Positions 1 to 59,269 of a DNA stretch of 59,269 nt are shown piece after piece. Source of the stretch: Bacteroidaceae bacterium (GTDB taxonomy: Bacteria; Bacteroidota; Bacteroidia; Bacteroidales; Barnesiellaceae_A); assembly GCA_017935645.1 (NCBI GenBank), contig JAGBHF010000044.1:1-59269 (forward strand), read 5' to 3'. The notes under the pieces are model-generated. The model did not search any database and was not told where the DNA came from. It saw only the letters and a program-made list of their open reading frames with translations. Within the stretch, counting starts at the first letter, position 1; each line of letters starts with the position of its first letter. The translations under genes were made by a program, and so were the position numbers.

Positions 1-458
1 GTATGATGGATACTATCTGGCTCATTCTCTGCGCCATGTGCTTTGGCGGTGTAATGACCGGCAGTCGCATGCTCGACTCACTCACACAACTATTTTTGCG
101 CTTTATACACCGCACCACATCGGCTGTAGCCACCACAGTGGGAGCCGGTATCTTGTTTAATGCCACTACTTCCGACCAATATATTTCCATCATACTTTCG
201 AGCCGATTGTTTAAGGGCGTATATGAGAAATTGGGCCTTGAAGGACGCCTACTCAGCCGCTCGGTAGTTGACTCATCGACAGTTACATCAGTATTGATAC
301 CTTGGAACTCATGCGGTATGGTACAATCGACCGTGTTGGGTGTAGCAACCATCACCTATCTACCCTATTGTTTCTTCAACTACCTCTCGCCCATAATCAC
401 GATTTTGGTAGCAGCCATAGACTTTAAAATATACAAAAAATCACCCAAAACAGTATAA
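1..458 (+). CDS. nhaC: NhaC-family Na+/H+ antiporter, C-terminal part (cut by window edge)
   Basis: The reading frame is open from the window edge to a stop at 458, so only the last 151 or so residues are seen. They are hydrophobic with several membrane segments. The stretch NATTSDQYISI followed by a short LSSR-F motif resembles the conserved C-terminal part of NhaC-type antiporters (established family knowledge). A hairpin with a T-run follows at 487-533. The next genes on the same strand are for lysine fermentation. NhaC relatives also include amino-acid and organic-acid exchangers, so a role in lysine uptake or in ion balance during fermentation is possible, but that is inference from position only. 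Confidence 0.8.
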   Translation, partial: MMDTIWLILCAMCFGGVMTGSRMLDSLTQLFLRFIHRTTSAVATTVGAGILFNATTSDQYISIILSSRLFKGVYEKLGLEGRLLSRSVVDSSTVTSVLIPWNSCGMVQSTVLGVATITYLPYCFFNYLSPIITILVAAIDFKIYKKSPKTV

Positions 459-486
459 AGATACAATCGGTTAAACACCATAAAAG

Positions 487-533
487 AAGGTGGAAAGTAG
501 CGATTTTTTGCTCAACTTTCCACCTTACTTTTT
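487..533 (+). terminator. Rho-independent terminator after the antiporter gene
   Basis: An 11-bp perfect inverted repeat (AAGGTGGAAAG with CTTTCCACCTT) encloses an 18-base loop and is followed by ACTTTTTG. It separates the antiporter gene from the lysine island. The rest of the 283-bp gap, apart from the -7 box at 695-702, is AT-rich; I see no riboswitch-like conserved boxes in it. Confidence 0.7.
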
Positions 534-694
534 GCACTATCGAAATAGAGGCAGTAAGACGTACAACCCATTTTACTGCTGAATTGGGCAAAATATCAAC
601 AAATATTATTTGACATTTTTCAAAAAATCACTCATTATTAAAAAAAGAGGATAAATAAGGCAGTACGGCTAATGGTTTCTTTAATTTTTTTCGT

Positions 695-702
695 TATATT
701 TG
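695..702 (+). promoter_or_regulatory. Bacteroidota -7 box of the lysine-fermentation operon
   Basis: TATATTTG matches the TAnnTTTG -7 element and lies 39 bases before the first start codon. The -33 region at 671-674 is AATG, a poor match to TTTG, so activation by a regulator is possible. Nothing resembling a B12 riboswitch lies between it and the gene. Confidence 0.6.
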
Positions 703-741
703 CCCAACAATAGAAAAACAAACTAAAAAATATATAAATCG

Positions 742-1392
742 ATGAAGAAGCAAGTAACACTTCAAGAGGCCGTAGACCAAATAAAAGACGGCATGACCAT
801 CATGGTGGGCGGTTTTTTGGCCGTAGGCGCACCTACACAAATCGTTGATGCTCTTGTAGAAAAGGGTGTAAAAGATTTAACTCTTATCTGTAACGATACA
901 GCATTCCCCGACCAATCAATCGGCAAACTTATCGTTAATCGTCAAGTAAAAAAACTCTACGTATCGCACATCGGTACCAACCCCGAGACATCAAACCAAA
1001 TGAATGCCGGTGAATTGGAAGTAGAATTCTGTCCCCAAGGCACATTGGCCGAGCGTATCAGAGCCAAAGGCGCAGGCTTGGGTGGTGTACTCACAGCTAC
1101 AGGTCTTGGAACAATCATCGCTGAAGGCAAAGAGGTTGTAACAGTTGACGGTAAAGAGTATCTTCTCGAGAAACCCCTCGGTGCTGATGTTGCAATTATC
1201 GGTGCTTCAATTGCCGACGAAGCAGGTAATCTTATCTACAAAGGAACTACACAAAACTTCAACCCCCTCATGGCCACAGCCGCCGACATCGTTATCGCAG
1301 AGGCCGAAGAGGTTGTTGCAACTGGTACATTAGCTCCCGAGACTATCCATACATCGGGTGTATATGTTGACTACTTGTACAAGAAACAATAA
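742..1392 (+). CDS. atoD: Butyrate/acetoacetate CoA-transferase, subunit A
   Basis: This 216-residue protein is the alpha subunit of a class I (family 1) two-subunit CoA-transferase. The glycine-rich N-terminal stretch MVGGFLAVGAP and the GGVLTATGLGT segment (about residues 113-123) are typical of AtoD/CtfA/ScoA alpha subunits. With the beta subunit at 9983 it should move CoA from butyryl-CoA to acetoacetate, releasing butyrate and making acetoacetyl-CoA, the last step of lysine fermentation. It is the first gene of the island, 69 bp before kal. Oddly, its partner lies about 8.6 kb away behind eight other pathway genes, whereas these subunits are usually adjacent. Substrate choice is inferred from context. 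Confidence 0.9.
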   Translation: MKKQVTLQEAVDQIKDGMTIMVGGFLAVGAPTQIVDALVEKGVKDLTLICNDTAFPDQSIGKLIVNRQVKKLYVSHIGTNPETSNQMNAGELEVEFCPQGTLAERIRAKGAGLGGVLTATGLGTIIAEGKEVVTVDGKEYLLEKPLGADVAIIGASIADEAGNLIYKGTTQNFNPLMATAADIVIAEAEEVVATGTLAPETIHTSGVYVDYLYKKQ

Positions 1393-1461
1393 CAAGAGAC
1401 GCAACAAACAAGAAGATAAACGACAAATAGTAATAACAAATAACTAAAATTCCCCAATACT

Positions 1462-1848
1462 ATGGCAAACAAATCTATTATCAGACTTCGCATGAGCAGC
1501 CACGATGCTCACTATGGAGGCAACCTCGTTGACGGTGCTCGCATGCTCCAACTTTTTGGCGACGTAGCTACCGAGCTTCTCATCCAACGCGATGGTGACG
1601 AAGGTCTTTTCAAAGCATACGACAATGTAGAGTTTATGGCTCCCGTATATGCCGGTGACTACATCGAAGCCGAAGGCGAAATCGTATCGGAAGGCAACAC
1701 ATCACGCAAGATGGTGTTTGAAGCTCGCAAAGTAATCGTTCCCCGTCCCGACATCTCACCCTCGGCATGCGACGTACTCGCAGAGCCCATCGTAGTGTGT
1801 CGTGCAAGCGGTACATGCGTAACTCCCAAAAACTGCCAAAGAAAATAA
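1462..1848 (+). CDS. kal: 3-aminobutyryl-CoA ammonia-lyase
   Basis: This is a small 128-residue protein whose [18 protein letters not shown] start and [21 protein letters not shown] segment fit the hotdog-fold Kal family of lysine fermenters. The enzyme removes ammonia from L-3-aminobutyryl-CoA to give crotonyl-CoA, which feeds the Bcd/Etf step encoded at 12315-15277. The length matches the family. It sits between CoA-transferase subunit A and kce, only 16 bp before kce, so the two are surely co-transcribed. Identification rests on overall similarity as I remember it plus a very specific gene context. A generic hotdog thioesterase is the alternative, but it would not fit this neighbourhood. 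Confidence 0.9.
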
Positions 1849-1864
1849 AAGACAATAACAAGAT

Positions 1865-2695
1865 ATGGAGAAACTTATAATCACAGCCGCCATATGCGGT
1901 GCCGAAGTAACCAAAGAGCAAAATCCCGCCGTACCCTACACCGTAGAGGAAATTGTACGCGAGGCCAAATCGGCAGTTGATGCCGGTGCTGCCATCGTAC
2001 ACTTGCACGTACGCGAAGACGATGGTACTCCCACTCAAAGCAAAGCACGCTTCAAAGAGTGCATCGACGCCATCTATGAGGTATGCCCCGATGTAATCAT
2101 CATCCCCTCGACAGGTGGTGCAGTAGGTATGAGTGCCGAAGAGCGTTTGCAACCCACCGAGTTGTTCCCCGAGATGGCAACACTCGATTGCGGTACTTGC
2201 AACTTTGGCGACGACGTGTTTGAGAACACTATGCCCATGATGCGTGACTTTGGTAAGAGAATGATTGAGAACAACATCAAGCCCGAGTATGAGTGCTTCG
2301 AAATGGGTCATCTCGACACTGTATTGAAAATGGCTCAAAAGGGTCAAGTTCCCGGTGCTCCCATGCAATTCAACTTCGTGTTGGGTGTTCCAGGTTGTAC
2401 TCCCGCAACAGTACAAAACCTCGCATGGTTGGTTAATTCAATTCCCGCAGGTTCAACATGGACAGCTACAGGTATAGGTCGTCATGCATTCACATTGGCA
2501 GCTCACGCCATTGCAATGGGTGGTAACGTGCGTGTAGGCTTCGAGGACAACTTGAACCTTGAGAAGGGCGTACCCGCCAAGTCAAACGGTGAATTGGTTG
2601 CAAAGGTGGTAAGAATTGCCAAGGAACTCGGTAGAGAGATTGCCACATCGGCCGAAGCTCGCGAAATCTTGTCTTTGCCTCCCCGCAAGAAATAA
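1865..2695 (+). CDS. kce: 3-keto-5-aminohexanoate cleavage enzyme
   Basis: This 276-residue protein of the Kce (former DUF849) family catalyses the reaction of 3-keto-5-aminohexanoate with acetyl-CoA to give acetoacetate and L-3-aminobutyryl-CoA. The metal-binding HLH motif is present as VHLHVRED with His46 and His48, the positions known from characterised Kce, and a late GFEDN segment supplies the conserved Glu. Length is as expected. It is followed after 43 bp by kdd, which makes its substrate. An overlapping 260-codon frame on the other strand (1634-2416) is a shadow. Confidence 0.95.
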   Translation: MEKLIITAAICGAEVTKEQNPAVPYTVEEIVREAKSAVDAGAAIVHLHVREDDGTPTQSKARFKECIDAIYEVCPDVIIIPSTGGAVGMSAEERLQPTELFPEMATLDCGTCNFGDDVFENTMPMMRDFGKRMIENNIKPEYECFEMGHLDTVLKMAQKGQVPGAPMQFNFVLGVPGCTPATVQNLAWLVNSIPAGSTWTATGIGRHAFTLAAHAIAMGGNVRVGFEDNLNLEKGVPAKSNGELVAKVVRIAKELGREIATSAEAREILSLPPRKK

Positions 2696-2738
2696 TTTTA
2701 TAACAGCAAATAGTAACAAACTTATAAATCATACAACA

Positions 2739-3779
2739 ATGAAAAAAGGTAACAAATACGGTATCCACCGCGTAATCGAACCCAAAGGTGTTCTTCCTCA
2801 ACCCGCTAACAAGCTCGACAACAACATGGACGAGATTTACGACAACGAAATTCTCATCGATGTTAAAACACTCAATATCGACTCAGCTTCATTCACCGAA
2901 ATTTCAAGAAGATGTGATGGTGATATCGAGAAGATCAAAGAGACTATGAAGTGGATTGTAGAGACTCAAGGTAAACACCGCAATCCTTGGACCGGTTCGG
3001 GTGGTATGTTGCTCGGTACTGTTGAGAAGATTGGTGATGCTCTTGCTGACAAGATCGACCTTAAGGTTGGTGACAAAATCGCAACATTGGTATCTCTCTC
3101 ACTCACACCCCTCCGTATTGACGAAATTCTCGAGGTACGTCCCGAGGTAGACCAAGTAGACATCAAGGGTAAAGCTATCCTCTTCGAGAGCGGTATCTAC
3201 GCTAAAATACCCTCAGACCTTCCCGAAAAGCTCGCTTTGTCGGCTCTCGACGTTGCCGGTGCTCCCGCTCAAACAGCCAAACTTGTTAAACCCGGTGATA
3301 CAGTACTCATCATTGGTGCTGGTGGTAAGTCGGGTATGCTCTGCTGCTACGAGGCTAAGAAACGTGCAGGTGTAACAGGTAAGGTTATCGGTCTTTGCCA
3401 CAGCCAAAAGAGTACTGAGCGCTTGCAAAAACTCGGTTTCTGCGACGTCGTATTCTCGGCCGACGCTACCGATTCAGTAGCTGTTCTCAACAAAATCGAA
3501 GAGCTTACTAAGGGCGAAATGTGCGACATCACTATCAACAACGTGAACATCGAGGCTACCGAGATGACTTCAATTCTCTGTACCAAGAATACCGGTATCG
3601 TATACTTCTTCTCTATGGCTACAAGCTTCACCAAAGCTGCTCTCGGTGCTGAGGGTGTAGGTAGCGACGTTACCATGATTATGGGTAATGGCTATACCAA
3701 AGGTCACGCCGAAATTACACTCCAAGAACTCCGTGAGTGCGAGGAGTTGAGAAAAGTATTCACTGAGTTGTACGCATAA
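2739..3779 (+). CDS. kdd: L-erythro-3,5-diaminohexanoate dehydrogenase
   Basis: Kdd oxidatively deaminates 3,5-diaminohexanoate to 3-keto-5-aminohexanoate using NAD(P)+. I chose the ATG at 2739 (protein starting MKKGNKYGIHRVIEPKG, 346 residues). The frame stays open upstream to 2616, but that part lies inside kce, and 346 residues matches the family. A Rossmann nucleotide-binding motif appears as VLIIGAGGKSGML near residue 190. The gene ends 203 bp before kamA, the largest gap in the island, which suggests a second transcription start or a processing point there. Confidence 0.93.
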   Translation: MKKGNKYGIHRVIEPKGVLPQPANKLDNNMDEIYDNEILIDVKTLNIDSASFTEISRRCDGDIEKIKETMKWIVETQGKHRNPWTGSGGMLLGTVEKIGDALADKIDLKVGDKIATLVSLSLTPLRIDEILEVRPEVDQVDIKGKAILFESGIYAKIPSDLPEKLALSALDVAGAPAQTAKLVKPGDTVLIIGAGGKSGMLCCYEAKKRAGVTGKVIGLCHSQKSTERLQKLGFCDVVFSADATDSVAVLNKIEELTKGEMCDITINNVNIEATEMTSILCTKNTGIVYFFSMATSFTKAALGAEGVGSDVTMIMGNGYTKGHAEITLQELRECEELRKVFTELYA

Positions 3780-3787
3780 TACGTTTG
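3780..3787 (+). promoter_or_regulatory. Possible internal -7 box before kamA
   Basis: TACGTTTG starts directly after the kdd stop codon and fits TAnnTTTG. The -33 position (TATT, 20 bases upstream) is weak. If used, it would give kamA-etfA its own transcript with a 5' leader of about 190 bases containing the hairpin at 3831-3862. Confidence 0.3.
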
Positions 3788-3830
3788 CACTGGATAGGCA
3801 TGTACATTCGCTATACACTATAGTATAAAG

Positions 3831-3862
3831 AACCGGCATGGGGTAAATACCCCCTGCCGGCT
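3831..3862 (+). promoter_or_regulatory. GC-rich hairpin in the kdd-kamA gap
   Basis: The stem pairs ACCGGCA..GGGG with CCCC..TGCCGG(C/T) around a TAAATA-like loop. It is the strongest structure in this gap. Only ATTAAGTTTC follows, not a clean T-run, so it is a weak terminator at best. An attenuator, or an mRNA-stability element separating the two halves of the operon, is equally likely. Confidence 0.45.
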
Positions 3863-3982
3863 ATTAAGTTTCTTGACGATACTATTACCGAAAGTACACA
3901 ACCTATAGCAAAACATATGATACAACACTGAATAACAATTACATAACACAACAACTCGTCAAAAACAATATAAAATAAAACT

Positions 3983-5236
3983 ATGACAGAATCAAGAAGA
4001 TACGAACTGTTTCCCAACGTTACCGACGAACAATGGAACGACTGGAAATGGCAAGTAAAAAACAGAATAGAGACTCTTGAGGATTTGAAGAAATATGTAA
4101 CACTTACTCCTGAAGAAGAAGAGGGTGTTAAGAAAACACTTCAAACATTGAGAATGGCAATCACACCTTATTATATAAGTTTGATTGACCCCAACAACCC
4201 CGATTGCCCCGTAAGAAAACAAGCTGTTCCCACAGCCAAGGAGACTTACCAATCGCCCGCCGACCTTCTTGACCCTCTTCACGAAGATGAAGATTCACCC
4301 GTTCCCGGTCTTACACACCGTTACCCCGATCGCGTATTGCTTCTTATCACCGATATGTGCTCAATGTACTGCCGTCACTGTACAAGAAGACGCTTTGCCG
4401 GTCAAAAGGATGCCGAGAGTGCAGTAGACCGCATCGACCGCGCTATCGAATACATAGCCAAGACACCTCAAGTGCGCGACGTACTCCTCTCGGGTGGTGA
4501 CGCCCTTATGGTAAGCGACGAGCGCTTGGAATACATCATCTCTCGTCTCCGTCAGATACCTCACGTTGAGATTGTACGCATCGGTTCAAGAACACCCGTT
4601 GTGTGTCCTCAACGTATTACCGACAACTTGGTAAACATGCTCAAAAAATACCACCCCATCTGGTTGAACACACACTTCAATCACCCTCAAGAGGTAACTA
4701 AAGAGGCTACCGAGGCTTGTGCCAAGTTGGCCAATGCAGGTATACCCTTGGGCAACCAAACAGTGTTGTTGAGAGGCGTGAACGATTGCGTGAACACCAT
4801 GAAGAAACTCATGCACGAATTGGTTAAGATGAGAGTACGCCCCTACTACATCTACCAATGCGACTTGTCAATGGGTATCGAGCACTTCAGAACACCCGTA
4901 TCAAAGGGTCTGGAGATTATCGAAGGTCTTAGAGGTCACACATCGGGCTATGCCGTACCTACATTCGTTGTTGACGCTCCCGGCGGTGGTGGTAAAACTC
5001 CCGTTATGCCTCAATATGTTGTATCTCAATCGCCCGGCCGCGTAGTTCTTCGTAACTTCGAGGGTGTAATCACTACTTACACTGAGCCTACCGACTACAA
5101 GAACGAGTGCCACTGCAAGTACTGCAAAGAGAGCAATGTACAAAATGCTGAGGGTGTATCGTCGTTGTTACAAGGCAAAGAGATGACCATCGAGCCTGCT
5201 CACCTCAGTCGCAAAGAGAGAGCACACAAAGAATAA
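3983..5236 (+). CDS. kamA: L-lysine 2,3-aminomutase (radical SAM)
   Basis: KamA converts L-alpha-lysine to L-beta-lysine, the first step of the pathway. The 417-residue protein has the radical-SAM cluster motif at Cys126, Cys130 and Cys133 (CSMYCRHC), followed by TRRRF as in true lysine 2,3-aminomutases. PGGGGKTPVMP carries the PLP lysine, and the C-terminal CHCKYC supplies zinc ligands of the long form. Length nearly equals the clostridial enzyme (416). The shorter EpmB type, which modifies elongation factor P, lacks this C-terminal zinc region. It lies 19 bp before kamB. Confidence 0.96.
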   Translation: MTESRRYELFPNVTDEQWNDWKWQVKNRIETLEDLKKYVTLTPEEEEGVKKTLQTLRMAITPYYISLIDPNNPDCPVRKQAVPTAKETYQSPADLLDPLHEDEDSPVPGLTHRYPDRVLLLITDMCSMYCRHCTRRRFAGQKDAESAVDRIDRAIEYIAKTPQVRDVLLSGGDALMVSDERLEYIISRLRQIPHVEIVRIGSRTPVVCPQRITDNLVNMLKKYHPIWLNTHFNHPQEVTKEATEACAKLANAGIPLGNQTVLLRGVNDCVNTMKKLMHELVKMRVRPYYIYQCDLSMGIEHFRTPVSKGLEIIEGLRGHTSGYAVPTFVVDAPGGGGKTPVMPQYVVSQSPGRVVLRNFEGVITTYTEPTDYKNECHCKYCKESNVQNAEGVSSLLQGKEMTIEPAHLSRKERAHKE

Positions 5237-5255
5237 TACTCACAAATTGTCGGTC

Positions 5256-6275
5256 ATGCCCTTTATCAACGAAATTCTCAACTACGACAGCCTATCGATT
5301 GTAGGCATGGAGAAGAACGTGGGTAAAACCGAATGTTTGAACTATATCCTACGCAAGTTGCCGCTACAAGAAAAGAGTGTAGCGGTAACTTCGATAGGAA
5401 TAGATGGCGAAAACAAAGACCAAGTAACCTCAACCAAGAAACCCGAAATATACTTGCGTGAAGGCATGTACCTATCGACTGCCGAAGCACACTATCGCGA
5501 GCGTAGATTGGTAAGTGAGTTGGTCGAGATAACCAACGAACGCAGTTCGTTGGGACGCATTGTAACAGCCAAAGTTATTGTAGGAGGAAAGGCTCTTATA
5601 TCAGGCCCGTCATCGGGCGTATCATTGCGTCGATGGGTTGAAGGCATTAAGAAATATGGTATAGACCTCACCATTATAGATGGTGCTATATCGCGACTCA
5701 GCTCGGCATCGCCCGCCATCAGCAAGGCGATGATACTATCGACAGGAGCTGCTCTATCGTCCAACATCAACACCTTGGTGCAGAAGACCAAGTTTGTGGT
5801 AGAGATGATAGGCCTTGACAAACTTGAAGATGCAAGTCGCGATACCCTATGCGACATAGAGAGTGGCGTGTGGGGCGTAGATAATGAGGGAAACCTCGTA
5901 GACTTTAAGATTACTTCGGCACTGGCTATCAATACCATAAAGGTAGACATAACCAAAGGCATGAAGATAATATACACCGTAGGTGCATTGACCGACAAGC
6001 TGCTCAACCTCATTGCCGAGTCAAAGAACATTAAGAATGTCACCTTGGTGGTAAAAGACTTTACAAAAATTTTTGTTAGCGAAACAGCTTACAGAACTTT
6101 TTGCTCAAGAGGTGGAAATATAAGGGTATTACAGAAAAGCAAACTCATTGCAGTGTGTGTAAACCCTACCGCACCCAACGGATATGTGTTGGATAGCGAT
6201 ACTTTGTGTAGAAAACTCCGGGAAGCTATAAAGCTACCTGTATATGATATAGTAAAGAACGAATATGACATTTAA
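5256..6275 (+). CDS. kamB: Lysine 5,6-aminomutase reactivase subunit KamB
   Basis: A 339-residue protein with an N-terminal nucleotide-binding loop (GMEKNVGKTE, about residues 17-26) and no other domain I recognise. It occupies the kamB position, between kamA and the MutS-like kamC, in known lysine-fermentation clusters. KamB and KamC together are annotated as reactivating the B12-dependent 5,6-aminomutase after suicide inactivation. The frame also allows a TTG start at 5247, but the ATG at 5256 (MPFINEIL) is simpler. It overlaps kamC by 11 bp, suggesting coupled translation and a 1:1 complex. Function is inferred from synteny more than from motifs. Confidence 0.8.
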   Translation: MPFINEILNYDSLSIVGMEKNVGKTECLNYILRKLPLQEKSVAVTSIGIDGENKDQVTSTKKPEIYLREGMYLSTAEAHYRERRLVSELVEITNERSSLGRIVTAKVIVGGKALISGPSSGVSLRRWVEGIKKYGIDLTIIDGAISRLSSASPAISKAMILSTGAALSSNINTLVQKTKFVVEMIGLDKLEDASRDTLCDIESGVWGVDNEGNLVDFKITSALAINTIKVDITKGMKIIYTVGALTDKLLNLIAESKNIKNVTLVVKDFTKIFVSETAYRTFCSRGGNIRVLQKSKLIAVCVNPTAPNGYVLDSDTLCRKLREAIKLPVYDIVKNEYDI

Positions 6276-7611
6276 GTCGGCGCTTGAAATAGATTGCGGA
6301 TTGCGTTATATGTACGACTCGTTGTGCATAATGTCGTCGTGTGGCCGTAAGATGCTGCTCGAAAGCGACATGATGACTACCAAGAGCGACATAGATGCAT
6401 ACTACCACCGACTCAATGACATATATAGCAAAAACTGCTCTCAAATAGCTCACAAGCTAATGACCCTCAAGGATATACACAACACCTTGAGTAGACTTGG
6501 TGATGGAACGACACTCGACGATATTGAGTTGTTTGAGGTAAAACATTTAGCCATACTCTCATCACAAATACGAGCCTTACTGATAGAGCTGAATATCAAT
6601 GCCGTAGAGTTGCCAGAACTTATCAAGGTGATAGAGATATTGGACCCCGATAGGCTCAATATACCCTCGTTCTATGTTTACGACTCATACAGCGATGAGT
6701 TGAGAGAAGTGCGCAAGCAGATGAAAGCACTGCAAGCACATGGCGATGAACTTACTGAGGAGAAGCGTCAAGAACTATCGGCTCTGCTTCAACGCCATGC
6801 CGACTTAGAGTTGGAGGTAAGAGAATGCTTATCGCAACAGCTACAAGCCTACTTGACTCAATTGATCGACACCCTCAACAGCCTGTCGTACCTCGACATA
6901 CTCGTTGCCAAGGCCGAGCAGATAAAAGAGATGAATTTGTGTTTTCCTCACATCGCAGAGGATACACACACATTATATAATAATATGTATCACCCGGCAG
7001 TAAAAGCTCACCTTGCACAGCAAGGTAAGGAATTTATGCCGGTAGATATTGCATTTGGTAACGAACCTGTTACCATTATTGGTGCCAACATGGGCGGAAA
7101 GAGTGTTGTACTAAAGTCACTTGCGCTCAATCAGCTTTTGGCACAATACGGATTTGGTGTTGCCGCCCAAGAGTGCAGCATCAATCCGGTAGAAGAGATA
7201 GCCTTGTGCATAGGCGATGAACAAAGCATTGTAAAAGGCGTATCGTCATTTGCCGGAGAGATATTGGCCATAGACACCGTAATAAAGAAAATAAAAGCAG
7301 GTAAGAAGTTACTTGCACTGATAGATGAGCCGGCTCGCACTACCAACCCCGTTGAGGGTACTGCCTTGGTAGAGGGTTTGCTCGAAGTCATTGAAAGCAC
7401 CAATGGTGCATTTATTCTCACAACCCACTATAACATAGTAAACAAGAGTGTTAAACGTTATAGAGTAAAAGGATTGAGAGACGGAAAGATGGATTATACA
7501 CTCGAAGTAACACACTGTGGCGATGTACCTCACGAAGCCATTGCCATAGCTGAGAGCCTGGGTGTAGACACACAATGGATTGATTACACAAAAAAGAATT
7601 TAAATAACTAA
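6265..7611 (+). CDS. kamC: Lysine 5,6-aminomutase reactivase ATPase KamC (MutS-like)
   Basis: This 448-residue protein carries the ATPase domain of MutS at its C-terminal end: Walker A GANMGGKS at about residues 273-280, Walker B LLALIDEPAR near 350, and a TTHY switch. The N-terminal part is helical, with a charged coiled-coil stretch around residues 150-190, and lacks the mismatch-recognition domain. It is therefore not a DNA repair enzyme in context. It follows kamB with overlap and precedes kamD by 11 bp. The likely role is ATP-driven exchange of damaged cobalamin on KamDE, by analogy with other B12-enzyme reactivases. Family assignment is strong; the mechanism is inference. Confidence 0.85.
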   Translation: MTFKSALEIDCGLRYMYDSLCIMSSCGRKMLLESDMMTTKSDIDAYYHRLNDIYSKNCSQIAHKLMTLKDIHNTLSRLGDGTTLDDIELFEVKHLAILSSQIRALLIELNINAVELPELIKVIEILDPDRLNIPSFYVYDSYSDELREVRKQMKALQAHGDELTEEKRQELSALLQRHADLELEVRECLSQQLQAYLTQLIDTLNSLSYLDILVAKAEQIKEMNLCFPHIAEDTHTLYNNMYHPAVKAHLAQQGKEFMPVDIAFGNEPVTIIGANMGGKSVVLKSLALNQLLAQYGFGVAAQECSINPVEEIALCIGDEQSIVKGVSSFAGEILAIDTVIKKIKAGKKLLALIDEPARTTNPVEGTALVEGLLEVIESTNGAFILTTHYNIVNKSVKRYRVKGLRDGKMDYTLEVTHCGDVPHEAIAIAESLGVDTQWIDYTKKNLNN

Positions 7612-7622
7612 CAAACAGCAAT

Positions 7623-9176
7623 ATGCAAAGCAAATTAGGACTGGATTTTAAGAAGGTTGAACGCGCTAAGTTGTTGGCAAAAGATATTGCCAATGAAGTT
7701 CAATCTTTCGTGGAGTCTAAAACAACAGTAGCCGTTGAGCGTACTTTGTGCAGACTTATGGGTATTGATGGAGTTGATGAAAATCAAGTTCCCCTTCCCA
7801 ACGTTATCGTTGATGACTTGAAACAAAAAGGTGTATTGGGCGAAGGTGCATTGTTCTACCTTGCCAACGCCATGGTTAATACAGGGTTGTCGCCTCAAGA
7901 AATAGCCGAGCGCATAGCTACCGGCGAATTGGACTTGACCAAGATAGAGGTTGCTCCCCAAGCCGAAATCGAAAAAGTGTTACAACCCGTTATTGACGAG
8001 AGCATTGCCAAGATACGCACACGTCGTCAAAGACGCGAAAACTACTTGAACACCATCGGTGAAGGTCCCAAACCTTACCTCTACGTAATCGTTGCTACCG
8101 GTAACATCTATGAGGATACAGTGCAAGCCGAAGCCGCCGCACGTCAAGGTGCCGACATCATTGCCGTTATCCGCACAACCGGTCAAAGTCTTCTCGACTA
8201 CGTACCTTATGGCGTAACAACCGAAGGTTTTGGCGGTACTTACGCTACTCAAGCCAACTTCAAGATCATGCGCGAGGCTATGGACCGCGTTGGTGAGGAG
8301 TTGGGTCGCTACATCCGCGTATGTAACTACTGCTCAGGATTGTGTATGCCCGAAATTGCCATCATGGGTGCTTTCGAGGGTCTTGATGTGATGTTGAACG
8401 ATGCCCTCTACGGTATCTTGTTCCGCGACATCAATATGCAACGCACTCTCATCGACCAATATATGTCACGTATCATCAACGGTTTTGCAGGCGTTATCAT
8501 CAATACAGGTGAGGATAACTACCTTACTACAGCCGATGCTGTAGAGGCTGCACACACCGTATTGGCATCGGATCTCATCAACGAACAACTTGCCCTCTTG
8601 GCAGGTCTTCCCGAGGAACAGATGGGATTGGGTCACGCATTTGAGATGGATCCCATGCTCGAAAACGGCTTCTTGTATGAGCTTGCACAAGCACAAATGG
8701 CGCGTGAGATTTTCCCCAACGCACCTCTCAAATACATGCCTCCCACAAAGTTCATGACAGGTAACATCTTCCGCGGTCACTTGCAAGACTGTCTCTTCAA
8801 CATGATAGGTATATGGACCAACCAAGGCTTGCAACTCTTGGGTATGCCCACCGAGGCTATTCACACACCCTTCATGTCCGACCGTTTCCTCTCTATCGAA
8901 AATGCCAAGTACATCTTCAACAACATGAAGAGCATAGGCGATGAAATGGAGTTTAAAGAGGGTGGTATTGTAAGAAGAAGAGCACAAGAAGTACTTGACA
9001 AATCAATCGAATTGCTCGAACAACTCACATCGGAAGGTCTGTTCAATGCTCTCGAAAAAGGTATCTTCGGTGACGTTAAGAGAAGTCGCGTAGGCGGTAA
9101 AGGTCTTGAAGGTGTAGTAGAGCAAGGCGCTCACTACATGAATCCATTTATTAACTTAATGAAAGGAAAGAAATAA
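7623..9176 (+). CDS. kamD: Lysine 5,6-aminomutase alpha subunit
   Basis: The large, 517-residue subunit of adenosylcobalamin- and PLP-dependent lysine 5,6-aminomutase, which moves the terminal amino group of beta-lysine to give 3,5-diaminohexanoate. The start MQSKLGLDFKKVERAK and the central segment IAVIRTTGQSLLDYVPYGVTT-like region are typical of KamD. Length matches the family (about 510-520). Its stop is 2 bp before kamE, which encodes the cofactor-binding partner, so the subunits are translated together. Confidence 0.95.
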   Translation: MQSKLGLDFKKVERAKLLAKDIANEVQSFVESKTTVAVERTLCRLMGIDGVDENQVPLPNVIVDDLKQKGVLGEGALFYLANAMVNTGLSPQEIAERIATGELDLTKIEVAPQAEIEKVLQPVIDESIAKIRTRRQRRENYLNTIGEGPKPYLYVIVATGNIYEDTVQAEAAARQGADIIAVIRTTGQSLLDYVPYGVTTEGFGGTYATQANFKIMREAMDRVGEELGRYIRVCNYCSGLCMPEIAIMGAFEGLDVMLNDALYGILFRDINMQRTLIDQYMSRIINGFAGVIINTGEDNYLTTADAVEAAHTVLASDLINEQLALLAGLPEEQMGLGHAFEMDPMLENGFLYELAQAQMAREIFPNAPLKYMPPTKFMTGNIFRGHLQDCLFNMIGIWTNQGLQLLGMPTEAIHTPFMSDRFLSIENAKYIFNNMKSIGDEMEFKEGGIVRRRAQEVLDKSIELLEQLTSEGLFNALEKGIFGDVKRSRVGGKGLEGVVEQGAHYMNPFINLMKGKK

Positions 9177-9178
9177 TC

Positions 9179-9967
9179 ATGGCAGGTGGACTATATTCAA
9201 TGTCGGCAAAAGATTTTGACCAGACATTAGACTTGACAAAAGTAAAGCCCTATGGCGATACAATGAACGACGGTAAAGTACAAGTGAGCTTTACTCTCCC
9301 CGTTCCCAATGGTGCTGAGGCCGAAGAGGCGGCTAAACTACTGATGAAGAAAATGGGATTTGAGAATCCTTTGGTTGCATTTGCCAAGGAGTTGACTCCC
9401 GGTTTTACATTCTTCAACTGCTATGGCAATCTTACTCACACCGTAGACTATTCAAACATCTACGTTCCCAAAGTAGAGAGTAACACCATGGACATGCACG
9501 AGTGTGACGACTATATCAAGGAGCACATCGGTCGCAAGCTCATTGTTGTGGGTGCAAGTACAGGTACCGACGCACACACTGTAGGTATCGATGCCATCAT
9601 GAACATGAAGGGTTACGCCGGTCACTATGGTCTCGAACGCTACGAAATGGTTGAGGCATATAACCTCGGTAGCCAAGTACCCAATGAGGAGTTCTTGGCC
9701 AAGGCCATTGAACTCAATGCCGATGCAATACTCGTATCGCAAACCGTAACACAAAAAGACGTACACATCCAAAACCTTACCAACCTCATCGAGCTGATGG
9801 AAGCCGAGGGCTTGCGCGATAAGATGATAGTAGTGTGCGGTGGTCCTCGTATCTCACACGAGTTGGCCAAAGAACTTGGTTACGATGCCGGCTTTGGAGC
9901 CAATACATACGCCGACGATGTAATATCGTTTGTAGCTCAGGAATATGTAAACAGAAACGTAAAATAA
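9179..9967 (+). CDS. kamE: Lysine 5,6-aminomutase beta subunit (B12- and PLP-binding)
   Basis: The 262-residue small subunit contains the base-off cobalamin motif DxHxxG as Asp131-Ala-His133-Thr-Val-Gly. Lys144 (in MNMKG) is at the position that forms the PLP aldimine in the clostridial enzyme. The GG motif of the B12 domain is seen in VVCGGPRIS near residue 220. Together with KamD this is a complete, apparently active enzyme. The following gene starts 15 bp later and encodes CoA-transferase subunit B. Confidence 0.96.
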   Translation: MAGGLYSMSAKDFDQTLDLTKVKPYGDTMNDGKVQVSFTLPVPNGAEAEEAAKLLMKKMGFENPLVAFAKELTPGFTFFNCYGNLTHTVDYSNIYVPKVESNTMDMHECDDYIKEHIGRKLIVVGASTGTDAHTVGIDAIMNMKGYAGHYGLERYEMVEAYNLGSQVPNEEFLAKAIELNADAILVSQTVTQKDVHIQNLTNLIELMEAEGLRDKMIVVCGGPRISHELAKELGYDAGFGANTYADDVISFVAQEYVNRNVK

Positions 9968-9982
9968 TAATATCATATCATT

Positions 9983-10642
9983 ATGGATAAAAATCAGATA
10001 AGAGAAGTCATTGCACGTCGCGCAGCTCTCGAATTGCACGATGGTGATGTTGTAAATCTTGGTATCGGTCTTCCTACCTTGATTCCCGACTTTCTTCCCG
10101 AAGGTGTGTCGGTAATCCTCCAATCGGAAAACGGACTTATCGGTATGGGTCCCACACCCAAGGAAGGTGAAGAGAACAAAGACTTGGTAAACTCGGGTGG
10201 TGGCTATGTTACAGCCGTTCCCGGTGCATGGTCGTGCAGCTCTTGCGACTCATTTGCACTCATCAGAGGTGGTCACGTTGATGTAACCTTCTTGGGCGCT
10301 CTCGAAGTAGACGAGAAAGGCGACTTGGCCAACTGGAACATTCCCGGTAAGAAAACTCCCGGTATGGGTGGCGCAATGGACCTCTTGGTAGGTGCTCGCA
10401 AGGTTATCCTCACCATGGAGCACACAGCCAAGGGCAACCACAAAATCCTCAAAAAATGCAACTTGCCCCTCACAGCTGCCGGTCAAGTAAATATGATTAT
10501 CACCGAAATGGGTGTTATGGATATTACTCCCGAGGGTATTGTTTTGCGCGAAATTCACCCCGAATTTACCGTTGAGCAAGTACAAGAGGCTACCGGTGCT
10601 ACGCTTATTATCTCACCCGAACTTAAGCCCATGAAACAATAA
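9983..10642 (+). CDS. atoA: Butyrate/acetoacetate CoA-transferase, subunit B
   Basis: The 219-residue beta subunit of a class I CoA-transferase. The catalytic glutamate is Glu49 in the SENG motif (QSENGLIGMG), where the covalent CoA thioester forms. GGGYVTAVPGAWSCSSC and GGHVDVTFLGALEVDEKG are also family hallmarks. It pairs with the alpha subunit at 742. It sits 7 bp before crt. Confidence 0.92.
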   Translation: MDKNQIREVIARRAALELHDGDVVNLGIGLPTLIPDFLPEGVSVILQSENGLIGMGPTPKEGEENKDLVNSGGGYVTAVPGAWSCSSCDSFALIRGGHVDVTFLGALEVDEKGDLANWNIPGKKTPGMGGAMDLLVGARKVILTMEHTAKGNHKILKKCNLPLTAAGQVNMIITEMGVMDITPEGIVLREIHPEFTVEQVQEATGATLIISPELKPMKQ

Positions 10643-10649
10643 GCACACT

Positions 10650-11429
10650 ATGGAATATCAATTTTTGAAATATGACAACAGTCGCGAAGGGATAGGTGTA
10701 CTCACCATCTCTTCGCCGGCTACGCTCAACGCGCTCAATAGCACTATTCTTGGCGAGCTCGATGCCTTTATCAGTTCGGTCGACACACGCAATACACGTG
10801 TGCTCATCATTACCGGCGAAGGCAAGTCGTTTGTTGCAGGAGCTGACATAGCACAAATGAGCAACCTCAATGCCGAAGAGGGCTACGAGTTTGGTAAATT
10901 CGGAGCTATGGTATTCAAGAAAATCGAAGACTTGGAGATACCCGTTATCGCTGCAGTCAATGGTTTTGCCTTGGGTGGTGGTTGCGAGTTGGCTATGGCA
11001 TGCGACATTCGCGTAGCATCGGAGAAAGCAAGATTTGGCCAACCCGAGGTAAACTTGGGTATCATTCCCGGCTTCTCAGGTACTTATCGCTTGAGTAAGT
11101 TAGTGGGTCAAGGTATTGCCAAAGAACTCATCTATACCGGCAATCATATCATGGCCGACGAAGCATTGCGCATAGGTCTTGTAAACAAGGTTGTTGCTCC
11201 CGAGGAGTTGATGAATACCGTACTGAAAATGGCCGAAAGCATCCTCACAAGTGCTCCCATTGCAGTAAAATTGGCTAAGAAGAGCATCAACGAGAACTAT
11301 GACCTCACTGCCAACGAAGCCATCGAGCTTGAAAATCGCTACTTCTCGCAATGTTTTGCCACAGCCGACCAAAAGGAGGGCATGGCAGCATTCTTGGGTA
11401 AGCGTGCGGCTACATTCAAAAACGAATAA
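10650..11429 (+). CDS. crt: 3-hydroxybutyryl-CoA dehydratase (crotonase)
   Basis: A 259-residue enoyl-CoA hydratase/isomerase family member. The oxyanion-hole motifs are visible: [11 protein letters not shown] near residue 60 and [20 protein letters not shown] near residues 105-124, followed by [13 protein letters not shown] with the catalytic Glu region. In this operon it should interconvert 3-hydroxybutyryl-CoA and crotonyl-CoA, linking acetoacetyl-CoA to the crotonyl-CoA made by Kal. Hbd follows 26 bp later. Chain length is as usual for Crt. Confidence 0.92.
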
Positions 11430-11455
11430 TTAACTTTTTAATAAAGACAAAGTAT

Positions 11456-12295
11456 ATGAAAATTTGCGTTATTGGAACCGGTACAATGGGTTCAGGAATC
11501 GTACAATCTTTTGCACAAGCAGGTATAGCTGTTGTGATGAAGAGCCGTAGCGAATCCAGCAACGAAAAGGCATTGGCTCGCATCAGCAAATCATTGGCAA
11601 AACTTGTAGAGAAAGGCAAAGTAAGCCAAGAGTATATGGATGCAACTATTGCCAATATTACTCCCACTACCGACTATGCCATGTGTGCCGACGCCGACCT
11701 CGTTATTGAGGCTGCTGTTGAGACAATGGAGTTGAAAAAAGAGCTCTTCAAGATGCTCGACGAGATATGCAAGCCCGAAGCTGTACTCGCTTCAAACACA
11801 TCATCACTCTCAATTACTGAGATTGCTGCTGCTACAGGTCGTCCCGACAAAGTAATCGGTATGCACTTCTTCAACCCTGCACCCGTTATGAAATTGGTTG
11901 AGCTTATCAAAGGTCAAAAGACTTCGGATGAAGTATGCACCATGATCTCGGACCTTGCCAAGTCAATTGGTAAAGTACCCGTAATGGTTAATGAAGCTCC
12001 CGGTTTTGTAGTAAACCGCATCCTTATACCTCTCGTAAACGAAGGTATCGGTATCTTGGCCGACGGTGTAGCTACTCGCGACGAGATTGACGAAGCAATG
12101 AAGTTGGGCGCTAACCACCCCATGGGTCCCTTGGCATTGGGCGACTTGATTGGTCTCGATGTGTGCTTGGCTATCATGGAAGTATTGCACCAAGAGTATG
12201 GCGATGACAAATATCGTCCCCACCCCCTACTCCGCAAAATGGTAAGAGCCAACTTGTTGGGTAGAAAAACAGGAGAAGGATTTTATAAGTACTAA
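11456..12295 (+). CDS. hbd: 3-hydroxybutyryl-CoA dehydrogenase
   Basis: A 279-residue enzyme with an N-terminal Rossmann motif ([10 protein letters not shown], GxGxxG) and the family signature [13 protein letters not shown], which includes the catalytic His. The C-terminal domain ends in [13 protein letters not shown], typical of short Hbd proteins. It reduces acetoacetyl-CoA to 3-hydroxybutyryl-CoA, or runs in reverse, with NAD(H). It lies between crt and bcd, so the set converts acetoacetyl-CoA released by the CoA-transferase into butyryl-CoA. Confidence 0.94.
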
Positions 12296-12314
12296 TAGTA
12301 TAACACAATAAAAC

Positions 12315-13454
12315 ATGAATTTCAATCTAACAAAAACACAAGAACTGTTTAGGCAAATGATTCGTGAGTTTGCCGAGAAAGAGGTAAAACCCCTTGCAGC
12401 TGAGATTGACGAGCAAGAGAGATTTCCCGCAGAGACAGTGAAGAAGATGGCCGAACTGGGCATTTTCGGTATACCCGTGCCCACACAATATGGTGGTGCA
12501 GGTGGTGACAACCTCATGTACTCAATTGCAATAGAGGAGCTCTCAAGAGCTTGTGCTACTACAGGTGTGGTTGTATCGGCTCACACTTCACTTTGCGTTG
12601 CTCCTATCATGGAACATGGTACTGAAGAGCAAAAGATGAAATATCTTCCCAAACTTGCTTCGGGTGAGTGGATTGGTGCTTTTGGTCTTACTGAGCCCAA
12701 CGCCGGTACTGATGCTGCCGGTCAACAAACCACTGCTGTACTCGATGGCGAAGAGTGGGTGCTCAATGGAAACAAAATCTTTATTACCAATGCAGGTCCC
12801 GCACACGTATATATCGTAATCGCAATGACCGACAAGTCATTGAAGACCAAAGGTATCTCGGCCTTTATCGTAGAGGCCGGCACTCCCGGATTTGAGATTG
12901 GTAAGAAAGAGTTGAAGATGGGTATCCGTGGTTCAGCTACAGCCGAGCTTATCTTCAACAACTGCCGCATACCCAAAGGCAACCTCTTGGGCAAGATTGG
13001 TGGTGGCTTCCCCATCGCAATGAAGACTCTCGACGGTGGTCGTATCGGTATCGCTGCACAAGCACTTGGTATCGCTCAAGCCGCTTTGGACGAGACTGTT
13101 AAGTACACTAAAGAGCGTAAACAATTTGGCAAAGCTATCGGTCAATTCCAAAACACACAATTCCAAATGGCCGACCTCAAGACTAAGGTTGAGGCTGCTC
13201 GTTTGCTCGTTCGTTCGGCAGCGTTCAAGAAAGATAGTGGCGTGCCCTACTCTCCCGATGCTGCAATGGCAAAATTGTTTGCCGCCGAGACTGCAATGGA
13301 GGTAACTACCAAGGCTGTACAATTCCACGGTGGTTATGGCTACACTCGCGAATACCCCGTAGAGAGAATGATGCGTGACGCTAAGATTACTGAAATTTAC
13401 GAAGGCACATCAGAGGTACAACGCATGGTGATTGCCGCTAACTTGTATAAATAA
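12315..13454 (+). CDS. bcd: Butyryl-CoA dehydrogenase (crotonyl-CoA reductase with EtfBA)
   Basis: A 379-residue acyl-CoA dehydrogenase. The FAD/substrate motif GAFGLTEPNAGTDA, the C-terminal QFHGGYGYTREYPVERMMRDAKI stretch, and the catalytic Glu in IYEGTSEVQR are all intact. Immediate neighbours encode EtfB and EtfA, so it should reduce crotonyl-CoA to butyryl-CoA. In clostridia the same complex couples this to ferredoxin reduction by electron bifurcation. Whether this one does cannot be seen from Bcd alone. The same strand, short gaps and pathway logic make the role nearly certain. Confidence 0.94.
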   Translation: MNFNLTKTQELFRQMIREFAEKEVKPLAAEIDEQERFPAETVKKMAELGIFGIPVPTQYGGAGGDNLMYSIAIEELSRACATTGVVVSAHTSLCVAPIMEHGTEEQKMKYLPKLASGEWIGAFGLTEPNAGTDAAGQQTTAVLDGEEWVLNGNKIFITNAGPAHVYIVIAMTDKSLKTKGISAFIVEAGTPGFEIGKKELKMGIRGSATAELIFNNCRIPKGNLLGKIGGGFPIAMKTLDGGRIGIAAQALGIAQAALDETVKYTKERKQFGKAIGQFQNTQFQMADLKTKVEAARLLVRSAAFKKDSGVPYSPDAAMAKLFAAETAMEVTTKAVQFHGGYGYTREYPVERMMRDAKITEIYEGTSEVQRMVIAANLYK

Positions 13455-13470
13455 GAGGGAGGATAAATAT
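13454..13470 (+). promoter_or_regulatory. Unusually clear Shine-Dalgarno before etfB
   Basis: GAGGGAGG lies about 8 bases before the ATG at 13471 and just after the bcd stop. Most starts in this window have no such site, as is common in Bacteroidota. It fixes the etfB start at 13471 rather than an upstream in-frame codon at 13432 inside bcd. Confidence 0.55.
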
Positions 13471-14253
13471 ATGAAAATCGTAGTATGTATTAAACAAGTG
13501 CCCGATACGACCGAGATTAAAATCAATCCCGTTACCGGTACACTTATTCGTGATGGCGTTCCCAGCATCATGAACCCCGATGACAAAGGTGCTCTCGAAA
13601 TGGCACTCCGTCTTAAAGATCAATATGGTGCTCACGTAACAGTTATCACCATGGGTCCTCCTCAAGCCGATCTTATCTTGCGTGAGGCATTCGCTATGGG
13701 TGCCGACCGTGCTATCCTCCTCACCGACCGTCGTTTTGCCGGTGCCGATACCTTGGCTACATCAAACGCCTTGGCAGGTGCTCTCAGAACAATGGACTTC
13801 GACATCGTATTTGCCGGTCGTCAAGCTATCGACGGTGATACAGCACAAGTAGGTCCCGAGATGGCCGAGCACTTGGGCTTACCTCAAGTATCGTATGTTG
13901 TTGACCTCAATGTTAAGAACGAGAATACCGTTATCGTCAAGAAAGAGACAGAAGATGGCTACCAAATGTTGGAAGCCGATACCCCTTGTGTGCTCACTGT
14001 ACTTGCCAGCGCCAACAAGGCTCGCTACATGTCGGTATCGGGTATCGTAAATGCTTACAACCGCGAAGTTGAAATATGGACAGCCGACTCTATCGATGTT
14101 GATGAGTCGAAGTTGGGTCTCAAAGGCTCGCCCACCAAGGTGCAAAAATCTTTTGCCAAAGGTTTGAAACAAGCCGGTGAGGTATATGAAGTAGACGCTG
14201 AAGAGGCTGTTGGTATCATTATTTCTAAACTCAAAGAGAAATTTATTATCTAA
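13471..14253 (+). CDS. etfB: Electron transfer flavoprotein beta subunit
   Basis: A 260-residue EtfB beginning MKIVVCIKQVPDT, the usual N-terminus. The loop FAGRQAIDGDTAQVGPEMA near residue 120 is of the bacterial type that binds FAD in bifurcating ETFs, rather than AMP as in mitochondrial ETF; this is family knowledge that I apply from memory. It partners with EtfA 19 bp downstream and with Bcd upstream. The start is set by a strong ribosome-binding site and by loss of similarity upstream of it. Confidence 0.93.
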   Translation: MKIVVCIKQVPDTTEIKINPVTGTLIRDGVPSIMNPDDKGALEMALRLKDQYGAHVTVITMGPPQADLILREAFAMGADRAILLTDRRFAGADTLATSNALAGALRTMDFDIVFAGRQAIDGDTAQVGPEMAEHLGLPQVSYVVDLNVKNENTVIVKKETEDGYQMLEADTPCVLTVLASANKARYMSVSGIVNAYNREVEIWTADSIDVDESKLGLKGSPTKVQKSFAKGLKQAGEVYEVDAEEAVGIIISKLKEKFII

Positions 14254-14272
14254 TATCTAAAACATTAAAGAA

Positions 14273-15277
14273 ATGGATAAATCAGCATACAAACACGTAT
14301 ATGTCTTTGTTGAGCAAAGAGATGGTGTTATTCAGCCCGTAGCATTCGAACTTTTGGGCAAGGCACGCGACCTCGCCGATGCACTCGGTGAAAAGGTGGT
14401 AGCCCTCTTCCCCGGTTATCAAATTGCCAACAGCTGTCAAACACTCATTGAGCACGGTGCCGACGAAGTTATCTGCATCGACAACGCTCAACTCAAAGAC
14501 TACCTCACTGAGCAATATGTACAAGTTATCACTCAAGTTATCGAGGAGTACAAGCCCAGCATCTTGTTGCTCGGTGCTACTACTATCGGTCGCGACTTGG
14601 GTCCTCGCTTGGCTGCCCGCATCACTACAGGTCTTACAGCCGACTGTACTAAACTCGAAATCTCGGAAGACCGCGAATTGTGGTCTACTCGTCCCGCCTT
14701 CGGTGGCAACCTCATGGCTACCATCGTCAACTCTACTCATCGCCCCCAAATGTCAACTGTACGTCCCGGTGTGATGCAAAAGAGAGAGGCCGACGCTACC
14801 CGCAAGGGCGAGATTATCAACTTAGAGCCTAAATTGGACGAGTCGAAATTCAAAGTAAGACTTATCGAAACCGTTAAAGAAGACAAAGGTAAAGTTGACA
14901 TCACTGAGGCTAAGATTCTTGTATCGGGTGGTCGCGGTATAGGTTGCAAAGAGAACTTCGAGAAACTCGAGCAACTCGCCGGTGTACTCGACGCAGAGGT
15001 TTCTACTTCACGTGCTATGGTTGATGCCGGTATCATGCCTCACGACCGTCAAGTGGGTCAAACAGGTAAGACCGTACGCCCCAACCTCTACTTTGCTATG
15101 GGTATATCAGGTGCTATCCAACACCTTGCCGGTATGGAAGAGTCGGACTTCATCGTTGCTATCAACAAGGATAAGTTCGCTCCCATCTTCCAAGTATCGG
15201 ACCTCGGCATCGTAGGCGACGTGAACAAGATTGTTCCCCTCCTCACCGAGCGTTTGGCTCAAGAGTTGAAGAAATAA
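14273..15277 (+). CDS. etfA: Electron transfer flavoprotein alpha subunit
   Basis: A 334-residue EtfA. The C-terminal FAD-binding signature is intact (GQTGKTVRPNLYFAMGISG, then QHLAGMEESDFIVAINKD and ADLGIVGD-like end). The mid region has RPAFGGNLMATI, and GGRGIG marks the start of the C-terminal domain. It forms the heterodimer with EtfB that exchanges electrons with Bcd. It is the last gene of the island; a strong terminator begins 24 bp after its stop. Confidence 0.94.
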   Translation: MDKSAYKHVYVFVEQRDGVIQPVAFELLGKARDLADALGEKVVALFPGYQIANSCQTLIEHGADEVICIDNAQLKDYLTEQYVQVITQVIEEYKPSILLLGATTIGRDLGPRLAARITTGLTADCTKLEISEDRELWSTRPAFGGNLMATIVNSTHRPQMSTVRPGVMQKREADATRKGEIINLEPKLDESKFKVRLIETVKEDKGKVDITEAKILVSGGRGIGCKENFEKLEQLAGVLDAEVSTSRAMVDAGIMPHDRQVGQTGKTVRPNLYFAMGISGAIQHLAGMEESDFIVAINKDKFAPIFQVSDLGIVGDVNKIVPLLTERLAQELKK

Positions 15278-15300
15278 TCAACTTCAACCATATACATAGC

Positions 15301-15336
15301 ACTGAGGCTACACTTGTGTGTAGCCTCAGTCTTTTT
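15301..15336 (+). terminator. Terminator closing the lysine-butyrate operon
   Basis: A 13-bp perfect stem (ACTGAGGCTACAC with GTGTAGCCTCAGT) with a TTGT loop is followed by CTTTTT. It ends plus-strand transcription before the convergent surface-protein gene. Confidence 0.9.
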
Positions 15337-15376
15337 ATATTCGATGGTATCAATTGGTATCGGACAGCGATAAAAG

Positions 15377-18300
15377 CTATTTCAACGTTGCCTTGACGTG
15401 TACTTCGTCGTGAGTAATAGATGTAGGCTTATGCTGCAATGTGAATTTATAGATACTGTTGTTCACCTTCACAATTGGCGCAACATCATCGTAAGCCCAT
15501 GTCCAATCTTTTACAACGCTCACAGTGTATTTATCGACCGGTAGTTTGGTAATTCTCTGCTGTACAGATTGTGCATTGGTACCATGTAAGGGAACCATAT
15601 ATTGATACTTTCCACCCTCGGCTGTACCTTGTACCTTGACAACACAACTCTCACAAGGTCTAAGGCCCTCTACCTCGATAATCAGGTCGGAGAACAAGAA
15701 TCCTAAGGCAAATGCAACATAAGTATCGGTAAAGGTTTTTGTCTCTTCACTATCCAAATAGTCATATTCTCGCATATATTCTCGTCCCATGGCTTGCGCT
15801 TCTCTGAAGCGATGCTCAAAAGAGGTGTGACTGCCCTTGGCGATATGGGTTATATTATACGAATCGTCACCCACAAAGTAGTCTTCATACCATCCCAAGC
15901 CATCGGCATTACCGGCATAACTGTCCAAGCTCATCTTCGATATATTAGGCAATACCAAGGTAGTATTCTCACCGTTGACAAATACATCATCGGCTGCCAT
16001 GTCAGCTATGTTGGCATAGATACCTAATTGGCTGAAATTACCAAACGTAAGACTCGAATTACTTGATATATAGATACCTCCACCTACGCCTTGGATGTCA
16101 CTGCCGTCATTGAGGTAGGCTGTCTTGAAACTTCCTGTACCCGTAGCCTTGTTAAATGTCAAGATACCACCATTATACGTCATTGACGCATCGGCCAAGA
16201 ACAGACCTCCACCATTACCGGCAGTAGCTTCATTCTCGGTCAAGGTACAACCATTTACGTTAACGCTTGCTCCTTCCAAACAGATACCACCACCTGCTTT
16301 AGTGGCTTTGTTGGAGGCTATCATACCATTGGACAACTCTACCGTACCACCACCGACATAGAATCCGCCACCCTTCACGGCGGCAATATTAGCACTTACT
16401 TCTCCTCCACTGACGGTTACTGTACCGTTTGCAATGTATATGCCGGCGCCATTACCATTAGTCGATTGATTGGCTGTGACTTTTCCCGAATTCATGGTAA
16501 ATGTTCCGGATGTCAAATAAAAGGCTCCACCATTCCCCGATACGGTATTATCGCGAATGGTGCCACCTGCAACATTGAACTGTCCCGTACCGGCCAAATA
16601 TACTGCTCCACCATCGGTTGCATTGTTATTGTGCATGTCGGCATCACCCGAAATGGTAAAAGTTCCGTTATTCAGATACACTGCACCACCGGTTGTGCCG
16701 GTACAATCCGATATTTTACCACCTGAAATGTCGAACGTTCCACCTTCCATGTACACAGCGCCACCACCGGTACCATTGCAATTGGTTACTGCACCACCCG
16801 ATATGTCGAACGATCCACCCGACATGTACACCGCACCACCGGTTGTTCCGGTGCAATCATATATTGTACCGCCGGTCATGGTAGCAACTCCATTAGGGTC
16901 AATCATATACACCGCGCCACCCGGTTCGGTGGTTTTCGGCGATGTAAGTTTACCATCGGTCATACTGAATACACAGCCCTTACTACCACTGGCACGCATC
17001 AATATACGACCACTGATATCACCACCATTAATATACACCTTGGCACATCCAATCTTATCATTGCTTGTACCACCAACGCCACCACCAATAAAGTCGGCAA
17101 CTATCAATTTTCCTTCATTAACAGTCAAGGTCACGTCACCGCCTGTATTCTTGGTACTTCGGCCGCCTCCTATTGAGTTGGCTGTAATAACGGTACTATT
17201 GCCCGAAATGGTAATTACAGAATTACCACCTACTCCGGCATTGGCTCTACCGCCACCGATACCGCCTTTTGTAACAGTAATAGTACCACCTGTTATCGTC
17301 ACGTTACCTCTACCACCATAACCCTTGGAATCGGTACTATTAGTACCACCGCCGCCAATGTCGGCTCCCAACTCGGAATAGGCAACAATATTACCACCAT
17401 TAATTATAATATCGGCATTTCCGGCATGACCTGTACCTGTCGAGCCACCCGAACCTATAGCCGCACCTGATCCCTCTCCGATACCTTTATATGTGCGGGC
17501 ATCAATATCTCCATTATGTATCGTAACCTTGGCATACTGACCGGCTCCTTCAGCTCCTCCCGAGCCGGAACCGATAGCTGCTCCATATTGACCTTCGGCC
17601 TTTATCACGCCATTATGAATGGTAACAGTAGCACCTGCGGGACTGGACGAGGTAGCACCACCGCCACCGCCACCGATAGCCGCAGCACGCATTTTGTTAA
17701 AAGCGCGCGATTGGTTTGTATTGTCCGATAGAGGGTCCTTTAATGTAGCATCTATCGTACCACCATAGATATCCATGGTTACATATCCACTACGATAACC
17801 ACCTCCTATACATGCCGCCGAATCATCGATACGATAGGCACTGATATTACCTCCGGTAATGGATAGTCCGGTGATTGTTCCTGATGTTATATTGCTCATA
17901 GAAGCACTTCCTGTACCAATGGCAGCAGCACCACCTGATGTTCCGCTTGAATAACCCCACGCACCACGCGCCTCGATATTTCCACCGGCAATCGTGAGGT
18001 TTACCAACGCATTGTTTCCGGCATCAACACCTTCAATGGTCGAGCCACCGGTTCCGTATCCTGCTGTTCCTATACCGGCACCACAATTATATGTTGTTGC
18101 GGCACCACCATTCCAAGCATTGCCACTTCGGGCATCCAAATGTCCGCAAGCATCGGTACAAGCCGAGGCATTATATACTCCTGCGGTGTGACCATGTGTG
18201 TGATTACCCAACCATGCTGTATATCCCTCCTCGCAAGTGAGAAGTAATGTTCCATCACAAGTTGCACCGCCACTCTTCTCCAATCCGGCTCTGTTTCTTC

Positions 18301-18697
18301 CGCTATAGAGTTTGTTCTTTGTTCCGTCTTTAAGGATTACAGCTACCACACTGTTACCTTCGTTATATACCGAAAAAGCTGCAACACTGTTGGTCTTACG
18401 TCGTATATCCACACCATCCAAATAAATGATAAAGTCTTGGGTGGCGAATAGAGTATCACTACCCACTTGTATATTACGACTCGTAGTAGTTCCAGAGATG
18501 ATATAATGATTGCCGGGGTTGTGAGTACCCGATAGCTTCGTACCTCCACTATTATATCCTGAGTAGGTTGCATCGGTGAGTCTTACATTACCCTTGGATA
18601 TGTCAAACGATATTTCGGTTTGTCCCCACACGAATACACTGCTTGCCAAGAGCATCAGTGTAAAAACAAGAAATCTTGGAAATATATTCTTTTTCAT
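15377..18697 (-). CDS. Large glycine-rich right-handed beta-helix surface protein
   Basis: A 1106-residue protein with a Sec signal peptide (first 26 residues, ending VFVWGQ). Residues about 30-130 resemble the carbohydrate-binding-like domain that precedes such repeats in gut Bacteroidota (low confidence). Residues about 220-560 are Gly/Ile-rich, with repeated IGGG-type turns. Residues about 590-845 hold roughly eleven copies of a unit of about 24 residues of the form GGAVYxxxGxFxISGGxIxxN, typical of parallel beta-helix adhesins or polysaccharide-binding proteins. No lipobox and no clear type IX secretion C-terminal domain are visible. It follows the fimbrillin-like gene by 15 bp on the same strand. 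The exact ligand cannot be inferred; a pectate-lyase-like enzyme is less likely because no catalytic pattern is seen. Confidence 0.75.
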   Translation of the reverse strand: MKKNIFPRFLVFTLMLLASSVFVWGQTEISFDISKGNVRLTDATYSGYNSGGTKLSGTHNPGNHYIISGTTTSRNIQVGSDTLFATQDFIIYLDGVDIRRKTNSVAAFSVYNEGNSVVAVILKDGTKNKLYSGRNRAGLEKSGGATCDGTLLLTCEEGYTAWLGNHTHGHTAGVYNASACTDACGHLDARSGNAWNGGAATTYNCGAGIGTAGYGTGGSTIEGVDAGNNALVNLTIAGGNIEARGAWGYSSGTSGGAAAIGTGSASMSNITSGTITGLSITGGNISAYRIDDSAACIGGGYRSGYVTMDIYGGTIDATLKDPLSDNTNQSRAFNKMRAAAIGGGGGGATSSSPAGATVTIHNGVIKAEGQYGAAIGSGSGGAEGAGQYAKVTIHNGDIDARTYKGIGEGSGAAIGSGGSTGTGHAGNADIIINGGNIVAYSELGADIGGGGTNSTDSKGYGGRGNVTITGGTITVTKGGIGGGRANAGVGGNSVITISGNSTVITANSIGGGRSTKNTGGDVTLTVNEGKLIVADFIGGGVGGTSNDKIGCAKVYINGGDISGRILMRASGSKGCVFSMTDGKLTSPKTTEPGGAVYMIDPNGVATMTGGTIYDCTGTTGGAVYMSGGSFDISGGAVTNCNGTGGGAVYMEGGTFDISGGKISDCTGTTGGAVYLNNGTFTISGDADMHNNNATDGGAVYLAGTGQFNVAGGTIRDNTVSGNGGAFYLTSGTFTMNSGKVTANQSTNGNGAGIYIANGTVTVSGGEVSANIAAVKGGGFYVGGGTVELSNGMIASNKATKAGGGICLEGASVNVNGCTLTENEATAGNGGGLFLADASMTYNGGILTFNKATGTGSFKTAYLNDGSDIQGVGGGIYISSNSSLTFGNFSQLGIYANIADMAADDVFVNGENTTLVLPNISKMSLDSYAGNADGLGWYEDYFVGDDSYNITHIAKGSHTSFEHRFREAQAMGREYMREYDYLDSEETKTFTDTYVAFALGFLFSDLIIEVEGLRPCESCVVKVQGTAEGGKYQYMVPLHGTNAQSVQQRITKLPVDKYTVSVVKDWTWAYDDVAPIVKVNNSIYKFTLQHKPTSITHDEVHVKATLK

Positions 18698-18712
18698 AAC
18701 ATCTTCTTTTAA

Positions 18713-20257
18713 TTATAATGGGTCTAACTGATCGGCAACAGTATTGCCCCATGCTGCTTTCACCGAAGTTTTATCAGCCTCAGCTTCAACAGCTTGAACG
18801 AGTACAACAAAGTCCAATTCCAACCCATCGGCATGAGTTATAGGGTTAGTAAACTTATTGAAAAGTCGCACTTCGGTATGCTTGGTACTAAGTAATGGTT
18901 TCTTGTAGTAATATACATTGGCTGTTTCGTCATACAACCAATAGGTATCCCAATTAGTGGCACGCTCATAGTTGCTGTTACCCGCAGTAATTTTTAGATT
19001 GACTTCATCGGGATTAAACAGGGCCGCTACATTATTAGCGTCATCGACCCAATTGCCAACAATCATAGCACGAACATAACAAGGCTTGTTGTAGGTATTT
19101 GTAATTTCCACACCATTAATTACCTTATTCACCACATTTTCGGCAGTAGCCTCAATACTCAATCCGTCCATCAACTTCAACGTATATGTATAGGCTTTAC
19201 CTATCTCCCAAGCACCGTCGGGCATGGTAGCTTTGTATACATCGTGTACTCCATCGGGTCGAAGATATGTTATTGTAAGAATCTTTCCTGTAGTAGGTTG
19301 GGGTATTAATAAGAAGGTAGTCTCATTAGCATCACTTGTTATAGGTTGTGTAGGAGTACCCGACATGTTTTCTTTAATTTCAACATTAAGGTCTTGGTCA
19401 AGGGTAGACTTACTGCTGTTATCAAGTTCCCAAGTCAACTTGACAGCTTGATTGGGTTGATAAGTCAATTTCCCGGCAGCATAGACGTCTGAAAGTGAAA
19501 TATTCTCGACAGTACCGGCGAGAACTTTACCGGCAATAAACCGAATGGCCGATAACGCATGGTTGTACTGAAGATTGACTTTGCCTTGCTCTTTGCCTTG
19601 ATAGGCATAGGCAAGGAACAAATCCTTTTGCTCCTTTACATCGACAAGTTTGCTATCGCTTCCTTCCTGGTTGTAATAGAACGAAAGTGATGGTGATGTG
19701 GCATCATTGTTGATAGTAAAGGCGGCATCGGCGGCCTCATCTATTTCCTTGGGATGATAACTCCAGAAACTAATCTTGGCATCCTTGGCAATAGGCCAAT
19801 AGTGAACAACTTGCGTATGTACATCAGTAAGACTATTTAACAATATCACATCCTCAATGTAAGTATCATTCTTATAGAAAGCATCCAAGGCTATTTCGCC
19901 CGAACACTTCGACACCATATTATCATTGTTAATGGGAGTGCCACGGGTAACATCTTTATCGGCATGAAGAATAGGTTCACCCCAATCGATGGTGTCGGCA
20001 ATAGTCAGGTAAAGAGCCAACGAATCTGTTCCGTCCTCATTGACAAGTATGATAGGTTTCTCTACAGCACGTTTCTTGGATGATGACGATAGGTTATCAT
20101 CACCAATATTATACAAGGCAAAGGTGATAGCATCATTACTTAACTCACCATGCGACAACTCTTGGTCTTGACATCCAATACATAGGAAAGTCAACGCCAA
20201 TATCATACAGCACACGAAGTAGGGCTGTTTTACGACCTTTACATCTCTACATTTCAT
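18713..20257 (-). CDS. Fimbrillin-like (Mfa-like) lipoprotein
   Basis: A 514-residue protein. I start it at 20257, giving MKCRDVKVVKQP and then a hydrophobic stretch ending in the lipobox LCIGC, rather than at 20278. The pattern YNHALSAIRFIAGK, FLLIPQPTTG and WEIGKAYTYTLKL is the Mfa-like_1 fold of fimbrillin-family proteins of Bacteroidales, which are exported as lipoproteins and assembled at the surface. The last 130 or so residues (from about NTYNKPCYVRAM) look like an extra beta domain. It is the upstream gene of a two-gene unit with the beta-helix protein, so the pair may form one surface structure. A -33/-7 promoter lies at 20416-20447. Confidence 0.75.
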   Translation of the reverse strand: MKCRDVKVVKQPYFVCCMILALTFLCIGCQDQELSHGELSNDAITFALYNIGDDNLSSSSKKRAVEKPIILVNEDGTDSLALYLTIADTIDWGEPILHADKDVTRGTPINNDNMVSKCSGEIALDAFYKNDTYIEDVILLNSLTDVHTQVVHYWPIAKDAKISFWSYHPKEIDEAADAAFTINNDATSPSLSFYYNQEGSDSKLVDVKEQKDLFLAYAYQGKEQGKVNLQYNHALSAIRFIAGKVLAGTVENISLSDVYAAGKLTYQPNQAVKLTWELDNSSKSTLDQDLNVEIKENMSGTPTQPITSDANETTFLLIPQPTTGKILTITYLRPDGVHDVYKATMPDGAWEIGKAYTYTLKLMDGLSIEATAENVVNKVINGVEITNTYNKPCYVRAMIVGNWVDDANNVAALFNPDEVNLKITAGNSNYERATNWDTYWLYDETANVYYYKKPLLSTKHTEVRLFNKFTNPITHADGLELDFVVLVQAVEAEADKTSVKAAWGNTVADQLDPL

Positions 20258-20415
20258 ACTTATAATACCCCTTTCCATTCTTTCTCTGAGAAAAAGTCAT
20301 ACTTACTCGGTATAGTAATTATGCAACAACAGAGTTATCAGCAAAAATCTATCGGTTAATTAGCACTTTTTTACTCAATACTCGGCTATATATTTAAGCA
20401 TTGATAATAGTCTTA

Positions 20416-20447
20416 CAAATGTAGATAATAGTATATAGATATCCAAG
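20416..20447 (-). promoter_or_regulatory. Promoter of the fimbrillin-like operon
   Basis: On the minus strand, CTTG at 20447-20444 and TACATTTG at 20423-20416 are separated by 20 bases, a good Bacteroidota -33/-7 pair. It predicts a 5' leader of about 150 bases before the start at 20257. The rest of the gap to the glycerate kinase gene is AT-rich, and I see no clear plus-strand promoter in it. Confidence 0.6.
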
Positions 20448-20555
20448 TCAAAAACGGATTGATTTAATATTATCTACTCGATTTAGCACTCGATTTTCTT
20501 GTAATTGTAATTATAACTCACTACTTTTACTACTGCATTTTATAGATTTAATGAT

Positions 20556-21704
20556 ATGAAGGTAACACTTGCATTCGATTCGTTTAAGGGGTCGCTTACC
20601 TCGCAAGAGGTTGCCGATGCTTTCGATGCGGGATGGCGCTCGTGCATGCCTGCGTGCGAGGTGCGCAAGGTGGTTATTGCCGATGGTGGCGAGGGTACTA
20701 CCGAGGCTCTTGTGGAGGCGCTCAATGGCACATACATTGACACTACAGTGAGCGACCCGCTGGGGCGTGCTATCACTGCACGATATGGCATTGTGGATAA
20801 TGGCAATACGGCTATTATCGAGATGGCTAAGGCAAGCGGACTGCCATTGCTCCGTCCCGACGAACGCAATCCATTGCTCACATCGACCTATGGTACAGGC
20901 GAGATGATACTCGATGCTCTCAATAGAGGTTGTCGCAACTTGCTTATAGGCATAGGTGGCAGTGCCACGAACGATGGGGGCATGGGTATGCTATCGGCCT
21001 TGGGATACCGCTTTGTCGACAAGCAAGGCTGTCGACTGACAGGCAACGGCGAGATGTTGGCACACATAGCACATATAGATGATACAGAGGTGTATAAGGC
21101 TGTGCGCGAAGCTCATTTTACGGTAGCGTGCGATGTAACAAACCCGTTGTATGGAGCGAACGGAGCGGCTTATGTATTTGCTCCGCAAAAGGGTGCCGAT
21201 GCCCACATGGTTGCGCAACTCGACCACGGTCTGCGCAACTACGCACAAGTTATAAAAGAGTATAATGGTTGCGACATTGCCATGCTGCCCGGTGCAGGTG
21301 CTGCCGGCGGACTGGGAGGAGGATTTAAAGCCCTACTTGATGCACGCCTTGTACCCGGCATTGATATGGTACTCGAAACCATAAAATTTGACCACATCAT
21401 AGCCGATAGCGCAATAGTAGTGACCGGCGAAGGTTGCATCGACTACCAGACGGTGATGGGCAAAGCACCCAGTGGTGTACTACGGATAGCCCGACAACAC
21501 AACATACCGGTGATGGCCATAGGGGGCTGTGTGAAATGGTGCGACGAACTACACAACAGTAACTTTGCAGCCATCATGCCCATTACTCCCGACGATATGC
21601 CACTCGAAGAGGCTATGAAACCGGAGGTCGCAAAGGAAAATGTAAGAAAAACAGCCATTCGCATAGCTCAATTGTTTAACCTTAATAACGACAACTTAAA
21701 ATGA
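20556..21704 (+). CDS. glxK: Glycerate kinase
   Basis: A 382-residue glycerate kinase of the GlxK/GarK family: MKVTLAFDSFKGSLTSQEV at the start, GGEGTTEAL near residue 50, IGIGGSATNDGGMGML near 130, and PGAGAAGGLGGGF near 245 are all family signatures. It phosphorylates glycerate to a phosphoglycerate for entry into glycolysis. The stop overlaps the msrA start in an ATGA arrangement, so the two are translationally coupled although functionally unrelated. Whether the product is 2- or 3-phosphoglycerate cannot be read from sequence alone. Confidence 0.92.
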   Translation: MKVTLAFDSFKGSLTSQEVADAFDAGWRSCMPACEVRKVVIADGGEGTTEALVEALNGTYIDTTVSDPLGRAITARYGIVDNGNTAIIEMAKASGLPLLRPDERNPLLTSTYGTGEMILDALNRGCRNLLIGIGGSATNDGGMGMLSALGYRFVDKQGCRLTGNGEMLAHIAHIDDTEVYKAVREAHFTVACDVTNPLYGANGAAYVFAPQKGADAHMVAQLDHGLRNYAQVIKEYNGCDIAMLPGAGAAGGLGGGFKALLDARLVPGIDMVLETIKFDHIIADSAIVVTGEGCIDYQTVMGKAPSGVLRIARQHNIPVMAIGGCVKWCDELHNSNFAAIMPITPDDMPLEEAMKPEVAKENVRKTAIRIAQLFNLNNDNLK

Positions 21705-22213
21705 AAGAGATATACTTGGCAGGAGGTTGCTTCTGGGGCACTCAGCACTACATAAAACAGATAGACGGTGTGGTACATACCGAGGTAGGATATGCCAACG
21801 GTACAACACCCCACCCCACATATGAAGAGGTATACACCGACCTTACCGGATATGCCGAAACGGTGTACATACAATACGACGAGTCGAAAGTAAGCCTTAA
21901 CACTCTTATTGAGTTGTACTTTCTCTCTACCGACCCCACCTCGCTAAACCGACAAGGTGGTGATTGTGGCACACGATACCGCACCGGTATATACTACAAG
22001 TCGAGCAACGACCTACCCATTATAGAGCAAGTCTATCGACAAGTTGCGGCACAATACGATAAGCCCTTGGCTGTAGAGATAGAGCCACTACACAACTACT
22101 ACCCTGCCGAGGAGTATCATCAAGACTACTTGGAAAAGAATCCGCAGGGATATTGCCACATACCACGTGCGCTCATGGCAAGAGTAAAAGAGCTGAGCAA
22201 GAGGAACAAATAA
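21701..22213 (+). CDS. msrA: Peptide methionine-S-sulfoxide reductase MsrA
   Basis: A 170-residue MsrA with the active-site motif GGCFWGTQ near the N-terminus (nucleophilic Cys) and the GDCGTRYRTGIYY signature. It reduces the S-epimer of methionine sulfoxide in proteins. There is no fused MsrB domain, which some Bacteroidales have, and no signal peptide, so it is cytosolic. It overlaps the glycerate kinase stop by 4 bp and ends before a bidirectional terminator. Confidence 0.95.
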   Translation: MKEIYLAGGCFWGTQHYIKQIDGVVHTEVGYANGTTPHPTYEEVYTDLTGYAETVYIQYDESKVSLNTLIELYFLSTDPTSLNRQGGDCGTRYRTGIYYKSSNDLPIIEQVYRQVAAQYDKPLAVEIEPLHNYYPAEEYHQDYLEKNPQGYCHIPRALMARVKELSKRNK

Positions 22214-22239
22214 TACCTAAACCACACAATAGGAGACAA

Positions 22240-22276
22240 AAAAATCCCGAACACACTTAAGCGTTCGGGATTTTTT
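22240..22276 (+). terminator. Bidirectional terminator between msrA and the deiminase gene
   Basis: A 10-bp stem AATCCCGAAC/GTTCGGGATT with a 10-base loop has a T-run on its plus side (GGGATTTTTTG) and an A-run on the other side, so it can stop both convergent transcripts. Confidence 0.85.
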
Positions 22277-22295
22277 GTATCTTGTCGTACAGCGA

Positions 22296-23540
22296 TTATT
22301 TTCCAACAATAATACGGCTCAACACTTGAGTCATACAGTGTGCTGCTCCGTAACCATCAATGAGGCTTTCGAGAGGTATCCACTCAACTTTTACGCCGTG
22401 ACGCTTAAAGTTCTTTTGCAACTCCTCCGATTGTCCGGCAACTGCCATGATGTGACGAGGACCTATTGCCAAGTAGTTGTTGGCATAATGCAACTCATCC
22501 TCCTCCTTAATAGGAATAATGGTATAACCGCTATCCTTGAGGTATTGTACGAAGGGAACATCTTGTTGTGTAAGTGTATATTCCTTCTCACCGGGACGAC
22601 GAGTATAAAGGTCGACAGTTACCCATTCGGGATCACCTTCCTTGGCATACAAACGGCTCTCGACCAATGTACACAAGTCCTTATCGATAATATTGAAGTA
22701 AGTGTCGAGGTGCATTTGCATTTGCCACCATTTGTGGTCATTGACAACAGCAACAGTATCGTGACCAAATGCATCGGCATCCATGATTTGCTTGATAGCC
22801 TCGATGTTGGTGCGCATACCGCAACCAATAAACGACACATCGCCCGCGGGGATATAATCGCCACCCTCCAGACGACCTTCGTTAACAATGCGAAGAATAG
22901 GTTTCACACCCAATTGCTCGTAACAGATAGAAATAATTGAGGTTTCGGGAGCACGTTGAGTAGAGTTCATTTGACAGATAATGTGACCACGAGGGGTGGT
23001 AACACTCTGATCGCGAGTAAAATATAAGTTCATCAAAGGTTGATGAGTGTACACAGCCTCAACACCGGTATTGTTGTCGGTAGCATAGAGTGTAACAGTG
23101 GGTTGCAACAAGATGCAACGTATCAAGTCGGCACGCGACATTTCGTTGATAACCTTGAGGCGGTAGTTATTATTCTCCACCACATTGGCGTTGGGCATGT
23201 TCGACACATCGTAAGTGAGCGCGTTCATGGCATGCACACGCAACTTTTCGATAGGAGCTTCGTTCAAGAGTTGCTCTACAGTGTACACCTTGATACCATT
23301 GTTTTCAAGAGCCTTGATATAGCCACGATGCTCGGCGGCAGCCTTATCTACGTCGAAATAATTCTCAAACAAGCCGGCCGATGGATGTATTACACCATCA
23401 AAAAGTTCTTGACCCGGGGTGTGCATCAAAATAGCTGTTGCTATATCCCACTCGGCACGGGGATAACCCTCAGTCTTTTGTGCAAATGAAAAACTATAAA
23501 CTGATAATACAAGAAGAAGTGATAAAAATATGCGTTTCAT
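22296..23540 (-). CDS. Secreted arginine-deiminase-family protein
   Basis: A 414-residue protein starting at 23540 with a signal peptide (MKRIFLSLLLVLSVYSFSFAQ). The ATG at 23564 lies upstream of the predicted transcription start and is rejected. Guanidino-group-modifying motifs are present in order: FTRDQS, EGGDY, MHLDTYF with the catalytic His, and CMTQVLSR with the catalytic Cys near the C-terminus. The order matches bacterial arginine deiminase (FTRDPF, EGGD, HLDTVF, CMS) rather than agmatine deiminase. It could make citrulline and ammonia from free arginine outside the cytoplasm. No ornithine carbamoyltransferase or carbamate kinase gene is nearby, so it is not part of a classical ADI operon. 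Substrate is not established. Confidence 0.75.
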   Translation of the reverse strand: MKRIFLSLLLVLSVYSFSFAQKTEGYPRAEWDIATAILMHTPGQELFDGVIHPSAGLFENYFDVDKAAAEHRGYIKALENNGIKVYTVEQLLNEAPIEKLRVHAMNALTYDVSNMPNANVVENNNYRLKVINEMSRADLIRCILLQPTVTLYATDNNTGVEAVYTHQPLMNLYFTRDQSVTTPRGHIICQMNSTQRAPETSIISICYEQLGVKPILRIVNEGRLEGGDYIPAGDVSFIGCGMRTNIEAIKQIMDADAFGHDTVAVVNDHKWWQMQMHLDTYFNIIDKDLCTLVESRLYAKEGDPEWVTVDLYTRRPGEKEYTLTQQDVPFVQYLKDSGYTIIPIKEEDELHYANNYLAIGPRHIMAVAGQSEELQKNFKRHGVKVEWIPLESLIDGYGAAHCMTQVLSRIIVGK

Positions 23541-23561
23541 GATAAAAATTTTTTTACTTCG

Positions 23562-23593
23562 CAAAGATAGGATTTATCACAACAAATCACAAT
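23562..23593 (-). promoter_or_regulatory. Promoter of the secreted deiminase gene
   Basis: On the minus strand, ATTG (23593-23590), 20 bases, then TATCTTTG (23569-23562). The predicted RNA start near 23555 excludes the ATG at 23564 and supports the start codon at 23540. Confidence 0.65.
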
Positions 23594-23732
23594 AGCATAA
23601 AGGAATTTTAAGCATTGGAGAGCATATATAAGTAACAAAGCAGATAAAACATCCGCCACTCTGCCGGTATAACCCAACAAAATGGCGGATAAAAACTATT
23701 CTATTATGTTACACTGCTATATAATGCAATGC

Positions 23733-24191
23733 TTAAAATATACCTTGTGTATTGCGAATTTCGTCACGAGTTAATCCTACAAACAAATTGGGAGTCTTTG
23801 TGAAATCGATTGTAAATAGACATTTCTCATAAGAGGCAGTAGTATTATCTACTTCCGACATTTCTTCCCAACTTAGTAACCACATTTCATAAGCCATCTT
23901 GGCAAACGTCTCGGAGGGATATACATAGTCACAGATAGCCTCTACACAAATATCATTTTTGAAAGTCAAGGTAAGTACTGTTACTACCTCAAAGCCATCC
24001 ATATCATCCAATTCTTCTACTTGTTTCAGGTACATTTTGTTACCATCCTCCGACTCACCGACAGGCAAACCAAGCAGAAATTCCACATAATCATTGTAGT
24101 TTCTTCCTCCACGAGGTCCATCTTTTTCACACGATACAAATACCATTGACATTGCTATCAAGGTAACAAATAAAGCTAAAGTCTTTTTCAT
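23733..24191 (-). CDS. Small lipoprotein of unknown function
   Basis: A 152-residue protein with a signal peptide and lipobox (MKKTLALFVTLIAMSMVFVSC, lipidated Cys near 21), followed by the Asp/Glu-rich EKDGPRGG that is common at the exposed N-terminus of Bacteroidota lipoproteins. The rest is a small alpha/beta-looking domain with no motif I recognise. It stands alone between the deiminase gene and the debranching-enzyme-like gene on the same strand. An 8-bp inverted repeat (ATCCGCCA/TGGCGGAT, about 23653-23694) downstream could be a weak terminator. Confidence 0.6.
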   Translation of the reverse strand: MKKTLALFVTLIAMSMVFVSCEKDGPRGGRNYNDYVEFLLGLPVGESEDGNKMYLKQVEELDDMDGFEVVTVLTLTFKNDICVEAICDYVYPSETFAKMAYEMWLLSWEEMSEVDNTTASYEKCLFTIDFTKTPNLFVGLTRDEIRNTQGIF

Positions 24192-24285
24192 AGTTGAATT
24201 ATTTTTAAAAATTGAACATTAATATACTGCAAAATTGGTGATTTAATAAATAAAAACAAAATAATCAGTAAATTTTATCCCAAAG

Positions 24286-26595
24286 TTATTCATAAGTAAG
24301 TGCTTCCTCGTGATAGGTATCGAAAGCCTTGAGGTTATCTCGGTGAATGGGCTGGCAGAATTGTGTACCGGCAAAGAAGGCATCGTTCTCGGCAGCTATT
24401 TGTTGCAAGGTGGCATCAGGCGTGTAAGTAACCTCCTCGCGTTGCGAGCCATCGGCATTGCGCACCTTGAGAGTAAGCACATCATCCTTGACACTGATGA
24501 GCACCACATCACCTTGCGACACAGCAACATCGAATGAGGCGTAAGTGGGGATAGCGATGCGCAACACAGCATCCTCGTTGCGCAACACATATCCGTAGAC
24601 AGTTTCTTTATCGGTGCGCTCGTATGTACCTATAATATCGCCCTTACCTACTCGCTCGCTATAGGTAATAGAGGTAACTTCAGAGGGAAGTTGCGGATTG
24701 AGCAAAATAGTACGATTGACCATATCGGGACGGATACCCAAGAAGTATTGATACCACACGCGCAACTGCTCGGCATTGCTCCAAGCCTGCAAGAATGTGC
24801 CCGAACGCTTAGCCCACGAAGCTCCTTCGCGGGGATGAGCATCGGCATTTTCACTAAGGCTACCTACAGCACCTTCGGCAAGTGCCTGACGATTCATGTT
24901 CTTGAACAATTGCCATGCAATATCGGGTTGACCCATCTCTATCATGCGTTGCATGGCATGACCGTTGTTCCACAACCACACAGTACCATTGTGATAAGCA
25001 TCGTCTTTGTGATAATAGTGCCAATTTTCGTGTTGCGGGTGGAAATCGTCATCCATTTGGCTCAACGAGCCTACACCCCAAGGATATACCAACTCTTCCC
25101 ACACGCGGCGAGTCACAGCGCGACAGAAAGGCATATTGTCAATCAACTCAAATGTATAGAGCTGATTGGGACGTACTTGCATATCGCGAGTATTGTCGGC
25201 ATTGAGGTGATCGACGATAAGATTATTAATCGTATCGCAATAGTCATTGGCAAAGTTTTCGCGAAGAATCTGAGCGCGAGTCTCCCATTCAAGGGCTACA
25301 AAGTCATCGCCCATGTAGCGAGCCATGTATGCACCGTCCATGAGCTGATGATACCACAAGGCTTGTATGTCATTGGCACGGTTGCCACGAGGTGAGCCGG
25401 GGATACCCTTGCGCTTCACATCCATCCACGTATCGGCATCGGCATGGCAGAGGTAGCCATTCTCATCGGTAAAGAGTGCAATAGATGCTGTAATACTGCG
25501 TGAAACGGCAGGATATATTTCGCGAATAAAAGCAGTATCGCCCGAGTAGCGAACATAGTCGGCTACTTGCATTACAAAGCGGGGTGTTCCGTCGGTTGTA
25601 TTGTAGAGGATACCATCGACATTGGCACGATTGGGGATGCGACCGAGTGTAGGTGACTTGGGGTCAACATCCTGCAAGCGTGAGAAGTCCGAGAGAATCT
25701 CACGCGTTACCTCAAACTCACCATTGACAAGTGTAGCACCGGGCATAGAGATAAACATGTCGCGACCCCAATACTCGTTGAACCAAGGCAATCCGGCATA
25801 GATACCGCGACCTTGCTGGTGTGTTACCAACTCGTCGGTAGTGAGCAACAACCATGCAATAGCACGGTCAAGCGAATCGAGGTTACTCTTCATCGGGTTA
25901 GATATCATTATAAGGCTATCCATACGCTCTTGACGAGCAGTAAGCCAAGCCTCACCTTCGGTGCGGAAGGCTGCAATATTTTCGCGACACTCGTCGGCAG
26001 TACCGTATGCCATCAAGAAGCCACCGGCCGAGACAGGTGCTTGCAAGCGATTGTCGGCAAAAGAGGTTTCGGCCACCATGCGAGGAACTACAGCGAGTAG
26101 TTTATCGGGAGTTTCGCGAGGTGTATACCACAAGACTCCCTCTTCATAGCGAGGCGCAGTAACCAAGGTTGTGTCCAATGCAATGGCAATAGTTTCGCCC
26201 TTGGCATCGCTGATGGCAATAGAGAGTATAGTACGATTGTCGACCAGAGCAAAACGCTCAACAGCCTTATCATAAACACGATTGAGATAGTGAGGATACA
26301 CGGTTACTTGAGCATCGGCACGCGATAACAAGGTTGTATCGACATACAAGTCATAGTCGCTTACGATGCGACGTTGTTTGACATTCCATCCGGCATACCA
26401 CTCGGCAAAGTGCGGTTGGTGCGTGCGACCATAGTAGTAACCGCTGCGCTTGTCACTATATGAATATTCACGATTTTCCTCGGCAGTAACCTCGATACCC
26501 ATTGTATCGACCGACATAACCGGCGCTGCGGGCTTATTGCAACCTATGAGTGTCACTGCCACAGCAATAGCAAGAAGAGATTTATTCAATTTCAT
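24286..26595 (-). CDS. Glycogen-debranching-enzyme-like (GH133-type) lipoprotein
   Basis: A 769-residue protein. I place the start at 26595 (MKLNKSLLAIAVAVTLIGC, a lipoprotein signal with Cys19) instead of the open frame from 26673, which would put 26 charged residues before the signal. The C-terminal half matches the (alpha/alpha)6-barrel of amylo-alpha-1,6-glucosidases: WGRDMFISMPGA, IPNRANVDGILYNTTDGTP, DADTWMDVKRKG and NDIQALWYHQLMDG. Being lipidated it acts outside the cytoplasm, perhaps trimming imported or surface-bound glucan. It is 32 bp downstream of the GH36 gene and probably co-transcribed with it. The precise linkage it cleaves is not certain. Confidence 0.75.
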   Translation of the reverse strand: MKLNKSLLAIAVAVTLIGCNKPAAPVMSVDTMGIEVTAEENREYSYSDKRSGYYYGRTHQPHFAEWYAGWNVKQRRIVSDYDLYVDTTLLSRADAQVTVYPHYLNRVYDKAVERFALVDNRTILSIAISDAKGETIAIALDTTLVTAPRYEEGVLWYTPRETPDKLLAVVPRMVAETSFADNRLQAPVSAGGFLMAYGTADECRENIAAFRTEGEAWLTARQERMDSLIMISNPMKSNLDSLDRAIAWLLLTTDELVTHQQGRGIYAGLPWFNEYWGRDMFISMPGATLVNGEFEVTREILSDFSRLQDVDPKSPTLGRIPNRANVDGILYNTTDGTPRFVMQVADYVRYSGDTAFIREIYPAVSRSITASIALFTDENGYLCHADADTWMDVKRKGIPGSPRGNRANDIQALWYHQLMDGAYMARYMGDDFVALEWETRAQILRENFANDYCDTINNLIVDHLNADNTRDMQVRPNQLYTFELIDNMPFCRAVTRRVWEELVYPWGVGSLSQMDDDFHPQHENWHYYHKDDAYHNGTVWLWNNGHAMQRMIEMGQPDIAWQLFKNMNRQALAEGAVGSLSENADAHPREGASWAKRSGTFLQAWSNAEQLRVWYQYFLGIRPDMVNRTILLNPQLPSEVTSITYSERVGKGDIIGTYERTDKETVYGYVLRNEDAVLRIAIPTYASFDVAVSQGDVVLISVKDDVLTLKVRNADGSQREEVTYTPDATLQQIAAENDAFFAGTQFCQPIHRDNLKAFDTYHEEALTYE

Positions 26596-26626
26596 ATTGC
26601 AATTATAATTATATGTATATACAATT

Positions 26627-28825
26627 TTATTTATAATCCTGTTGTGCCTCCAACAAGAATACACGGCTGGCATACTCGCTATTCAGAGCCAATTCGATAC
26701 CGGTATTCATAAGCATGCGACCGGTGAATACCTTACCATTAAGATGACACGGTTGCTTGTCGAGTGGCACATTCAGCTCGGTAATCTTGTATGTCTTATC
26801 GGCATCAAGACCATCCATGCGCACACGTTGTACATTCATATTGGTGAAGTGCTCCATCTTGTAGGCAAAGAATACAGCCTGCGAAGTATCGCTACTTACA
26901 TACATGAGCGAGGCTACACCCTTCTTGTCATAAGGCGATACCAAACGGTACTGCTCGCCCAACTGCACAATGGGGCGAATGAGCTTATAATCGGCAATGG
27001 CACGTTTCGAGAACTCCAACTCCTCGGCAGTCATATCCTTGGGTTGCAACTCCATGCCTAAACGACCTGTCATAGCGACATCAAAGCGAAACTTCAGGGG
27101 AACGGAACGTCCCGTCTGGTGATTGGGCGAAGCACTTACATGCTGTGCCATAGCAATTGAGGGATAGAAATAAGACGCTCCCCATTGCATATAAATACGT
27201 TGCACAGCATCGGTATTATCACTTACCCAGAACTCGTCATAATAAGGCATCACACCATAGCCGGCACGACCACCGCCACCACCACAGGCTTGCAAAACAA
27301 CATCGGGATACTTGGCTCGAATGCGTTGAAGTACCTTTTCCAAGCCTCTATGATAATCGATGTATATGTGCGACTGCTTGTCTTGAGGCAGATATGTTGA
27401 GCCATAATTGAACAACTCGACATTGGCATCCCACTTGATGTAGGCAATATCGGGATATTGTGTGAGCAAATCATCGACAACACCAAAGACAAAATCTTGC
27501 ACATCGGGATTGGTCATATCGAGCAACATTTGTGTTCCTCCACGACCATAACGCACCTTACGGCCATCGACTTGCAAGGCCCAATCGGGATGCTTTTCCA
27601 TCAATTCGCTTACACAATTTGTAGCTTCAGGCTCAATCCATATACCAAACTTTATACCATTCTCATGAGCCTTCTCGATAAGATAGTTGATACCCTGGGG
27701 TAACTTATTATTGTCGACTACCCAGTCGCCCAACGATGTATTATCTTTCTTACGAGGATACTTGTCGCCAAACCATCCGTCGTCCATTACGAACAATTCG
27801 CCTCCCATTTGAGCAAAATCTTCCATCATTTGCACCATGTCGGCTTCGTTTACATCGAGATATACACCTTCCCAACTATTCAACAATATATCGCGTTGCT
27901 TGTCGCCACCATGTACCATGCCATTGCGAGCCCAACGGTGGAAGTTACGGCTGGCGCCACCCAAACCTCTATCGCTATAGGTATAGGCCACCTTAGGGGT
28001 AACAAAGGACTCCCCTTGTGCAAGTTTATAATATGACGCTTCACTGCACATACCGGCAAAGAAGTGGTGTACCTGACTATTGTCGCTATCTACTCGCAAC
28101 GAATAGTTGCCACTCCAGCACAATACCGCACCTATCACACGACCACTATTCTCCGAAGGACAACCGTCGAGCGAGAACATCAACTCGGGGTGGGCATAGT
28201 GTGCATTGCGAGCACCATCGGTGTTGCGTATTTCAAGGAGTCCGTTGTTAAGAGGCTCGCTTGTGAGCATTGTCTCGGCAGTCCATGCACCATGCAAGTG
28301 CGATACCCACACATCACCTCGACGTATAGGCATGTAACTTGAGTCGAAACGGTATAACACAACGGGCTTTTTCTCACGGTGTACTACCTCTATCCACGAT
28401 TCGATAATATCTTCGTCATACAAGGCATTGTAATGGGCTGTCAGCTCAAACGGATACTTACGGTCTTTCAATAAGATGGATACATGTTCGCCACGCTCGG
28501 TCGACTCACGACTCACGTCGCTAACCGCCAAGTCCAATGTCATATTACCATCGGCATGTGTTACCTGCATAGCATGAGCAAAATTGCAAGTCGTGCCAAA
28601 GACCGGATAGGCATCTTTATTAAGCCCTATCCAAGCATCATGAACACGATTGCGCTCGCACGCCTCAATACGGTCGCCATAATAGGCAAACTTGAGCGGT
28701 TCACCCTCTCCGGCTGTAAGCATTAGCGATGTGTTGCGCGTAGAAATAAGCAACTCACGCTCCCAAGTGGCAGCCTGGGTGAGTGCCACACACAACAAAG
28801 CCATTAATAACAAAAATCTTCTCAT
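26627..28825 (-). CDS. Alpha-galactosidase, GH36 family
   Basis: A 732-residue secreted enzyme with a signal peptide (MRRFLLLMALLCVALTQA). The GH36 motifs are in order: FVMDDGWFGDK, YIKWDANVE with the nucleophile Asp, CGGGGGRAGYGVM, and FWVSDNTDA with the acid/base Asp. This fold removes terminal alpha-1,6-galactose from raffinose-type sugars and galactomannan. It lies 22 bp after the FAD dehydrogenase gene and 32 bp before the debranching-like lipoprotein. There is no SusC/SusD pair nearby, so this is not a standard polysaccharide utilisation locus. Confidence 0.9.
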   Translation of the reverse strand: MRRFLLLMALLCVALTQAATWERELLISTRNTSLMLTAGEGEPLKFAYYGDRIEACERNRVHDAWIGLNKDAYPVFGTTCNFAHAMQVTHADGNMTLDLAVSDVSRESTERGEHVSILLKDRKYPFELTAHYNALYDEDIIESWIEVVHREKKPVVLYRFDSSYMPIRRGDVWVSHLHGAWTAETMLTSEPLNNGLLEIRNTDGARNAHYAHPELMFSLDGCPSENSGRVIGAVLCWSGNYSLRVDSDNSQVHHFFAGMCSEASYYKLAQGESFVTPKVAYTYSDRGLGGASRNFHRWARNGMVHGGDKQRDILLNSWEGVYLDVNEADMVQMMEDFAQMGGELFVMDDGWFGDKYPRKKDNTSLGDWVVDNNKLPQGINYLIEKAHENGIKFGIWIEPEATNCVSELMEKHPDWALQVDGRKVRYGRGGTQMLLDMTNPDVQDFVFGVVDDLLTQYPDIAYIKWDANVELFNYGSTYLPQDKQSHIYIDYHRGLEKVLQRIRAKYPDVVLQACGGGGGRAGYGVMPYYDEFWVSDNTDAVQRIYMQWGASYFYPSIAMAQHVSASPNHQTGRSVPLKFRFDVAMTGRLGMELQPKDMTAEELEFSKRAIADYKLIRPIVQLGEQYRLVSPYDKKGVASLMYVSSDTSQAVFFAYKMEHFTNMNVQRVRMDGLDADKTYKITELNVPLDKQPCHLNGKVFTGRMLMNTGIELALNSEYASRVFLLEAQQDYK

Positions 28826-28846
28826 AACAAAGAGTTTATGCGCACA

Positions 28847-30412
28847 TTAAATACTATTCTTCAACTCATTCCATTGCTCGGCAATAGCTTCGGCACAACG
28901 CTCACCGTCGATGGCTGCCGATACAATACCACCGGCATATCCTGCACCCTCACCACAAGGATAAAGCCCTCGTAAAGTGACATGCGACATGCGCTCATTG
29001 TCACGAGGTATGCGCACGGGCGATGATGTACGTGTCTCCACACCTATCATTGTAGCCTCGTTGGTAAGGAAACCATGCGATATTTTACCAAAATATTTAA
29101 ATCCCTCACGCAGACGCGATGTGATGTGCTCGGGCATCCAGAAGTGCAATGGTGATGCCACCAAGCCGGGGGTATATGACGAAACAGCCAATGTCGATGA
29201 GTTGCGTCGAGCAACAAAGTCGGCCATGCGTTGCGCCGGTGCTGTTTGTCGACAATTACCATTAACGAAGCAGAGATTTTCCAACTCTTCCTGGAACTTA
29301 ATACCGGCCAATACACCATACTTATCGACATCGGGAAAATCTTCGGGTCGCATCTCTACCACCATACCCGAGTTGGCCCAACGTGAGCCACGATTAGAGG
29401 GCGACATACCATTCACAACCAACTGATTGGGGCCTGTAGCAGCCGGCACAACAAAGCCACCGGGACACATACAAAATGAGTATACGCCACGTTCATCGAC
29501 CTGTGTCACAAAGCTATACTCGGCAGCAGGCAGATACTTGCCTCGTCCATGCGGATTGTGATATTGTATCGAGTCGATAAGTTGTTGAGGGTGTTCAAGT
29601 CGCACACCTACAGCTATGCCTTTGGCTTCAAGGGCTATACCTTCATCGTGCAAGTAATAGTATACATCACGGGCCGAGTGTCCGGTGGCCAATATAACAG
29701 GGCCTCGGAAACTCTTACCACAAGCGGTTGTCACACCCACAACGGTATCGTTGTTGATGAGCAGACCTGTCATGCGAGTCTCAAAGTGTACTTCACCACC
29801 CGAACGAATTATCTGGTTGCGTATATTCTCTATAACACGAGGCAACTTATCGGTACCGATGTGGGGATGCGCATCGGCCAATATCGAGGTTGAAGCACCA
29901 TGTTGACACAAAATGTTGAGAATACGATTGACATTACCACGTTTCTTGCTTCGAGTGTAGAGCTTACCATCAGAGAATGCACCTGCACCACCCTCGCCAA
30001 AACCATAGTTAGACTCAGGGTCAACACGATGCTCGCGAGAGATGAGTGCGATATCGCGACGGCGGGCATGAACATCCTTTCCGCGCTCAATAAGTATAGG
30101 GCGAAATCCCGCCTCAATGAGTCGCAACGAGGCAAAAAGTCCGGCAGGACCCGCACCCACCACTACTACTTGTGGAGCTTGCGACACATCGCCATAGATA
30201 ATGGTATCATAACCATCGTCTTGTGGCAGTTCGTTGATATAGATGCGCACCGTAAGATTGACCATGACAGGACGACGACGCGCATCGATAGAACGCTTCA
30301 ACACCCTCACGGCATTGATATTAGTTACACCGTTGTCATTAAGAAACGATATGATTGCTTGTTCCGACACTGCCTGATAGGGCAATAATCGTAGTTGTTG
30401 TTCTTGTATCAT
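28847..30412 (-). CDS. Uncharacterised FAD-dependent dehydrogenase (COG2509 type)
   Basis: A 521-residue flavoprotein with a dinucleotide-binding motif VVVGAGPAGLFAS near residue 90, followed by a GFGEGGAGAFSDGKLYTRSK segment diagnostic of this conserved family, and a C-terminal LYPCGEGAGYAGGI FAD motif. The first 80 residues form a separate N-terminal domain usual for the family. The reaction is unknown. It is found near housekeeping genes in many bacteria; here it is 9 bp downstream of radA in the same direction. Confidence 0.85.
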   Translation of the reverse strand: MIQEQQLRLLPYQAVSEQAIISFLNDNGVTNINAVRVLKRSIDARRRPVMVNLTVRIYINELPQDDGYDTIIYGDVSQAPQVVVVGAGPAGLFASLRLIEAGFRPILIERGKDVHARRRDIALISREHRVDPESNYGFGEGGAGAFSDGKLYTRSKKRGNVNRILNILCQHGASTSILADAHPHIGTDKLPRVIENIRNQIIRSGGEVHFETRMTGLLINNDTVVGVTTACGKSFRGPVILATGHSARDVYYYLHDEGIALEAKGIAVGVRLEHPQQLIDSIQYHNPHGRGKYLPAAEYSFVTQVDERGVYSFCMCPGGFVVPAATGPNQLVVNGMSPSNRGSRWANSGMVVEMRPEDFPDVDKYGVLAGIKFQEELENLCFVNGNCRQTAPAQRMADFVARRNSSTLAVSSYTPGLVASPLHFWMPEHITSRLREGFKYFGKISHGFLTNEATMIGVETRTSSPVRIPRDNERMSHVTLRGLYPCGEGAGYAGGIVSAAIDGERCAEAIAEQWNELKNSI

Positions 30413-30421
30413 TATATTATT

Positions 30422-31792
30422 TTATCCGAAGAGCAGGCGGAAAGCCTCCTCGACCTTGCGTACTTGTAAAATCTCTATTTTGAGTTTTGAGGTATCAAAC
30501 CCATTGATATTGTTGTGAGGAATAATAATGCGACGGAAGCCCAACTTTTCGGCCTCGAGGATGCGTTGCTCGATGCGATTGACCGGACGTATCTCGCCCG
30601 ACAAGCCCACCTCGCCGGTAAGGCATGTACCCTCCTCGATACTCATATCCATATTGGACGAGAGTATGGCACTGATAATAGCCAAGTCCATTGCCGGGTC
30701 GTTAACCTTGATACCTCCGGCAATATTGAGGAATACATCCTTTTGCCCCAACTTAAAGCCTACACGCTTCTCGAGTACTGCCAAGAGCATATTCATGCGG
30801 CGCAAGTCGAAACCGGTAGAGGAGCGTTGAGGTGTACCGTATGCTGCACTGCTCACAAGAGCCTGCGTCTCGATAAGGAAGGGGCGAATACCCTCAATAG
30901 CCACTGCAATGGCAACACCACTGAGTCCCTCATGATTGGCTGTGAGTAGCAACTCGGAGGGATTGCTCACCTCGCGCAAGCCCTCTTGTCGCATTTCATA
31001 TATACCCAATTCGGCAGTGCTACCGAAGCGATTCTTTACCGAGCGAAGTATGCGATACATATAGTGACGATCGCCCTCAAACTGCAATACTGTATCGACA
31101 ATGTGTTCCAATACCTTAGGGCCGGCTATGCTGCCTTCCTTATTGATGTGACCTACCAGCAACACCGGTGTACCACTCTCCTTGGCAAAACGCAACAGAG
31201 ACGCAGTACATTCACGCACCTGTGCTACCGAGCCGGCCGACGACTCAAGTGTATCGGTGGCTATTGTCTGTATCGAGTCGACAATGAGTATATCGGGGCG
31301 CACGTTGCGCACATGCACCATTATATCTTCCAACATAGTCTCGCACACAATGTAACAGTCGGGGTTGTCGTATCCTATGCGCTCTGCCCGCAACTTGAGT
31401 TGTCGGGCACTCTCCTCGCCACTCACATATAGGGTGCGATAATTCTTCAGTGAAAGTACGGTTTGGAGTATCAGGGTCGACTTACCAATACCCGGCTCTC
31501 CGCCAATAAGTACTAAAGAGCCACGCACCAGTCCACCACCCAACACGCGGTTGAGTTCGGCATTACCCAAGTCAATGCGAGGCTCGTTGGTAGAGTCTAT
31601 TTGCTCCAAGCGCAAGGGTTGCGCCTTTGTCCCATCAACAGTATGCGACACACGAGCCGATGAGGATGGCTTTACCGATACAACCTGCTCGACGTAGGTA
31701 TTCCACTCACCACATACGGGACAGCGACCTATCCATTTGGGACTTTCGGCCCCACAATTGTTACAGCAATATACACTTTTAGTTTTAGCCAT
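30422..31792 (-). CDS. radA: DNA repair protein RadA
   Basis: A 456-residue RadA (Sms): an N-terminal C4 zinc finger (CNNCGAESPKWIGRCPVCG), Walker A GEPGIGKST near residue 97, the RadA-specific KNRFG motif, and a C-terminal Lon-protease-like domain. It aids branch migration and processing of recombination intermediates. The chain is of normal length and all motifs are intact. It starts 5 bp after the stop of the RNA methyltransferase gene, so they share a transcript. Confidence 0.97.
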   Translation of the reverse strand: MAKTKSVYCCNNCGAESPKWIGRCPVCGEWNTYVEQVVSVKPSSSARVSHTVDGTKAQPLRLEQIDSTNEPRIDLGNAELNRVLGGGLVRGSLVLIGGEPGIGKSTLILQTVLSLKNYRTLYVSGEESARQLKLRAERIGYDNPDCYIVCETMLEDIMVHVRNVRPDILIVDSIQTIATDTLESSAGSVAQVRECTASLLRFAKESGTPVLLVGHINKEGSIAGPKVLEHIVDTVLQFEGDRHYMYRILRSVKNRFGSTAELGIYEMRQEGLREVSNPSELLLTANHEGLSGVAIAVAIEGIRPFLIETQALVSSAAYGTPQRSSTGFDLRRMNMLLAVLEKRVGFKLGQKDVFLNIAGGIKVNDPAMDLAIISAILSSNMDMSIEEGTCLTGEVGLSGEIRPVNRIEQRILEAEKLGFRRIIIPHNNINGFDTSKLKIEILQVRKVEEAFRLLFG

Positions 31793-31796
31793 ACAA

Positions 31797-32564
31797 TTAC
31801 TTTTTTATTTCCAATTCGCGACGACGAAACTCAGCGCATGTTATCGCTGTTGCTACAGCAACATTGAGGCTCTCGCTGGTTACTGCACCTTGCGGATAAT
31901 TGGGTATATACAATCGATGTGATATATAAGGCTCAAGCGCCGACGAAATACCATTTCCTTCGTTACCCATTACTATAAGGCCATGCGTCGACAGGGGCTT
32001 GCTATAGATATTCTCTCCATCGAGATATGTGCCATATACCGGCATAGAGTCTTTTATAAGCTCCATAAAGGGCACAAGTGGCGTATAATGCAACACTACA
32101 CGTGCCAATGCTCCCATAGTAGCCTGCACCACTTTGGGGTTGTACACATCGGCCGTCTCGGGCGAACAGATAATATGGCGAATACCCATCCAATCGGCAA
32201 TGCGAATGATTGTACCCAGATTGCCGGGATCTTGCACCGTATCGAGCACGAGCGACAACTCATCATGTAACAACTCTACATCGAGCGAACGTTGAGGCAT
32301 AACATACACCGCCAACACATCCTGAGGAGTAGTTAACTGCGATACTCGCGACAACTCGTCACGCGAAGCCTCCACTTTTACGTCGGCTTGTACATGCACA
32401 TGCTGTGCCCACCACTGGGGTGTAGCAACCAACATACGACATTCGAAAGCGTACAATGTATCCTCTACAAGTTTATTACCCTCGGCAAGGAAACAGCCAC
32501 TCTCAACACGACCCTTCTTACGTGCCAGCGATTGAATGAATTTTATTTGATTTTTTGATAGCAT
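31797..32564 (-). CDS. TrmH/SpoU-family RNA 2'-O-methyltransferase
   Basis: A 255-residue SPOUT methyltransferase. The ATG at 32564 (MLSKNQIKFIQSLARKKGR) matches the usual N-terminal substrate-binding domain; the frame reaches 32606, but the extra 14 residues look unrelated. The three SPOUT motifs are seen: LVLDTVQDPGNLGTIIRIADW, GLIVMGNEGNGIS and IPNYPQGAVTSESLNVAVATAI. It methylates a ribose in rRNA or tRNA using SAM; which site cannot be told from sequence. It is the first gene of the run that continues through radA. Confidence 0.88.
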   Translation of the reverse strand: MLSKNQIKFIQSLARKKGRVESGCFLAEGNKLVEDTLYAFECRMLVATPQWWAQHVHVQADVKVEASRDELSRVSQLTTPQDVLAVYVMPQRSLDVELLHDELSLVLDTVQDPGNLGTIIRIADWMGIRHIICSPETADVYNPKVVQATMGALARVVLHYTPLVPFMELIKDSMPVYGTYLDGENIYSKPLSTHGLIVMGNEGNGISSALEPYISHRLYIPNYPQGAVTSESLNVAVATAITCAEFRRRELEIKK

Positions 32565-32618
32565 ATCGGTGTAAAAACAAGCATTAATGTGCACATATCG
32601 CCACACTTATTCAACTTA

Positions 32619-32650
32619 CAAAGATAGTATTCTTGAGGTTATTATGCAAG
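32619..32650 (-). promoter_or_regulatory. Promoter of the RNA methyltransferase-radA operon
   Basis: On the minus strand, CTTG (32650-32647), 20 bases, then TATCTTTG (32626-32619). It predicts a leader of about 48 bases to the start at 32564. Confidence 0.65.
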
Positions 32651-32718
32651 CATTATAGGAGTATAGCAACAATAAGCATGAATATTTTCGGCATATTTTT
32701 GCCACGAGCGAAATAACA

Positions 32719-32750
32719 GTGGGGACATGTCAACACGACACATCCCCACC
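32719..32750 (-). terminator. Possible terminator after the OmpA-type gene
   Basis: GTGGGGACATGTC pairs with GACACATCCCCAC around AACAC, with two mismatched positions. The T-rich tract after it on the minus strand is short (TGTTATTTC), so the terminator is weak or assisted. Confidence 0.45.
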
Positions 32751-32787
32751 GAGAGATTTATAATAAATTCAGAAAAACGGTATTCTA

Positions 32788-33975
32788 TCAACGCTCACCA
32801 CCAACAATAAGAACGATACGGTTCCAATTGTTATCGGCGGGATAGGGTTGTTGACTACTACCCTCACTCATAACGACAATACGGTCGGCTGCGATACCAT
32901 AATTATTTTGCAAGATTTGGGCAACTGCCTCGGCACGACGCTTGCTCAACTTCATGTTATACTCGGCACTGCCGGTATTGCGGTCGGCATAACCGGTGAT
33001 GGTAACTTTACACTTGGGATTTTCCTTAAGCCATTGTGCCACATTGTATACATTCAGCATCTCACGTTGCGATACAGTAGCACTATTGATTGTAAATGAA
33101 ACCGATGCAGTCAACGCCTCGCAACAGCCCACTTTCTCGACAACAGGAGCCGGTGGTGTTACTTCGGGACAAGGCGGGCACTCAATCTTGCGCGACTGAC
33201 ACTCTTGTAATGCAGCGCGTAATTGGTTGGTGCGGCGGTTAAGCTCGGCAATCGCCAGCTGGTCGATGTAGGGGTCGAAGGCTTTGAAACGACTCTCGCG
33301 GAACTTGAACGAAAGACCTCCTACGACCGATATTGCAGTCTCTATCTGGCTACCCATGTTTACACGATTGAACTGGTCGGCAACGGCTTGCACACGGCCC
33401 TCAAAGAAGAGGTCGACATAGTGTCCCAATCGGAAATTAAGTTTAAGACCACCGGTGACAGGCATTGCCCAAGTATCCTCCATGTCATTATCGTGATGCC
33501 AACCGTAAGCACCACCCAATCCGATAAATGGAATGATAGAGATAACACGTCGCTCGCTATATCCTGCTACGGTGTTGAGCATTTCCCACAAGAAGTCGAC
33601 ATAGAAAGCACCATAACGCATAGAGCCATAGTTGTACTGTGTCGTGCGAGGTGCCAACCAATCATAGTGCAACGAACCACCCATGGCACTCATACGCACT
33701 CCCACAAACGGTGTTATCCACTTACCTACGGCCATGTTCATAGCCAACGTAAAGTGAGCATCACTGTTGTTGTGCTCGGTAAGATAAGTTTGTGTACCTG
33801 CACCTATCGACAGATACCAATTGTCAAGATTACTCTCTGCATAGTAGTGCGGCTTACCAGACACAACCTCAGCTACAGTTACCTCCTCGACTACTACCTG
33901 TGCATTTGCCTCATCGGTAGCAGAGCATACGAGACAGAGAATACTACATAAGTAAAGAAACTGTTTCGTTTTCAT
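32788..33975 (-). CDS. OmpA-family outer-membrane protein
   Basis: A 395-residue protein with a signal peptide (ends TDEANAQ), a beta-barrel-like region to about residue 230, a linker with a coiled-coil-like NRRTNQLRAALQECQSRK stretch and a Pro-rich CPPCPEVTPPAPVV segment, and a C-terminal OmpA domain (residues about 285-390: TITGYADRNTGSAEYNMKL, LSKRRAEAVAQIL). The C-terminal domain binds peptidoglycan, tethering the outer membrane. The NRIVLIVGGER end is typical of Bacteroidales OmpA proteins. It is divergent from the M23-like gene with 246 bp between them. Confidence 0.88.
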   Translation of the reverse strand: MKTKQFLYLCSILCLVCSATDEANAQVVVEEVTVAEVVSGKPHYYAESNLDNWYLSIGAGTQTYLTEHNNSDAHFTLAMNMAVGKWITPFVGVRMSAMGGSLHYDWLAPRTTQYNYGSMRYGAFYVDFLWEMLNTVAGYSERRVISIIPFIGLGGAYGWHHDNDMEDTWAMPVTGGLKLNFRLGHYVDLFFEGRVQAVADQFNRVNMGSQIETAISVVGGLSFKFRESRFKAFDPYIDQLAIAELNRRTNQLRAALQECQSRKIECPPCPEVTPPAPVVEKVGCCEALTASVSFTINSATVSQREMLNVYNVAQWLKENPKCKVTITGYADRNTGSAEYNMKLSKRRAEAVAQILQNNYGIAADRIVVMSEGSSQQPYPADNNWNRIVLIVGGER

Positions 33976-34181
33976 CTCTTTTATGAATTAAGTTGATAAT
34001 AAATTATGCCGGCACAAGTCTATAACAAACCACTGACACCAACACTTTTTTTGTAATTAAAACAATGCAACGTTAATTGTGTTCAATCGTGCGATAAGAA
34101 GAACACATCGTTAAAGAGTTGCAAAAGATGTATCGGTGACAAAAAAATGCCATATCGCCATGTTTTTTCTACATAAATTAG

Positions 34182-34189
34182 TACATTTG
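34182..34189 (+). promoter_or_regulatory. -7 box before the M23-like gene
   Basis: TACATTTG fits TAnnTTTG and lies 33 bases before the ATG at 34222. No clear TTTG is seen at -33. Confidence 0.5.
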
Positions 34190-34221
34190 AAACGAGAAAA
34201 CACAACAACGACAACCAGATA

Positions 34222-35085
34222 ATGAGTAATAATAAGAACACCCATAATGATGATAGCCGGTTGACGACACTCTATCGTCTTATAATAAAACAGATAGATA
34301 ACGACAAAGAGGTGTGGAGTGGCAATATCACACGTCTGCGTGCCATATTGTTGGTAGCGCTTGTTGTATTTATCTTCGGCTTCGGCATGTTTGCCCTGTT
34401 TGCATGGACTCCCCTACACTACATCTTGCCGGGATATCTCAAGCATGACACCCGCGCACAGATTGTCGATAATGCTGTACGACTCGATTCGCTAACTCGT
34501 CAAATGGAGCTTCGAGAGCTTTATATGGAGAATATTGCGCGCATACTCAACGACGAGATTACCATTGACAGCATTACCCTCGATGAGGCTACGGCAGCCA
34601 ACCTCGACTCGGCAAAGAAGTGGACCCCCGACATACTATCAAAATCGTCACCCGAGAGCGAGGCTTTTGCCCAAGAGTATGAGAAAGACGAACGATTTAA
34701 CCTCACCATGTTGCCTACGCCCAATGAGGGTTTGCTATTTCACATCCCCCTATCGGGCAATATTGTCAAGAACTTCAATCCGCAAGAAGGAGTAAATGGC
34801 ATAGAGATACAGGCCGCACGCAACGCCGCCGTATCGGCTGTGCTCGACGGCTCGATAGTAGCCATTACCCACACTATAGCACACGGATATGTGATGGTAC
34901 TGCAACATAACAACAACTTCGTGAGCATATACCGCAACATTGGCGAGAGTCTGCGACAAATAGGCGACAAGGTAACAGCAGGTGAACGTATAGCCCTTGC
35001 CGGCACATCCGACAACAATACCGTACTCTTCGAATTGTGGCACACCGGTATAGCTGTCGACCCGCTTACATACATTGCTTTCTGA
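34222..35085 (+). CDS. Degenerate M23/LytM-domain membrane protein
   Basis: A 287-residue protein with a cytoplasmic N-terminal tail, one membrane segment at about residues 42-65 (LLVALVVFIFGFGMFALFAW), a periplasmic helical stretch, and a C-terminal M23 fold (about residues 180-287). The fold-defining segments ISGNIVKNFNP-like, GIEIQA, GYVMVLQHNN and FELWHTG are present. The zinc-ligand pattern (HxxxD early and HxH late) is not: the first His/Asp region reads NGIEIQA and the last reads LFELWH. It is thus probably a non-catalytic LytM protein, like the amidase activators EnvC/NlpD, rather than a peptidase. It is followed 7 bp later by the CYTH gene. Confidence 0.75.
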   Translation: MSNNKNTHNDDSRLTTLYRLIIKQIDNDKEVWSGNITRLRAILLVALVVFIFGFGMFALFAWTPLHYILPGYLKHDTRAQIVDNAVRLDSLTRQMELRELYMENIARILNDEITIDSITLDEATAANLDSAKKWTPDILSKSSPESEAFAQEYEKDERFNLTMLPTPNEGLLFHIPLSGNIVKNFNPQEGVNGIEIQAARNAAVSAVLDGSIVAITHTIAHGYVMVLQHNNNFVSIYRNIGESLRQIGDKVTAGERIALAGTSDNNTVLFELWHTGIAVDPLTYIAF

Positions 35086-35092
35086 CAAATAT

Positions 35093-35584
35093 ATGGCAAC
35101 CGAAATAGAACACAAATACATCGTCACCGACGAAAGCTACCTACAGGGCTACAGCCGTAAAACATACTTTCGCCAAGGTTATCTCACCACACAACCCACC
35201 TGTGTAGTGAGGGTGCGCATTGCCGACGACCGCGCTTACCTTACCATCAAAGGCAAGAACAACGGTGCATCGCGACCCGAGTACGAATTTGAGATAGACG
35301 TTGACAAGGCACAAGCCATGCTCAACGACCTATGCTCGACCCCCATTATCGAAAAGACTCGCTACCTATACCCTTACAAAGGTCACACTTGGGAGATAGA
35401 CCGCTTTGCCGGCGACAACAACGGCCTGGTAATAGCCGAGATAGAACTCAATGACGAGAACGAACAATATGAACGCCCCCCATTCGTAGGCAAGAACGTC
35501 ACCGGCATAGCCCGCTACTATAACTCATGCCTCACCGAGCACCCCTACTCGCAATGGAGTGCCGAGGAGAAGGAGGATAAATAA
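35093..35584 (+). CDS. CYTH domain protein (triphosphate tunnel metalloenzyme)
   Basis: A 163-residue protein starting at 35093 (MATEIEHKYIVTDESYL), not at 35075, which overlaps the upstream gene. The ExExK-type motif appears as EIEHK at residues 4-8, followed by RQGYL, VRVRIADDRAYLTIKG and EIDVDKA, typical of bacterial CYTH proteins that hydrolyse tripolyphosphate or nucleoside triphosphates. A stretch WEIDRFAG-DNNGLVIAEIEL supplies further tunnel acidic residues. The physiological substrate is unknown. It is coupled with the LytM-type gene upstream. Confidence 0.88.
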   Translation: MATEIEHKYIVTDESYLQGYSRKTYFRQGYLTTQPTCVVRVRIADDRAYLTIKGKNNGASRPEYEFEIDVDKAQAMLNDLCSTPIIEKTRYLYPYKGHTWEIDRFAGDNNGLVIAEIELNDENEQYERPPFVGKNVTGIARYYNSCLTEHPYSQWSAEEKEDK

Positions 35585-35634
35585 ATTTTTGCAAAAATCC
35601 GCCACCAAGAGATACATCAATCAAATCTATTCAT

Positions 35635-35642
35635 TACATTTG
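35635..35642 (+). promoter_or_regulatory. -7 box of tRNA-Ser(CGA)
   Basis: TACATTTG lies 20 bases before the mature tRNA 5' end. The -33 match is poor. Confidence 0.5.
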
Positions 35643-35661
35643 CATCCGCAAATCGACAAAA

Positions 35662-35748
35662 GGAAAGATGCCGGAGTGGTCGATCGGGACGGTCTCGAAA
35701 ACCGTTGTACGGGCAACTGTACCCAGGGTTCGAATCCCTGTCTTTCCG
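35662..35748 (+). tRNA. tRNA-Ser (anticodon CGA)
   Basis: An 87-nt class II tRNA with a 7-bp acceptor stem GGAAAGA/TCTTTCC, discriminator G, D arm GCCGGAGTGG, anticodon loop CTCGAAA giving CGA (reads UCG), a long variable arm (TGTACGGGCAACTGTACC) and T arm AGGGTTCGAATCCCT. The genome carries CA rather than a full CCA at the 3' end. A second copy of its last 18 bases lies at 35915-35932. Confidence 0.95.
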
Positions 35749-35751
35749 CAC
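35733..35751 (+). repeat. Direct repeat, copy 1: 3' end of tRNA-Ser(CGA)
   Basis: AATCCCTGTCTTTCCGCAC, 19 bases, is identical to 35915-35933. It covers the T-stem and acceptor 3' strand, the usual attachment site used by tRNA-specific integrases. Confidence 0.85.
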
Positions 35752-35765
35752 AATTTACAAGACAG

Positions 35766-35796
35766 GAACTACCTTTCTTGGTAGCTCTTGTTTTTT
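35766..35796 (+). terminator. Terminator of tRNA-Ser(CGA)
   Basis: Stem GAACTACC/GGTAGCTC (one G-U pair) with loop TTTCTT, followed by TTGTTTTTT. Confidence 0.8.
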
Positions 35797-35914
35797 GTAT
35801 CTACCAAACTTGTTTGAGTAGATATAGAAAAACAAGGGAAAGTCGCGTAGCGACTCTTGTCGAGTGCAATGATGCAAGGAACCCCGCGGGAGCGTAAGGG
35901 TTCGAGCCAAAGTC

Positions 35915-35933
35915 AATCCCTGTCTTTCCGCAC
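35915..35933 (+). repeat. Direct repeat, copy 2: orphan tRNA-Ser 3' end
   Basis: Identical over 19 bases to 35733-35751, offset 182 bp. No complete tRNA precedes it. It could be an attR-type scar. Confidence 0.85.
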
Positions 35934-35946
35934 CATCTGTAAGACA

Positions 35947-35989
35947 AGAGGCTGTGTCAAAATGGAAATTTTGGCACAGTCTCTTTTTT
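35947..35989 (+). terminator. Long A/T-loop terminator after the orphan tRNA end
   Basis: A stem of about 17 bp, AGAGGCTGTGTCAAAAT with ATTTTGGCACAGTCTCT, with a GGAA-type loop and one or two wobble pairs, runs into TTTTTTG. It faces the convergent MscS gene. Confidence 0.8.
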
Positions 35990-36087
35990 GTGTTTGCGTC
36001 TACCTCTCTGTGGTGCCAAACGGAGCAAAAAATCCCCACAACAGTTCGTTGTAGGGAAAATCTTATAATATATTGTAATACAACACA

Positions 36088-37320
36088 TTACACCATTCGT
36101 TGCATATCTTGTCCTGAGGGGAGCTGGAACATCTTGATGCCAAACTCGGGAGCGATGGCGAAGAGATACTCAAATACGCGTGCTTGTATGTCTTCGTAAC
36201 GTACCCAGGCTGTGTCGTTGGAGAAGAAATAAATCTGCATGGGTTGACCCTGCGGAGTAGGCTCCATTAGACGCACCATCGATACAAAGTCTTTGTGACA
36301 GTGTGGCAACGATTGTATATAACTCTGCGTGTAGAGGCGGAACAGGGTAAGATTGGTTATGCGCAACGATTGTGCGGTATATTCATCACCCTCCTCACGG
36401 GCACGGGCTATGCGTTGCTCGGTATCGGCTATATACTCTTTTACAAGGGCATTGTCGCGCCAGTGGTCTATCTCGTCGGGTGTCATGAAGTGAATAGAGT
36501 TGATGTCGATGTTGAGCAAGCGAGCTACACGACGACCTCCCGACTTAAAGACATTCTCCCAATTGGTAAATGAGCCTTCGACCAAGGCTTGCGGTTGAAT
36601 GGTCGAGATGGTATAATCCCAATTACGCACCTTAACAGTGGTGAGGGTTATCTCCTCTACCATACCGTCTATGCCCTTGTCTTTCACGACAATCCAGTCG
36701 CCTACATTCAACATCTTGTTGGCCGATAGTTGCACACCGGCCACTAATCCCAACAGAAGATTTTGAAATACCAACATCAATACGGCTGCCGATGCACCCA
36801 AACCGGTGAGCAGATATACAGGAGACTTATTGACGATGATACTTATCATAACGATGATGGCCAAGGCCCATATAAGAACCTGTATCATCTGAGAAAATCC
36901 TCTTACGGGCTTGTTGCGGAACGAATCGGTATCTTCCAAGATGTGAGCAAAAGCCGATACAAACGAGATTAAGAAGCGCAATACGATGGCTACGACATAT
37001 ATCCAACACAAGCGCTGTGCAAGGTCGTACAAGGCATCGTTACCGACAAATACGAATGGCAAAAAGACTACCAGCAATATAGACGGAATGACGGCTAAGA
37101 GATTGTCAAGTACCTTTTGGTCGAGCAATACATCGTCCCAACTAGCCTTTGACACGCGTACAATACGACGCACAACTTTGTTGAGAGCCAATTTTGTCAA
37201 TCGGTCGACAATGGCAACTATCAACAGCAATATAGATGCCGAAACGAGCTGTTCGACCCACGTAAAATTTGCAGCATCAATGTGAAACCATTGCAAGATT
37301 ATCGTTCTCCAGTTTTCCAT
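36088..37320 (-). CDS. MscS-family mechanosensitive channel (YbdG-like)
   Basis: A 410-residue inner-membrane protein with five or so N-terminal membrane segments, the pore-lining helix region GLGASAAVLMLVFQNLLLGLVAGVQ (about residues 175-200), and the MscS beta domain (LNVGDWIVVKDKGIDGMVEEITLTTVKVRNWDYT). Size and the long C-terminal domain fit the YbdG/YnaI-like medium-length group that protects against osmotic downshock. It is the last gene of a six-gene minus-strand run and begins 5 bp after the DUF6048-type gene. Confidence 0.9.
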   Translation of the reverse strand: MENWRTIILQWFHIDAANFTWVEQLVSASILLLIVAIVDRLTKLALNKVVRRIVRVSKASWDDVLLDQKVLDNLLAVIPSILLVVFLPFVFVGNDALYDLAQRLCWIYVVAIVLRFLISFVSAFAHILEDTDSFRNKPVRGFSQMIQVLIWALAIIVMISIIVNKSPVYLLTGLGASAAVLMLVFQNLLLGLVAGVQLSANKMLNVGDWIVVKDKGIDGMVEEITLTTVKVRNWDYTISTIQPQALVEGSFTNWENVFKSGGRRVARLLNIDINSIHFMTPDEIDHWRDNALVKEYIADTEQRIARAREEGDEYTAQSLRITNLTLFRLYTQSYIQSLPHCHKDFVSMVRLMEPTPQGQPMQIYFFSNDTAWVRYEDIQARVFEYLFAIAPEFGIKMFQLPSGQDMQRMV

Positions 37321-37324
37321 ACTA

Positions 37325-38143
37325 TTACAATTCTACAATTTCTTTCTCTTGTTCTTTATTGGCAAAGGGTATGTTATACCCTACTGTATAGGTAAATCCG
37401 AAACCACCCTCTTGAGGTCCGAAACCGGGCACGAAATAGGGCTTGCCATACTGCGAGCTTTCGCAATCAATCATCAAGCGGTATCGTCCCGACCATCCCA
37501 TATAGAAGTTCTTGTATATCTGCACACGCAATACAACAGCTATTTCGCCCCAATGGGCAAATGCAGTCTCCTTGGGCGTAGAGGTCACAATCGAACTATC
37601 CCAATAGCTATCGTTGAGCGTAATATTATCCCAATTATACTTAAATGATGTGAGACCATAGCGTAAACCTACACCCACAAAACTTTCGGAACCGTTGTTA
37701 TAGAAAAAGTTGTAGTTGACACCTACCCTACCGTACAACGACGGCTCACAATTAAATGTGTAGTTATTGTCGAGAGGTGTATATCGAGCTGTACCTATAC
37801 CCAATTCCACTACCGGGAAGAAACGATGATACAAGTCGAGCTCCACACCCACCTCATAACTGCCATATTGCGTACCCAATAAGTTCATTACCGGAGCCGA
37901 TATATCGGCAGTAATCATCAATCCGCCCAATAAAGGGGCATTGTGAATGGGCTTCTTCTCGGCTACTGTGTCGGTAGCAATGGTGTCTTGGCGAGCCTTT
38001 TCAATGTTTTTTGCCACAATATCCATAGGCAAATCATTGCTTTCGACCGGCGTAACAACACGTTGTGCCGATATAGGCACAATGGCAATACACCATAGCA
38101 CTACACTCAGCAGTATTGTTATCGTATATCTATTGTGCCACAT
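37325..38143 (-). CDS. DUF6048-type predicted outer-membrane beta-barrel protein
   Basis: A 272-residue protein with a signal peptide (MWHNRYTITILLSVVLWCIAIVPISAQ). Alternating hydrophobic patterns and aromatic-rich strands (YEVGVELDLYHRFFPVVELGIGTARY, GVGLRYGLTSFKY, MGWSGRYRLMI) suggest a small beta-barrel. I assign it to the DUF6048 family from its look and from the adjacent DUF6452-type gene, a pairing usual in Bacteroidales. The start overlaps the preceding gene by 14 bp. Function unknown. Confidence 0.7.
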   Translation of the reverse strand: MWHNRYTITILLSVVLWCIAIVPISAQRVVTPVESNDLPMDIVAKNIEKARQDTIATDTVAEKKPIHNAPLLGGLMITADISAPVMNLLGTQYGSYEVGVELDLYHRFFPVVELGIGTARYTPLDNNYTFNCEPSLYGRVGVNYNFFYNNGSESFVGVGLRYGLTSFKYNWDNITLNDSYWDSSIVTSTPKETAFAHWGEIAVVLRVQIYKNFYMGWSGRYRLMIDCESSQYGKPYFVPGFGPQEGGFGFTYTVGYNIPFANKEQEKEIVEL

Positions 38144-38630
38144 AATAATATAATCGCAATGTTTCTTGGTCGATATTCGTCACCTCTTCAACCATCAGAG
38201 CTGCCGAGTCGAGCATGTGGGTTGTATATTGAAATTGGTCGATGCGATAGTTAAATGTAACACCACAGTCGGCCGAAATAAAATGCGGATAACGTGTGTA
38301 TACAAAAGTAAGCGTATCGCAGATGCCGTATTGTGCAAGTGCCTTCATGTCGTATTGTACTACGTATTGTGTAGTATCAGCATCATTACGAAATGGCAAA
38401 GAAAGTGATGTAACACGCTTGCCACAATCGACTATCATAGCGCCTGTTTTTTGTCCCACACCATACACCGAAATAGAGTCAATCGATATAGCTCGTTCCG
38501 GAGCATTAGATGCATAAAAAGCGACTTTGGGAATACTTGTTCGATTCTCAAAGCATCCGTTGCCACAACCAACAATGAGTATCGCAACAAAAACAACAAT
38601 CAGGTATATATATCGGTTATTTAACGCCAT
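38130..38630 (-). CDS. DUF6452-type lipoprotein
   Basis: A 166-residue protein with signal peptide and lipobox (LIVGC, then GNGCFENRTS). The remainder is beta-rich with a SLPFRNDADTTQYVV segment. It overlaps the nitroreductase gene by 10 bp upstream and the DUF6048-type gene by 14 bp downstream, so the three are translationally coupled. The paired lipoprotein and beta-barrel probably work together at the outer membrane; the role is unknown. Confidence 0.7.
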   Translation of the reverse strand: MALNNRYIYLIVVFVAILIVGCGNGCFENRTSIPKVAFYASNAPERAISIDSISVYGVGQKTGAMIVDCGKRVTSLSLPFRNDADTTQYVVQYDMKALAQYGICDTLTFVYTRYPHFISADCGVTFNYRIDQFQYTTHMLDSAALMVEEVTNIDQETLRLYYYVAQ

Positions 38631-39139
38631 ACAACAACATCTTCTATCGATTTACGATTCTTCTCGGGTACAACATCTTCGGTAGGATATCCCATAGGGA
38701 GCAATACCATAGGTTCGACATCGGAAGGTATATCCAACAATCGGGCACACGCTTGGGTATCGAAATTGCATACCCAACAGCAACCCAATCCACACTCCGT
38801 TGCAGCAAGAGCCAAATGCTCGGTTGCTATGGCAATGTCTATATCACAATGATCCTTACCGTCGGAAGCTCTATGCCATGACTCGCCATGATTGCCACAC
38901 ACCACTATGCAACAAGGAACGGTAGCAAACCACTCACGATTGTACACCTCATCGCGCATGCGCTGCATAAGAGCCGGCTCGCGCACCACAACAAATGTCC
39001 ATGGCTGGTAGTTGACAGCCGATGGTGCCATACGAGCAACCTCCAAGATATACTGCAACAGACTATCGGGTACAGGCTGCGATGTGTAGCTGCGCACTGC
39101 ATGACGTCGTTGAGCCAAAGACAAGAGTGTTTCCTTCAT
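38621..39139 (-). CDS. Nitroreductase-family flavoprotein
   Basis: A 172-residue FMN-binding oxidoreductase: N-terminal RRHAVRSYTSQPV, then APSAVNYQPWTFVVV, and a late GLGCCWVCNFD segment, all family signatures. It is a short member that forms dimers and reduces nitro compounds, quinones or flavins with NAD(P)H. No specific substrate can be given. It lies 11 bp after the glycosyltransferase gene. Confidence 0.88.
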   Translation of the reverse strand: MKETLLSLAQRRHAVRSYTSQPVPDSLLQYILEVARMAPSAVNYQPWTFVVVREPALMQRMRDEVYNREWFATVPCCIVVCGNHGESWHRASDGKDHCDIDIAIATEHLALAATECGLGCCWVCNFDTQACARLLDIPSDVEPMVLLPMGYPTEDVVPEKNRKSIEDVVVWR

Positions 39140-39150
39140 AATAAATTTAC

Positions 39151-40086
39151 TTAGTCCAGCACCTTGGCCAGATGATACTTATTGCGATCGGTTGCATTGC
39201 GCGAGATAAGTTCGCCCAAGAAACCTGTAAGGAAGAGTTGTGTGCCTAATACCATCGAGGTTAGCGACACATAGAAGTAGGGCGAATCGGTTACACCGGC
39301 ACGCATGCCACATATCTTCAGCACGACAACCAACAGCACTGCTATAAAGCCAATGATGAACATAAGACTACCCAACAAGCCAAAGAAATGCATGGGCTTA
39401 ACAGCAAACTTTGAGAAGAACCACAAAGTCATGAGGTCGAGATAACCATTGACAAAGCGATCCAATCCGAACTTGGTTGTTCCATATTTACGCGCCTGAT
39501 GTTGCACTACTTTCTCACCAATACGGGTATAACCGGCATTCTTGGCCAAATATGGCATATAACGGTGCATATCGCCATATACCTCGATATTCTTAACGAC
39601 TTCACGTCGATATGCTTTCAATCCGCAGTTGAAGTCATTGAGTTTTATACCCGTTACTTTGCGAGCTGTTGCATTGAACAACTTGGTAGGAATGGTTTTT
39701 GAGAGCGGGTCATAACGTTTCTTTTTCCAACCCGAAACGAGGTCGTATCCCTCCTCGGTAATCATACGATACAATGCGGGAATTTCATCGGGGCTATCTT
39801 GCAAGTCGGCATCCATTGTAATGACAACATCGCCCTGAACATGCTCAAATCCTACATGTAGCGCAGGCGACTTGCCATAATTGCGACGGAAAGAGATACC
39901 TTTCACACATCCGTTCTTCTCGCGGAGTTGTTCAATCACCTGCCACGAGTTGTCGGTACTACCGTCATTGACAAACCATATTTCGTAACTAAAATTGTTC
40001 TCTTTCATTACCCGGGCAATCCATGCTTCCAACTCGGGCAAAGACTCAGCCTCGTTATACAAGGGTATTACCAATGAGATATCCAT
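39151..40086 (-). CDS. Glycosyltransferase family 2 with two C-terminal membrane helices
   Basis: A 311-residue protein; I use the ATG at 40086 (MDISLVIPLYNEAESLPEL), since the upstream frame to 40131 runs into the end of the DUF4199 gene. The GT2 motifs IWFVNDGSTDNSW, MDADLQDSPDEIPAL (metal-binding DxD region) and FNCGLKAYRREV fit the dolichyl-phosphate-mannose-synthase/ArnC group that loads a sugar on a polyprenyl phosphate. Two membrane helices at about residues 225-295 anchor it. It follows the DUF4199 gene by 4 bp. Confidence 0.9.
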   Translation of the reverse strand: MDISLVIPLYNEAESLPELEAWIARVMKENNFSYEIWFVNDGSTDNSWQVIEQLREKNGCVKGISFRRNYGKSPALHVGFEHVQGDVVITMDADLQDSPDEIPALYRMITEEGYDLVSGWKKKRYDPLSKTIPTKLFNATARKVTGIKLNDFNCGLKAYRREVVKNIEVYGDMHRYMPYLAKNAGYTRIGEKVVQHQARKYGTTKFGLDRFVNGYLDLMTLWFFSKFAVKPMHFFGLLGSLMFIIGFIAVLLVVVLKICGMRAGVTDSPYFYVSLTSMVLGTQLFLTGFLGELISRNATDRNKYHLAKVLD

Positions 40087-40090
40087 ATAA

Positions 40091-40639
40091 TTATGATTTG
40101 ATATTATTCTTACTTTTACTGCGCAATACAAATGGTGCTACAATAATCGACAGTAATGAGCCGAAAAAGACATTCGACCACATCGATGACATTACCATTT
40201 GCATGGATGTGGGCAAGGCTTCACCTTCGAGTAGCTTGCGCATTTCATCGAGTGTTGCCGAGTTTTCTACAACGCCCATTTGTTCTATCAACTTAACCGA
40301 TTCAGCAGCTGCATTAGCAATATAATCGGGGTTGATATATTGATAAAAAATATACTCCGGAACACAACTGATGAGCGACGCAAAGAAAAAGAGCATAATC
40401 CCCATCATCCACAAGAGCGAAAATCCCGACAGATATCCATTCTGTTTATGATATTGTAGCATGATAAGGTACAACGCAAAAGGTGTACCTATAAATAGCA
40501 ACATAGCCACTACATTGAGCAGTGATATATATGTACCGGCTATGCCACAAAAGAAACGTGCAATGAGATACAACCCCAACCACACGCCACCGTCCATGCC
40601 GTACACCAAGAGACTCTTTCGTTCAGTATTATTTGTCAT
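40091..40639 (-). CDS. DUF4199-type integral membrane protein
   Basis: A 182-residue protein with four predicted membrane segments (about residues 15-35, 40-60, 75-95 and 155-175) and a polar insert between the third and fourth. Size and topology match the Bacteroidota-specific DUF4199 family, usually found directly before a GT2 gene as here. Function unknown; an accessory role to the glycosyltransferase is inferred. Two promoter copies lie directly upstream. Confidence 0.78.
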   Translation of the reverse strand: MTNNTERKSLLVYGMDGGVWLGLYLIARFFCGIAGTYISLLNVVAMLLFIGTPFALYLIMLQYHKQNGYLSGFSLLWMMGIMLFFFASLISCVPEYIFYQYINPDYIANAAAESVKLIEQMGVVENSATLDEMRKLLEGEALPTSMQMVMSSMWSNVFFGSLLSIIVAPFVLRSKSKNNIKS

Positions 40640-40663
40640 TATCGACTAATTAATATTAATGTG

Positions 40664-40711
40664 CAAATATAGTGAAAGGTGAGAGAAGATACAAATCAAA
40701 CTTATTTGAAT
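40664..40711 (-). repeat. Promoter repeat, proximal copy
   Basis: A 48-bp unit that matches 40743-40790 at 46 of 48 positions. On the minus strand it holds TTTG (40695-40692), 20 bases, TATATTTG (40671-40664), a perfect Bacteroidota promoter 25 bases before the DUF4199 start. At the outer end it contains an imperfect form of the inverted repeat TCAAACTTGTTTGA. Confidence 0.85.
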
Positions 40712-40742
40712 TTGTATTTTCCGAACCGCATCCTATATTATC

Positions 40743-40790
40743 CAAATATAGTGAAAGGAGAGAGAAGATACAAATCAAACTTGTTTGAAT
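40743..40790 (-). repeat. Promoter repeat, distal copy
   Basis: Second copy of the 48-bp unit, offset by 79 bp. It again holds TTTG (40774-40771), 20 bases, TATATTTG (40750-40743). The inverted repeat TCAAAC-TT-GTTTGA is perfect here and overlaps the -33 side, so it could be an operator. Confidence 0.85.
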
Positions 40791-40840
40791 ATTTCTTAAC
40801 GAGTGCAATATATATTACCACCCAATCACACACTGTTATA

Positions 40841-40880
40841 AAAACAAGCGCGACCGAATGATTGATTCGGTCGCGCCATA
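40841..40880 (-). terminator. Terminator after the NfnAB-like operon
   Basis: A GC-rich stem GGCGCGACCGAAT/ATTCGGTCGCGC with a short loop; on the minus strand it runs into TTGTTTTTAT. It lies 27 bp past the nfnB-like stop. Confidence 0.85.
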
Positions 40881-40906
40881 TTGCGATATAAATCGTTTTA
40901 TAACAA

Positions 40907-42373
40907 TTACTTGCTCAATTGTTCGTGCATAGCGGCAGCGGCACGACGACCGTCACCCATAGCAAGAATAACTGTTGCACCACCGCGCACGATGTCACCA
41001 CCGGCATAGAGGTCGGGCAAGCATGATTGCATGGTCTCTTCGTTAACAACGATAGTACCACGACGGCTTATCTCAAGCTCCTTGATAGTATTGGGGATAA
41101 GGGGGTTAGGCGATACACCAACGGCAACGATAACTGTATCAACGGGTACATCTTCGATAGCACCTTCAATCTCTACAGGCGAACGACGGCCACTCTCATC
41201 GGGCTCACCAAGTTCCATACGTTGCAAGCGCATTGTTGTCACCTTACCTGTTTCGTCGCCAAGATATTCGATGGGGTTGTGAAGAGTCATAAACTCTACA
41301 CCCTCAGCCTTGGCATGCTCTACCTCCTCTTTACGAGCGGGCATTTCTTCCTCGCTACGACGGTAGATAATCATGGCACGCTCGGCACCCAAGCGACGAG
41401 CTGTACGCACCGAGTCCATAGCAGTATTACCACCACCAATTACAGCTACATTCTTGCCACTCAACACGGGAGTATCCCAATCTTGACGAGCAGCACCCAT
41501 CAAGTTGACACGTGTGAGGTACTCGTTACATGACATGATACCAATGAGGTTCTCACCGGGGATGTTCATAAAGCGAGGCAAACCTGCACCACTTGCTACA
41601 AATACACCCTTGAAGCCCATTTCGTGAAGGTCGTCGTAAGTAATGGTCTTACCTACAATGCAGTCGGTAACAAAAGTCACACCCATCTTGCGCAAGGTGT
41701 CAATCTCAACATCTACAAACTTATTGGGCAAGCGGAACTCGGGAATACCATATTTCAACACACCACCAATCTCGTGGAGAGCCTCAAATACGGTAACATC
41801 ATATCCATACTTAACCATGTCGCCGGCAAATGAAAGGCCACAAGGACCTGAGCCTACAACGGCTATCTTGATACCATTGGCAGGGGCACATGCAGGCACT
41901 TCACCTGTACCATGCTCACGAGAGTAGTCGGCAGCAAAACGCTCCAAGTAACCGATGGCAACGGGTTGTTTTTTGAGTTTCTTCAAGTAGAAGCATTGCG
42001 ACTCACATTGCTTCTCTTGGGGACACACACGACCACACACTGCAGGGAGTGCACTGGTCTCTTTAAGGGTTGATGCTGCTTGCAAGAACTCACCCTTCTC
42101 GATGTGCTTGATAAAAGTGGGGATGTTGATACCTACGGGACAACCTGTCATACACAAAGGTTCGGGACAGTCCAAGCAACGCTTGGCCTCCAACAAAGCT
42201 TGTTCCTCGGTAAGACCTTGGTTTACCTCCTCATTACAAGTAATACGGTATGCAGGATCCAACTCGGGCATTACCACACGGGCAATGTTGGTACGATCTT
42301 TGGCAGGCATACTTTTGCGCAACTCATCGCGCCAGGGCTCGTTACGACGAGCTGTTATATCTTCCATGTTCAT
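40907..42373 (-). CDS. nfnB: NfnB-like / glutamate synthase small-chain-like oxidoreductase
   Basis: A 488-residue FAD/FeS protein. The N-terminal cysteine series CLDCPEPLCMTGCPVG and VCGRVCPQEKQCESQC binds two [4Fe-4S] clusters. Two dinucleotide motifs follow: VVGSGPCGLSFAGD near residue 175 and VIGGGNTAMDS near residue 310. The same architecture is shared by GltD and by NfnB, the large subunit of NADH-dependent ferredoxin:NADP+ oxidoreductase. The gene directly after an NfnA-like partner (17-bp gap), with no glutamate synthase large-subunit gene, favours NfnB. Electron bifurcation itself is inference. Confidence 0.75.
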   Translation of the reverse strand: MNMEDITARRNEPWRDELRKSMPAKDRTNIARVVMPELDPAYRITCNEEVNQGLTEEQALLEAKRCLDCPEPLCMTGCPVGINIPTFIKHIEKGEFLQAASTLKETSALPAVCGRVCPQEKQCESQCFYLKKLKKQPVAIGYLERFAADYSREHGTGEVPACAPANGIKIAVVGSGPCGLSFAGDMVKYGYDVTVFEALHEIGGVLKYGIPEFRLPNKFVDVEIDTLRKMGVTFVTDCIVGKTITYDDLHEMGFKGVFVASGAGLPRFMNIPGENLIGIMSCNEYLTRVNLMGAARQDWDTPVLSGKNVAVIGGGNTAMDSVRTARRLGAERAMIIYRRSEEEMPARKEEVEHAKAEGVEFMTLHNPIEYLGDETGKVTTMRLQRMELGEPDESGRRSPVEIEGAIEDVPVDTVIVAVGVSPNPLIPNTIKELEISRRGTIVVNEETMQSCLPDLYAGGDIVRGGATVILAMGDGRRAAAAMHEQLSK

Positions 42374-42389
42374 TATAGAGCCTCCTTCT

Positions 42390-43181
42390 TTATTCTACTT
42401 CTTTATAAGAGCGCAAGCGCATCATCAACTCATCGAAGTCAACTTGGTGAGCATCAAACTCAGGACCGTCGATGCAAACAAAACGCAACTTACCACCTAC
42501 AGTTACACGACAAGCGCCACACATACCTGTACCGTCAACCATGATAGCATTCAACGACACAACAGTGGGGATGTTGTATTGGGCGGTGAGCTTCGACACA
42601 AATTTCATCATCACAGCAGGACCGATAGCGACACATTGGTCAACCTTCTCGCGCTTGATAATTTGCTCTACGCCCTCTGTAACAAGACCTTTAGTACCAT
42701 AAGAGCCATCGTCGGTCATGATGATAACCTCATCACTGCTGGCACGTATTTCGTCTTCAAGAATAATCAAATCTTTGCTACGAGCAGCCAATACACTGAT
42801 AACACGGTTGCCTGCTGCCTTCATAGCCTGTACAATGGGCAAGAGAGGTGCAACACCTACACCACCACCACAGCATACTACAGTACCTACCTTGTCGATG
42901 TGAGTAGCTTGACCGAGAGGACCTACTACGTCGGCAATATAATCGCCGGGATTTAAGTTGCCCAACTTAACGGTTGACTTACCTACGGTTTGCACTACAA
43001 GAGTAATTGTACCTTTTTCGATATCGGCACCTGCGATAGTGAGGGGAACACGCTCGCCTTTATCATCTACACGCACAATCACAAAGTGACCTGCCTTACG
43101 AGCCTTCGCAATGAGCGGAGCCTCTATTACAAGCTTCACTACTTTGTCGGAGAAGAACTCCTTACTTACAATTTTATTCAT
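42390..43181 (-). CDS. nfnA: NfnA-like FAD/NAD-binding ferredoxin reductase subunit
   Basis: A 263-residue protein of the dihydroorotate-dehydrogenase electron-transfer-subunit family: an N-terminal FAD beta-barrel (ERVPLTIAGAD), a VVCCGGGVGVAPLLPIVQAM NAD-binding segment, and C-terminal [2Fe-2S] cysteines in GMCGACRVTVGGKLRFVC. This is the form seen in NfnA and sulfide-dehydrogenase beta subunits. It is transcribed before the NfnB-like gene, the standard NfnAB layout. A pyrK role is unlikely, since no pyrD gene is adjacent. Confidence 0.8.
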   Translation of the reverse strand: MNKIVSKEFFSDKVVKLVIEAPLIAKARKAGHFVIVRVDDKGERVPLTIAGADIEKGTITLVVQTVGKSTVKLGNLNPGDYIADVVGPLGQATHIDKVGTVVCCGGGVGVAPLLPIVQAMKAAGNRVISVLAARSKDLIILEDEIRASSDEVIIMTDDGSYGTKGLVTEGVEQIIKREKVDQCVAIGPAVMMKFVSKLTAQYNIPTVVSLNAIMVDGTGMCGACRVTVGGKLRFVCIDGPEFDAHQVDFDELMMRLRSYKEVE

Positions 43182-43266
43182 ATTAACGTTATATGATGTG
43201 TTAAGATTTTTCTAAGTTTCTCTATTAAGGTTAATCTCTACGTATTCGATAGCACAGAATTAACTG

Positions 43267-43274
43267 CAAATATA
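43267..43274 (-). promoter_or_regulatory. -7 box of the NfnAB-like operon
   Basis: TATATTTG on the minus strand, predicting a leader of about 80 bases. The -33 element is unclear. Confidence 0.5.
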
Positions 43275-43317
43275 GGACTTTTTTACCACTCACAACACTT
43301 TTTTCCGAAAAACATAA

Positions 43318-43357
43318 CAAAAGAGGCTATACCTCGGGGTAAATAAGGTATAGCCTA
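43318..43357 (-). terminator. Terminator of pfkA
   Basis: A stem of about 11 bp, GTAGGCTATACC/GGTATAGCCTC, with a 13-base loop, then TTTTGTT on the minus strand. Confidence 0.75.
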
Positions 43358-43383
43358 CTCTATATTAGATATTTTCGTACTGA

Positions 43384-44364
43384 TTATATCGACAACCGGC
43401 GTAAGGTGTCGAGCAACTCACGATTGATAGGTTTATCTTGCTTAACCGCCTTACTGAAAGGAACATACACAATCTCATCATTGCGGATACCCACCATTAC
43501 GTTGCGTTGTCCTTCGAGTAGCGCATCTATTGCGGCAGCACCGAGTCGGCTGGCAAGGATACGATCTTGTGCCGAAGGTGAGCCACCGCGTTGTATGTGA
43601 CCCAATATAGTAACACGCACATCATACTGCGGATACTCATTCTTCACGCGCTCGGCAAGTTGCATAGCACCTCCCGTTGTAGGACTCTCGGCAACAAGTA
43701 CGATACTACTATTCTTCGACTTACGGAAGCCATTCTCCACCAACTCTTTCAGTTGGTCTATCTCGGTATAAATCTCCGGAATGATAGCAGCCTCACAACC
43801 GGTGGCAATAGCACCATTGAGCGCCAAGAAACCGGCATCGCGACCCATCACCTCGATAAAGAACAAGCGCTCGTGCGACGAGGCTGTATCACGTATCTTA
43901 TCGACCGCCTCCATAATGGTGTTGAGCGCAGTGTCGTAGCCGATAGTAAGGTCGGTACCATACAAGTCATTGTCGATAGTACCGGGCAGGCCGATGATAG
44001 GATAATCGAACTCTTGAGCAAAAATACGCGCACCTGTCAACGAGCCATCGCCACCTATCACCACCAAGGCATCAATACCCTCATTGCGTAGGGTTTCGTA
44101 GGCAAGTTGTCGACCCTCGGGAGTTTGAAACTCCTTGCAACGAGCAGTCTTAAGGATAGTTCCGCCCTGTTGAATAATGTTACTCACATTCTCGGTCTTA
44201 AATGGCTTAATCTCACCCGATATCAATCCTCTGTAACCATGATAAATACCTTTAACCTCTATACCATTATATATGGCCGATCGCGTTACCGCGCGAATAG
44301 CCGCATTCATACCCGGCGCATCACCGCCCGATGTAAGAATGCCTATACATTTTACCGTTCCCAT
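43384..44364 (-). CDS. pfkA: ATP-dependent 6-phosphofructokinase
   Basis: A 326-residue PfkA with [16 protein letters not shown] at the start, GGDGSLTGA (the Gly after Asp marks ATP use, not pyrophosphate), [16 protein letters not shown] with the catalytic Asp, and [10 protein letters not shown]. It performs the committed step of glycolysis. Length and motifs are typical of the bacterial allosteric form. It is a single-gene unit with its own promoter and terminator, divergent from the cupin genes by 93 bp. Confidence 0.96.
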
Positions 44365-44389
44365 AATCTTGTTAATTCAATTTCTTGTA

Positions 44390-44423
44390 CAAAGATAATC
44401 TATTTTGGCAAAAAGTGTTCAAA
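44390..44423 (-). promoter_or_regulatory. Promoter of pfkA
   Basis: On the minus strand, TTTG (44423-44420), 22 bases, then TATCTTTG (44397-44390); the spacing is slightly long. Confidence 0.55.
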
Positions 44424-44440
44424 ATATAAAGTATATTTTG

Positions 44441-44448
44441 TATCTTCG
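44441..44448 (+). promoter_or_regulatory. Possible -7 box before the first cupin gene
   Basis: TATCTTCG, one base off TAnnTTTG, ends 9 bases before the ATG at 44458, so the message would be almost leaderless. Confidence 0.4.
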
Positions 44449-44457
44449 CATCTTAGT

Positions 44458-44871
44458 ATGAACTTAGACCAAGTACGCATCATCGACTTGCAGACAATAC
44501 GCGACTATCGTGGCAATCTGTCGATAATAGAGAGTGGCACTTCCATTCCCTTCGAGGTGGCACGCACCTATTGGATATATGATGTGCCGGGTGGCGCACA
44601 CCGCACCGGACACGCCTTCCGCACACAACATGAGTTTATAGTAGCCCTATCGGGCAGTTTCGATGTGATACTCGATGACGGCAAGGAACGCAAGCGTTAC
44701 CACCTGTGTCGTTCGCATCACGGATTGTATGTACCCAATATGATATGGCGTGAGTTGGACAATTTTTCGACCAACTCGGTGGCAATGGTGCTGAGTTCGA
44801 CCCTATACGATGCCAACGACTATATAGAAGAGTATACAACCTACTGTCAAGCACTGAAAGATAATGAATAA
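44458..44871 (+). CDS. FdtA/QdtA-like sugar isomerase cupin, divergent copy
   Basis: A 137-residue cupin starting at 44458; the open frame to 44107 lies over the pfkA promoter and coding region. It fits the dTDP-4-oxo-6-deoxyglucose 3,4-ketoisomerase family (YWIYDVPGG, VALSGSFDVILDDG, PNMIWRELDNFS). In the active-site motif GxHAH it reads GHAF: His52 is kept but the second His is Phe54. It shares the whole fold with the next gene, which has both His. It may be an inactive or altered partner, or a different isomerase. It overlaps the next gene by 8 bp. Confidence 0.8.
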   Translation: MNLDQVRIIDLQTIRDYRGNLSIIESGTSIPFEVARTYWIYDVPGGAHRTGHAFRTQHEFIVALSGSFDVILDDGKERKRYHLCRSHHGLYVPNMIWRELDNFSTNSVAMVLSSTLYDANDYIEEYTTYCQALKDNE

Positions 44872-45298
44872 GCCTACACGATATACCGTAGACGAGTGTA
44901 AGGTAATAAACCTTACCAAGTATACTCGACCCAATGGCAACCTGACGGTTGTAGAGAACAATCATATTACACCCTTCAACGTGAAACGTGTATACTACTT
45001 GTATGACGTACCGGCCGGCGCCGAGCGTGGAGGGCACGCACACAAAGAGCTACAACAATTTGTCATTGCTGTCAGTGGCAGTTTCGATGTTGTAATAGAC
45101 GATGGACACGAGCGTCGCAAAGTGTCACTCAACCGTCCATTCAGAGGCTTACATATACGCCAAGGTATATGGCGTGAGCTGGAAAACTTCTCATCGGGTG
45201 CTGTATGCCTTGTGTTGGCATCGGAACACTATGACGAGGAGGACTACATACGCAAATATGACCAATTCGTGGAGTATATAAAGGAGATAGAGCAATGA
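44864..45298 (+). CDS. FdtA/QdtA-like dTDP-sugar 3,4-ketoisomerase
   Basis: A 144-residue cupin paralogous to the preceding gene. The active-site motif is intact as RGGHAH (His58, His60), with YYLYDVPAG and [13 protein letters not shown]. Characterised relatives convert dTDP-4-oxo-6-deoxyglucose into the 3-oxo isomer for amination. The next gene, overlapping by 4 bp, is an aminotransferase of the FdtB class, which would use that product to make a 3-amino-3,6-dideoxyhexose. Whether the final sugar is Fuc3N or Qui3N cannot be told. Confidence 0.85.
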
Positions 45299-46413
45299 AA
45301 ACCTACGACCTGCTATCGCTGCAACAACTCAATGCGCCTTACGCCCACGAACTGAAAGAGGCTGCTTGTCGCGTTATCGACTCGGGATGGTATCTGCGTG
45401 GAACAGAGACCGAGGCCTTTGAGCGCGAAATGGCTGCATACTTGGGTATAAATCAGGTTGTGGGTGTTGCCAACGGATTGGATGCCCTGCGACTTATATT
45501 CAAAGCCTATATTGCATTGGGAAGGCTTCAACCCGGTGATGAGGTTATCGTTCCGGCCAATACCTTTATAGCATCGGTATTGGCTATTACCGATTGCGAC
45601 CTCGTACCCCGCTTTGTTGAGCCATCAATATCGACCCACAACCTCGACACCTCGCTTATCGAGCAAGCTATCACTACTCGCACTCGCGCCATCTTGGTAG
45701 TACATCTATATGGTCGTGCCTGCTGGGATGAACAACTTGTAGCAACAGCTCGCAAGCACAACTTGCTCATTATCGAAGATAATGCCCAAGCATTAGGAGC
45801 ACGCACCGACAACGGGGTACACACCGGTACATTGGGCGATGCGGCAGGAACAAGTTTCTATCCGGGTAAAAATTTGGGAGCATTGGGCGATGCCGGCATG
45901 GTGACTACTCGCGACAATGAATTGGCTCGAATGGTGCGCGCCTTAGGCAACTATGGTGGCAACACCCGATATATATATGAACACCAAGGACTGAACAGTC
46001 GCATAGACGAGATACAAGCTGCCATGTTGCGGGTAAAGTTGCAGTACATCGACAGCGAAAACCAACGTCGCAGCCACATAGCACAGCAATACAACACGTC
46101 GATCGACAACCCATATATCACCCTACCTCAACTGCCCGCACAACCCCACTCGCACGTGTGGCATCAGTATGTAGTATGTACACAGTACCGCGACGCTTTT
46201 ATGCAATACATGCGCAACAACGGTATAGCAACGGCTATTCACTACCCCATACCGCCTCACAAACACGAGGCTTACAAGGCATACAATACTCTATCGTTAC
46301 CACTCACCGAACGGTTGGCCAACGAGGTAGTGAGCCTACCCATAGCTCCATACCTTACAGACGATGATGTTGAATATATTGCTCAAGTAATCAACCGATT
46401 TGAAATAGAATAA
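45295..46413 (+). CDS. DegT/DnrJ/EryC1/StrS-family sugar aminotransferase (FdtB-like)
   Basis: A 372-residue PLP-dependent aminotransferase. [27 protein letters not shown] and [17 protein letters not shown] are signatures; the Lys in the last one forms the PLP aldimine. With an FdtA-like isomerase directly upstream it should aminate C3 of a dTDP-3-keto-6-deoxyhexose. No rmlA/rmlB genes and no N-acetyltransferase gene lie beside it; the O-acetyltransferase at 53333 is a weak candidate for a later step. nadC follows by 29 bp. Confidence 0.88.
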
Positions 46414-46442
46414 AATTAATCATTATAATACATCGAAGAAAT

Positions 46443-47291
46443 ATGAAAACACCTCAAGAACTTATCGATGAACTTATCACACTTGCATTTAACGAAGATA
46501 TAGGTGATGGCGACCATACTACATTGTGTTGCATACCTGCAACCGAAATGGGAAAACAAAAGTTGCTCATCAAAGAGGCCGGTGTATTGGCCGGTGTCGA
46601 TATGGCACGTCGCGTTATTAACTACTTCGACCCCGAGTTGAAGATAACCTCGTATATCGAAGACGGAGCTGAGGTACAACCCGGAGATGTAGCGTTTGTG
46701 GTTGAAGGTCGCGTACAATCGCTGCTGCAAGTAGAGCGCACCATGCTCAATATCATGCAACGCATGAGCGGTATTGCTACCACTACTCGCAAATATGTGC
46801 GCCTGCTTGAAGGTACAGGCACTCGCGTACTCGACACTCGCAAGACAACACCCGGATTGCGCATGATAGAAAAAGAGGCCGTAAAAATAGGTGGTGGCGT
46901 CAATCACCGCATAGGCCTTTTCGATATGATATTGCTAAAAGATAATCACGTTGACTTTGCCGGCGGTATCGAGAACGCCATTGTACGTGCCAAGGAGTAT
47001 CTGCGCGAGAATGGTAAAGACCTCAAGATTGAGATTGAAGTGCGCAACATGGACGAACTGCGCGAAGTATTGCGCGTAGGTGGCGTAGACCGCATCATGC
47101 TCGACAACTTCACCCCCGCACTTACACGCGAAGCCGTTGCACTTATCGACCACCGTTTCGAGACCGAGTCATCGGGCGGTATTACATTCGATACCATTCG
47201 TTCATACGCCGAATGTGGTGTCGACTACGTTTCGGTAGGTGCTCTCACCCACTCGGTCAAAGGTCTTGACATGAGCTTCAAGGCTTGTTAA
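46443..47291 (+). CDS. nadC: Nicotinate-nucleotide pyrophosphorylase (carboxylating)
   Basis: A 282-residue NadC: FNEDIGDGDHTT near the N-terminus, RVLDTRKTTPGLR with phosphoribosyl-binding residues, and KIGGGVNHRIGLFDMILLKDNH. It makes nicotinate mononucleotide from quinolinate and PRPP in NAD synthesis. No nadA or nadB gene is adjacent. A terminator follows 24 bp after the stop. Confidence 0.96.
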   Translation: MKTPQELIDELITLAFNEDIGDGDHTTLCCIPATEMGKQKLLIKEAGVLAGVDMARRVINYFDPELKITSYIEDGAEVQPGDVAFVVEGRVQSLLQVERTMLNIMQRMSGIATTTRKYVRLLEGTGTRVLDTRKTTPGLRMIEKEAVKIGGGVNHRIGLFDMILLKDNHVDFAGGIENAIVRAKEYLRENGKDLKIEIEVRNMDELREVLRVGGVDRIMLDNFTPALTREAVALIDHRFETESSGGITFDTIRSYAECGVDYVSVGALTHSVKGLDMSFKAC

Positions 47292-47314
47292 TAGAGATTT
47301 TTATTAATCGTATC

Positions 47315-47352
47315 ACAGAGCTATTCCACTTACGGAGTAGCTCTGCTTTTTT
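47315..47352 (+). terminator. Terminator after nadC
   Basis: CAGAGCTATTCC pairs with CGGAGTAGCTCTG (one bulged base) around ACTTA, then CTTTTTTT. Confidence 0.85.
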
Positions 47353-47456
47353 ATATATATCATTTTAAAACAGCAGATTAGACAATCGCAAACAAGGCAA
47401 TCCATTACGCTGTTGAATATCCTAAACGTTAAAACATCATAAAATATACGCTTGAT

Positions 47457-47488
47457 ATTGTAGACTTAAAATTTCAATTTTACCTTTG
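47457..47488 (+). promoter_or_regulatory. Promoter of the activase-TetR operon
   Basis: ATTG (47457-47460), 20 bases, then TACCTTTG (47481-47488). The expected RNA start near 47495 falls directly before the palindrome at 47503-47518. Confidence 0.65.
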
Positions 47489-47492
47489 CGTC

Positions 47493-47518
47493 TGACATTT
47501 GTGTCAAACATGTATGAC
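47493..47518 (+). promoter_or_regulatory. Candidate TetR operator
   Basis: GTCAAACATGTATGAC at 47503-47518 is a 16-bp palindrome with a single mismatched pair. The overlapping TGACA-TTTG-TGTCA (47493-47506) is a second, perfect inverted repeat. Three TGACA/TGTCA half-sites therefore cover the predicted transcription start. TetR proteins typically bind palindromes of this size at such positions, and a TetR gene is in the same operon; binding itself is inference. Confidence 0.55.
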
Positions 47519-47528
47519 AACACTTTAA

Positions 47529-50500
47529 ATGCTACGCTTAGGAATTGATATTGGCTCTACTACAGTAAAGTTTGTTGCTGTAGATATAGATGGTAAAACC
47601 GTTTTTACACGATACGGTAGACATAATACTCAAACATTGGAAGTTGTTACTTCATTTCTCGGTGAATTGGGCAAGGCATACCCCAAAGAGAAGGTATCGG
47701 TAAGAGTGACAGGCTCGGTAGGTATGGGATACTCTGAACGATATGCACTCCCTTTTGTGCAGGAAGTTGTTGCGGCATCCATAGCAATCAGAGAAAAAAA
47801 CATTAAGGCATCTACTATGATAGATATAGGAGGTGAGGATGCTAAAATTGTATTCTTCAAAGAGGGTGTTGCCGAGGATTTGAGAATGAATGGCAATTGT
47901 GCCGGAGGTACGGGTGCATTCATCGATCAAATGGCAATAATCATGGGTGTAGATGTAAATAAGTTGGATGAGCTTGCATTATCGGCCACACAGATATACC
48001 CTATTGCATCTCGATGCGGTGTGTTCTGCAAGACCGATATTCAAAATCTTACAGCTCATAATGTAAGCCGCGAAAATATTGCAGCATCGATTTTTCACGC
48101 CGTAACAGTGCAAACTATTACAACTCTCGCACGAGGCTATGAAATAAAGCCCCCTATTATCTTCTGTGGGGGTCCATTAACTTTCATAACTGCATTACGC
48201 AATGCCTTTATGAACTACTTGTCCTTATCCGACAAGGACATACTTATTCCCGAACATGGCGAGTTACTACCGGCGCTGGGTACGGCATTGGCTAAGGTTG
48301 AAAATGAAAAGTGGCAATCAATTGAGGATATCATTGAACAACTTCAAACAACACCCCAACACCGTAGTAAAGGTAATAATGAACTGAGTGCAATCTTTGA
48401 AAATAGCGAACAATATAATGAGTGGTCAAATCGTATTGCGCAAAATCAAATTCCTAAGGCGGAACTACACAAAGGTTGTCAGAAGGTGTATATCGGTGTT
48501 GATTCAGGGTCAACAACAACAAAAATAGTCGTACTCAATGAGCAGGCCGAATTACTATATACTTATTACAGAAATAATGGAGGAAAGCCTATTGAAACAG
48601 TTATTGAAGGTCTTTCGCAACTGCAAAAAGAGTGTAAAGAAAAAGATGCGACATTATATATTGTGGGTAGCTGTTCAACAGGATATGGCGAGGACTTGAT
48701 TAAGGCGACCTTCAACATGGGGTCGAGTATCGTCGAAACTATTGCACATTACAAGGCCGCACAACACTTCGACCCCAAGGTAAGTTTTATCCTTGATATT
48801 GGCGGACAGGATATGAAAGCCATTTTTGTGAAAGATGGTGTGATAAACCGCATTGAAATAAACGAAGCCTGCTCATCGGGTTGCGGTTCATTTATAGAAA
48901 CATTTGCACAAAGTCATGGCCTGTCGGTTGCAGAATTTGCCCAAAAAGCGTGTCAATCAACCGCTCCTTCACAACTCGGCACACGTTGCACGGTGTTTAT
49001 GAATTCGAGAGTAAAACAGGTATTGAGAGAAGGTGCAACCGTAAACGATATTTCGGCTGGATTGGCCTATTCGGTGATAAAAAATTGTCTTTTCAAAGTA
49101 CTCAAACTTAAAGACACGACCGAACTTGGCAATCACATAGTAGTACAAGGTGGCACAATGCGCAATGATGCCATTGTACGGGCATTGGAGTTATTGTCCC
49201 AAACCGAGGTGTCTCGTAGCAATTATCCTGAACTGATGGGAGCTATGGGATGTGCACTCTATGCCATGGAGCATTCGACAGCTATGACAACACTTGATGA
49301 AATGCTATCAACGGCCACATACACTACACGCACCCTACAGTGTCATGGTTGCGAAAATAACTGCTCTGTTCAACAATACAATTTCGGAAATGGCAGACGT
49401 TACTATTCAGGAAATCGTTGTGAAAAGCATTTTTCTAACAAAGGCAAGTTGAAAGAAAGCTGTCGCAATATGTACGAAGTGAAAAACGATTTACTATTTG
49501 CCAGAGAAAAGAAAATTGCGAATGCTCGATGTACTATCGGCATTCCGCGCATACTGAATATATATGAAGAGTACCCATTCTGGCACAAGCTGTTTACTGA
49601 ATGTGAGATAGATGTTATACTGTCCGCACCATCAAATTTTACTGCCTACGAACAATACTCACGAATGGTAATGTCCGATAATATTTGTTTTCCTGCCAAA
49701 TTAGTTCATAGCCACATTGCATACTTACGCGACAAGGGTGTAGATAGGATTTTTATGCCATTTGTTATATATGAAAAGCAGAGTGATAAAGAGCAGAACA
49801 GCTACAATTGTCCGATTGTTACGGGCTACTCGGCAGTTGTAAAAAGTGTTCAACAATCATCTACACCCATAGACTCTCCTATCATCAGTTTCAAAGATAA
49901 GAAATTACTGTTTAAGCAAATCGAGAAGTATCTGCAATCTTTAAATATCAAACGCAGTGTAATCAAGCAGGCATTTGATAAAGCTGTAGAGGAGCAAGAG
50001 TTGTTCTGCAAAAAGATAGCAACACTAAACGAACAAACACTATCGGCTGCACTACGCAACGGCCAAATGTCAATACTCCTCGCCGGACGACCTTACCACG
50101 CCGACCCTTTAATTCAACATAAGGTATCGAATATGCTTGCCGAGATGGGTATCAATGTACTTACAGACGATGTGGTGCGAGGAATGGACATTGATATCAG
50201 CGACTTGCATTATCTGGAACAATGGTCCTATCCTAATCGAATAATGCAAGCCGCCAAGTGGACTACATTGCAGAGTGAGCTGGTACAATTTGTCGAATTG
50301 ACTTCATTCGGTTGCGGACCCGATGCTTTTATCATTGATGAGGTACGCGATGTGCTGTTACGCCACCACAAGCCTTTCACGTTGCTCAAACTGGACGATA
50401 TAAACAATATAGGATCGATGCGACTTCGTGTGCGTTCGTTGGTTGATAGCCTAAATATGTCAATAAATCACAAGCCCGAAAGAGAAAAACCCATTCCATT

Positions 50501-51740
50501 CCGAACAACCCCTATTTATGACAACGAGTATCGCCATCGTAAAGTTATTATTCCATTCTTTACATCGGCTATATCGCCACTGTTACCATCTATCATGCGC
50601 GTTGCCGGCTATGATGCCGATTGCCTCCCAATTAGCGATGAAGAGTCGGTAAGTTGGGGTCTCAAATACGCCAACAATGAAGTGTGCTATCCGGCAACTC
50701 TTATTATAGGCGATATAATCAAGGCATTCAGGAGTGGTAAATACGACCCTTCCAAGACAGTTGTTGGCATTACACAAACGGGTGGACAATGTCGGGCGTC
50801 AAACTATCTACCAATGCTCAAAAAAGCTTTGACAGATGCCGGTTACGACAATGTACCGGTTATATCGTTGGTCATAGGCTCGGGTATCAAAAACAATCAA
50901 CCTGCATTTCATGTCAATTGGGCAAAAATATTCCCTATTGCACTACGCGCTGTTTTGTATAGCGACTGTATTAATAAGTTCTATCATGCAGCTGTTGTCC
51001 GCGAGAATAAGAGTGGTGTTGCAGCCGAATTGCGCAACGTTTATCTGCAGTTAGGCGCAGATCTAATAGAGCGTGGACGAAGTAACGAACTGTTGAAACA
51101 CTTGGCAATTGCAGCCGAAGAGTTTAATGCGATATGCCATGATATCGAGCTACCCAAAGTGGGTATTGTAGGCGAAATTTACCTCAAGTTCAACTCATTT
51201 GCACAACGAAACATCGTAGATTGGCTCATAGAGCAGCACATAGAGGTTGTACCACCGGTACTAATTGATTTCTTTACACAGGCATTTGTCAATCGTAGAG
51301 TAAAGAACAAAGAGTACATTACAAAACAAGAATTTAGCAATATTGCCATGAGTGGACTCTATCGACTCGTAGACATGGAGATAAAAAAGTTTAATAACAT
51401 AGGTGCTAAATTTTACTATTTCACAGCATTTGGCGACATCTTTCATGAAGCCGAACAAGCCGAAAAAATCATCACACTCAATGCCCAATTCGGCGAAGGT
51501 TGGTTACTACCGGGTGAGATTATCTCTTATGTTGAGAGCGGTGTTAAAAACGTCATCAGCCTACAACCTTTCGGTTGTATTGCCAACCATATTGTTTCAA
51601 AAGGAATAGAAAAGAGGCTGAAAGCCCTCTATTCTGAGTTAAAATTACTATCTTTGGACTTTGATAGCAGTGTTAGCGATGTGAACATCAAAAATAGGCT
51701 ACTGCTGTTTATCGACAATGTGAATGAATACAAACGCTAA
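47529..51740 (+). CDS. Giant acyl-CoA dehydratase activase / HgdB-like fusion protein
   Basis: A 1403-residue cytosolic protein. It contains two actin-fold activase modules of the HgdC/BadF type: residues 1-270 (DIGSTT at 6-11; Cys124 and Cys163) and residues 320-595 (DSGSTTTK from 325; Cys448 and Cys487). Both keep the 39-residue spacing of the cysteines that in HgdC hold a [4Fe-4S] cluster across the dimer. Then come a Cys cluster (C605, C608, C612), a DUF2229-like region from about 665 (GIPRILNIYEEYPFW, CFPAKLVHSHI), an HgdB/D-like region from about 845 (LLAGRPYHADP), and a GGQCRASNYLP motif near 1088. It could be a self-contained activator-reductase for a difficult reduction. Its substrate is unknown. 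No separate dehydratase subunits are nearby. Confidence 0.85.
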   Translation: MLRLGIDIGSTTVKFVAVDIDGKTVFTRYGRHNTQTLEVVTSFLGELGKAYPKEKVSVRVTGSVGMGYSERYALPFVQEVVAASIAIREKNIKASTMIDIGGEDAKIVFFKEGVAEDLRMNGNCAGGTGAFIDQMAIIMGVDVNKLDELALSATQIYPIASRCGVFCKTDIQNLTAHNVSRENIAASIFHAVTVQTITTLARGYEIKPPIIFCGGPLTFITALRNAFMNYLSLSDKDILIPEHGELLPALGTALAKVENEKWQSIEDIIEQLQTTPQHRSKGNNELSAIFENSEQYNEWSNRIAQNQIPKAELHKGCQKVYIGVDSGSTTTKIVVLNEQAELLYTYYRNNGGKPIETVIEGLSQLQKECKEKDATLYIVGSCSTGYGEDLIKATFNMGSSIVETIAHYKAAQHFDPKVSFILDIGGQDMKAIFVKDGVINRIEINEACSSGCGSFIETFAQSHGLSVAEFAQKACQSTAPSQLGTRCTVFMNSRVKQVLREGATVNDISAGLAYSVIKNCLFKVLKLKDTTELGNHIVVQGGTMRNDAIVRALELLSQTEVSRSNYPELMGAMGCALYAMEHSTAMTTLDEMLSTATYTTRTLQCHGCENNCSVQQYNFGNGRRYYSGNRCEKHFSNKGKLKESCRNMYEVKNDLLFAREKKIANARCTIGIPRILNIYEEYPFWHKLFTECEIDVILSAPSNFTAYEQYSRMVMSDNICFPAKLVHSHIAYLRDKGVDRIFMPFVIYEKQSDKEQNSYNCPIVTGYSAVVKSVQQSSTPIDSPIISFKDKKLLFKQIEKYLQSLNIKRSVIKQAFDKAVEEQELFCKKIATLNEQTLSAALRNGQMSILLAGRPYHADPLIQHKVSNMLAEMGINVLTDDVVRGMDIDISDLHYLEQWSYPNRIMQAAKWTTLQSELVQFVELTSFGCGPDAFIIDEVRDVLLRHHKPFTLLKLDDINNIGSMRLRVRSLVDSLNMSINHKPEREKPIPFRTTPIYDNEYRHRKVIIPFFTSAISPLLPSIMRVAGYDADCLPISDEESVSWGLKYANNEVCYPATLIIGDIIKAFRSGKYDPSKTVVGITQTGGQCRASNYLPMLKKALTDAGYDNVPVISLVIGSGIKNNQPAFHVNWAKIFPIALRAVLYSDCINKFYHAAVVRENKSGVAAELRNVYLQLGADLIERGRSNELLKHLAIAAEEFNAICHDIELPKVGIVGEIYLKFNSFAQRNIVDWLIEQHIEVVPPVLIDFFTQAFVNRRVKNKEYITKQEFSNIAMSGLYRLVDMEIKKFNNIGAKFYYFTAFGDIFHEAEQAEKIITLNAQFGEGWLLPGEIISYVESGVKNVISLQPFGCIANHIVSKGIEKRLKALYSELKLLSLDFDSSVSDVNIKNRLLLFIDNVNEYKR

Positions 51741-51752
51741 TAAAACACATAG

Positions 51753-52349
51753 ATGGAAAATAGGATAATCAAGGCTGCTCGAGAAGTTTTTATTGACAAA
51801 GGCTTCGCCGAAACAAGCATGAGCGAAATTGCTACCGTTGTCGGAATAAATCGCCCCGCTCTGCACTACTATTTTCGTACCAAAGACAAGATGTTTCAGG
51901 CAGTGTTTGGCGATATTGTACAGTCGATTGTACCTGCGGTATTCGACAATCTTATGCACCGAGAACTACCCCTATCGGAACGTGTAGAACGCATTGTTGA
52001 TGCCTACATAAGCCTGTTCACAGAAAATCCGCGTTTGCCAATGTTTATGATGCGTGAACTAAATCGCGACCCCGAACTACTTATAAACACCATTCGCAGT
52101 CTTAATGTAATAGATACAATGAAGGAGGCCTTTACTTCATTGCAAGAAGAAATGAACGAAGGCAAATTGAAAAATATTCCACTTCAATTTCTATTCTATA
52201 ACATGTATGGGATGTTAATAATCCCATTTTTGACAAAAGACGCCGTACAAAAACTCTATACACAAAGCGAAGAAGAGTTTCTTACCTATATTGCCATATG
52301 GAAAAATGTCGTAGTATCTCAAATATGTAACCTACTCGAGGTGCAATAA
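51753..52349 (+). CDS. TetR-family transcriptional regulator
   Basis: A 198-residue regulator with the TetR N-terminal DNA-binding domain (residues about 8-55: IDKGFAETSMSEIATVVG, INRPALHYYFRTKDKMF, the LHYYF signature) and a helical ligand-binding domain. It starts 12 bp after the activase stop, so it is in that operon, and a palindrome at the operon promoter suggests autoregulation. The ligand is unknown; a CoA thioester or related acid would fit the upstream gene (inference). Confidence 0.9.
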   Translation: MENRIIKAAREVFIDKGFAETSMSEIATVVGINRPALHYYFRTKDKMFQAVFGDIVQSIVPAVFDNLMHRELPLSERVERIVDAYISLFTENPRLPMFMMRELNRDPELLINTIRSLNVIDTMKEAFTSLQEEMNEGKLKNIPLQFLFYNMYGMLIIPFLTKDAVQKLYTQSEEEFLTYIAIWKNVVVSQICNLLEVQ

Positions 52350-52351
52350 AT

Positions 52352-53308
52352 ATGCAACGACTGATTTGCTCGCTTTTACTCACTTTAGCATCGTTGACAA
52401 CTATGGCTCAAAGCGAATATCCCATTCATGAGGATTTTCGTTCGGCATATCGCATCACCGCACCCCTCGGACGCGGTGTATTGAGCATAGGCAACGCTTT
52501 CCTATCGGTGATGCCAAAGGACATGCACTCCGATAAAGAACTGACAATAAAGAAAATAAAAATCACCTCAACAACCGACGGCAAGGAGTTTGGTGCATGG
52601 GTAATTACGCCCCAAGAGAGTGACGCGCCACACCCTGCAATACTCTTTGTACACGGCGGAGGTTTCGTATTCAAGGGCGCACCTTACCACTACGACCTTG
52701 CCAAAGAGTATGCCCGACGCACTCATTCGGTAGTCGTTATGGTCGATTATCGCACGGCACACAACAACCCCTATGGCACCTCGCTGCAAGATTGCATGGA
52801 TGCGTGGCAGTGGATGATAAACAGTGCCCAAGACCTCGGCATCGACATTACACGAACAGCCATTGTAGGCGACTCGGCAGGCGGGTTTATTGCCATTAAG
52901 ACGGTACTTGGGAGCAATATTCGCCCCTCGAAGTTGATGCTTATTTATCCCGTTATCGATTGCACGATGCGCACCGAAAGCATGGCAAAGTTTGACGACA
53001 CACCTGTGTGGAACAGCAAGTTAAACAAGAAGATGTGGGAGTACTACCTGCAAGGCGAAACGGAAAAGTCGCTACTTGACCTTACCCCAAATGAGTTGCA
53101 AATGATGCCTACCACCTATGTCGAAACAGCTGAGTTTGACTGCTTGCGTGACGAGGGGTATGAGTTTGCGATAATGTTGCAAGATGTCGGGGTGACAACC
53201 ACACTCAGCCCTACCCTGGGTACTATGCACGGCTTTGATATGGCACAGCGTAGCGAAATAACCCAACGCCAAATCACCGAACGATGCAAGTGGCTCGGGG
53301 AGTGGTAG
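52352..53308 (+). CDS. Secreted alpha/beta hydrolase (hormone-sensitive-lipase type)
   Basis: A 318-residue esterase-like protein with a signal peptide (MQRLICSLLLTLASLTTMAQ). The oxyanion HGGG motif (FVHGGGFVF), nucleophile GDSAGG, then Asp in AEFDCLRDEG and His in TMHGFDM complete the triad of the HSL family. It acts in the periplasm or outside on short acyl esters. The start is 2 bp after the TetR stop, so it is coupled to the regulator and may be part of the same regulon. Confidence 0.88.
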   Translation: MQRLICSLLLTLASLTTMAQSEYPIHEDFRSAYRITAPLGRGVLSIGNAFLSVMPKDMHSDKELTIKKIKITSTTDGKEFGAWVITPQESDAPHPAILFVHGGGFVFKGAPYHYDLAKEYARRTHSVVVMVDYRTAHNNPYGTSLQDCMDAWQWMINSAQDLGIDITRTAIVGDSAGGFIAIKTVLGSNIRPSKLMLIYPVIDCTMRTESMAKFDDTPVWNSKLNKKMWEYYLQGETEKSLLDLTPNELQMMPTTYVETAEFDCLRDEGYEFAIMLQDVGVTTTLSPTLGTMHGFDMAQRSEITQRQITERCKWLGEW

Positions 53309-53332
53309 AAATATTAATAAACAATTTTTCAG

Positions 53333-53926
53333 ATGACCGAAAAAGAAAAGATGTTGCGTCAGATGTTATATGATGCAAACAACGATACAAACCTTATCGA
53401 GGAACGCAAGATAGCGAAAGACCTCTGTTATGATTTCAACCGATTACGCCCTTCGGATGTTGTCGAGCAACAGAAAATTATGCGTCAGTTGTTGGGCAAG
53501 ACAGTAGGCGATAGTTTCTGCATTGTTGCACCTTTTTGGTGTGACTACGGCTACAATATCGAGATTGGTGAGAACTTTTTTGCCAACCACAATACGGTAA
53601 TTCTCGACGGAGCGAAGGTAAAGTTCGGCAATAATGTCTTTATTGCCCCAAACTGCGGTTTTCACACCGCAGGACACCCCATCGATGCCGAGCGAAGGAA
53701 TCAAGGATTGGAGTATGCCTATCCCATCACTGTGGGCGATAATGTGTGGATAGGTGCAGGTGTGCAGGTTATGCCGGGTGTAACCATCGGCTCGAATGTC
53801 GTAATCGGCGGAGGCTCGGTGGTGGTAAAAGACATACCATCGAACGTAGTGGCGGTAGGCAACCCCTGCCGTGTAGTGCGCTCAATCACCGATGAGGATA
53901 AACTCAAGTCGTGGGATAGGAAATAG
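53333..53926 (+). CDS. Sugar O-acetyltransferase (Maa/LacA-like)
   Basis: A 197-residue left-handed beta-helix acetyltransferase. The N-terminal helical cap (MTEKEKMLRQMLYDANND) is that of maltose/galactoside acetyltransferases; FHTAGHPIDAERR holds the catalytic His, and the hexapeptide repeats run from about residue 125 (VGDNVWIGAGVQVMPGVTIG). It transfers acetyl from acetyl-CoA to a sugar hydroxyl. 24 bp separate it from the hydrolase gene. Confidence 0.9.
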   Translation: MTEKEKMLRQMLYDANNDTNLIEERKIAKDLCYDFNRLRPSDVVEQQKIMRQLLGKTVGDSFCIVAPFWCDYGYNIEIGENFFANHNTVILDGAKVKFGNNVFIAPNCGFHTAGHPIDAERRNQGLEYAYPITVGDNVWIGAGVQVMPGVTIGSNVVIGGGSVVVKDIPSNVVAVGNPCRVVRSITDEDKLKSWDRK

Positions 53927-53970
53927 GAGAAATACTATTAGGATAATACGAAATAAAAACTGAGTGAAAT

Positions 53971-54618
53971 ATGAAAAAGATAGTGATTGTGGATGGCGGT
54001 CCACGAAGGAATATGAATACAGCACAGCTGCTGCAACGATTGGCAGAGGGTGCGATGTCGGTCGGTGGTGATATTGAAGTCAAGACCGTGCGCCTATACG
54101 AACTTGACTTCAAGGGTTGTATGTCGTGTATGGCTTGCAAACTCAAAGGCAAGGCTTCGAATATCTGTCGCTACAAGGATGCACTGACACCCCTTTTGGA
54201 AGAGATTGCCCAAGCAGATGGTTTGGTGCTTGGCTCGCCTATCTACTTCGGCGAAGTAACTGGGCTAATGCGAGCCTTCATGGAGCGACTGTCGTTCCCA
54301 TGGCTATCATATAACGATTACAGCCTGACTGCACCCAAGCGCATGCCTGTGGTGCTTGTTGAGACAATGAACGGCACACCCGAACGCAACAATAGCAACC
54401 ATTTCGGCACGATGGAGTGGTGTATTACAACGGCACTCGGCACGCCCGAGCGCATCATCGGCTATAACACTTGTCAGGTAGCGAAATATGACAAATACGA
54501 ACTTGGCAGCTTCTCGGAAGAGGCAAAGCATGCATGGCGCGACGCCCATTGGGAGGAAGACTTACAAAAGGCATTCGATACGGGTCGTAAGATGGTAGAA
54601 GCACAAATGGTTGTGTAA
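53971..54618 (+). CDS. Flavodoxin-fold iron-sulfur flavoprotein / NADPH-dependent reductase
   Basis: A 215-residue protein with the flavodoxin-like N-terminus (IVIVDGGPRRNMNTAQLLQ), a FKGCMSCMACK segment giving C-x2-C-x2-C and another Cys nine residues on, and LGSPIYFGEVTG for FMN binding. The cysteine set resembles iron-sulfur flavoproteins (Isf), whose spacing is usually shorter. It may reduce quinones or act as an electron carrier. It lies 44 bp after the acetyltransferase gene and is the last gene before a tRNA on the other strand. Confidence 0.8.
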   Translation: MKKIVIVDGGPRRNMNTAQLLQRLAEGAMSVGGDIEVKTVRLYELDFKGCMSCMACKLKGKASNICRYKDALTPLLEEIAQADGLVLGSPIYFGEVTGLMRAFMERLSFPWLSYNDYSLTAPKRMPVVLVETMNGTPERNNSNHFGTMEWCITTALGTPERIIGYNTCQVAKYDKYELGSFSEEAKHAWRDAHWEEDLQKAFDTGRKMVEAQMVV

Positions 54619-54721
54619 ACGAATATACAGAAACAATTATTACAACGCCCACCTATCGTCATATCAGATACGGTAATTTTGACCAATAAGCCCCATTACA
54701 CCTTGAATAGGGTATTGATAT

Positions 54722-54757
54722 AAAAAAAGAGGACTGATTCGAAAATCAGTCCTCGTA
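54722..54757 (-). terminator. Terminator of tRNA-Ala(GGC)
   Basis: GAGGACTGATT/AATCAGTCCTC stem with a short CG-containing loop, followed on the minus strand by TTTTTTTAT. Confidence 0.85.
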
Positions 54758-54760
54758 TCG

Positions 54761-54834
54761 TGGAGTATAGCGGACTCGAACCGCTCACCTCGACACTGCC
54801 AGTGTCGCGCTCTAGCCAGATGAGCTAATACCCC
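54761..54834 (-). tRNA. tRNA-Ala (anticodon GGC)
   Basis: A 74-nt class I tRNA on the minus strand: acceptor stem GGGGTAT/ATACTCC with one G-U-type pair, discriminator A, D arm AGCTCATCTGGCTAGAGC, anticodon loop CTGGCAG giving GGC (reads GCC), T arm GAGCGGTTCGAGTCCGCT. CCA is not encoded. Confidence 0.93.
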
Positions 54835-54850
54835 TTGCTGTTTTGCGATG

Positions 54851-54882
54851 CAAAGATACAACCTTTTTTGGATTCATGCAAT
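54851..54882 (-). promoter_or_regulatory. Promoter of tRNA-Ala(GGC)
   Basis: On the minus strand, ATTG (54882-54879), 20 bases, TATCTTTG (54858-54851), about 16 bases before the tRNA. Confidence 0.7.
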
Positions 54883-54901
54883 AGATGTGCAAACTTTTTT
54901 T

Positions 54902-54909
54902 TATTTTTG
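54902..54909 (+). promoter_or_regulatory. -7 box before the DUF4286 gene
   Basis: TATTTTTG lies 28 bases before the ATG at 54937. The remainder of 54619-54936 holds only the tRNA, its terminator and its promoter. Confidence 0.5.
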
Positions 54910-54936
54910 TGTCGTTATTTCTTTAAATCATATTAC

Positions 54937-55245
54937 ATGCTTATATACAACACCACTTTTCACTGCGAAAAATCGTGCTACGATGAGTTTGTAGCATGGA
55001 TGCGTGCCGAATTTATCCCTGCAGCCACACAACACAAAGGCGTAAGCGAGCCTCGCATGGCTCGTATCATGGCGCAAGAGGAGAATGATGGCATAAGCAT
55101 CTCGGTACAATTTAATACAGCATCGCTCGACACATTGTCGGCCTGGTATGAGGCTTGCGGTGGTGCACTTGTAAAGCAACTTGAGACTAAATTTCAACAA
55201 CGCGTAGTGGGATTCTCGACCATTATGCAACAAATAGAACTGTAA
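54937..55245 (+). CDS. DUF4286-type small protein
   Basis: A 102-residue protein starting at 54937 ([28 protein letters not shown]); the frame extends to 54835 but would cover the promoter and begin next to the tRNA. The N-terminal pattern and size match DUF4286, a small alpha/beta-barrel (ferredoxin-like, dimeric) family common in Bacteroidota. Function unknown. It is 4 bp from ruvC and co-directional, an arrangement typical in this order. Confidence 0.82.
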
Positions 55246-55249
55246 GACA

Positions 55250-55882
55250 ATGCCCCAACAGGTTACTATCAATCGCCCTACGAAAGCCGAGCGCATCATT
55301 ATAGGTATTGACCCCGGTACACACATCATGGGTTATGGTGTGTTGCGCGTTGTGGGCAATAAGCCCCAGCTGGTGACGATGGGTGTGATAGAGTTGAGCC
55401 GTTTCGAAAGCCATTATTTGCGACTGCGTCGCATCTTTGAACGGGTACAGGGTCTTATAGCTCAATATCTGCCCGACGAGATGGCTATCGAAGCACCTTT
55501 CTTCGGCAAGAATGTACAGTCGATGTTGAAGTTGGGACGTGCACAAGGGGTAGCTATGGCAGCGGCACTCTCGCGCGATATTCCTATATGCGAATATGCT
55601 CCGCTAAAAATTAAAATGGCTATAACTGGCAATGGTCAAGCATCGAAGGAGCAAGTTGCCGAGATGTTGCGCCGGACACTTAACATTCCGCAGGAGAGCA
55701 TGCTACCACAACTCGATGCTACAGACGGACTTGCAGCGGCTCTGTGCCACTACTACGAAACATCGCGCCCTATCAGTGTAAGTAGCGGTGCTAAAAATTG
55801 GAAAGACTTTATCGCCAAAAATCCCGATATGGTGGTGCAACGCCCTACCCTTCGCAGTAATAAAAAGGATAGTGATGAGTGA
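55250..55882 (+). CDS. ruvC: Holliday junction resolvase RuvC
   Basis: A 210-residue RuvC. Catalytic acidic residues are in [14 protein letters not shown] (first Asp), [11 protein letters not shown] (Glu) and [15 protein letters not shown] (last Asp pair). It cuts Holliday junctions with RuvAB. The C-terminal tail of about 25 residues past the fold (to [10 protein letters not shown]) is longer than in E. coli (173 residues in total). The stop overlaps the next start by 8 bp. Confidence 0.95.
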
Positions 55883-56858
55883 TATAGACCATATACTCAA
55901 CGAACGTATATTGGTGCTCGATGGTGCTATGGGCACAATGATACAGAGGTATGCGCTCGACGAAGCAGTGTTTCGTGGCGAACACTTTGCCTACCACAAC
56001 ACCCCACTGCTCGGATGCTATGATGTGCTGAATATTACAGCACAACACATTATCAGCGATATTCATTGCGCATATCTCGACGCAGGAGCCGACATCATTA
56101 CCACCAACACATTCAACGCCAACGCCTTATCGCTTGCACAATACAACCTGCAAGAGTACGTGACTGAAATCAACTTGTCGGCCGCTACGTTGGCACGAAA
56201 GGTTGCCGACAGATACACAACTCTCACCCCTGACAAACAACGATGGGTAGCGGGTTCGGTGGGGCCAACTACGCTTAATTGCTCTACTTCCGGGGGTCAT
56301 GCCGATAAAACATTTGACTTATTGGTCGACACCTATGCCAAGCAAATGGAAGCGCTCATAACCGGTGGCGTAGATGTACTCCTTGTTGAGACTATTTGCG
56401 ACCAGAAGAATGCTCAAGCAGCCATACAAGCCGCCGAGCGTGCCATGACACAAGCTCATCGCACCCTGCCTATTATGCTATCGATTACCACAACGCACAG
56501 TGGTACGATGTTGTCGGGGCACACACTCGACACCTTTATAGCATCGGTATGCCAAGCTCCTATCCTATCGGTGGGTATAAACTGCTCATATGGAGCAACG
56601 ACGTTGTTACCGCACTTGCGCACTTTGTCACGTTTAGCTCCATGCTATATCAGCATTCATCCCAATGCAGGACTACCGGACAATGCGGGGGCATATCATA
56701 CAACGGCAAGCGATATAGCAGAGATGATGCAATCCATTATCGATGAAGGGGTTGTCAACATCGTAGGTGGCTGTTGTGGAACGACACCGCAACTCACAGC
56801 ACTGCTGTGCCAAGCGACAAAGGGTGCAACACCTCGCGCAATCCCCTCAATATCATAA
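55875..56858 (+). CDS. Stand-alone MetH homocysteine-binding module (homocysteine S-methyltransferase)
   Basis: A 327-residue protein starting at 55875 ([21 protein letters not shown]); the frame upstream lies inside ruvC. It aligns with the first module only of B12-dependent methionine synthase MetH ([38 protein letters not shown]). Zinc ligands are complete: Cys in VGINCSYG and the pair in VGGCCGTTP. The folate, cobalamin and activation modules are absent, and the gene stops cleanly. It may work with a separately encoded MetH C-terminal part elsewhere, or be a simple methyltransferase using another methyl donor. Both are inference. Confidence 0.8.
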
Positions 56859-56886
56859 GTCGATAGTAACAACACACCTCACACCA

Positions 56887-57957
56887 ATGGAAAACAAGAA
56901 TCGACCACATAGCACAAGCACACGTGATAACAACCTCGACATCTATCGTGGTTGCTCGATGATATATATTACTTGCATCCTACACAACTTCTACGGTGTG
57001 CAACATTTCGACTCGGTATTTACCAGCCTGCTACTTATCACTATGCCTATAGTATTCTATATAGCAGGAGCTTCATATTCCTTGGCTACACCTAAATCAT
57101 ATCCCGTGTATTTATGGCGCAGGACCAAACGCATCGTTTTTCCTTACTATATATTGGTAGCACTTACTACCATAGTATACTTGATATATCGATGCGTAAT
57201 ACAAGACGACAGCGTCGGACACTTTTTCAAGACATCATGGGATAATGGATACTTCAATATTTTTGCCGGCAAGTTATACGAGTTCTCCCATGTATGGTTT
57301 ATCCCCACCTACTTGATAATAGCATTGATACTTCCACTATTGGGATACATCAAGCCACACCTCAATGCACCGGCTATTTACCTCATTTGCATCATCAGTT
57401 CCATATTACTCATATTCTTCCCCAACGACGTCGTATGCTATGGCACATTTGCACTGGCAGGATTGTACTACAACAAGCCACAACCGGCCAATCGCCACAT
57501 TATTGCCGCAATATTTGCCTGTGCCATGATATGGTGCGTATGCAACGGATATGACTTCAACATGCAGCACAACAAGTTCCCACCCAATATCATGTTCTTT
57601 GCCTACAGCGGGTTGATATTATCACTGTTTTTGCCCCACATAGCACGACTGTGCCGATGGATATACCGCAATAAATTTCTCAAGCACTACATCGATATGT
57701 ACGCACAATTGGGATTGACGGTATATTTGTATCATTCGGCCAACGTACTTATTATATGCCGTTCGCTTGAGTATCTGTGCAAAGGCTACGACTTGCCCAC
57801 AATAGTACACCTTTCGATACTTATAACCACATCAATAGTACTGTTTTTTGCCAATATCTATCTGAGCAAATACATGAAACAAGTAGAAAAAGCTATAATA
57901 AACTTCTTCTCGAACATCATCAATCGCATCAGCAACACCATACACCCCCACACGTAA
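56887..57957 (+). CDS. Acyltransferase-3-like membrane protein, copy 1
   Basis: A 356-residue protein of about ten membrane helices, starting at 56887 (MENKNRPHSTS); the frame back to 56767 overlaps the preceding gene. The N-terminal motif NLDIYRGCSMIYITCILHN, with its His in the first helix, resembles the RxxxxDxxRGxAxxxVxxxH start of acyltransferase-3/OafA-type sugar O-acyltransferases. The second gene 3 bp downstream is a tandem paralogue with the same start motif. Likely donors and acceptors are unknown; a cell-surface glycan is probable. Confidence 0.75.
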   Translation: MENKNRPHSTSTRDNNLDIYRGCSMIYITCILHNFYGVQHFDSVFTSLLLITMPIVFYIAGASYSLATPKSYPVYLWRRTKRIVFPYYILVALTTIVYLIYRCVIQDDSVGHFFKTSWDNGYFNIFAGKLYEFSHVWFIPTYLIIALILPLLGYIKPHLNAPAIYLICIISSILLIFFPNDVVCYGTFALAGLYYNKPQPANRHIIAAIFACAMIWCVCNGYDFNMQHNKFPPNIMFFAYSGLILSLFLPHIARLCRWIYRNKFLKHYIDMYAQLGLTVYLYHSANVLIICRSLEYLCKGYDLPTIVHLSILITTSIVLFFANIYLSKYMKQVEKAIINFFSNIINRISNTIHPHT

Positions 57958-57960
57958 CCA

Positions 57961-59055
57961 ATGCCCCACTATAACAACAAAATAGAACGAGATAACAACC
58001 TCGACATCTACCGTGGTTGTGCCCTGATATATATTGTAGGAATTATACATATCATAGGATATTGGGTAGACTTTAATGTCTATAACATACTCTCGTTGAT
58101 GTTAATAGTGATGCCCATACTATTTTATATATCAGGTGCATCATACGCATTGTCCGGCAAGAAAAGTTATGTGCAATATATCAAAAATCGCATCAAGCGC
58201 ATTATCATACCACTATTGGTATACCTGACAATATACACCACCTACAACACTATCAAAGGCGAGTTACTACCGCAACAACTTCCCGGCACAATACTTAAGT
58301 ATGCCTACAATATAATATTTGCTGGCGATATAATGGAGTTGGACCCGCTATGGTACATACAGCCATACATTATCATAGCCCTGCTACTACCATTGCTATA
58401 TTACGTAAGTCAACACATCAACCGTTGGGGTACATATACTTTGCTGTTGCTCAACCTGGTAGGTATTTATTTCTTCCCCGGTTATATACCATGTTACATC
58501 GTAGCAACCTATGCCGGACTCTACTACAAGCGCGATAAGCCCTACAACTCGATAGTTGTCTTGGCAATATTCGTAGCCGCTATTATCCTATGGGTAGCAC
58601 AAGGCAACACATGGAACATTCAAATCAACAAATTCCCACCCACACTGATGTATCTGTCCTATACGTCGTGCATGCTCATCATACTCAACCGACCCCTTAA
58701 ATGGCTATGCCAACAGGCAACACGCATGCCAATACTCCGATACATCATCAATCACTATGCACAACACAGCTACAGCATATACCTATACCACTTTAATGTA
58801 ATGAGAATAGTGCATACTGCATACTTTGTTATTTGCCTGAAACTATTTGACAACCATCCTCTACTGATGCACCCCGCATGTTCGCTCACCGTCATTGCCA
58901 TAACAACACTGCTGGTATTGATACCATTAAGTATGATAGTTGACCATATTAATAATGCTGTAGAACGAGGCGTATCAGCTATATGGCACAAGACAACATC
59001 CCTCTGTCAAAGAACTATTAACAAAGATGAAGATAAGAAATCAAAACAAGGTTGA
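57961..59055 (+). CDS. Acyltransferase-3-like membrane protein, copy 2
   Basis: A 364-residue polytopic protein paralogous to copy 1: NLDIYRGCALIYIVGIIHI at the start, IVMPILFYISGASYAL in the second helix, a WYIQPYIIIALLLPLL segment, and ITKFPPTLMYLSYT-like conserved text (INKFPPTLMY) also shared with copy 1 (HNKFPPNIMF). The C-terminal tail is charged and cytosolic. Only 3 bp separate the two genes. Divergence between copies is marked, so the duplication is old or the specificities differ. Confidence 0.75.
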   Translation: MPHYNNKIERDNNLDIYRGCALIYIVGIIHIIGYWVDFNVYNILSLMLIVMPILFYISGASYALSGKKSYVQYIKNRIKRIIIPLLVYLTIYTTYNTIKGELLPQQLPGTILKYAYNIIFAGDIMELDPLWYIQPYIIIALLLPLLYYVSQHINRWGTYTLLLLNLVGIYFFPGYIPCYIVATYAGLYYKRDKPYNSIVVLAIFVAAIILWVAQGNTWNIQINKFPPTLMYLSYTSCMLIILNRPLKWLCQQATRMPILRYIINHYAQHSYSIYLYHFNVMRIVHTAYFVICLKLFDNHPLLMHPACSLTVIAITTLLVLIPLSMIVDHINNAVERGVSAIWHKTTSLCQRTINKDEDKKSKQG

Positions 59056-59087
59056 TTTGTATATTCACACATCTTTCACTATCTTTG
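59056..59087 (+). promoter_or_regulatory. Promoter of tRNA-Ser(GGA)
   Basis: TTTG (59056-59059), 20 bases, TATCTTTG (59080-59087): a consensus pair 12 bases before the tRNA. Confidence 0.75.
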
Positions 59088-59099
59088 CCTAAGATAAAT

Positions 59100-59187
59100 G
59101 GAGTGATGCTCGAGTGGTTGAAGAGGCACGCCTGGAAAGCGTGTATACCCCAAAAGGGTATCGGGGGTTCGAATCCCCCTCACTCCG
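59100..59187 (+). tRNA. tRNA-Ser (anticodon GGA)
   Basis: An 88-nt class II tRNA: acceptor GGAGTGA/TCACTCC, discriminator G, D arm GCTCGAGTGGTTGAAGAGGC, anticodon loop CTGGAAA giving GGA (reads UCC/UCU), long variable arm TACCCCAAAAGGGTA, T arm GGGGGTTCGAATCCCCC. CCA is not fully encoded (CAA follows). The last 82 bases of the window after it show no gene. Confidence 0.95.
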
Positions 59188-59269
59188 CAAGACAAGTAAC
59201 TATAAATAAACGAGTTACACAAATGTCAAAAAGACCGAAAAACCTAATTTTTTGTGTAATCGACTTAAA

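Follow-up and report, generated by a model that had tools for sequence, protein, structure and literature searches.

The window, by which we mean the whole 59,269-nucleotide stretch of DNA analysed here, carries a gene whose 1,403-residue product is very probably a single-gene PlsA-type plasmalogen synthase; it is followed by the gene of a TetR-family regulator and preceded by a candidate operator that many gut-dwelling anaerobic Bacteroidales share. We put the probability of the model as a whole, in which a one-chain PlsA would make vinyl ethers and TetR would repress the plsA-tetR unit, including its own gene, at that operator, at about 75%. The enzyme is a member of an already known type and brings no new chemistry; what is new is a plsA-tetR unit of a strict anaerobe with a defined operator. 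The features of the locus are as follows.

47316-47345, forward strand: intrinsic terminator downstream of nadC (quinolinate phosphoribosyltransferase), with a 12-bp stem and a T-run (one found, 0.1 expected)
47458-47488, forward strand: Bacteroidales-type promoter, with TTG at 47458-47460, a 20-nt spacer, and the -7 box TACCTTTG at 47481-47488
47491-47508: conserved candidate operator TCTGACATTTGTGTCAAA, read as TCTGACA-TTTG-TGTCAAA, matching the consensus TYTGACA-N4-TGTCARA at 14 of 14 positions
47502-47519: palindrome TGTCAAACATGTATGACA of an earlier note on this DNA; an additional, weaker half-site forms its right arm (47515-47519)
47529-51740, forward strand: plsA-type gene, an intact ORF of 4,212 bp encoding 1,403 aa
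Residues 1 to ~260 of the plsA product: activase 1 (BcrAD_BadFG)
Residues 320-582: activase 2 (BcrAD_BadFG)
Residues 605-631: four-Cys site, C605-x2-C608-x3-C612-x18-C631
Residues 669 to ~930: DUF2229/reductase 1 (DUF2229 at 669-883)
Residues ~1000-1403: reductase 2 (HgdB-like), from fold comparison
51753-52349, forward strand: tetR-family regulator gene (198 aa, PF00440), candidate repressor of plsA-tetR
52352-53308, forward strand: esterase gene, from profile matches
53333-53926, forward strand: maltose/galactoside-type acetyltransferase gene, from profile matches
53971-54618, forward strand: FMN-reductase-like flavoprotein gene, from profile matches

The fused enzyme and its relatives

Pfam assigned two BcrAD_BadFG domains and a DUF2229 region (1.3e-71) to the 1,403-aa chain, NCBIfam assigned two "acyl-CoA dehydratase activase" domains, and the TIGR00241 activase model matched with 242 bits. 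The cysteines of both activase modules lie 39 residues apart (C124/C163 and C448/C487). Together with the four-Cys site (C605/C608/C612/C631) and three cysteines in each reductase half (C720/C761/C929 and C1053/C1088/C1350), they form a set of 14 that is invariant in an alignment of 96 homologues, of which 75 are close and from Bacteroidales, 15 are distant (~25% identical), and 6 come from other phyla. The catalytic [4Fe-4S] cluster of BzdO has a three-Cys ligation by Cys95, 128, and 380 (PMC11971306), with spacings of 33 and 252, compared with 35 and 262 in the second reductase half here. That half is HgdB-like clearly by modelled fold and weakly by sequence: at E ≤ 0.01 the window protein had no HGD-D (PF06050) match, homologues had weak ones (5 of 15, best 3.5e-4), and a sequence search of the reductase half against the PDB gave no match. 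An AlphaFold2 model of residues 588-1403 had moderate confidence (pLDDT 74), and its top 13 PDB fold matches were all chains of 2-hydroxyisocaproyl-CoA dehydratase, double-cubane protein, or benzoyl-CoA reductase. As judged from sequence and model, the four components of a machine of the benzoyl-CoA reductase type are thus all contained in one chain. Moreover, the own genome (2.19 Mb, 96 contigs) has one activase gene and one DUF2229 gene, and they are the same gene; the chain must therefore serve itself rather than activate another dehydratase.

The assignment to PlsA follows from the architecture, the length, the 38% identity over 99% of the length to the Listeria protein, and the 14 invariant cysteines. 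PlsA proteins have a pair of activation domains and a pair of reduction domains, in a chain of about 1,400 aa or in two genes, and both pairs are present here. Single-gene PlsA of Enterococcus faecalis, Lactococcus cremoris, and Bifidobacterium longum (4,248, 4,311, and 4,920 bp) has the domain order Act1-Act2-Red1-Red2 and led to plasmalogens on expression in E. coli, as did PlsA/PlsR of Clostridium perfringens, which belongs to the same family (PMC12838417). The window protein has in common with the three single-gene enzymes the ~1,400-aa chain, the domain order, and the cluster cysteines; it differs in its strictly anaerobic Bacteroidales host, in a tetR gene downstream within the plsA unit with a conserved operator, and in that its activity is predicted. 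The PlsA-PlsR operon of C. perfringens (CPE1195/1194) has the same modules and the same proposed chemistry, in two proteins and with no TetR reported, whereas the window locus has one chain and a tetR gene. The likeness to E. faecalis PlsA is one of domains and length and that to C. perfringens one of modules, and full-length similarity to a plasmalogen producer's protein comes from Listeria monocytogenes (38.5% identity over 99% of length), a genus for which pls orthologues and plasmalogens have been noted (PMC9702350). Identities to the Collinsella, Acetoanaerobium, Haliovirga, and Fusobacterium versions were 34-38%, the Fusobacterium one being split across two genes. Pls homologues occur in about 15% of sequenced Bacteroidota (PMC10191378), and PE plasmalogens have been reported in Bacteroides thetaiotaomicron and not in B. 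ovatus, B. fragilis, or B. vulgatus (PMC10056535); our literature search on dimethyl acetals of Bacteroidales yielded nothing useful. The earlier note, which had read the locus from its letters, was right about the single chain, its two activase modules with 39-residue Cys spacing, the Cys-rich site, and the DUF2229-like and HgdB-like regions. Its statement that such fusions have no known substrate is overtaken by the one-chain enzymes that make plasmalogens in E. coli.

In the mechanism that we propose, the two activase modules would act as a pseudo-heterodimer with one bridging [4Fe-4S] cluster on C124, C163, C448, and C487, and ATP hydrolysis there would push electrons of very low potential to the two reductase halves, perhaps via a cluster on C605/608/612/631. 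Each half would carry a cluster at its three-Cys site (C720/761/929 and C1053/1088/1350); all of these cluster types are presumed from the sequence. At the sn-1 position of a membrane glycerophospholipid, the ester would then be reduced and dehydrated to the vinyl ether without oxygen, with both the lipid substrate and this product being putative.

The product could instead be the saturated alkyl ether, if the protein were a glycerol ester reductase of the Ger type. Ger belongs to the same family, has a PlsA-like architecture, and makes ether lipids from esters, as proposed here, but its products are saturated alkyl ethers at sn-1 and sn-2 rather than an sn-1 vinyl ether. Sequence gives no rule or diagnostic motif that separates PlsA from Ger (PMC13274423), and two-activation-domain homologues of PlsA occur in some organisms that produce alkyl ethers only (PMC13274423, PMC8788747). 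Against Ger, single-gene PlsA with two activation domains yielded plasmalogens in all three species tested, the window protein falls among the Listeria, Collinsella, and Fusobacterium proteins (37%), outside which a 25% Bacteroidales subfamily lies, and vinyl ethers are known from a Bacteroides species (PMC10056535). We therefore consider a Ger-type enzyme unlikely and the vinyl-ether-forming PlsA the better reading. The outlying subfamily (L107-L121) is a second Bacteroidales form of the giant fusion, 25% identical both to the window protein and to Listeria PlsA; it keeps the 14 cysteines, lacks C452, tetR, and the operator, and may make alkyl ethers or have another activity.

The candidate operator and its regulator

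The tetR gene starts 12 nt past the plsA stop in the ORF list of the window, and a strong predicted terminator sets plsA apart from the upstream nadC. The promoter fits the general Bacteroidales consensus of a TTG and a -7 box. The candidate operator lies directly 3' of the -7 box TACCTTTG and overlaps the expected transcription start. In 25 of 37 non-redundant homologous loci, a -7 box motif, TANNTTTG, starts 10 bp ahead of the operator; across these 37, seven letters of the operator core do not vary and most flanking columns are near background. Both operator arms are kept between the window and its sister locus L033 despite a different spacer.

A palindrome in one sequence is near chance, since perfect 5-N4-5 arms arose in 35% of shuffles of the plsA intergenic region, and the evidence that one matters comes solely from relatives. 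The earlier note had placed a palindromic operator at the transcription start, pointing to a 16-bp palindrome and a 14-bp inverted repeat. Both exist, the former (GTCAAACATGTATGAC, 47503-47518) with one mismatched pair and the latter (TGACATTTGTGTCA) at 47493-47506, and an operator at the start held up. The 16-bp palindrome did not: it overlaps the conserved site, with which it has one half-site in common, and consists of the operator's right half plus a weaker half-site 13 bp downstream. We rejected it as the operator because the columns are near background except in 47491-47509 and in the half-site offset by 13 bp; what relatives conserve is the overlapping 18-bp site. The columns of the third half-site, which was spotted by eye first and then tested by shuffling, gave 147 matches vs. 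68.2 ± 6.9 in shuffles. At two loci where tetR precedes plsA (L020 and L137), half-sites recur three to four times at a 13-bp period in the tetR-plsA promoter, as if several dimers bound there cooperatively.

The operator, scored at 12 or more of 14 positions, was present at all 38 loci with tetR downstream, 16 of them from the TetR search and 22, the window included, from the enzyme search (22 of 22). It occurred at 2 of 41 loci without tetR, both times in degenerate form (of these 41, 15 belong to the distant subfamily and 6 to other phyla), and in 0.3% of shuffled regions. Where tetR lies upstream, the operator of L020 and L137 stands in front of tetR, which is the start of the unit, and the canonical operator was not found at the other 12 of these 14 loci; several have other palindromes near -7 boxes, such as TTTAATA-N4-TATTAAA, which suggests that the operator changed along with the regulator. 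On the PlsA tree, about 12 independent pairs differ in TetR; the operator differs in the same direction in about 6 and in the opposite direction in none (sign test, median p 0.03). With the tetR-upstream loci set aside, the figure is 5-6 of 7 (median p 0.06). The pattern thus points to a cognate operator at the promoter that is conserved with its regulator, kept wherever tetR is downstream and lost with tetR. It supports the earlier note's reading of a TetR-controlled unit with tetR after the fusion.

The TetR protein has the family's TetR_N helix-turn-helix (PF00440, 2.5e-16, 59.6 bits) and an all-helical ligand domain; its model (pLDDT 93) has a TetR fold, with 313 PDB matches at E ≤ 0.001. 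The recognition region (residues 31-51) is 95% identical between homologues, vs. 43% in the ligand domain. The exact operator occurs once in the 2.19-Mb genome, at plsA, and the single one-mismatch site lies inside a secDF-like coding sequence; we therefore rejected a wider TetR regulon. Taken together, the co-occurrence of operator and tetR, the single genome site, and the conserved helix-turn-helix region support a dedicated local autoregulator of plsA-tetR. A TetR dimer would sit on TCTGACATTTGTGTCAAA over the transcription start and repress its own unit, and an inducing ligand, probably lipid-related, would lift the repression; we infer repression rather than activation from the operator's position. 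QacR, FadR, and RutR likewise combine a helix-turn-helix fold, a palindromic operator over the promoter, and autoregulation, but the half-sites of the plsA-tetR operator recur at a 13-bp period (in L020 and L137, three to four times).

The half-site TGACA/TGTCA is short, and another regulator might bind the conserved palindrome while TetR acts elsewhere or as an activator. We regard this as improbable: gains and losses of operator and tetR coincide, the operator stands at the start of the unit even with tetR upstream, the genome has no second exact site and its one near match is within a gene, and a site on top of the start point is what one would expect of a repressor rather than an activator.

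The proposed autorepression by TetR raises the matter of its signal. The fold neighbours of TetR (RutR, FadR, RefZ, and EthR2) pointed to no single class of ligand; a lipid or acyl compound is our guess. Goldfine raised O2 sensing as a possible role of the TetR proteins that adjoin pls genes in facultative anaerobes, and described strict anaerobes as having no such TetR (PMC9702350). E. faecalis has a TetR-family gene (EF1326) adjoining its PlsA gene (EF1327), as tetR does here, and EF1326 has been proposed as potentially O2-sensing; the Bacteroidales TetR has no conserved cysteine, which makes sensing through a thiol or an Fe-S cluster unlikely. Its sole cysteine, C192, is not conserved in 17 homologues, and we dropped a Cys-based O2 or redox sensor. 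Once the TetR-anchored loci are subtracted, so that tetR plays no part in the selection, 59 close homologues from Bacteroidales remain; among them, tetR adjoins in 36, is no neighbour in 20, and was left uncalled in 3. Because of these 36, and because a TetR-like gene lies directly upstream of the plsA homologue of the anaerobe Collinsella, gene order contradicts the published absence of pls-associated TetR from strict anaerobes. No homology of the Collinsella TetR to the window TetR was detected. As the 20 homologues with no tetR neighbour show, the enzyme does not depend on the switch. Our literature search for a regulator of plasmalogen synthase returned nothing useful.

Neighbours, history, and the lipid substrate

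The gaps between the genes downstream of plsA are 2-44 nt in the own genome, and the esterase, acetyltransferase, and flavoprotein genes are possibly read through from plsA-tetR here. The neighbours of plsA-tetR differ in every genome checked, and sister L033, whose PlsA is 96% identical, keeps the esterase only. We set aside the three genes as pathway clues, as they were not found beside plsA-tetR elsewhere, and with them the earlier proposal that they reveal a pathway sensing a small acid or CoA ester. An enzyme acting on a soluble acyl-CoA or small molecule, in the manner of HgdCAB or the double-cubane protein and with these genes in its pathway, would fit the close spacing, the activase modules (nearest in the PDB to MbdQ, HgdC, and HadI), and a reductase half that folds like HadBC, DCCP, and BzdNO; we find it very improbable, because the neighbours vary even in L033, the whole-chain relatives of known activity are plasmalogen makers, and a double-cubane cluster needs six cysteines where each reductase half has three. 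HgdC/HgdAB, HadI/HadBC, benzoyl-CoA reductase (class I), and DCCP do resemble the window protein in the activase bridging cluster (cysteines 39 apart) and the three-Cys reductase folds; they are, however, made of separate subunits, with CoA thioesters or small molecules as substrates, whereas here there is one chain. A 2-hydroxyacyl-CoA dehydratase (HgdCAB) proper was rejected on the fused chain and the missing PF06050, with the activase model matching, and a double-cubane cluster protein on its six ligands in one subunit against three invariant cysteines per half.

Elsewhere in the window, judged from translations alone, 44456-46413 holds a tandem pair of mutually similar cupin-type sugar isomerase-like genes and then a DegT-type aminotransferase, a gene order that resembles dTDP-sugar pathways. 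At the contig end (56767-59055), again from translations alone, lies an adjoining pair of mutually similar membrane acyltransferase-like ORFs.

PlsA and TetR travel together, as their identities correlate across loci (r = 0.94 over 52 loci). The window pair is closest to copies from Rikenellaceae (66-70% identity, vs. 52-54% to those of its own genus, G021 and G135); plsA-tetR therefore probably moved between lineages as one unit. In Bacteroides faecis MAJ27 (L040, 3761-7984), plsA is broken into three frames, and tetR and the operator look intact.

PS decarboxylase (PF02666) was not found in the own genome nor in 7 of 8 congeners, one of which (G135) is 99% complete and carries plsA; it was present in 12 of 12 other Bacteroidales genomes checked. 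The sole CDP-alcohol transferase match found was weak (L144). The usual PE route may have been lost in the genus, so that the customary PE substrate would be lacking. Tentatively, and as less likely than not, we suggest that strict anaerobes of the Bacteroidales may set the vinyl-ether content of their membranes through a dedicated, horizontally mobile plsA-tetR cassette, with a repressor responding to a membrane-lipid signal (not a Cys-based O2 sensor) and a 13-bp-repeat operator; in this genus, the substrate would be a phospholipid other than PE made by PS decarboxylase.

Meaning for plasmalogen biology

Plasmalogens of gut anaerobes matter for host health, and when and why bacteria make them has been little explained; in the literature searched, we found no study of plasmalogen regulation in gut anaerobes. 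The locus gives a likely function to a family labelled "2-hydroxyacyl-CoA dehydratase activase" in databases, and it would correct the published limit of TetR control of pls genes to facultative anaerobes. A one-gene enzyme with a one-site repressor would be a direct handle, with tetR deletion to force vinyl-ether lipids and plsA deletion to abolish them, and the short, defined operator would allow ligands to be screened against TetR. In the strict anaerobes that carry the pair, plasmalogen production appears to be switched on and off.
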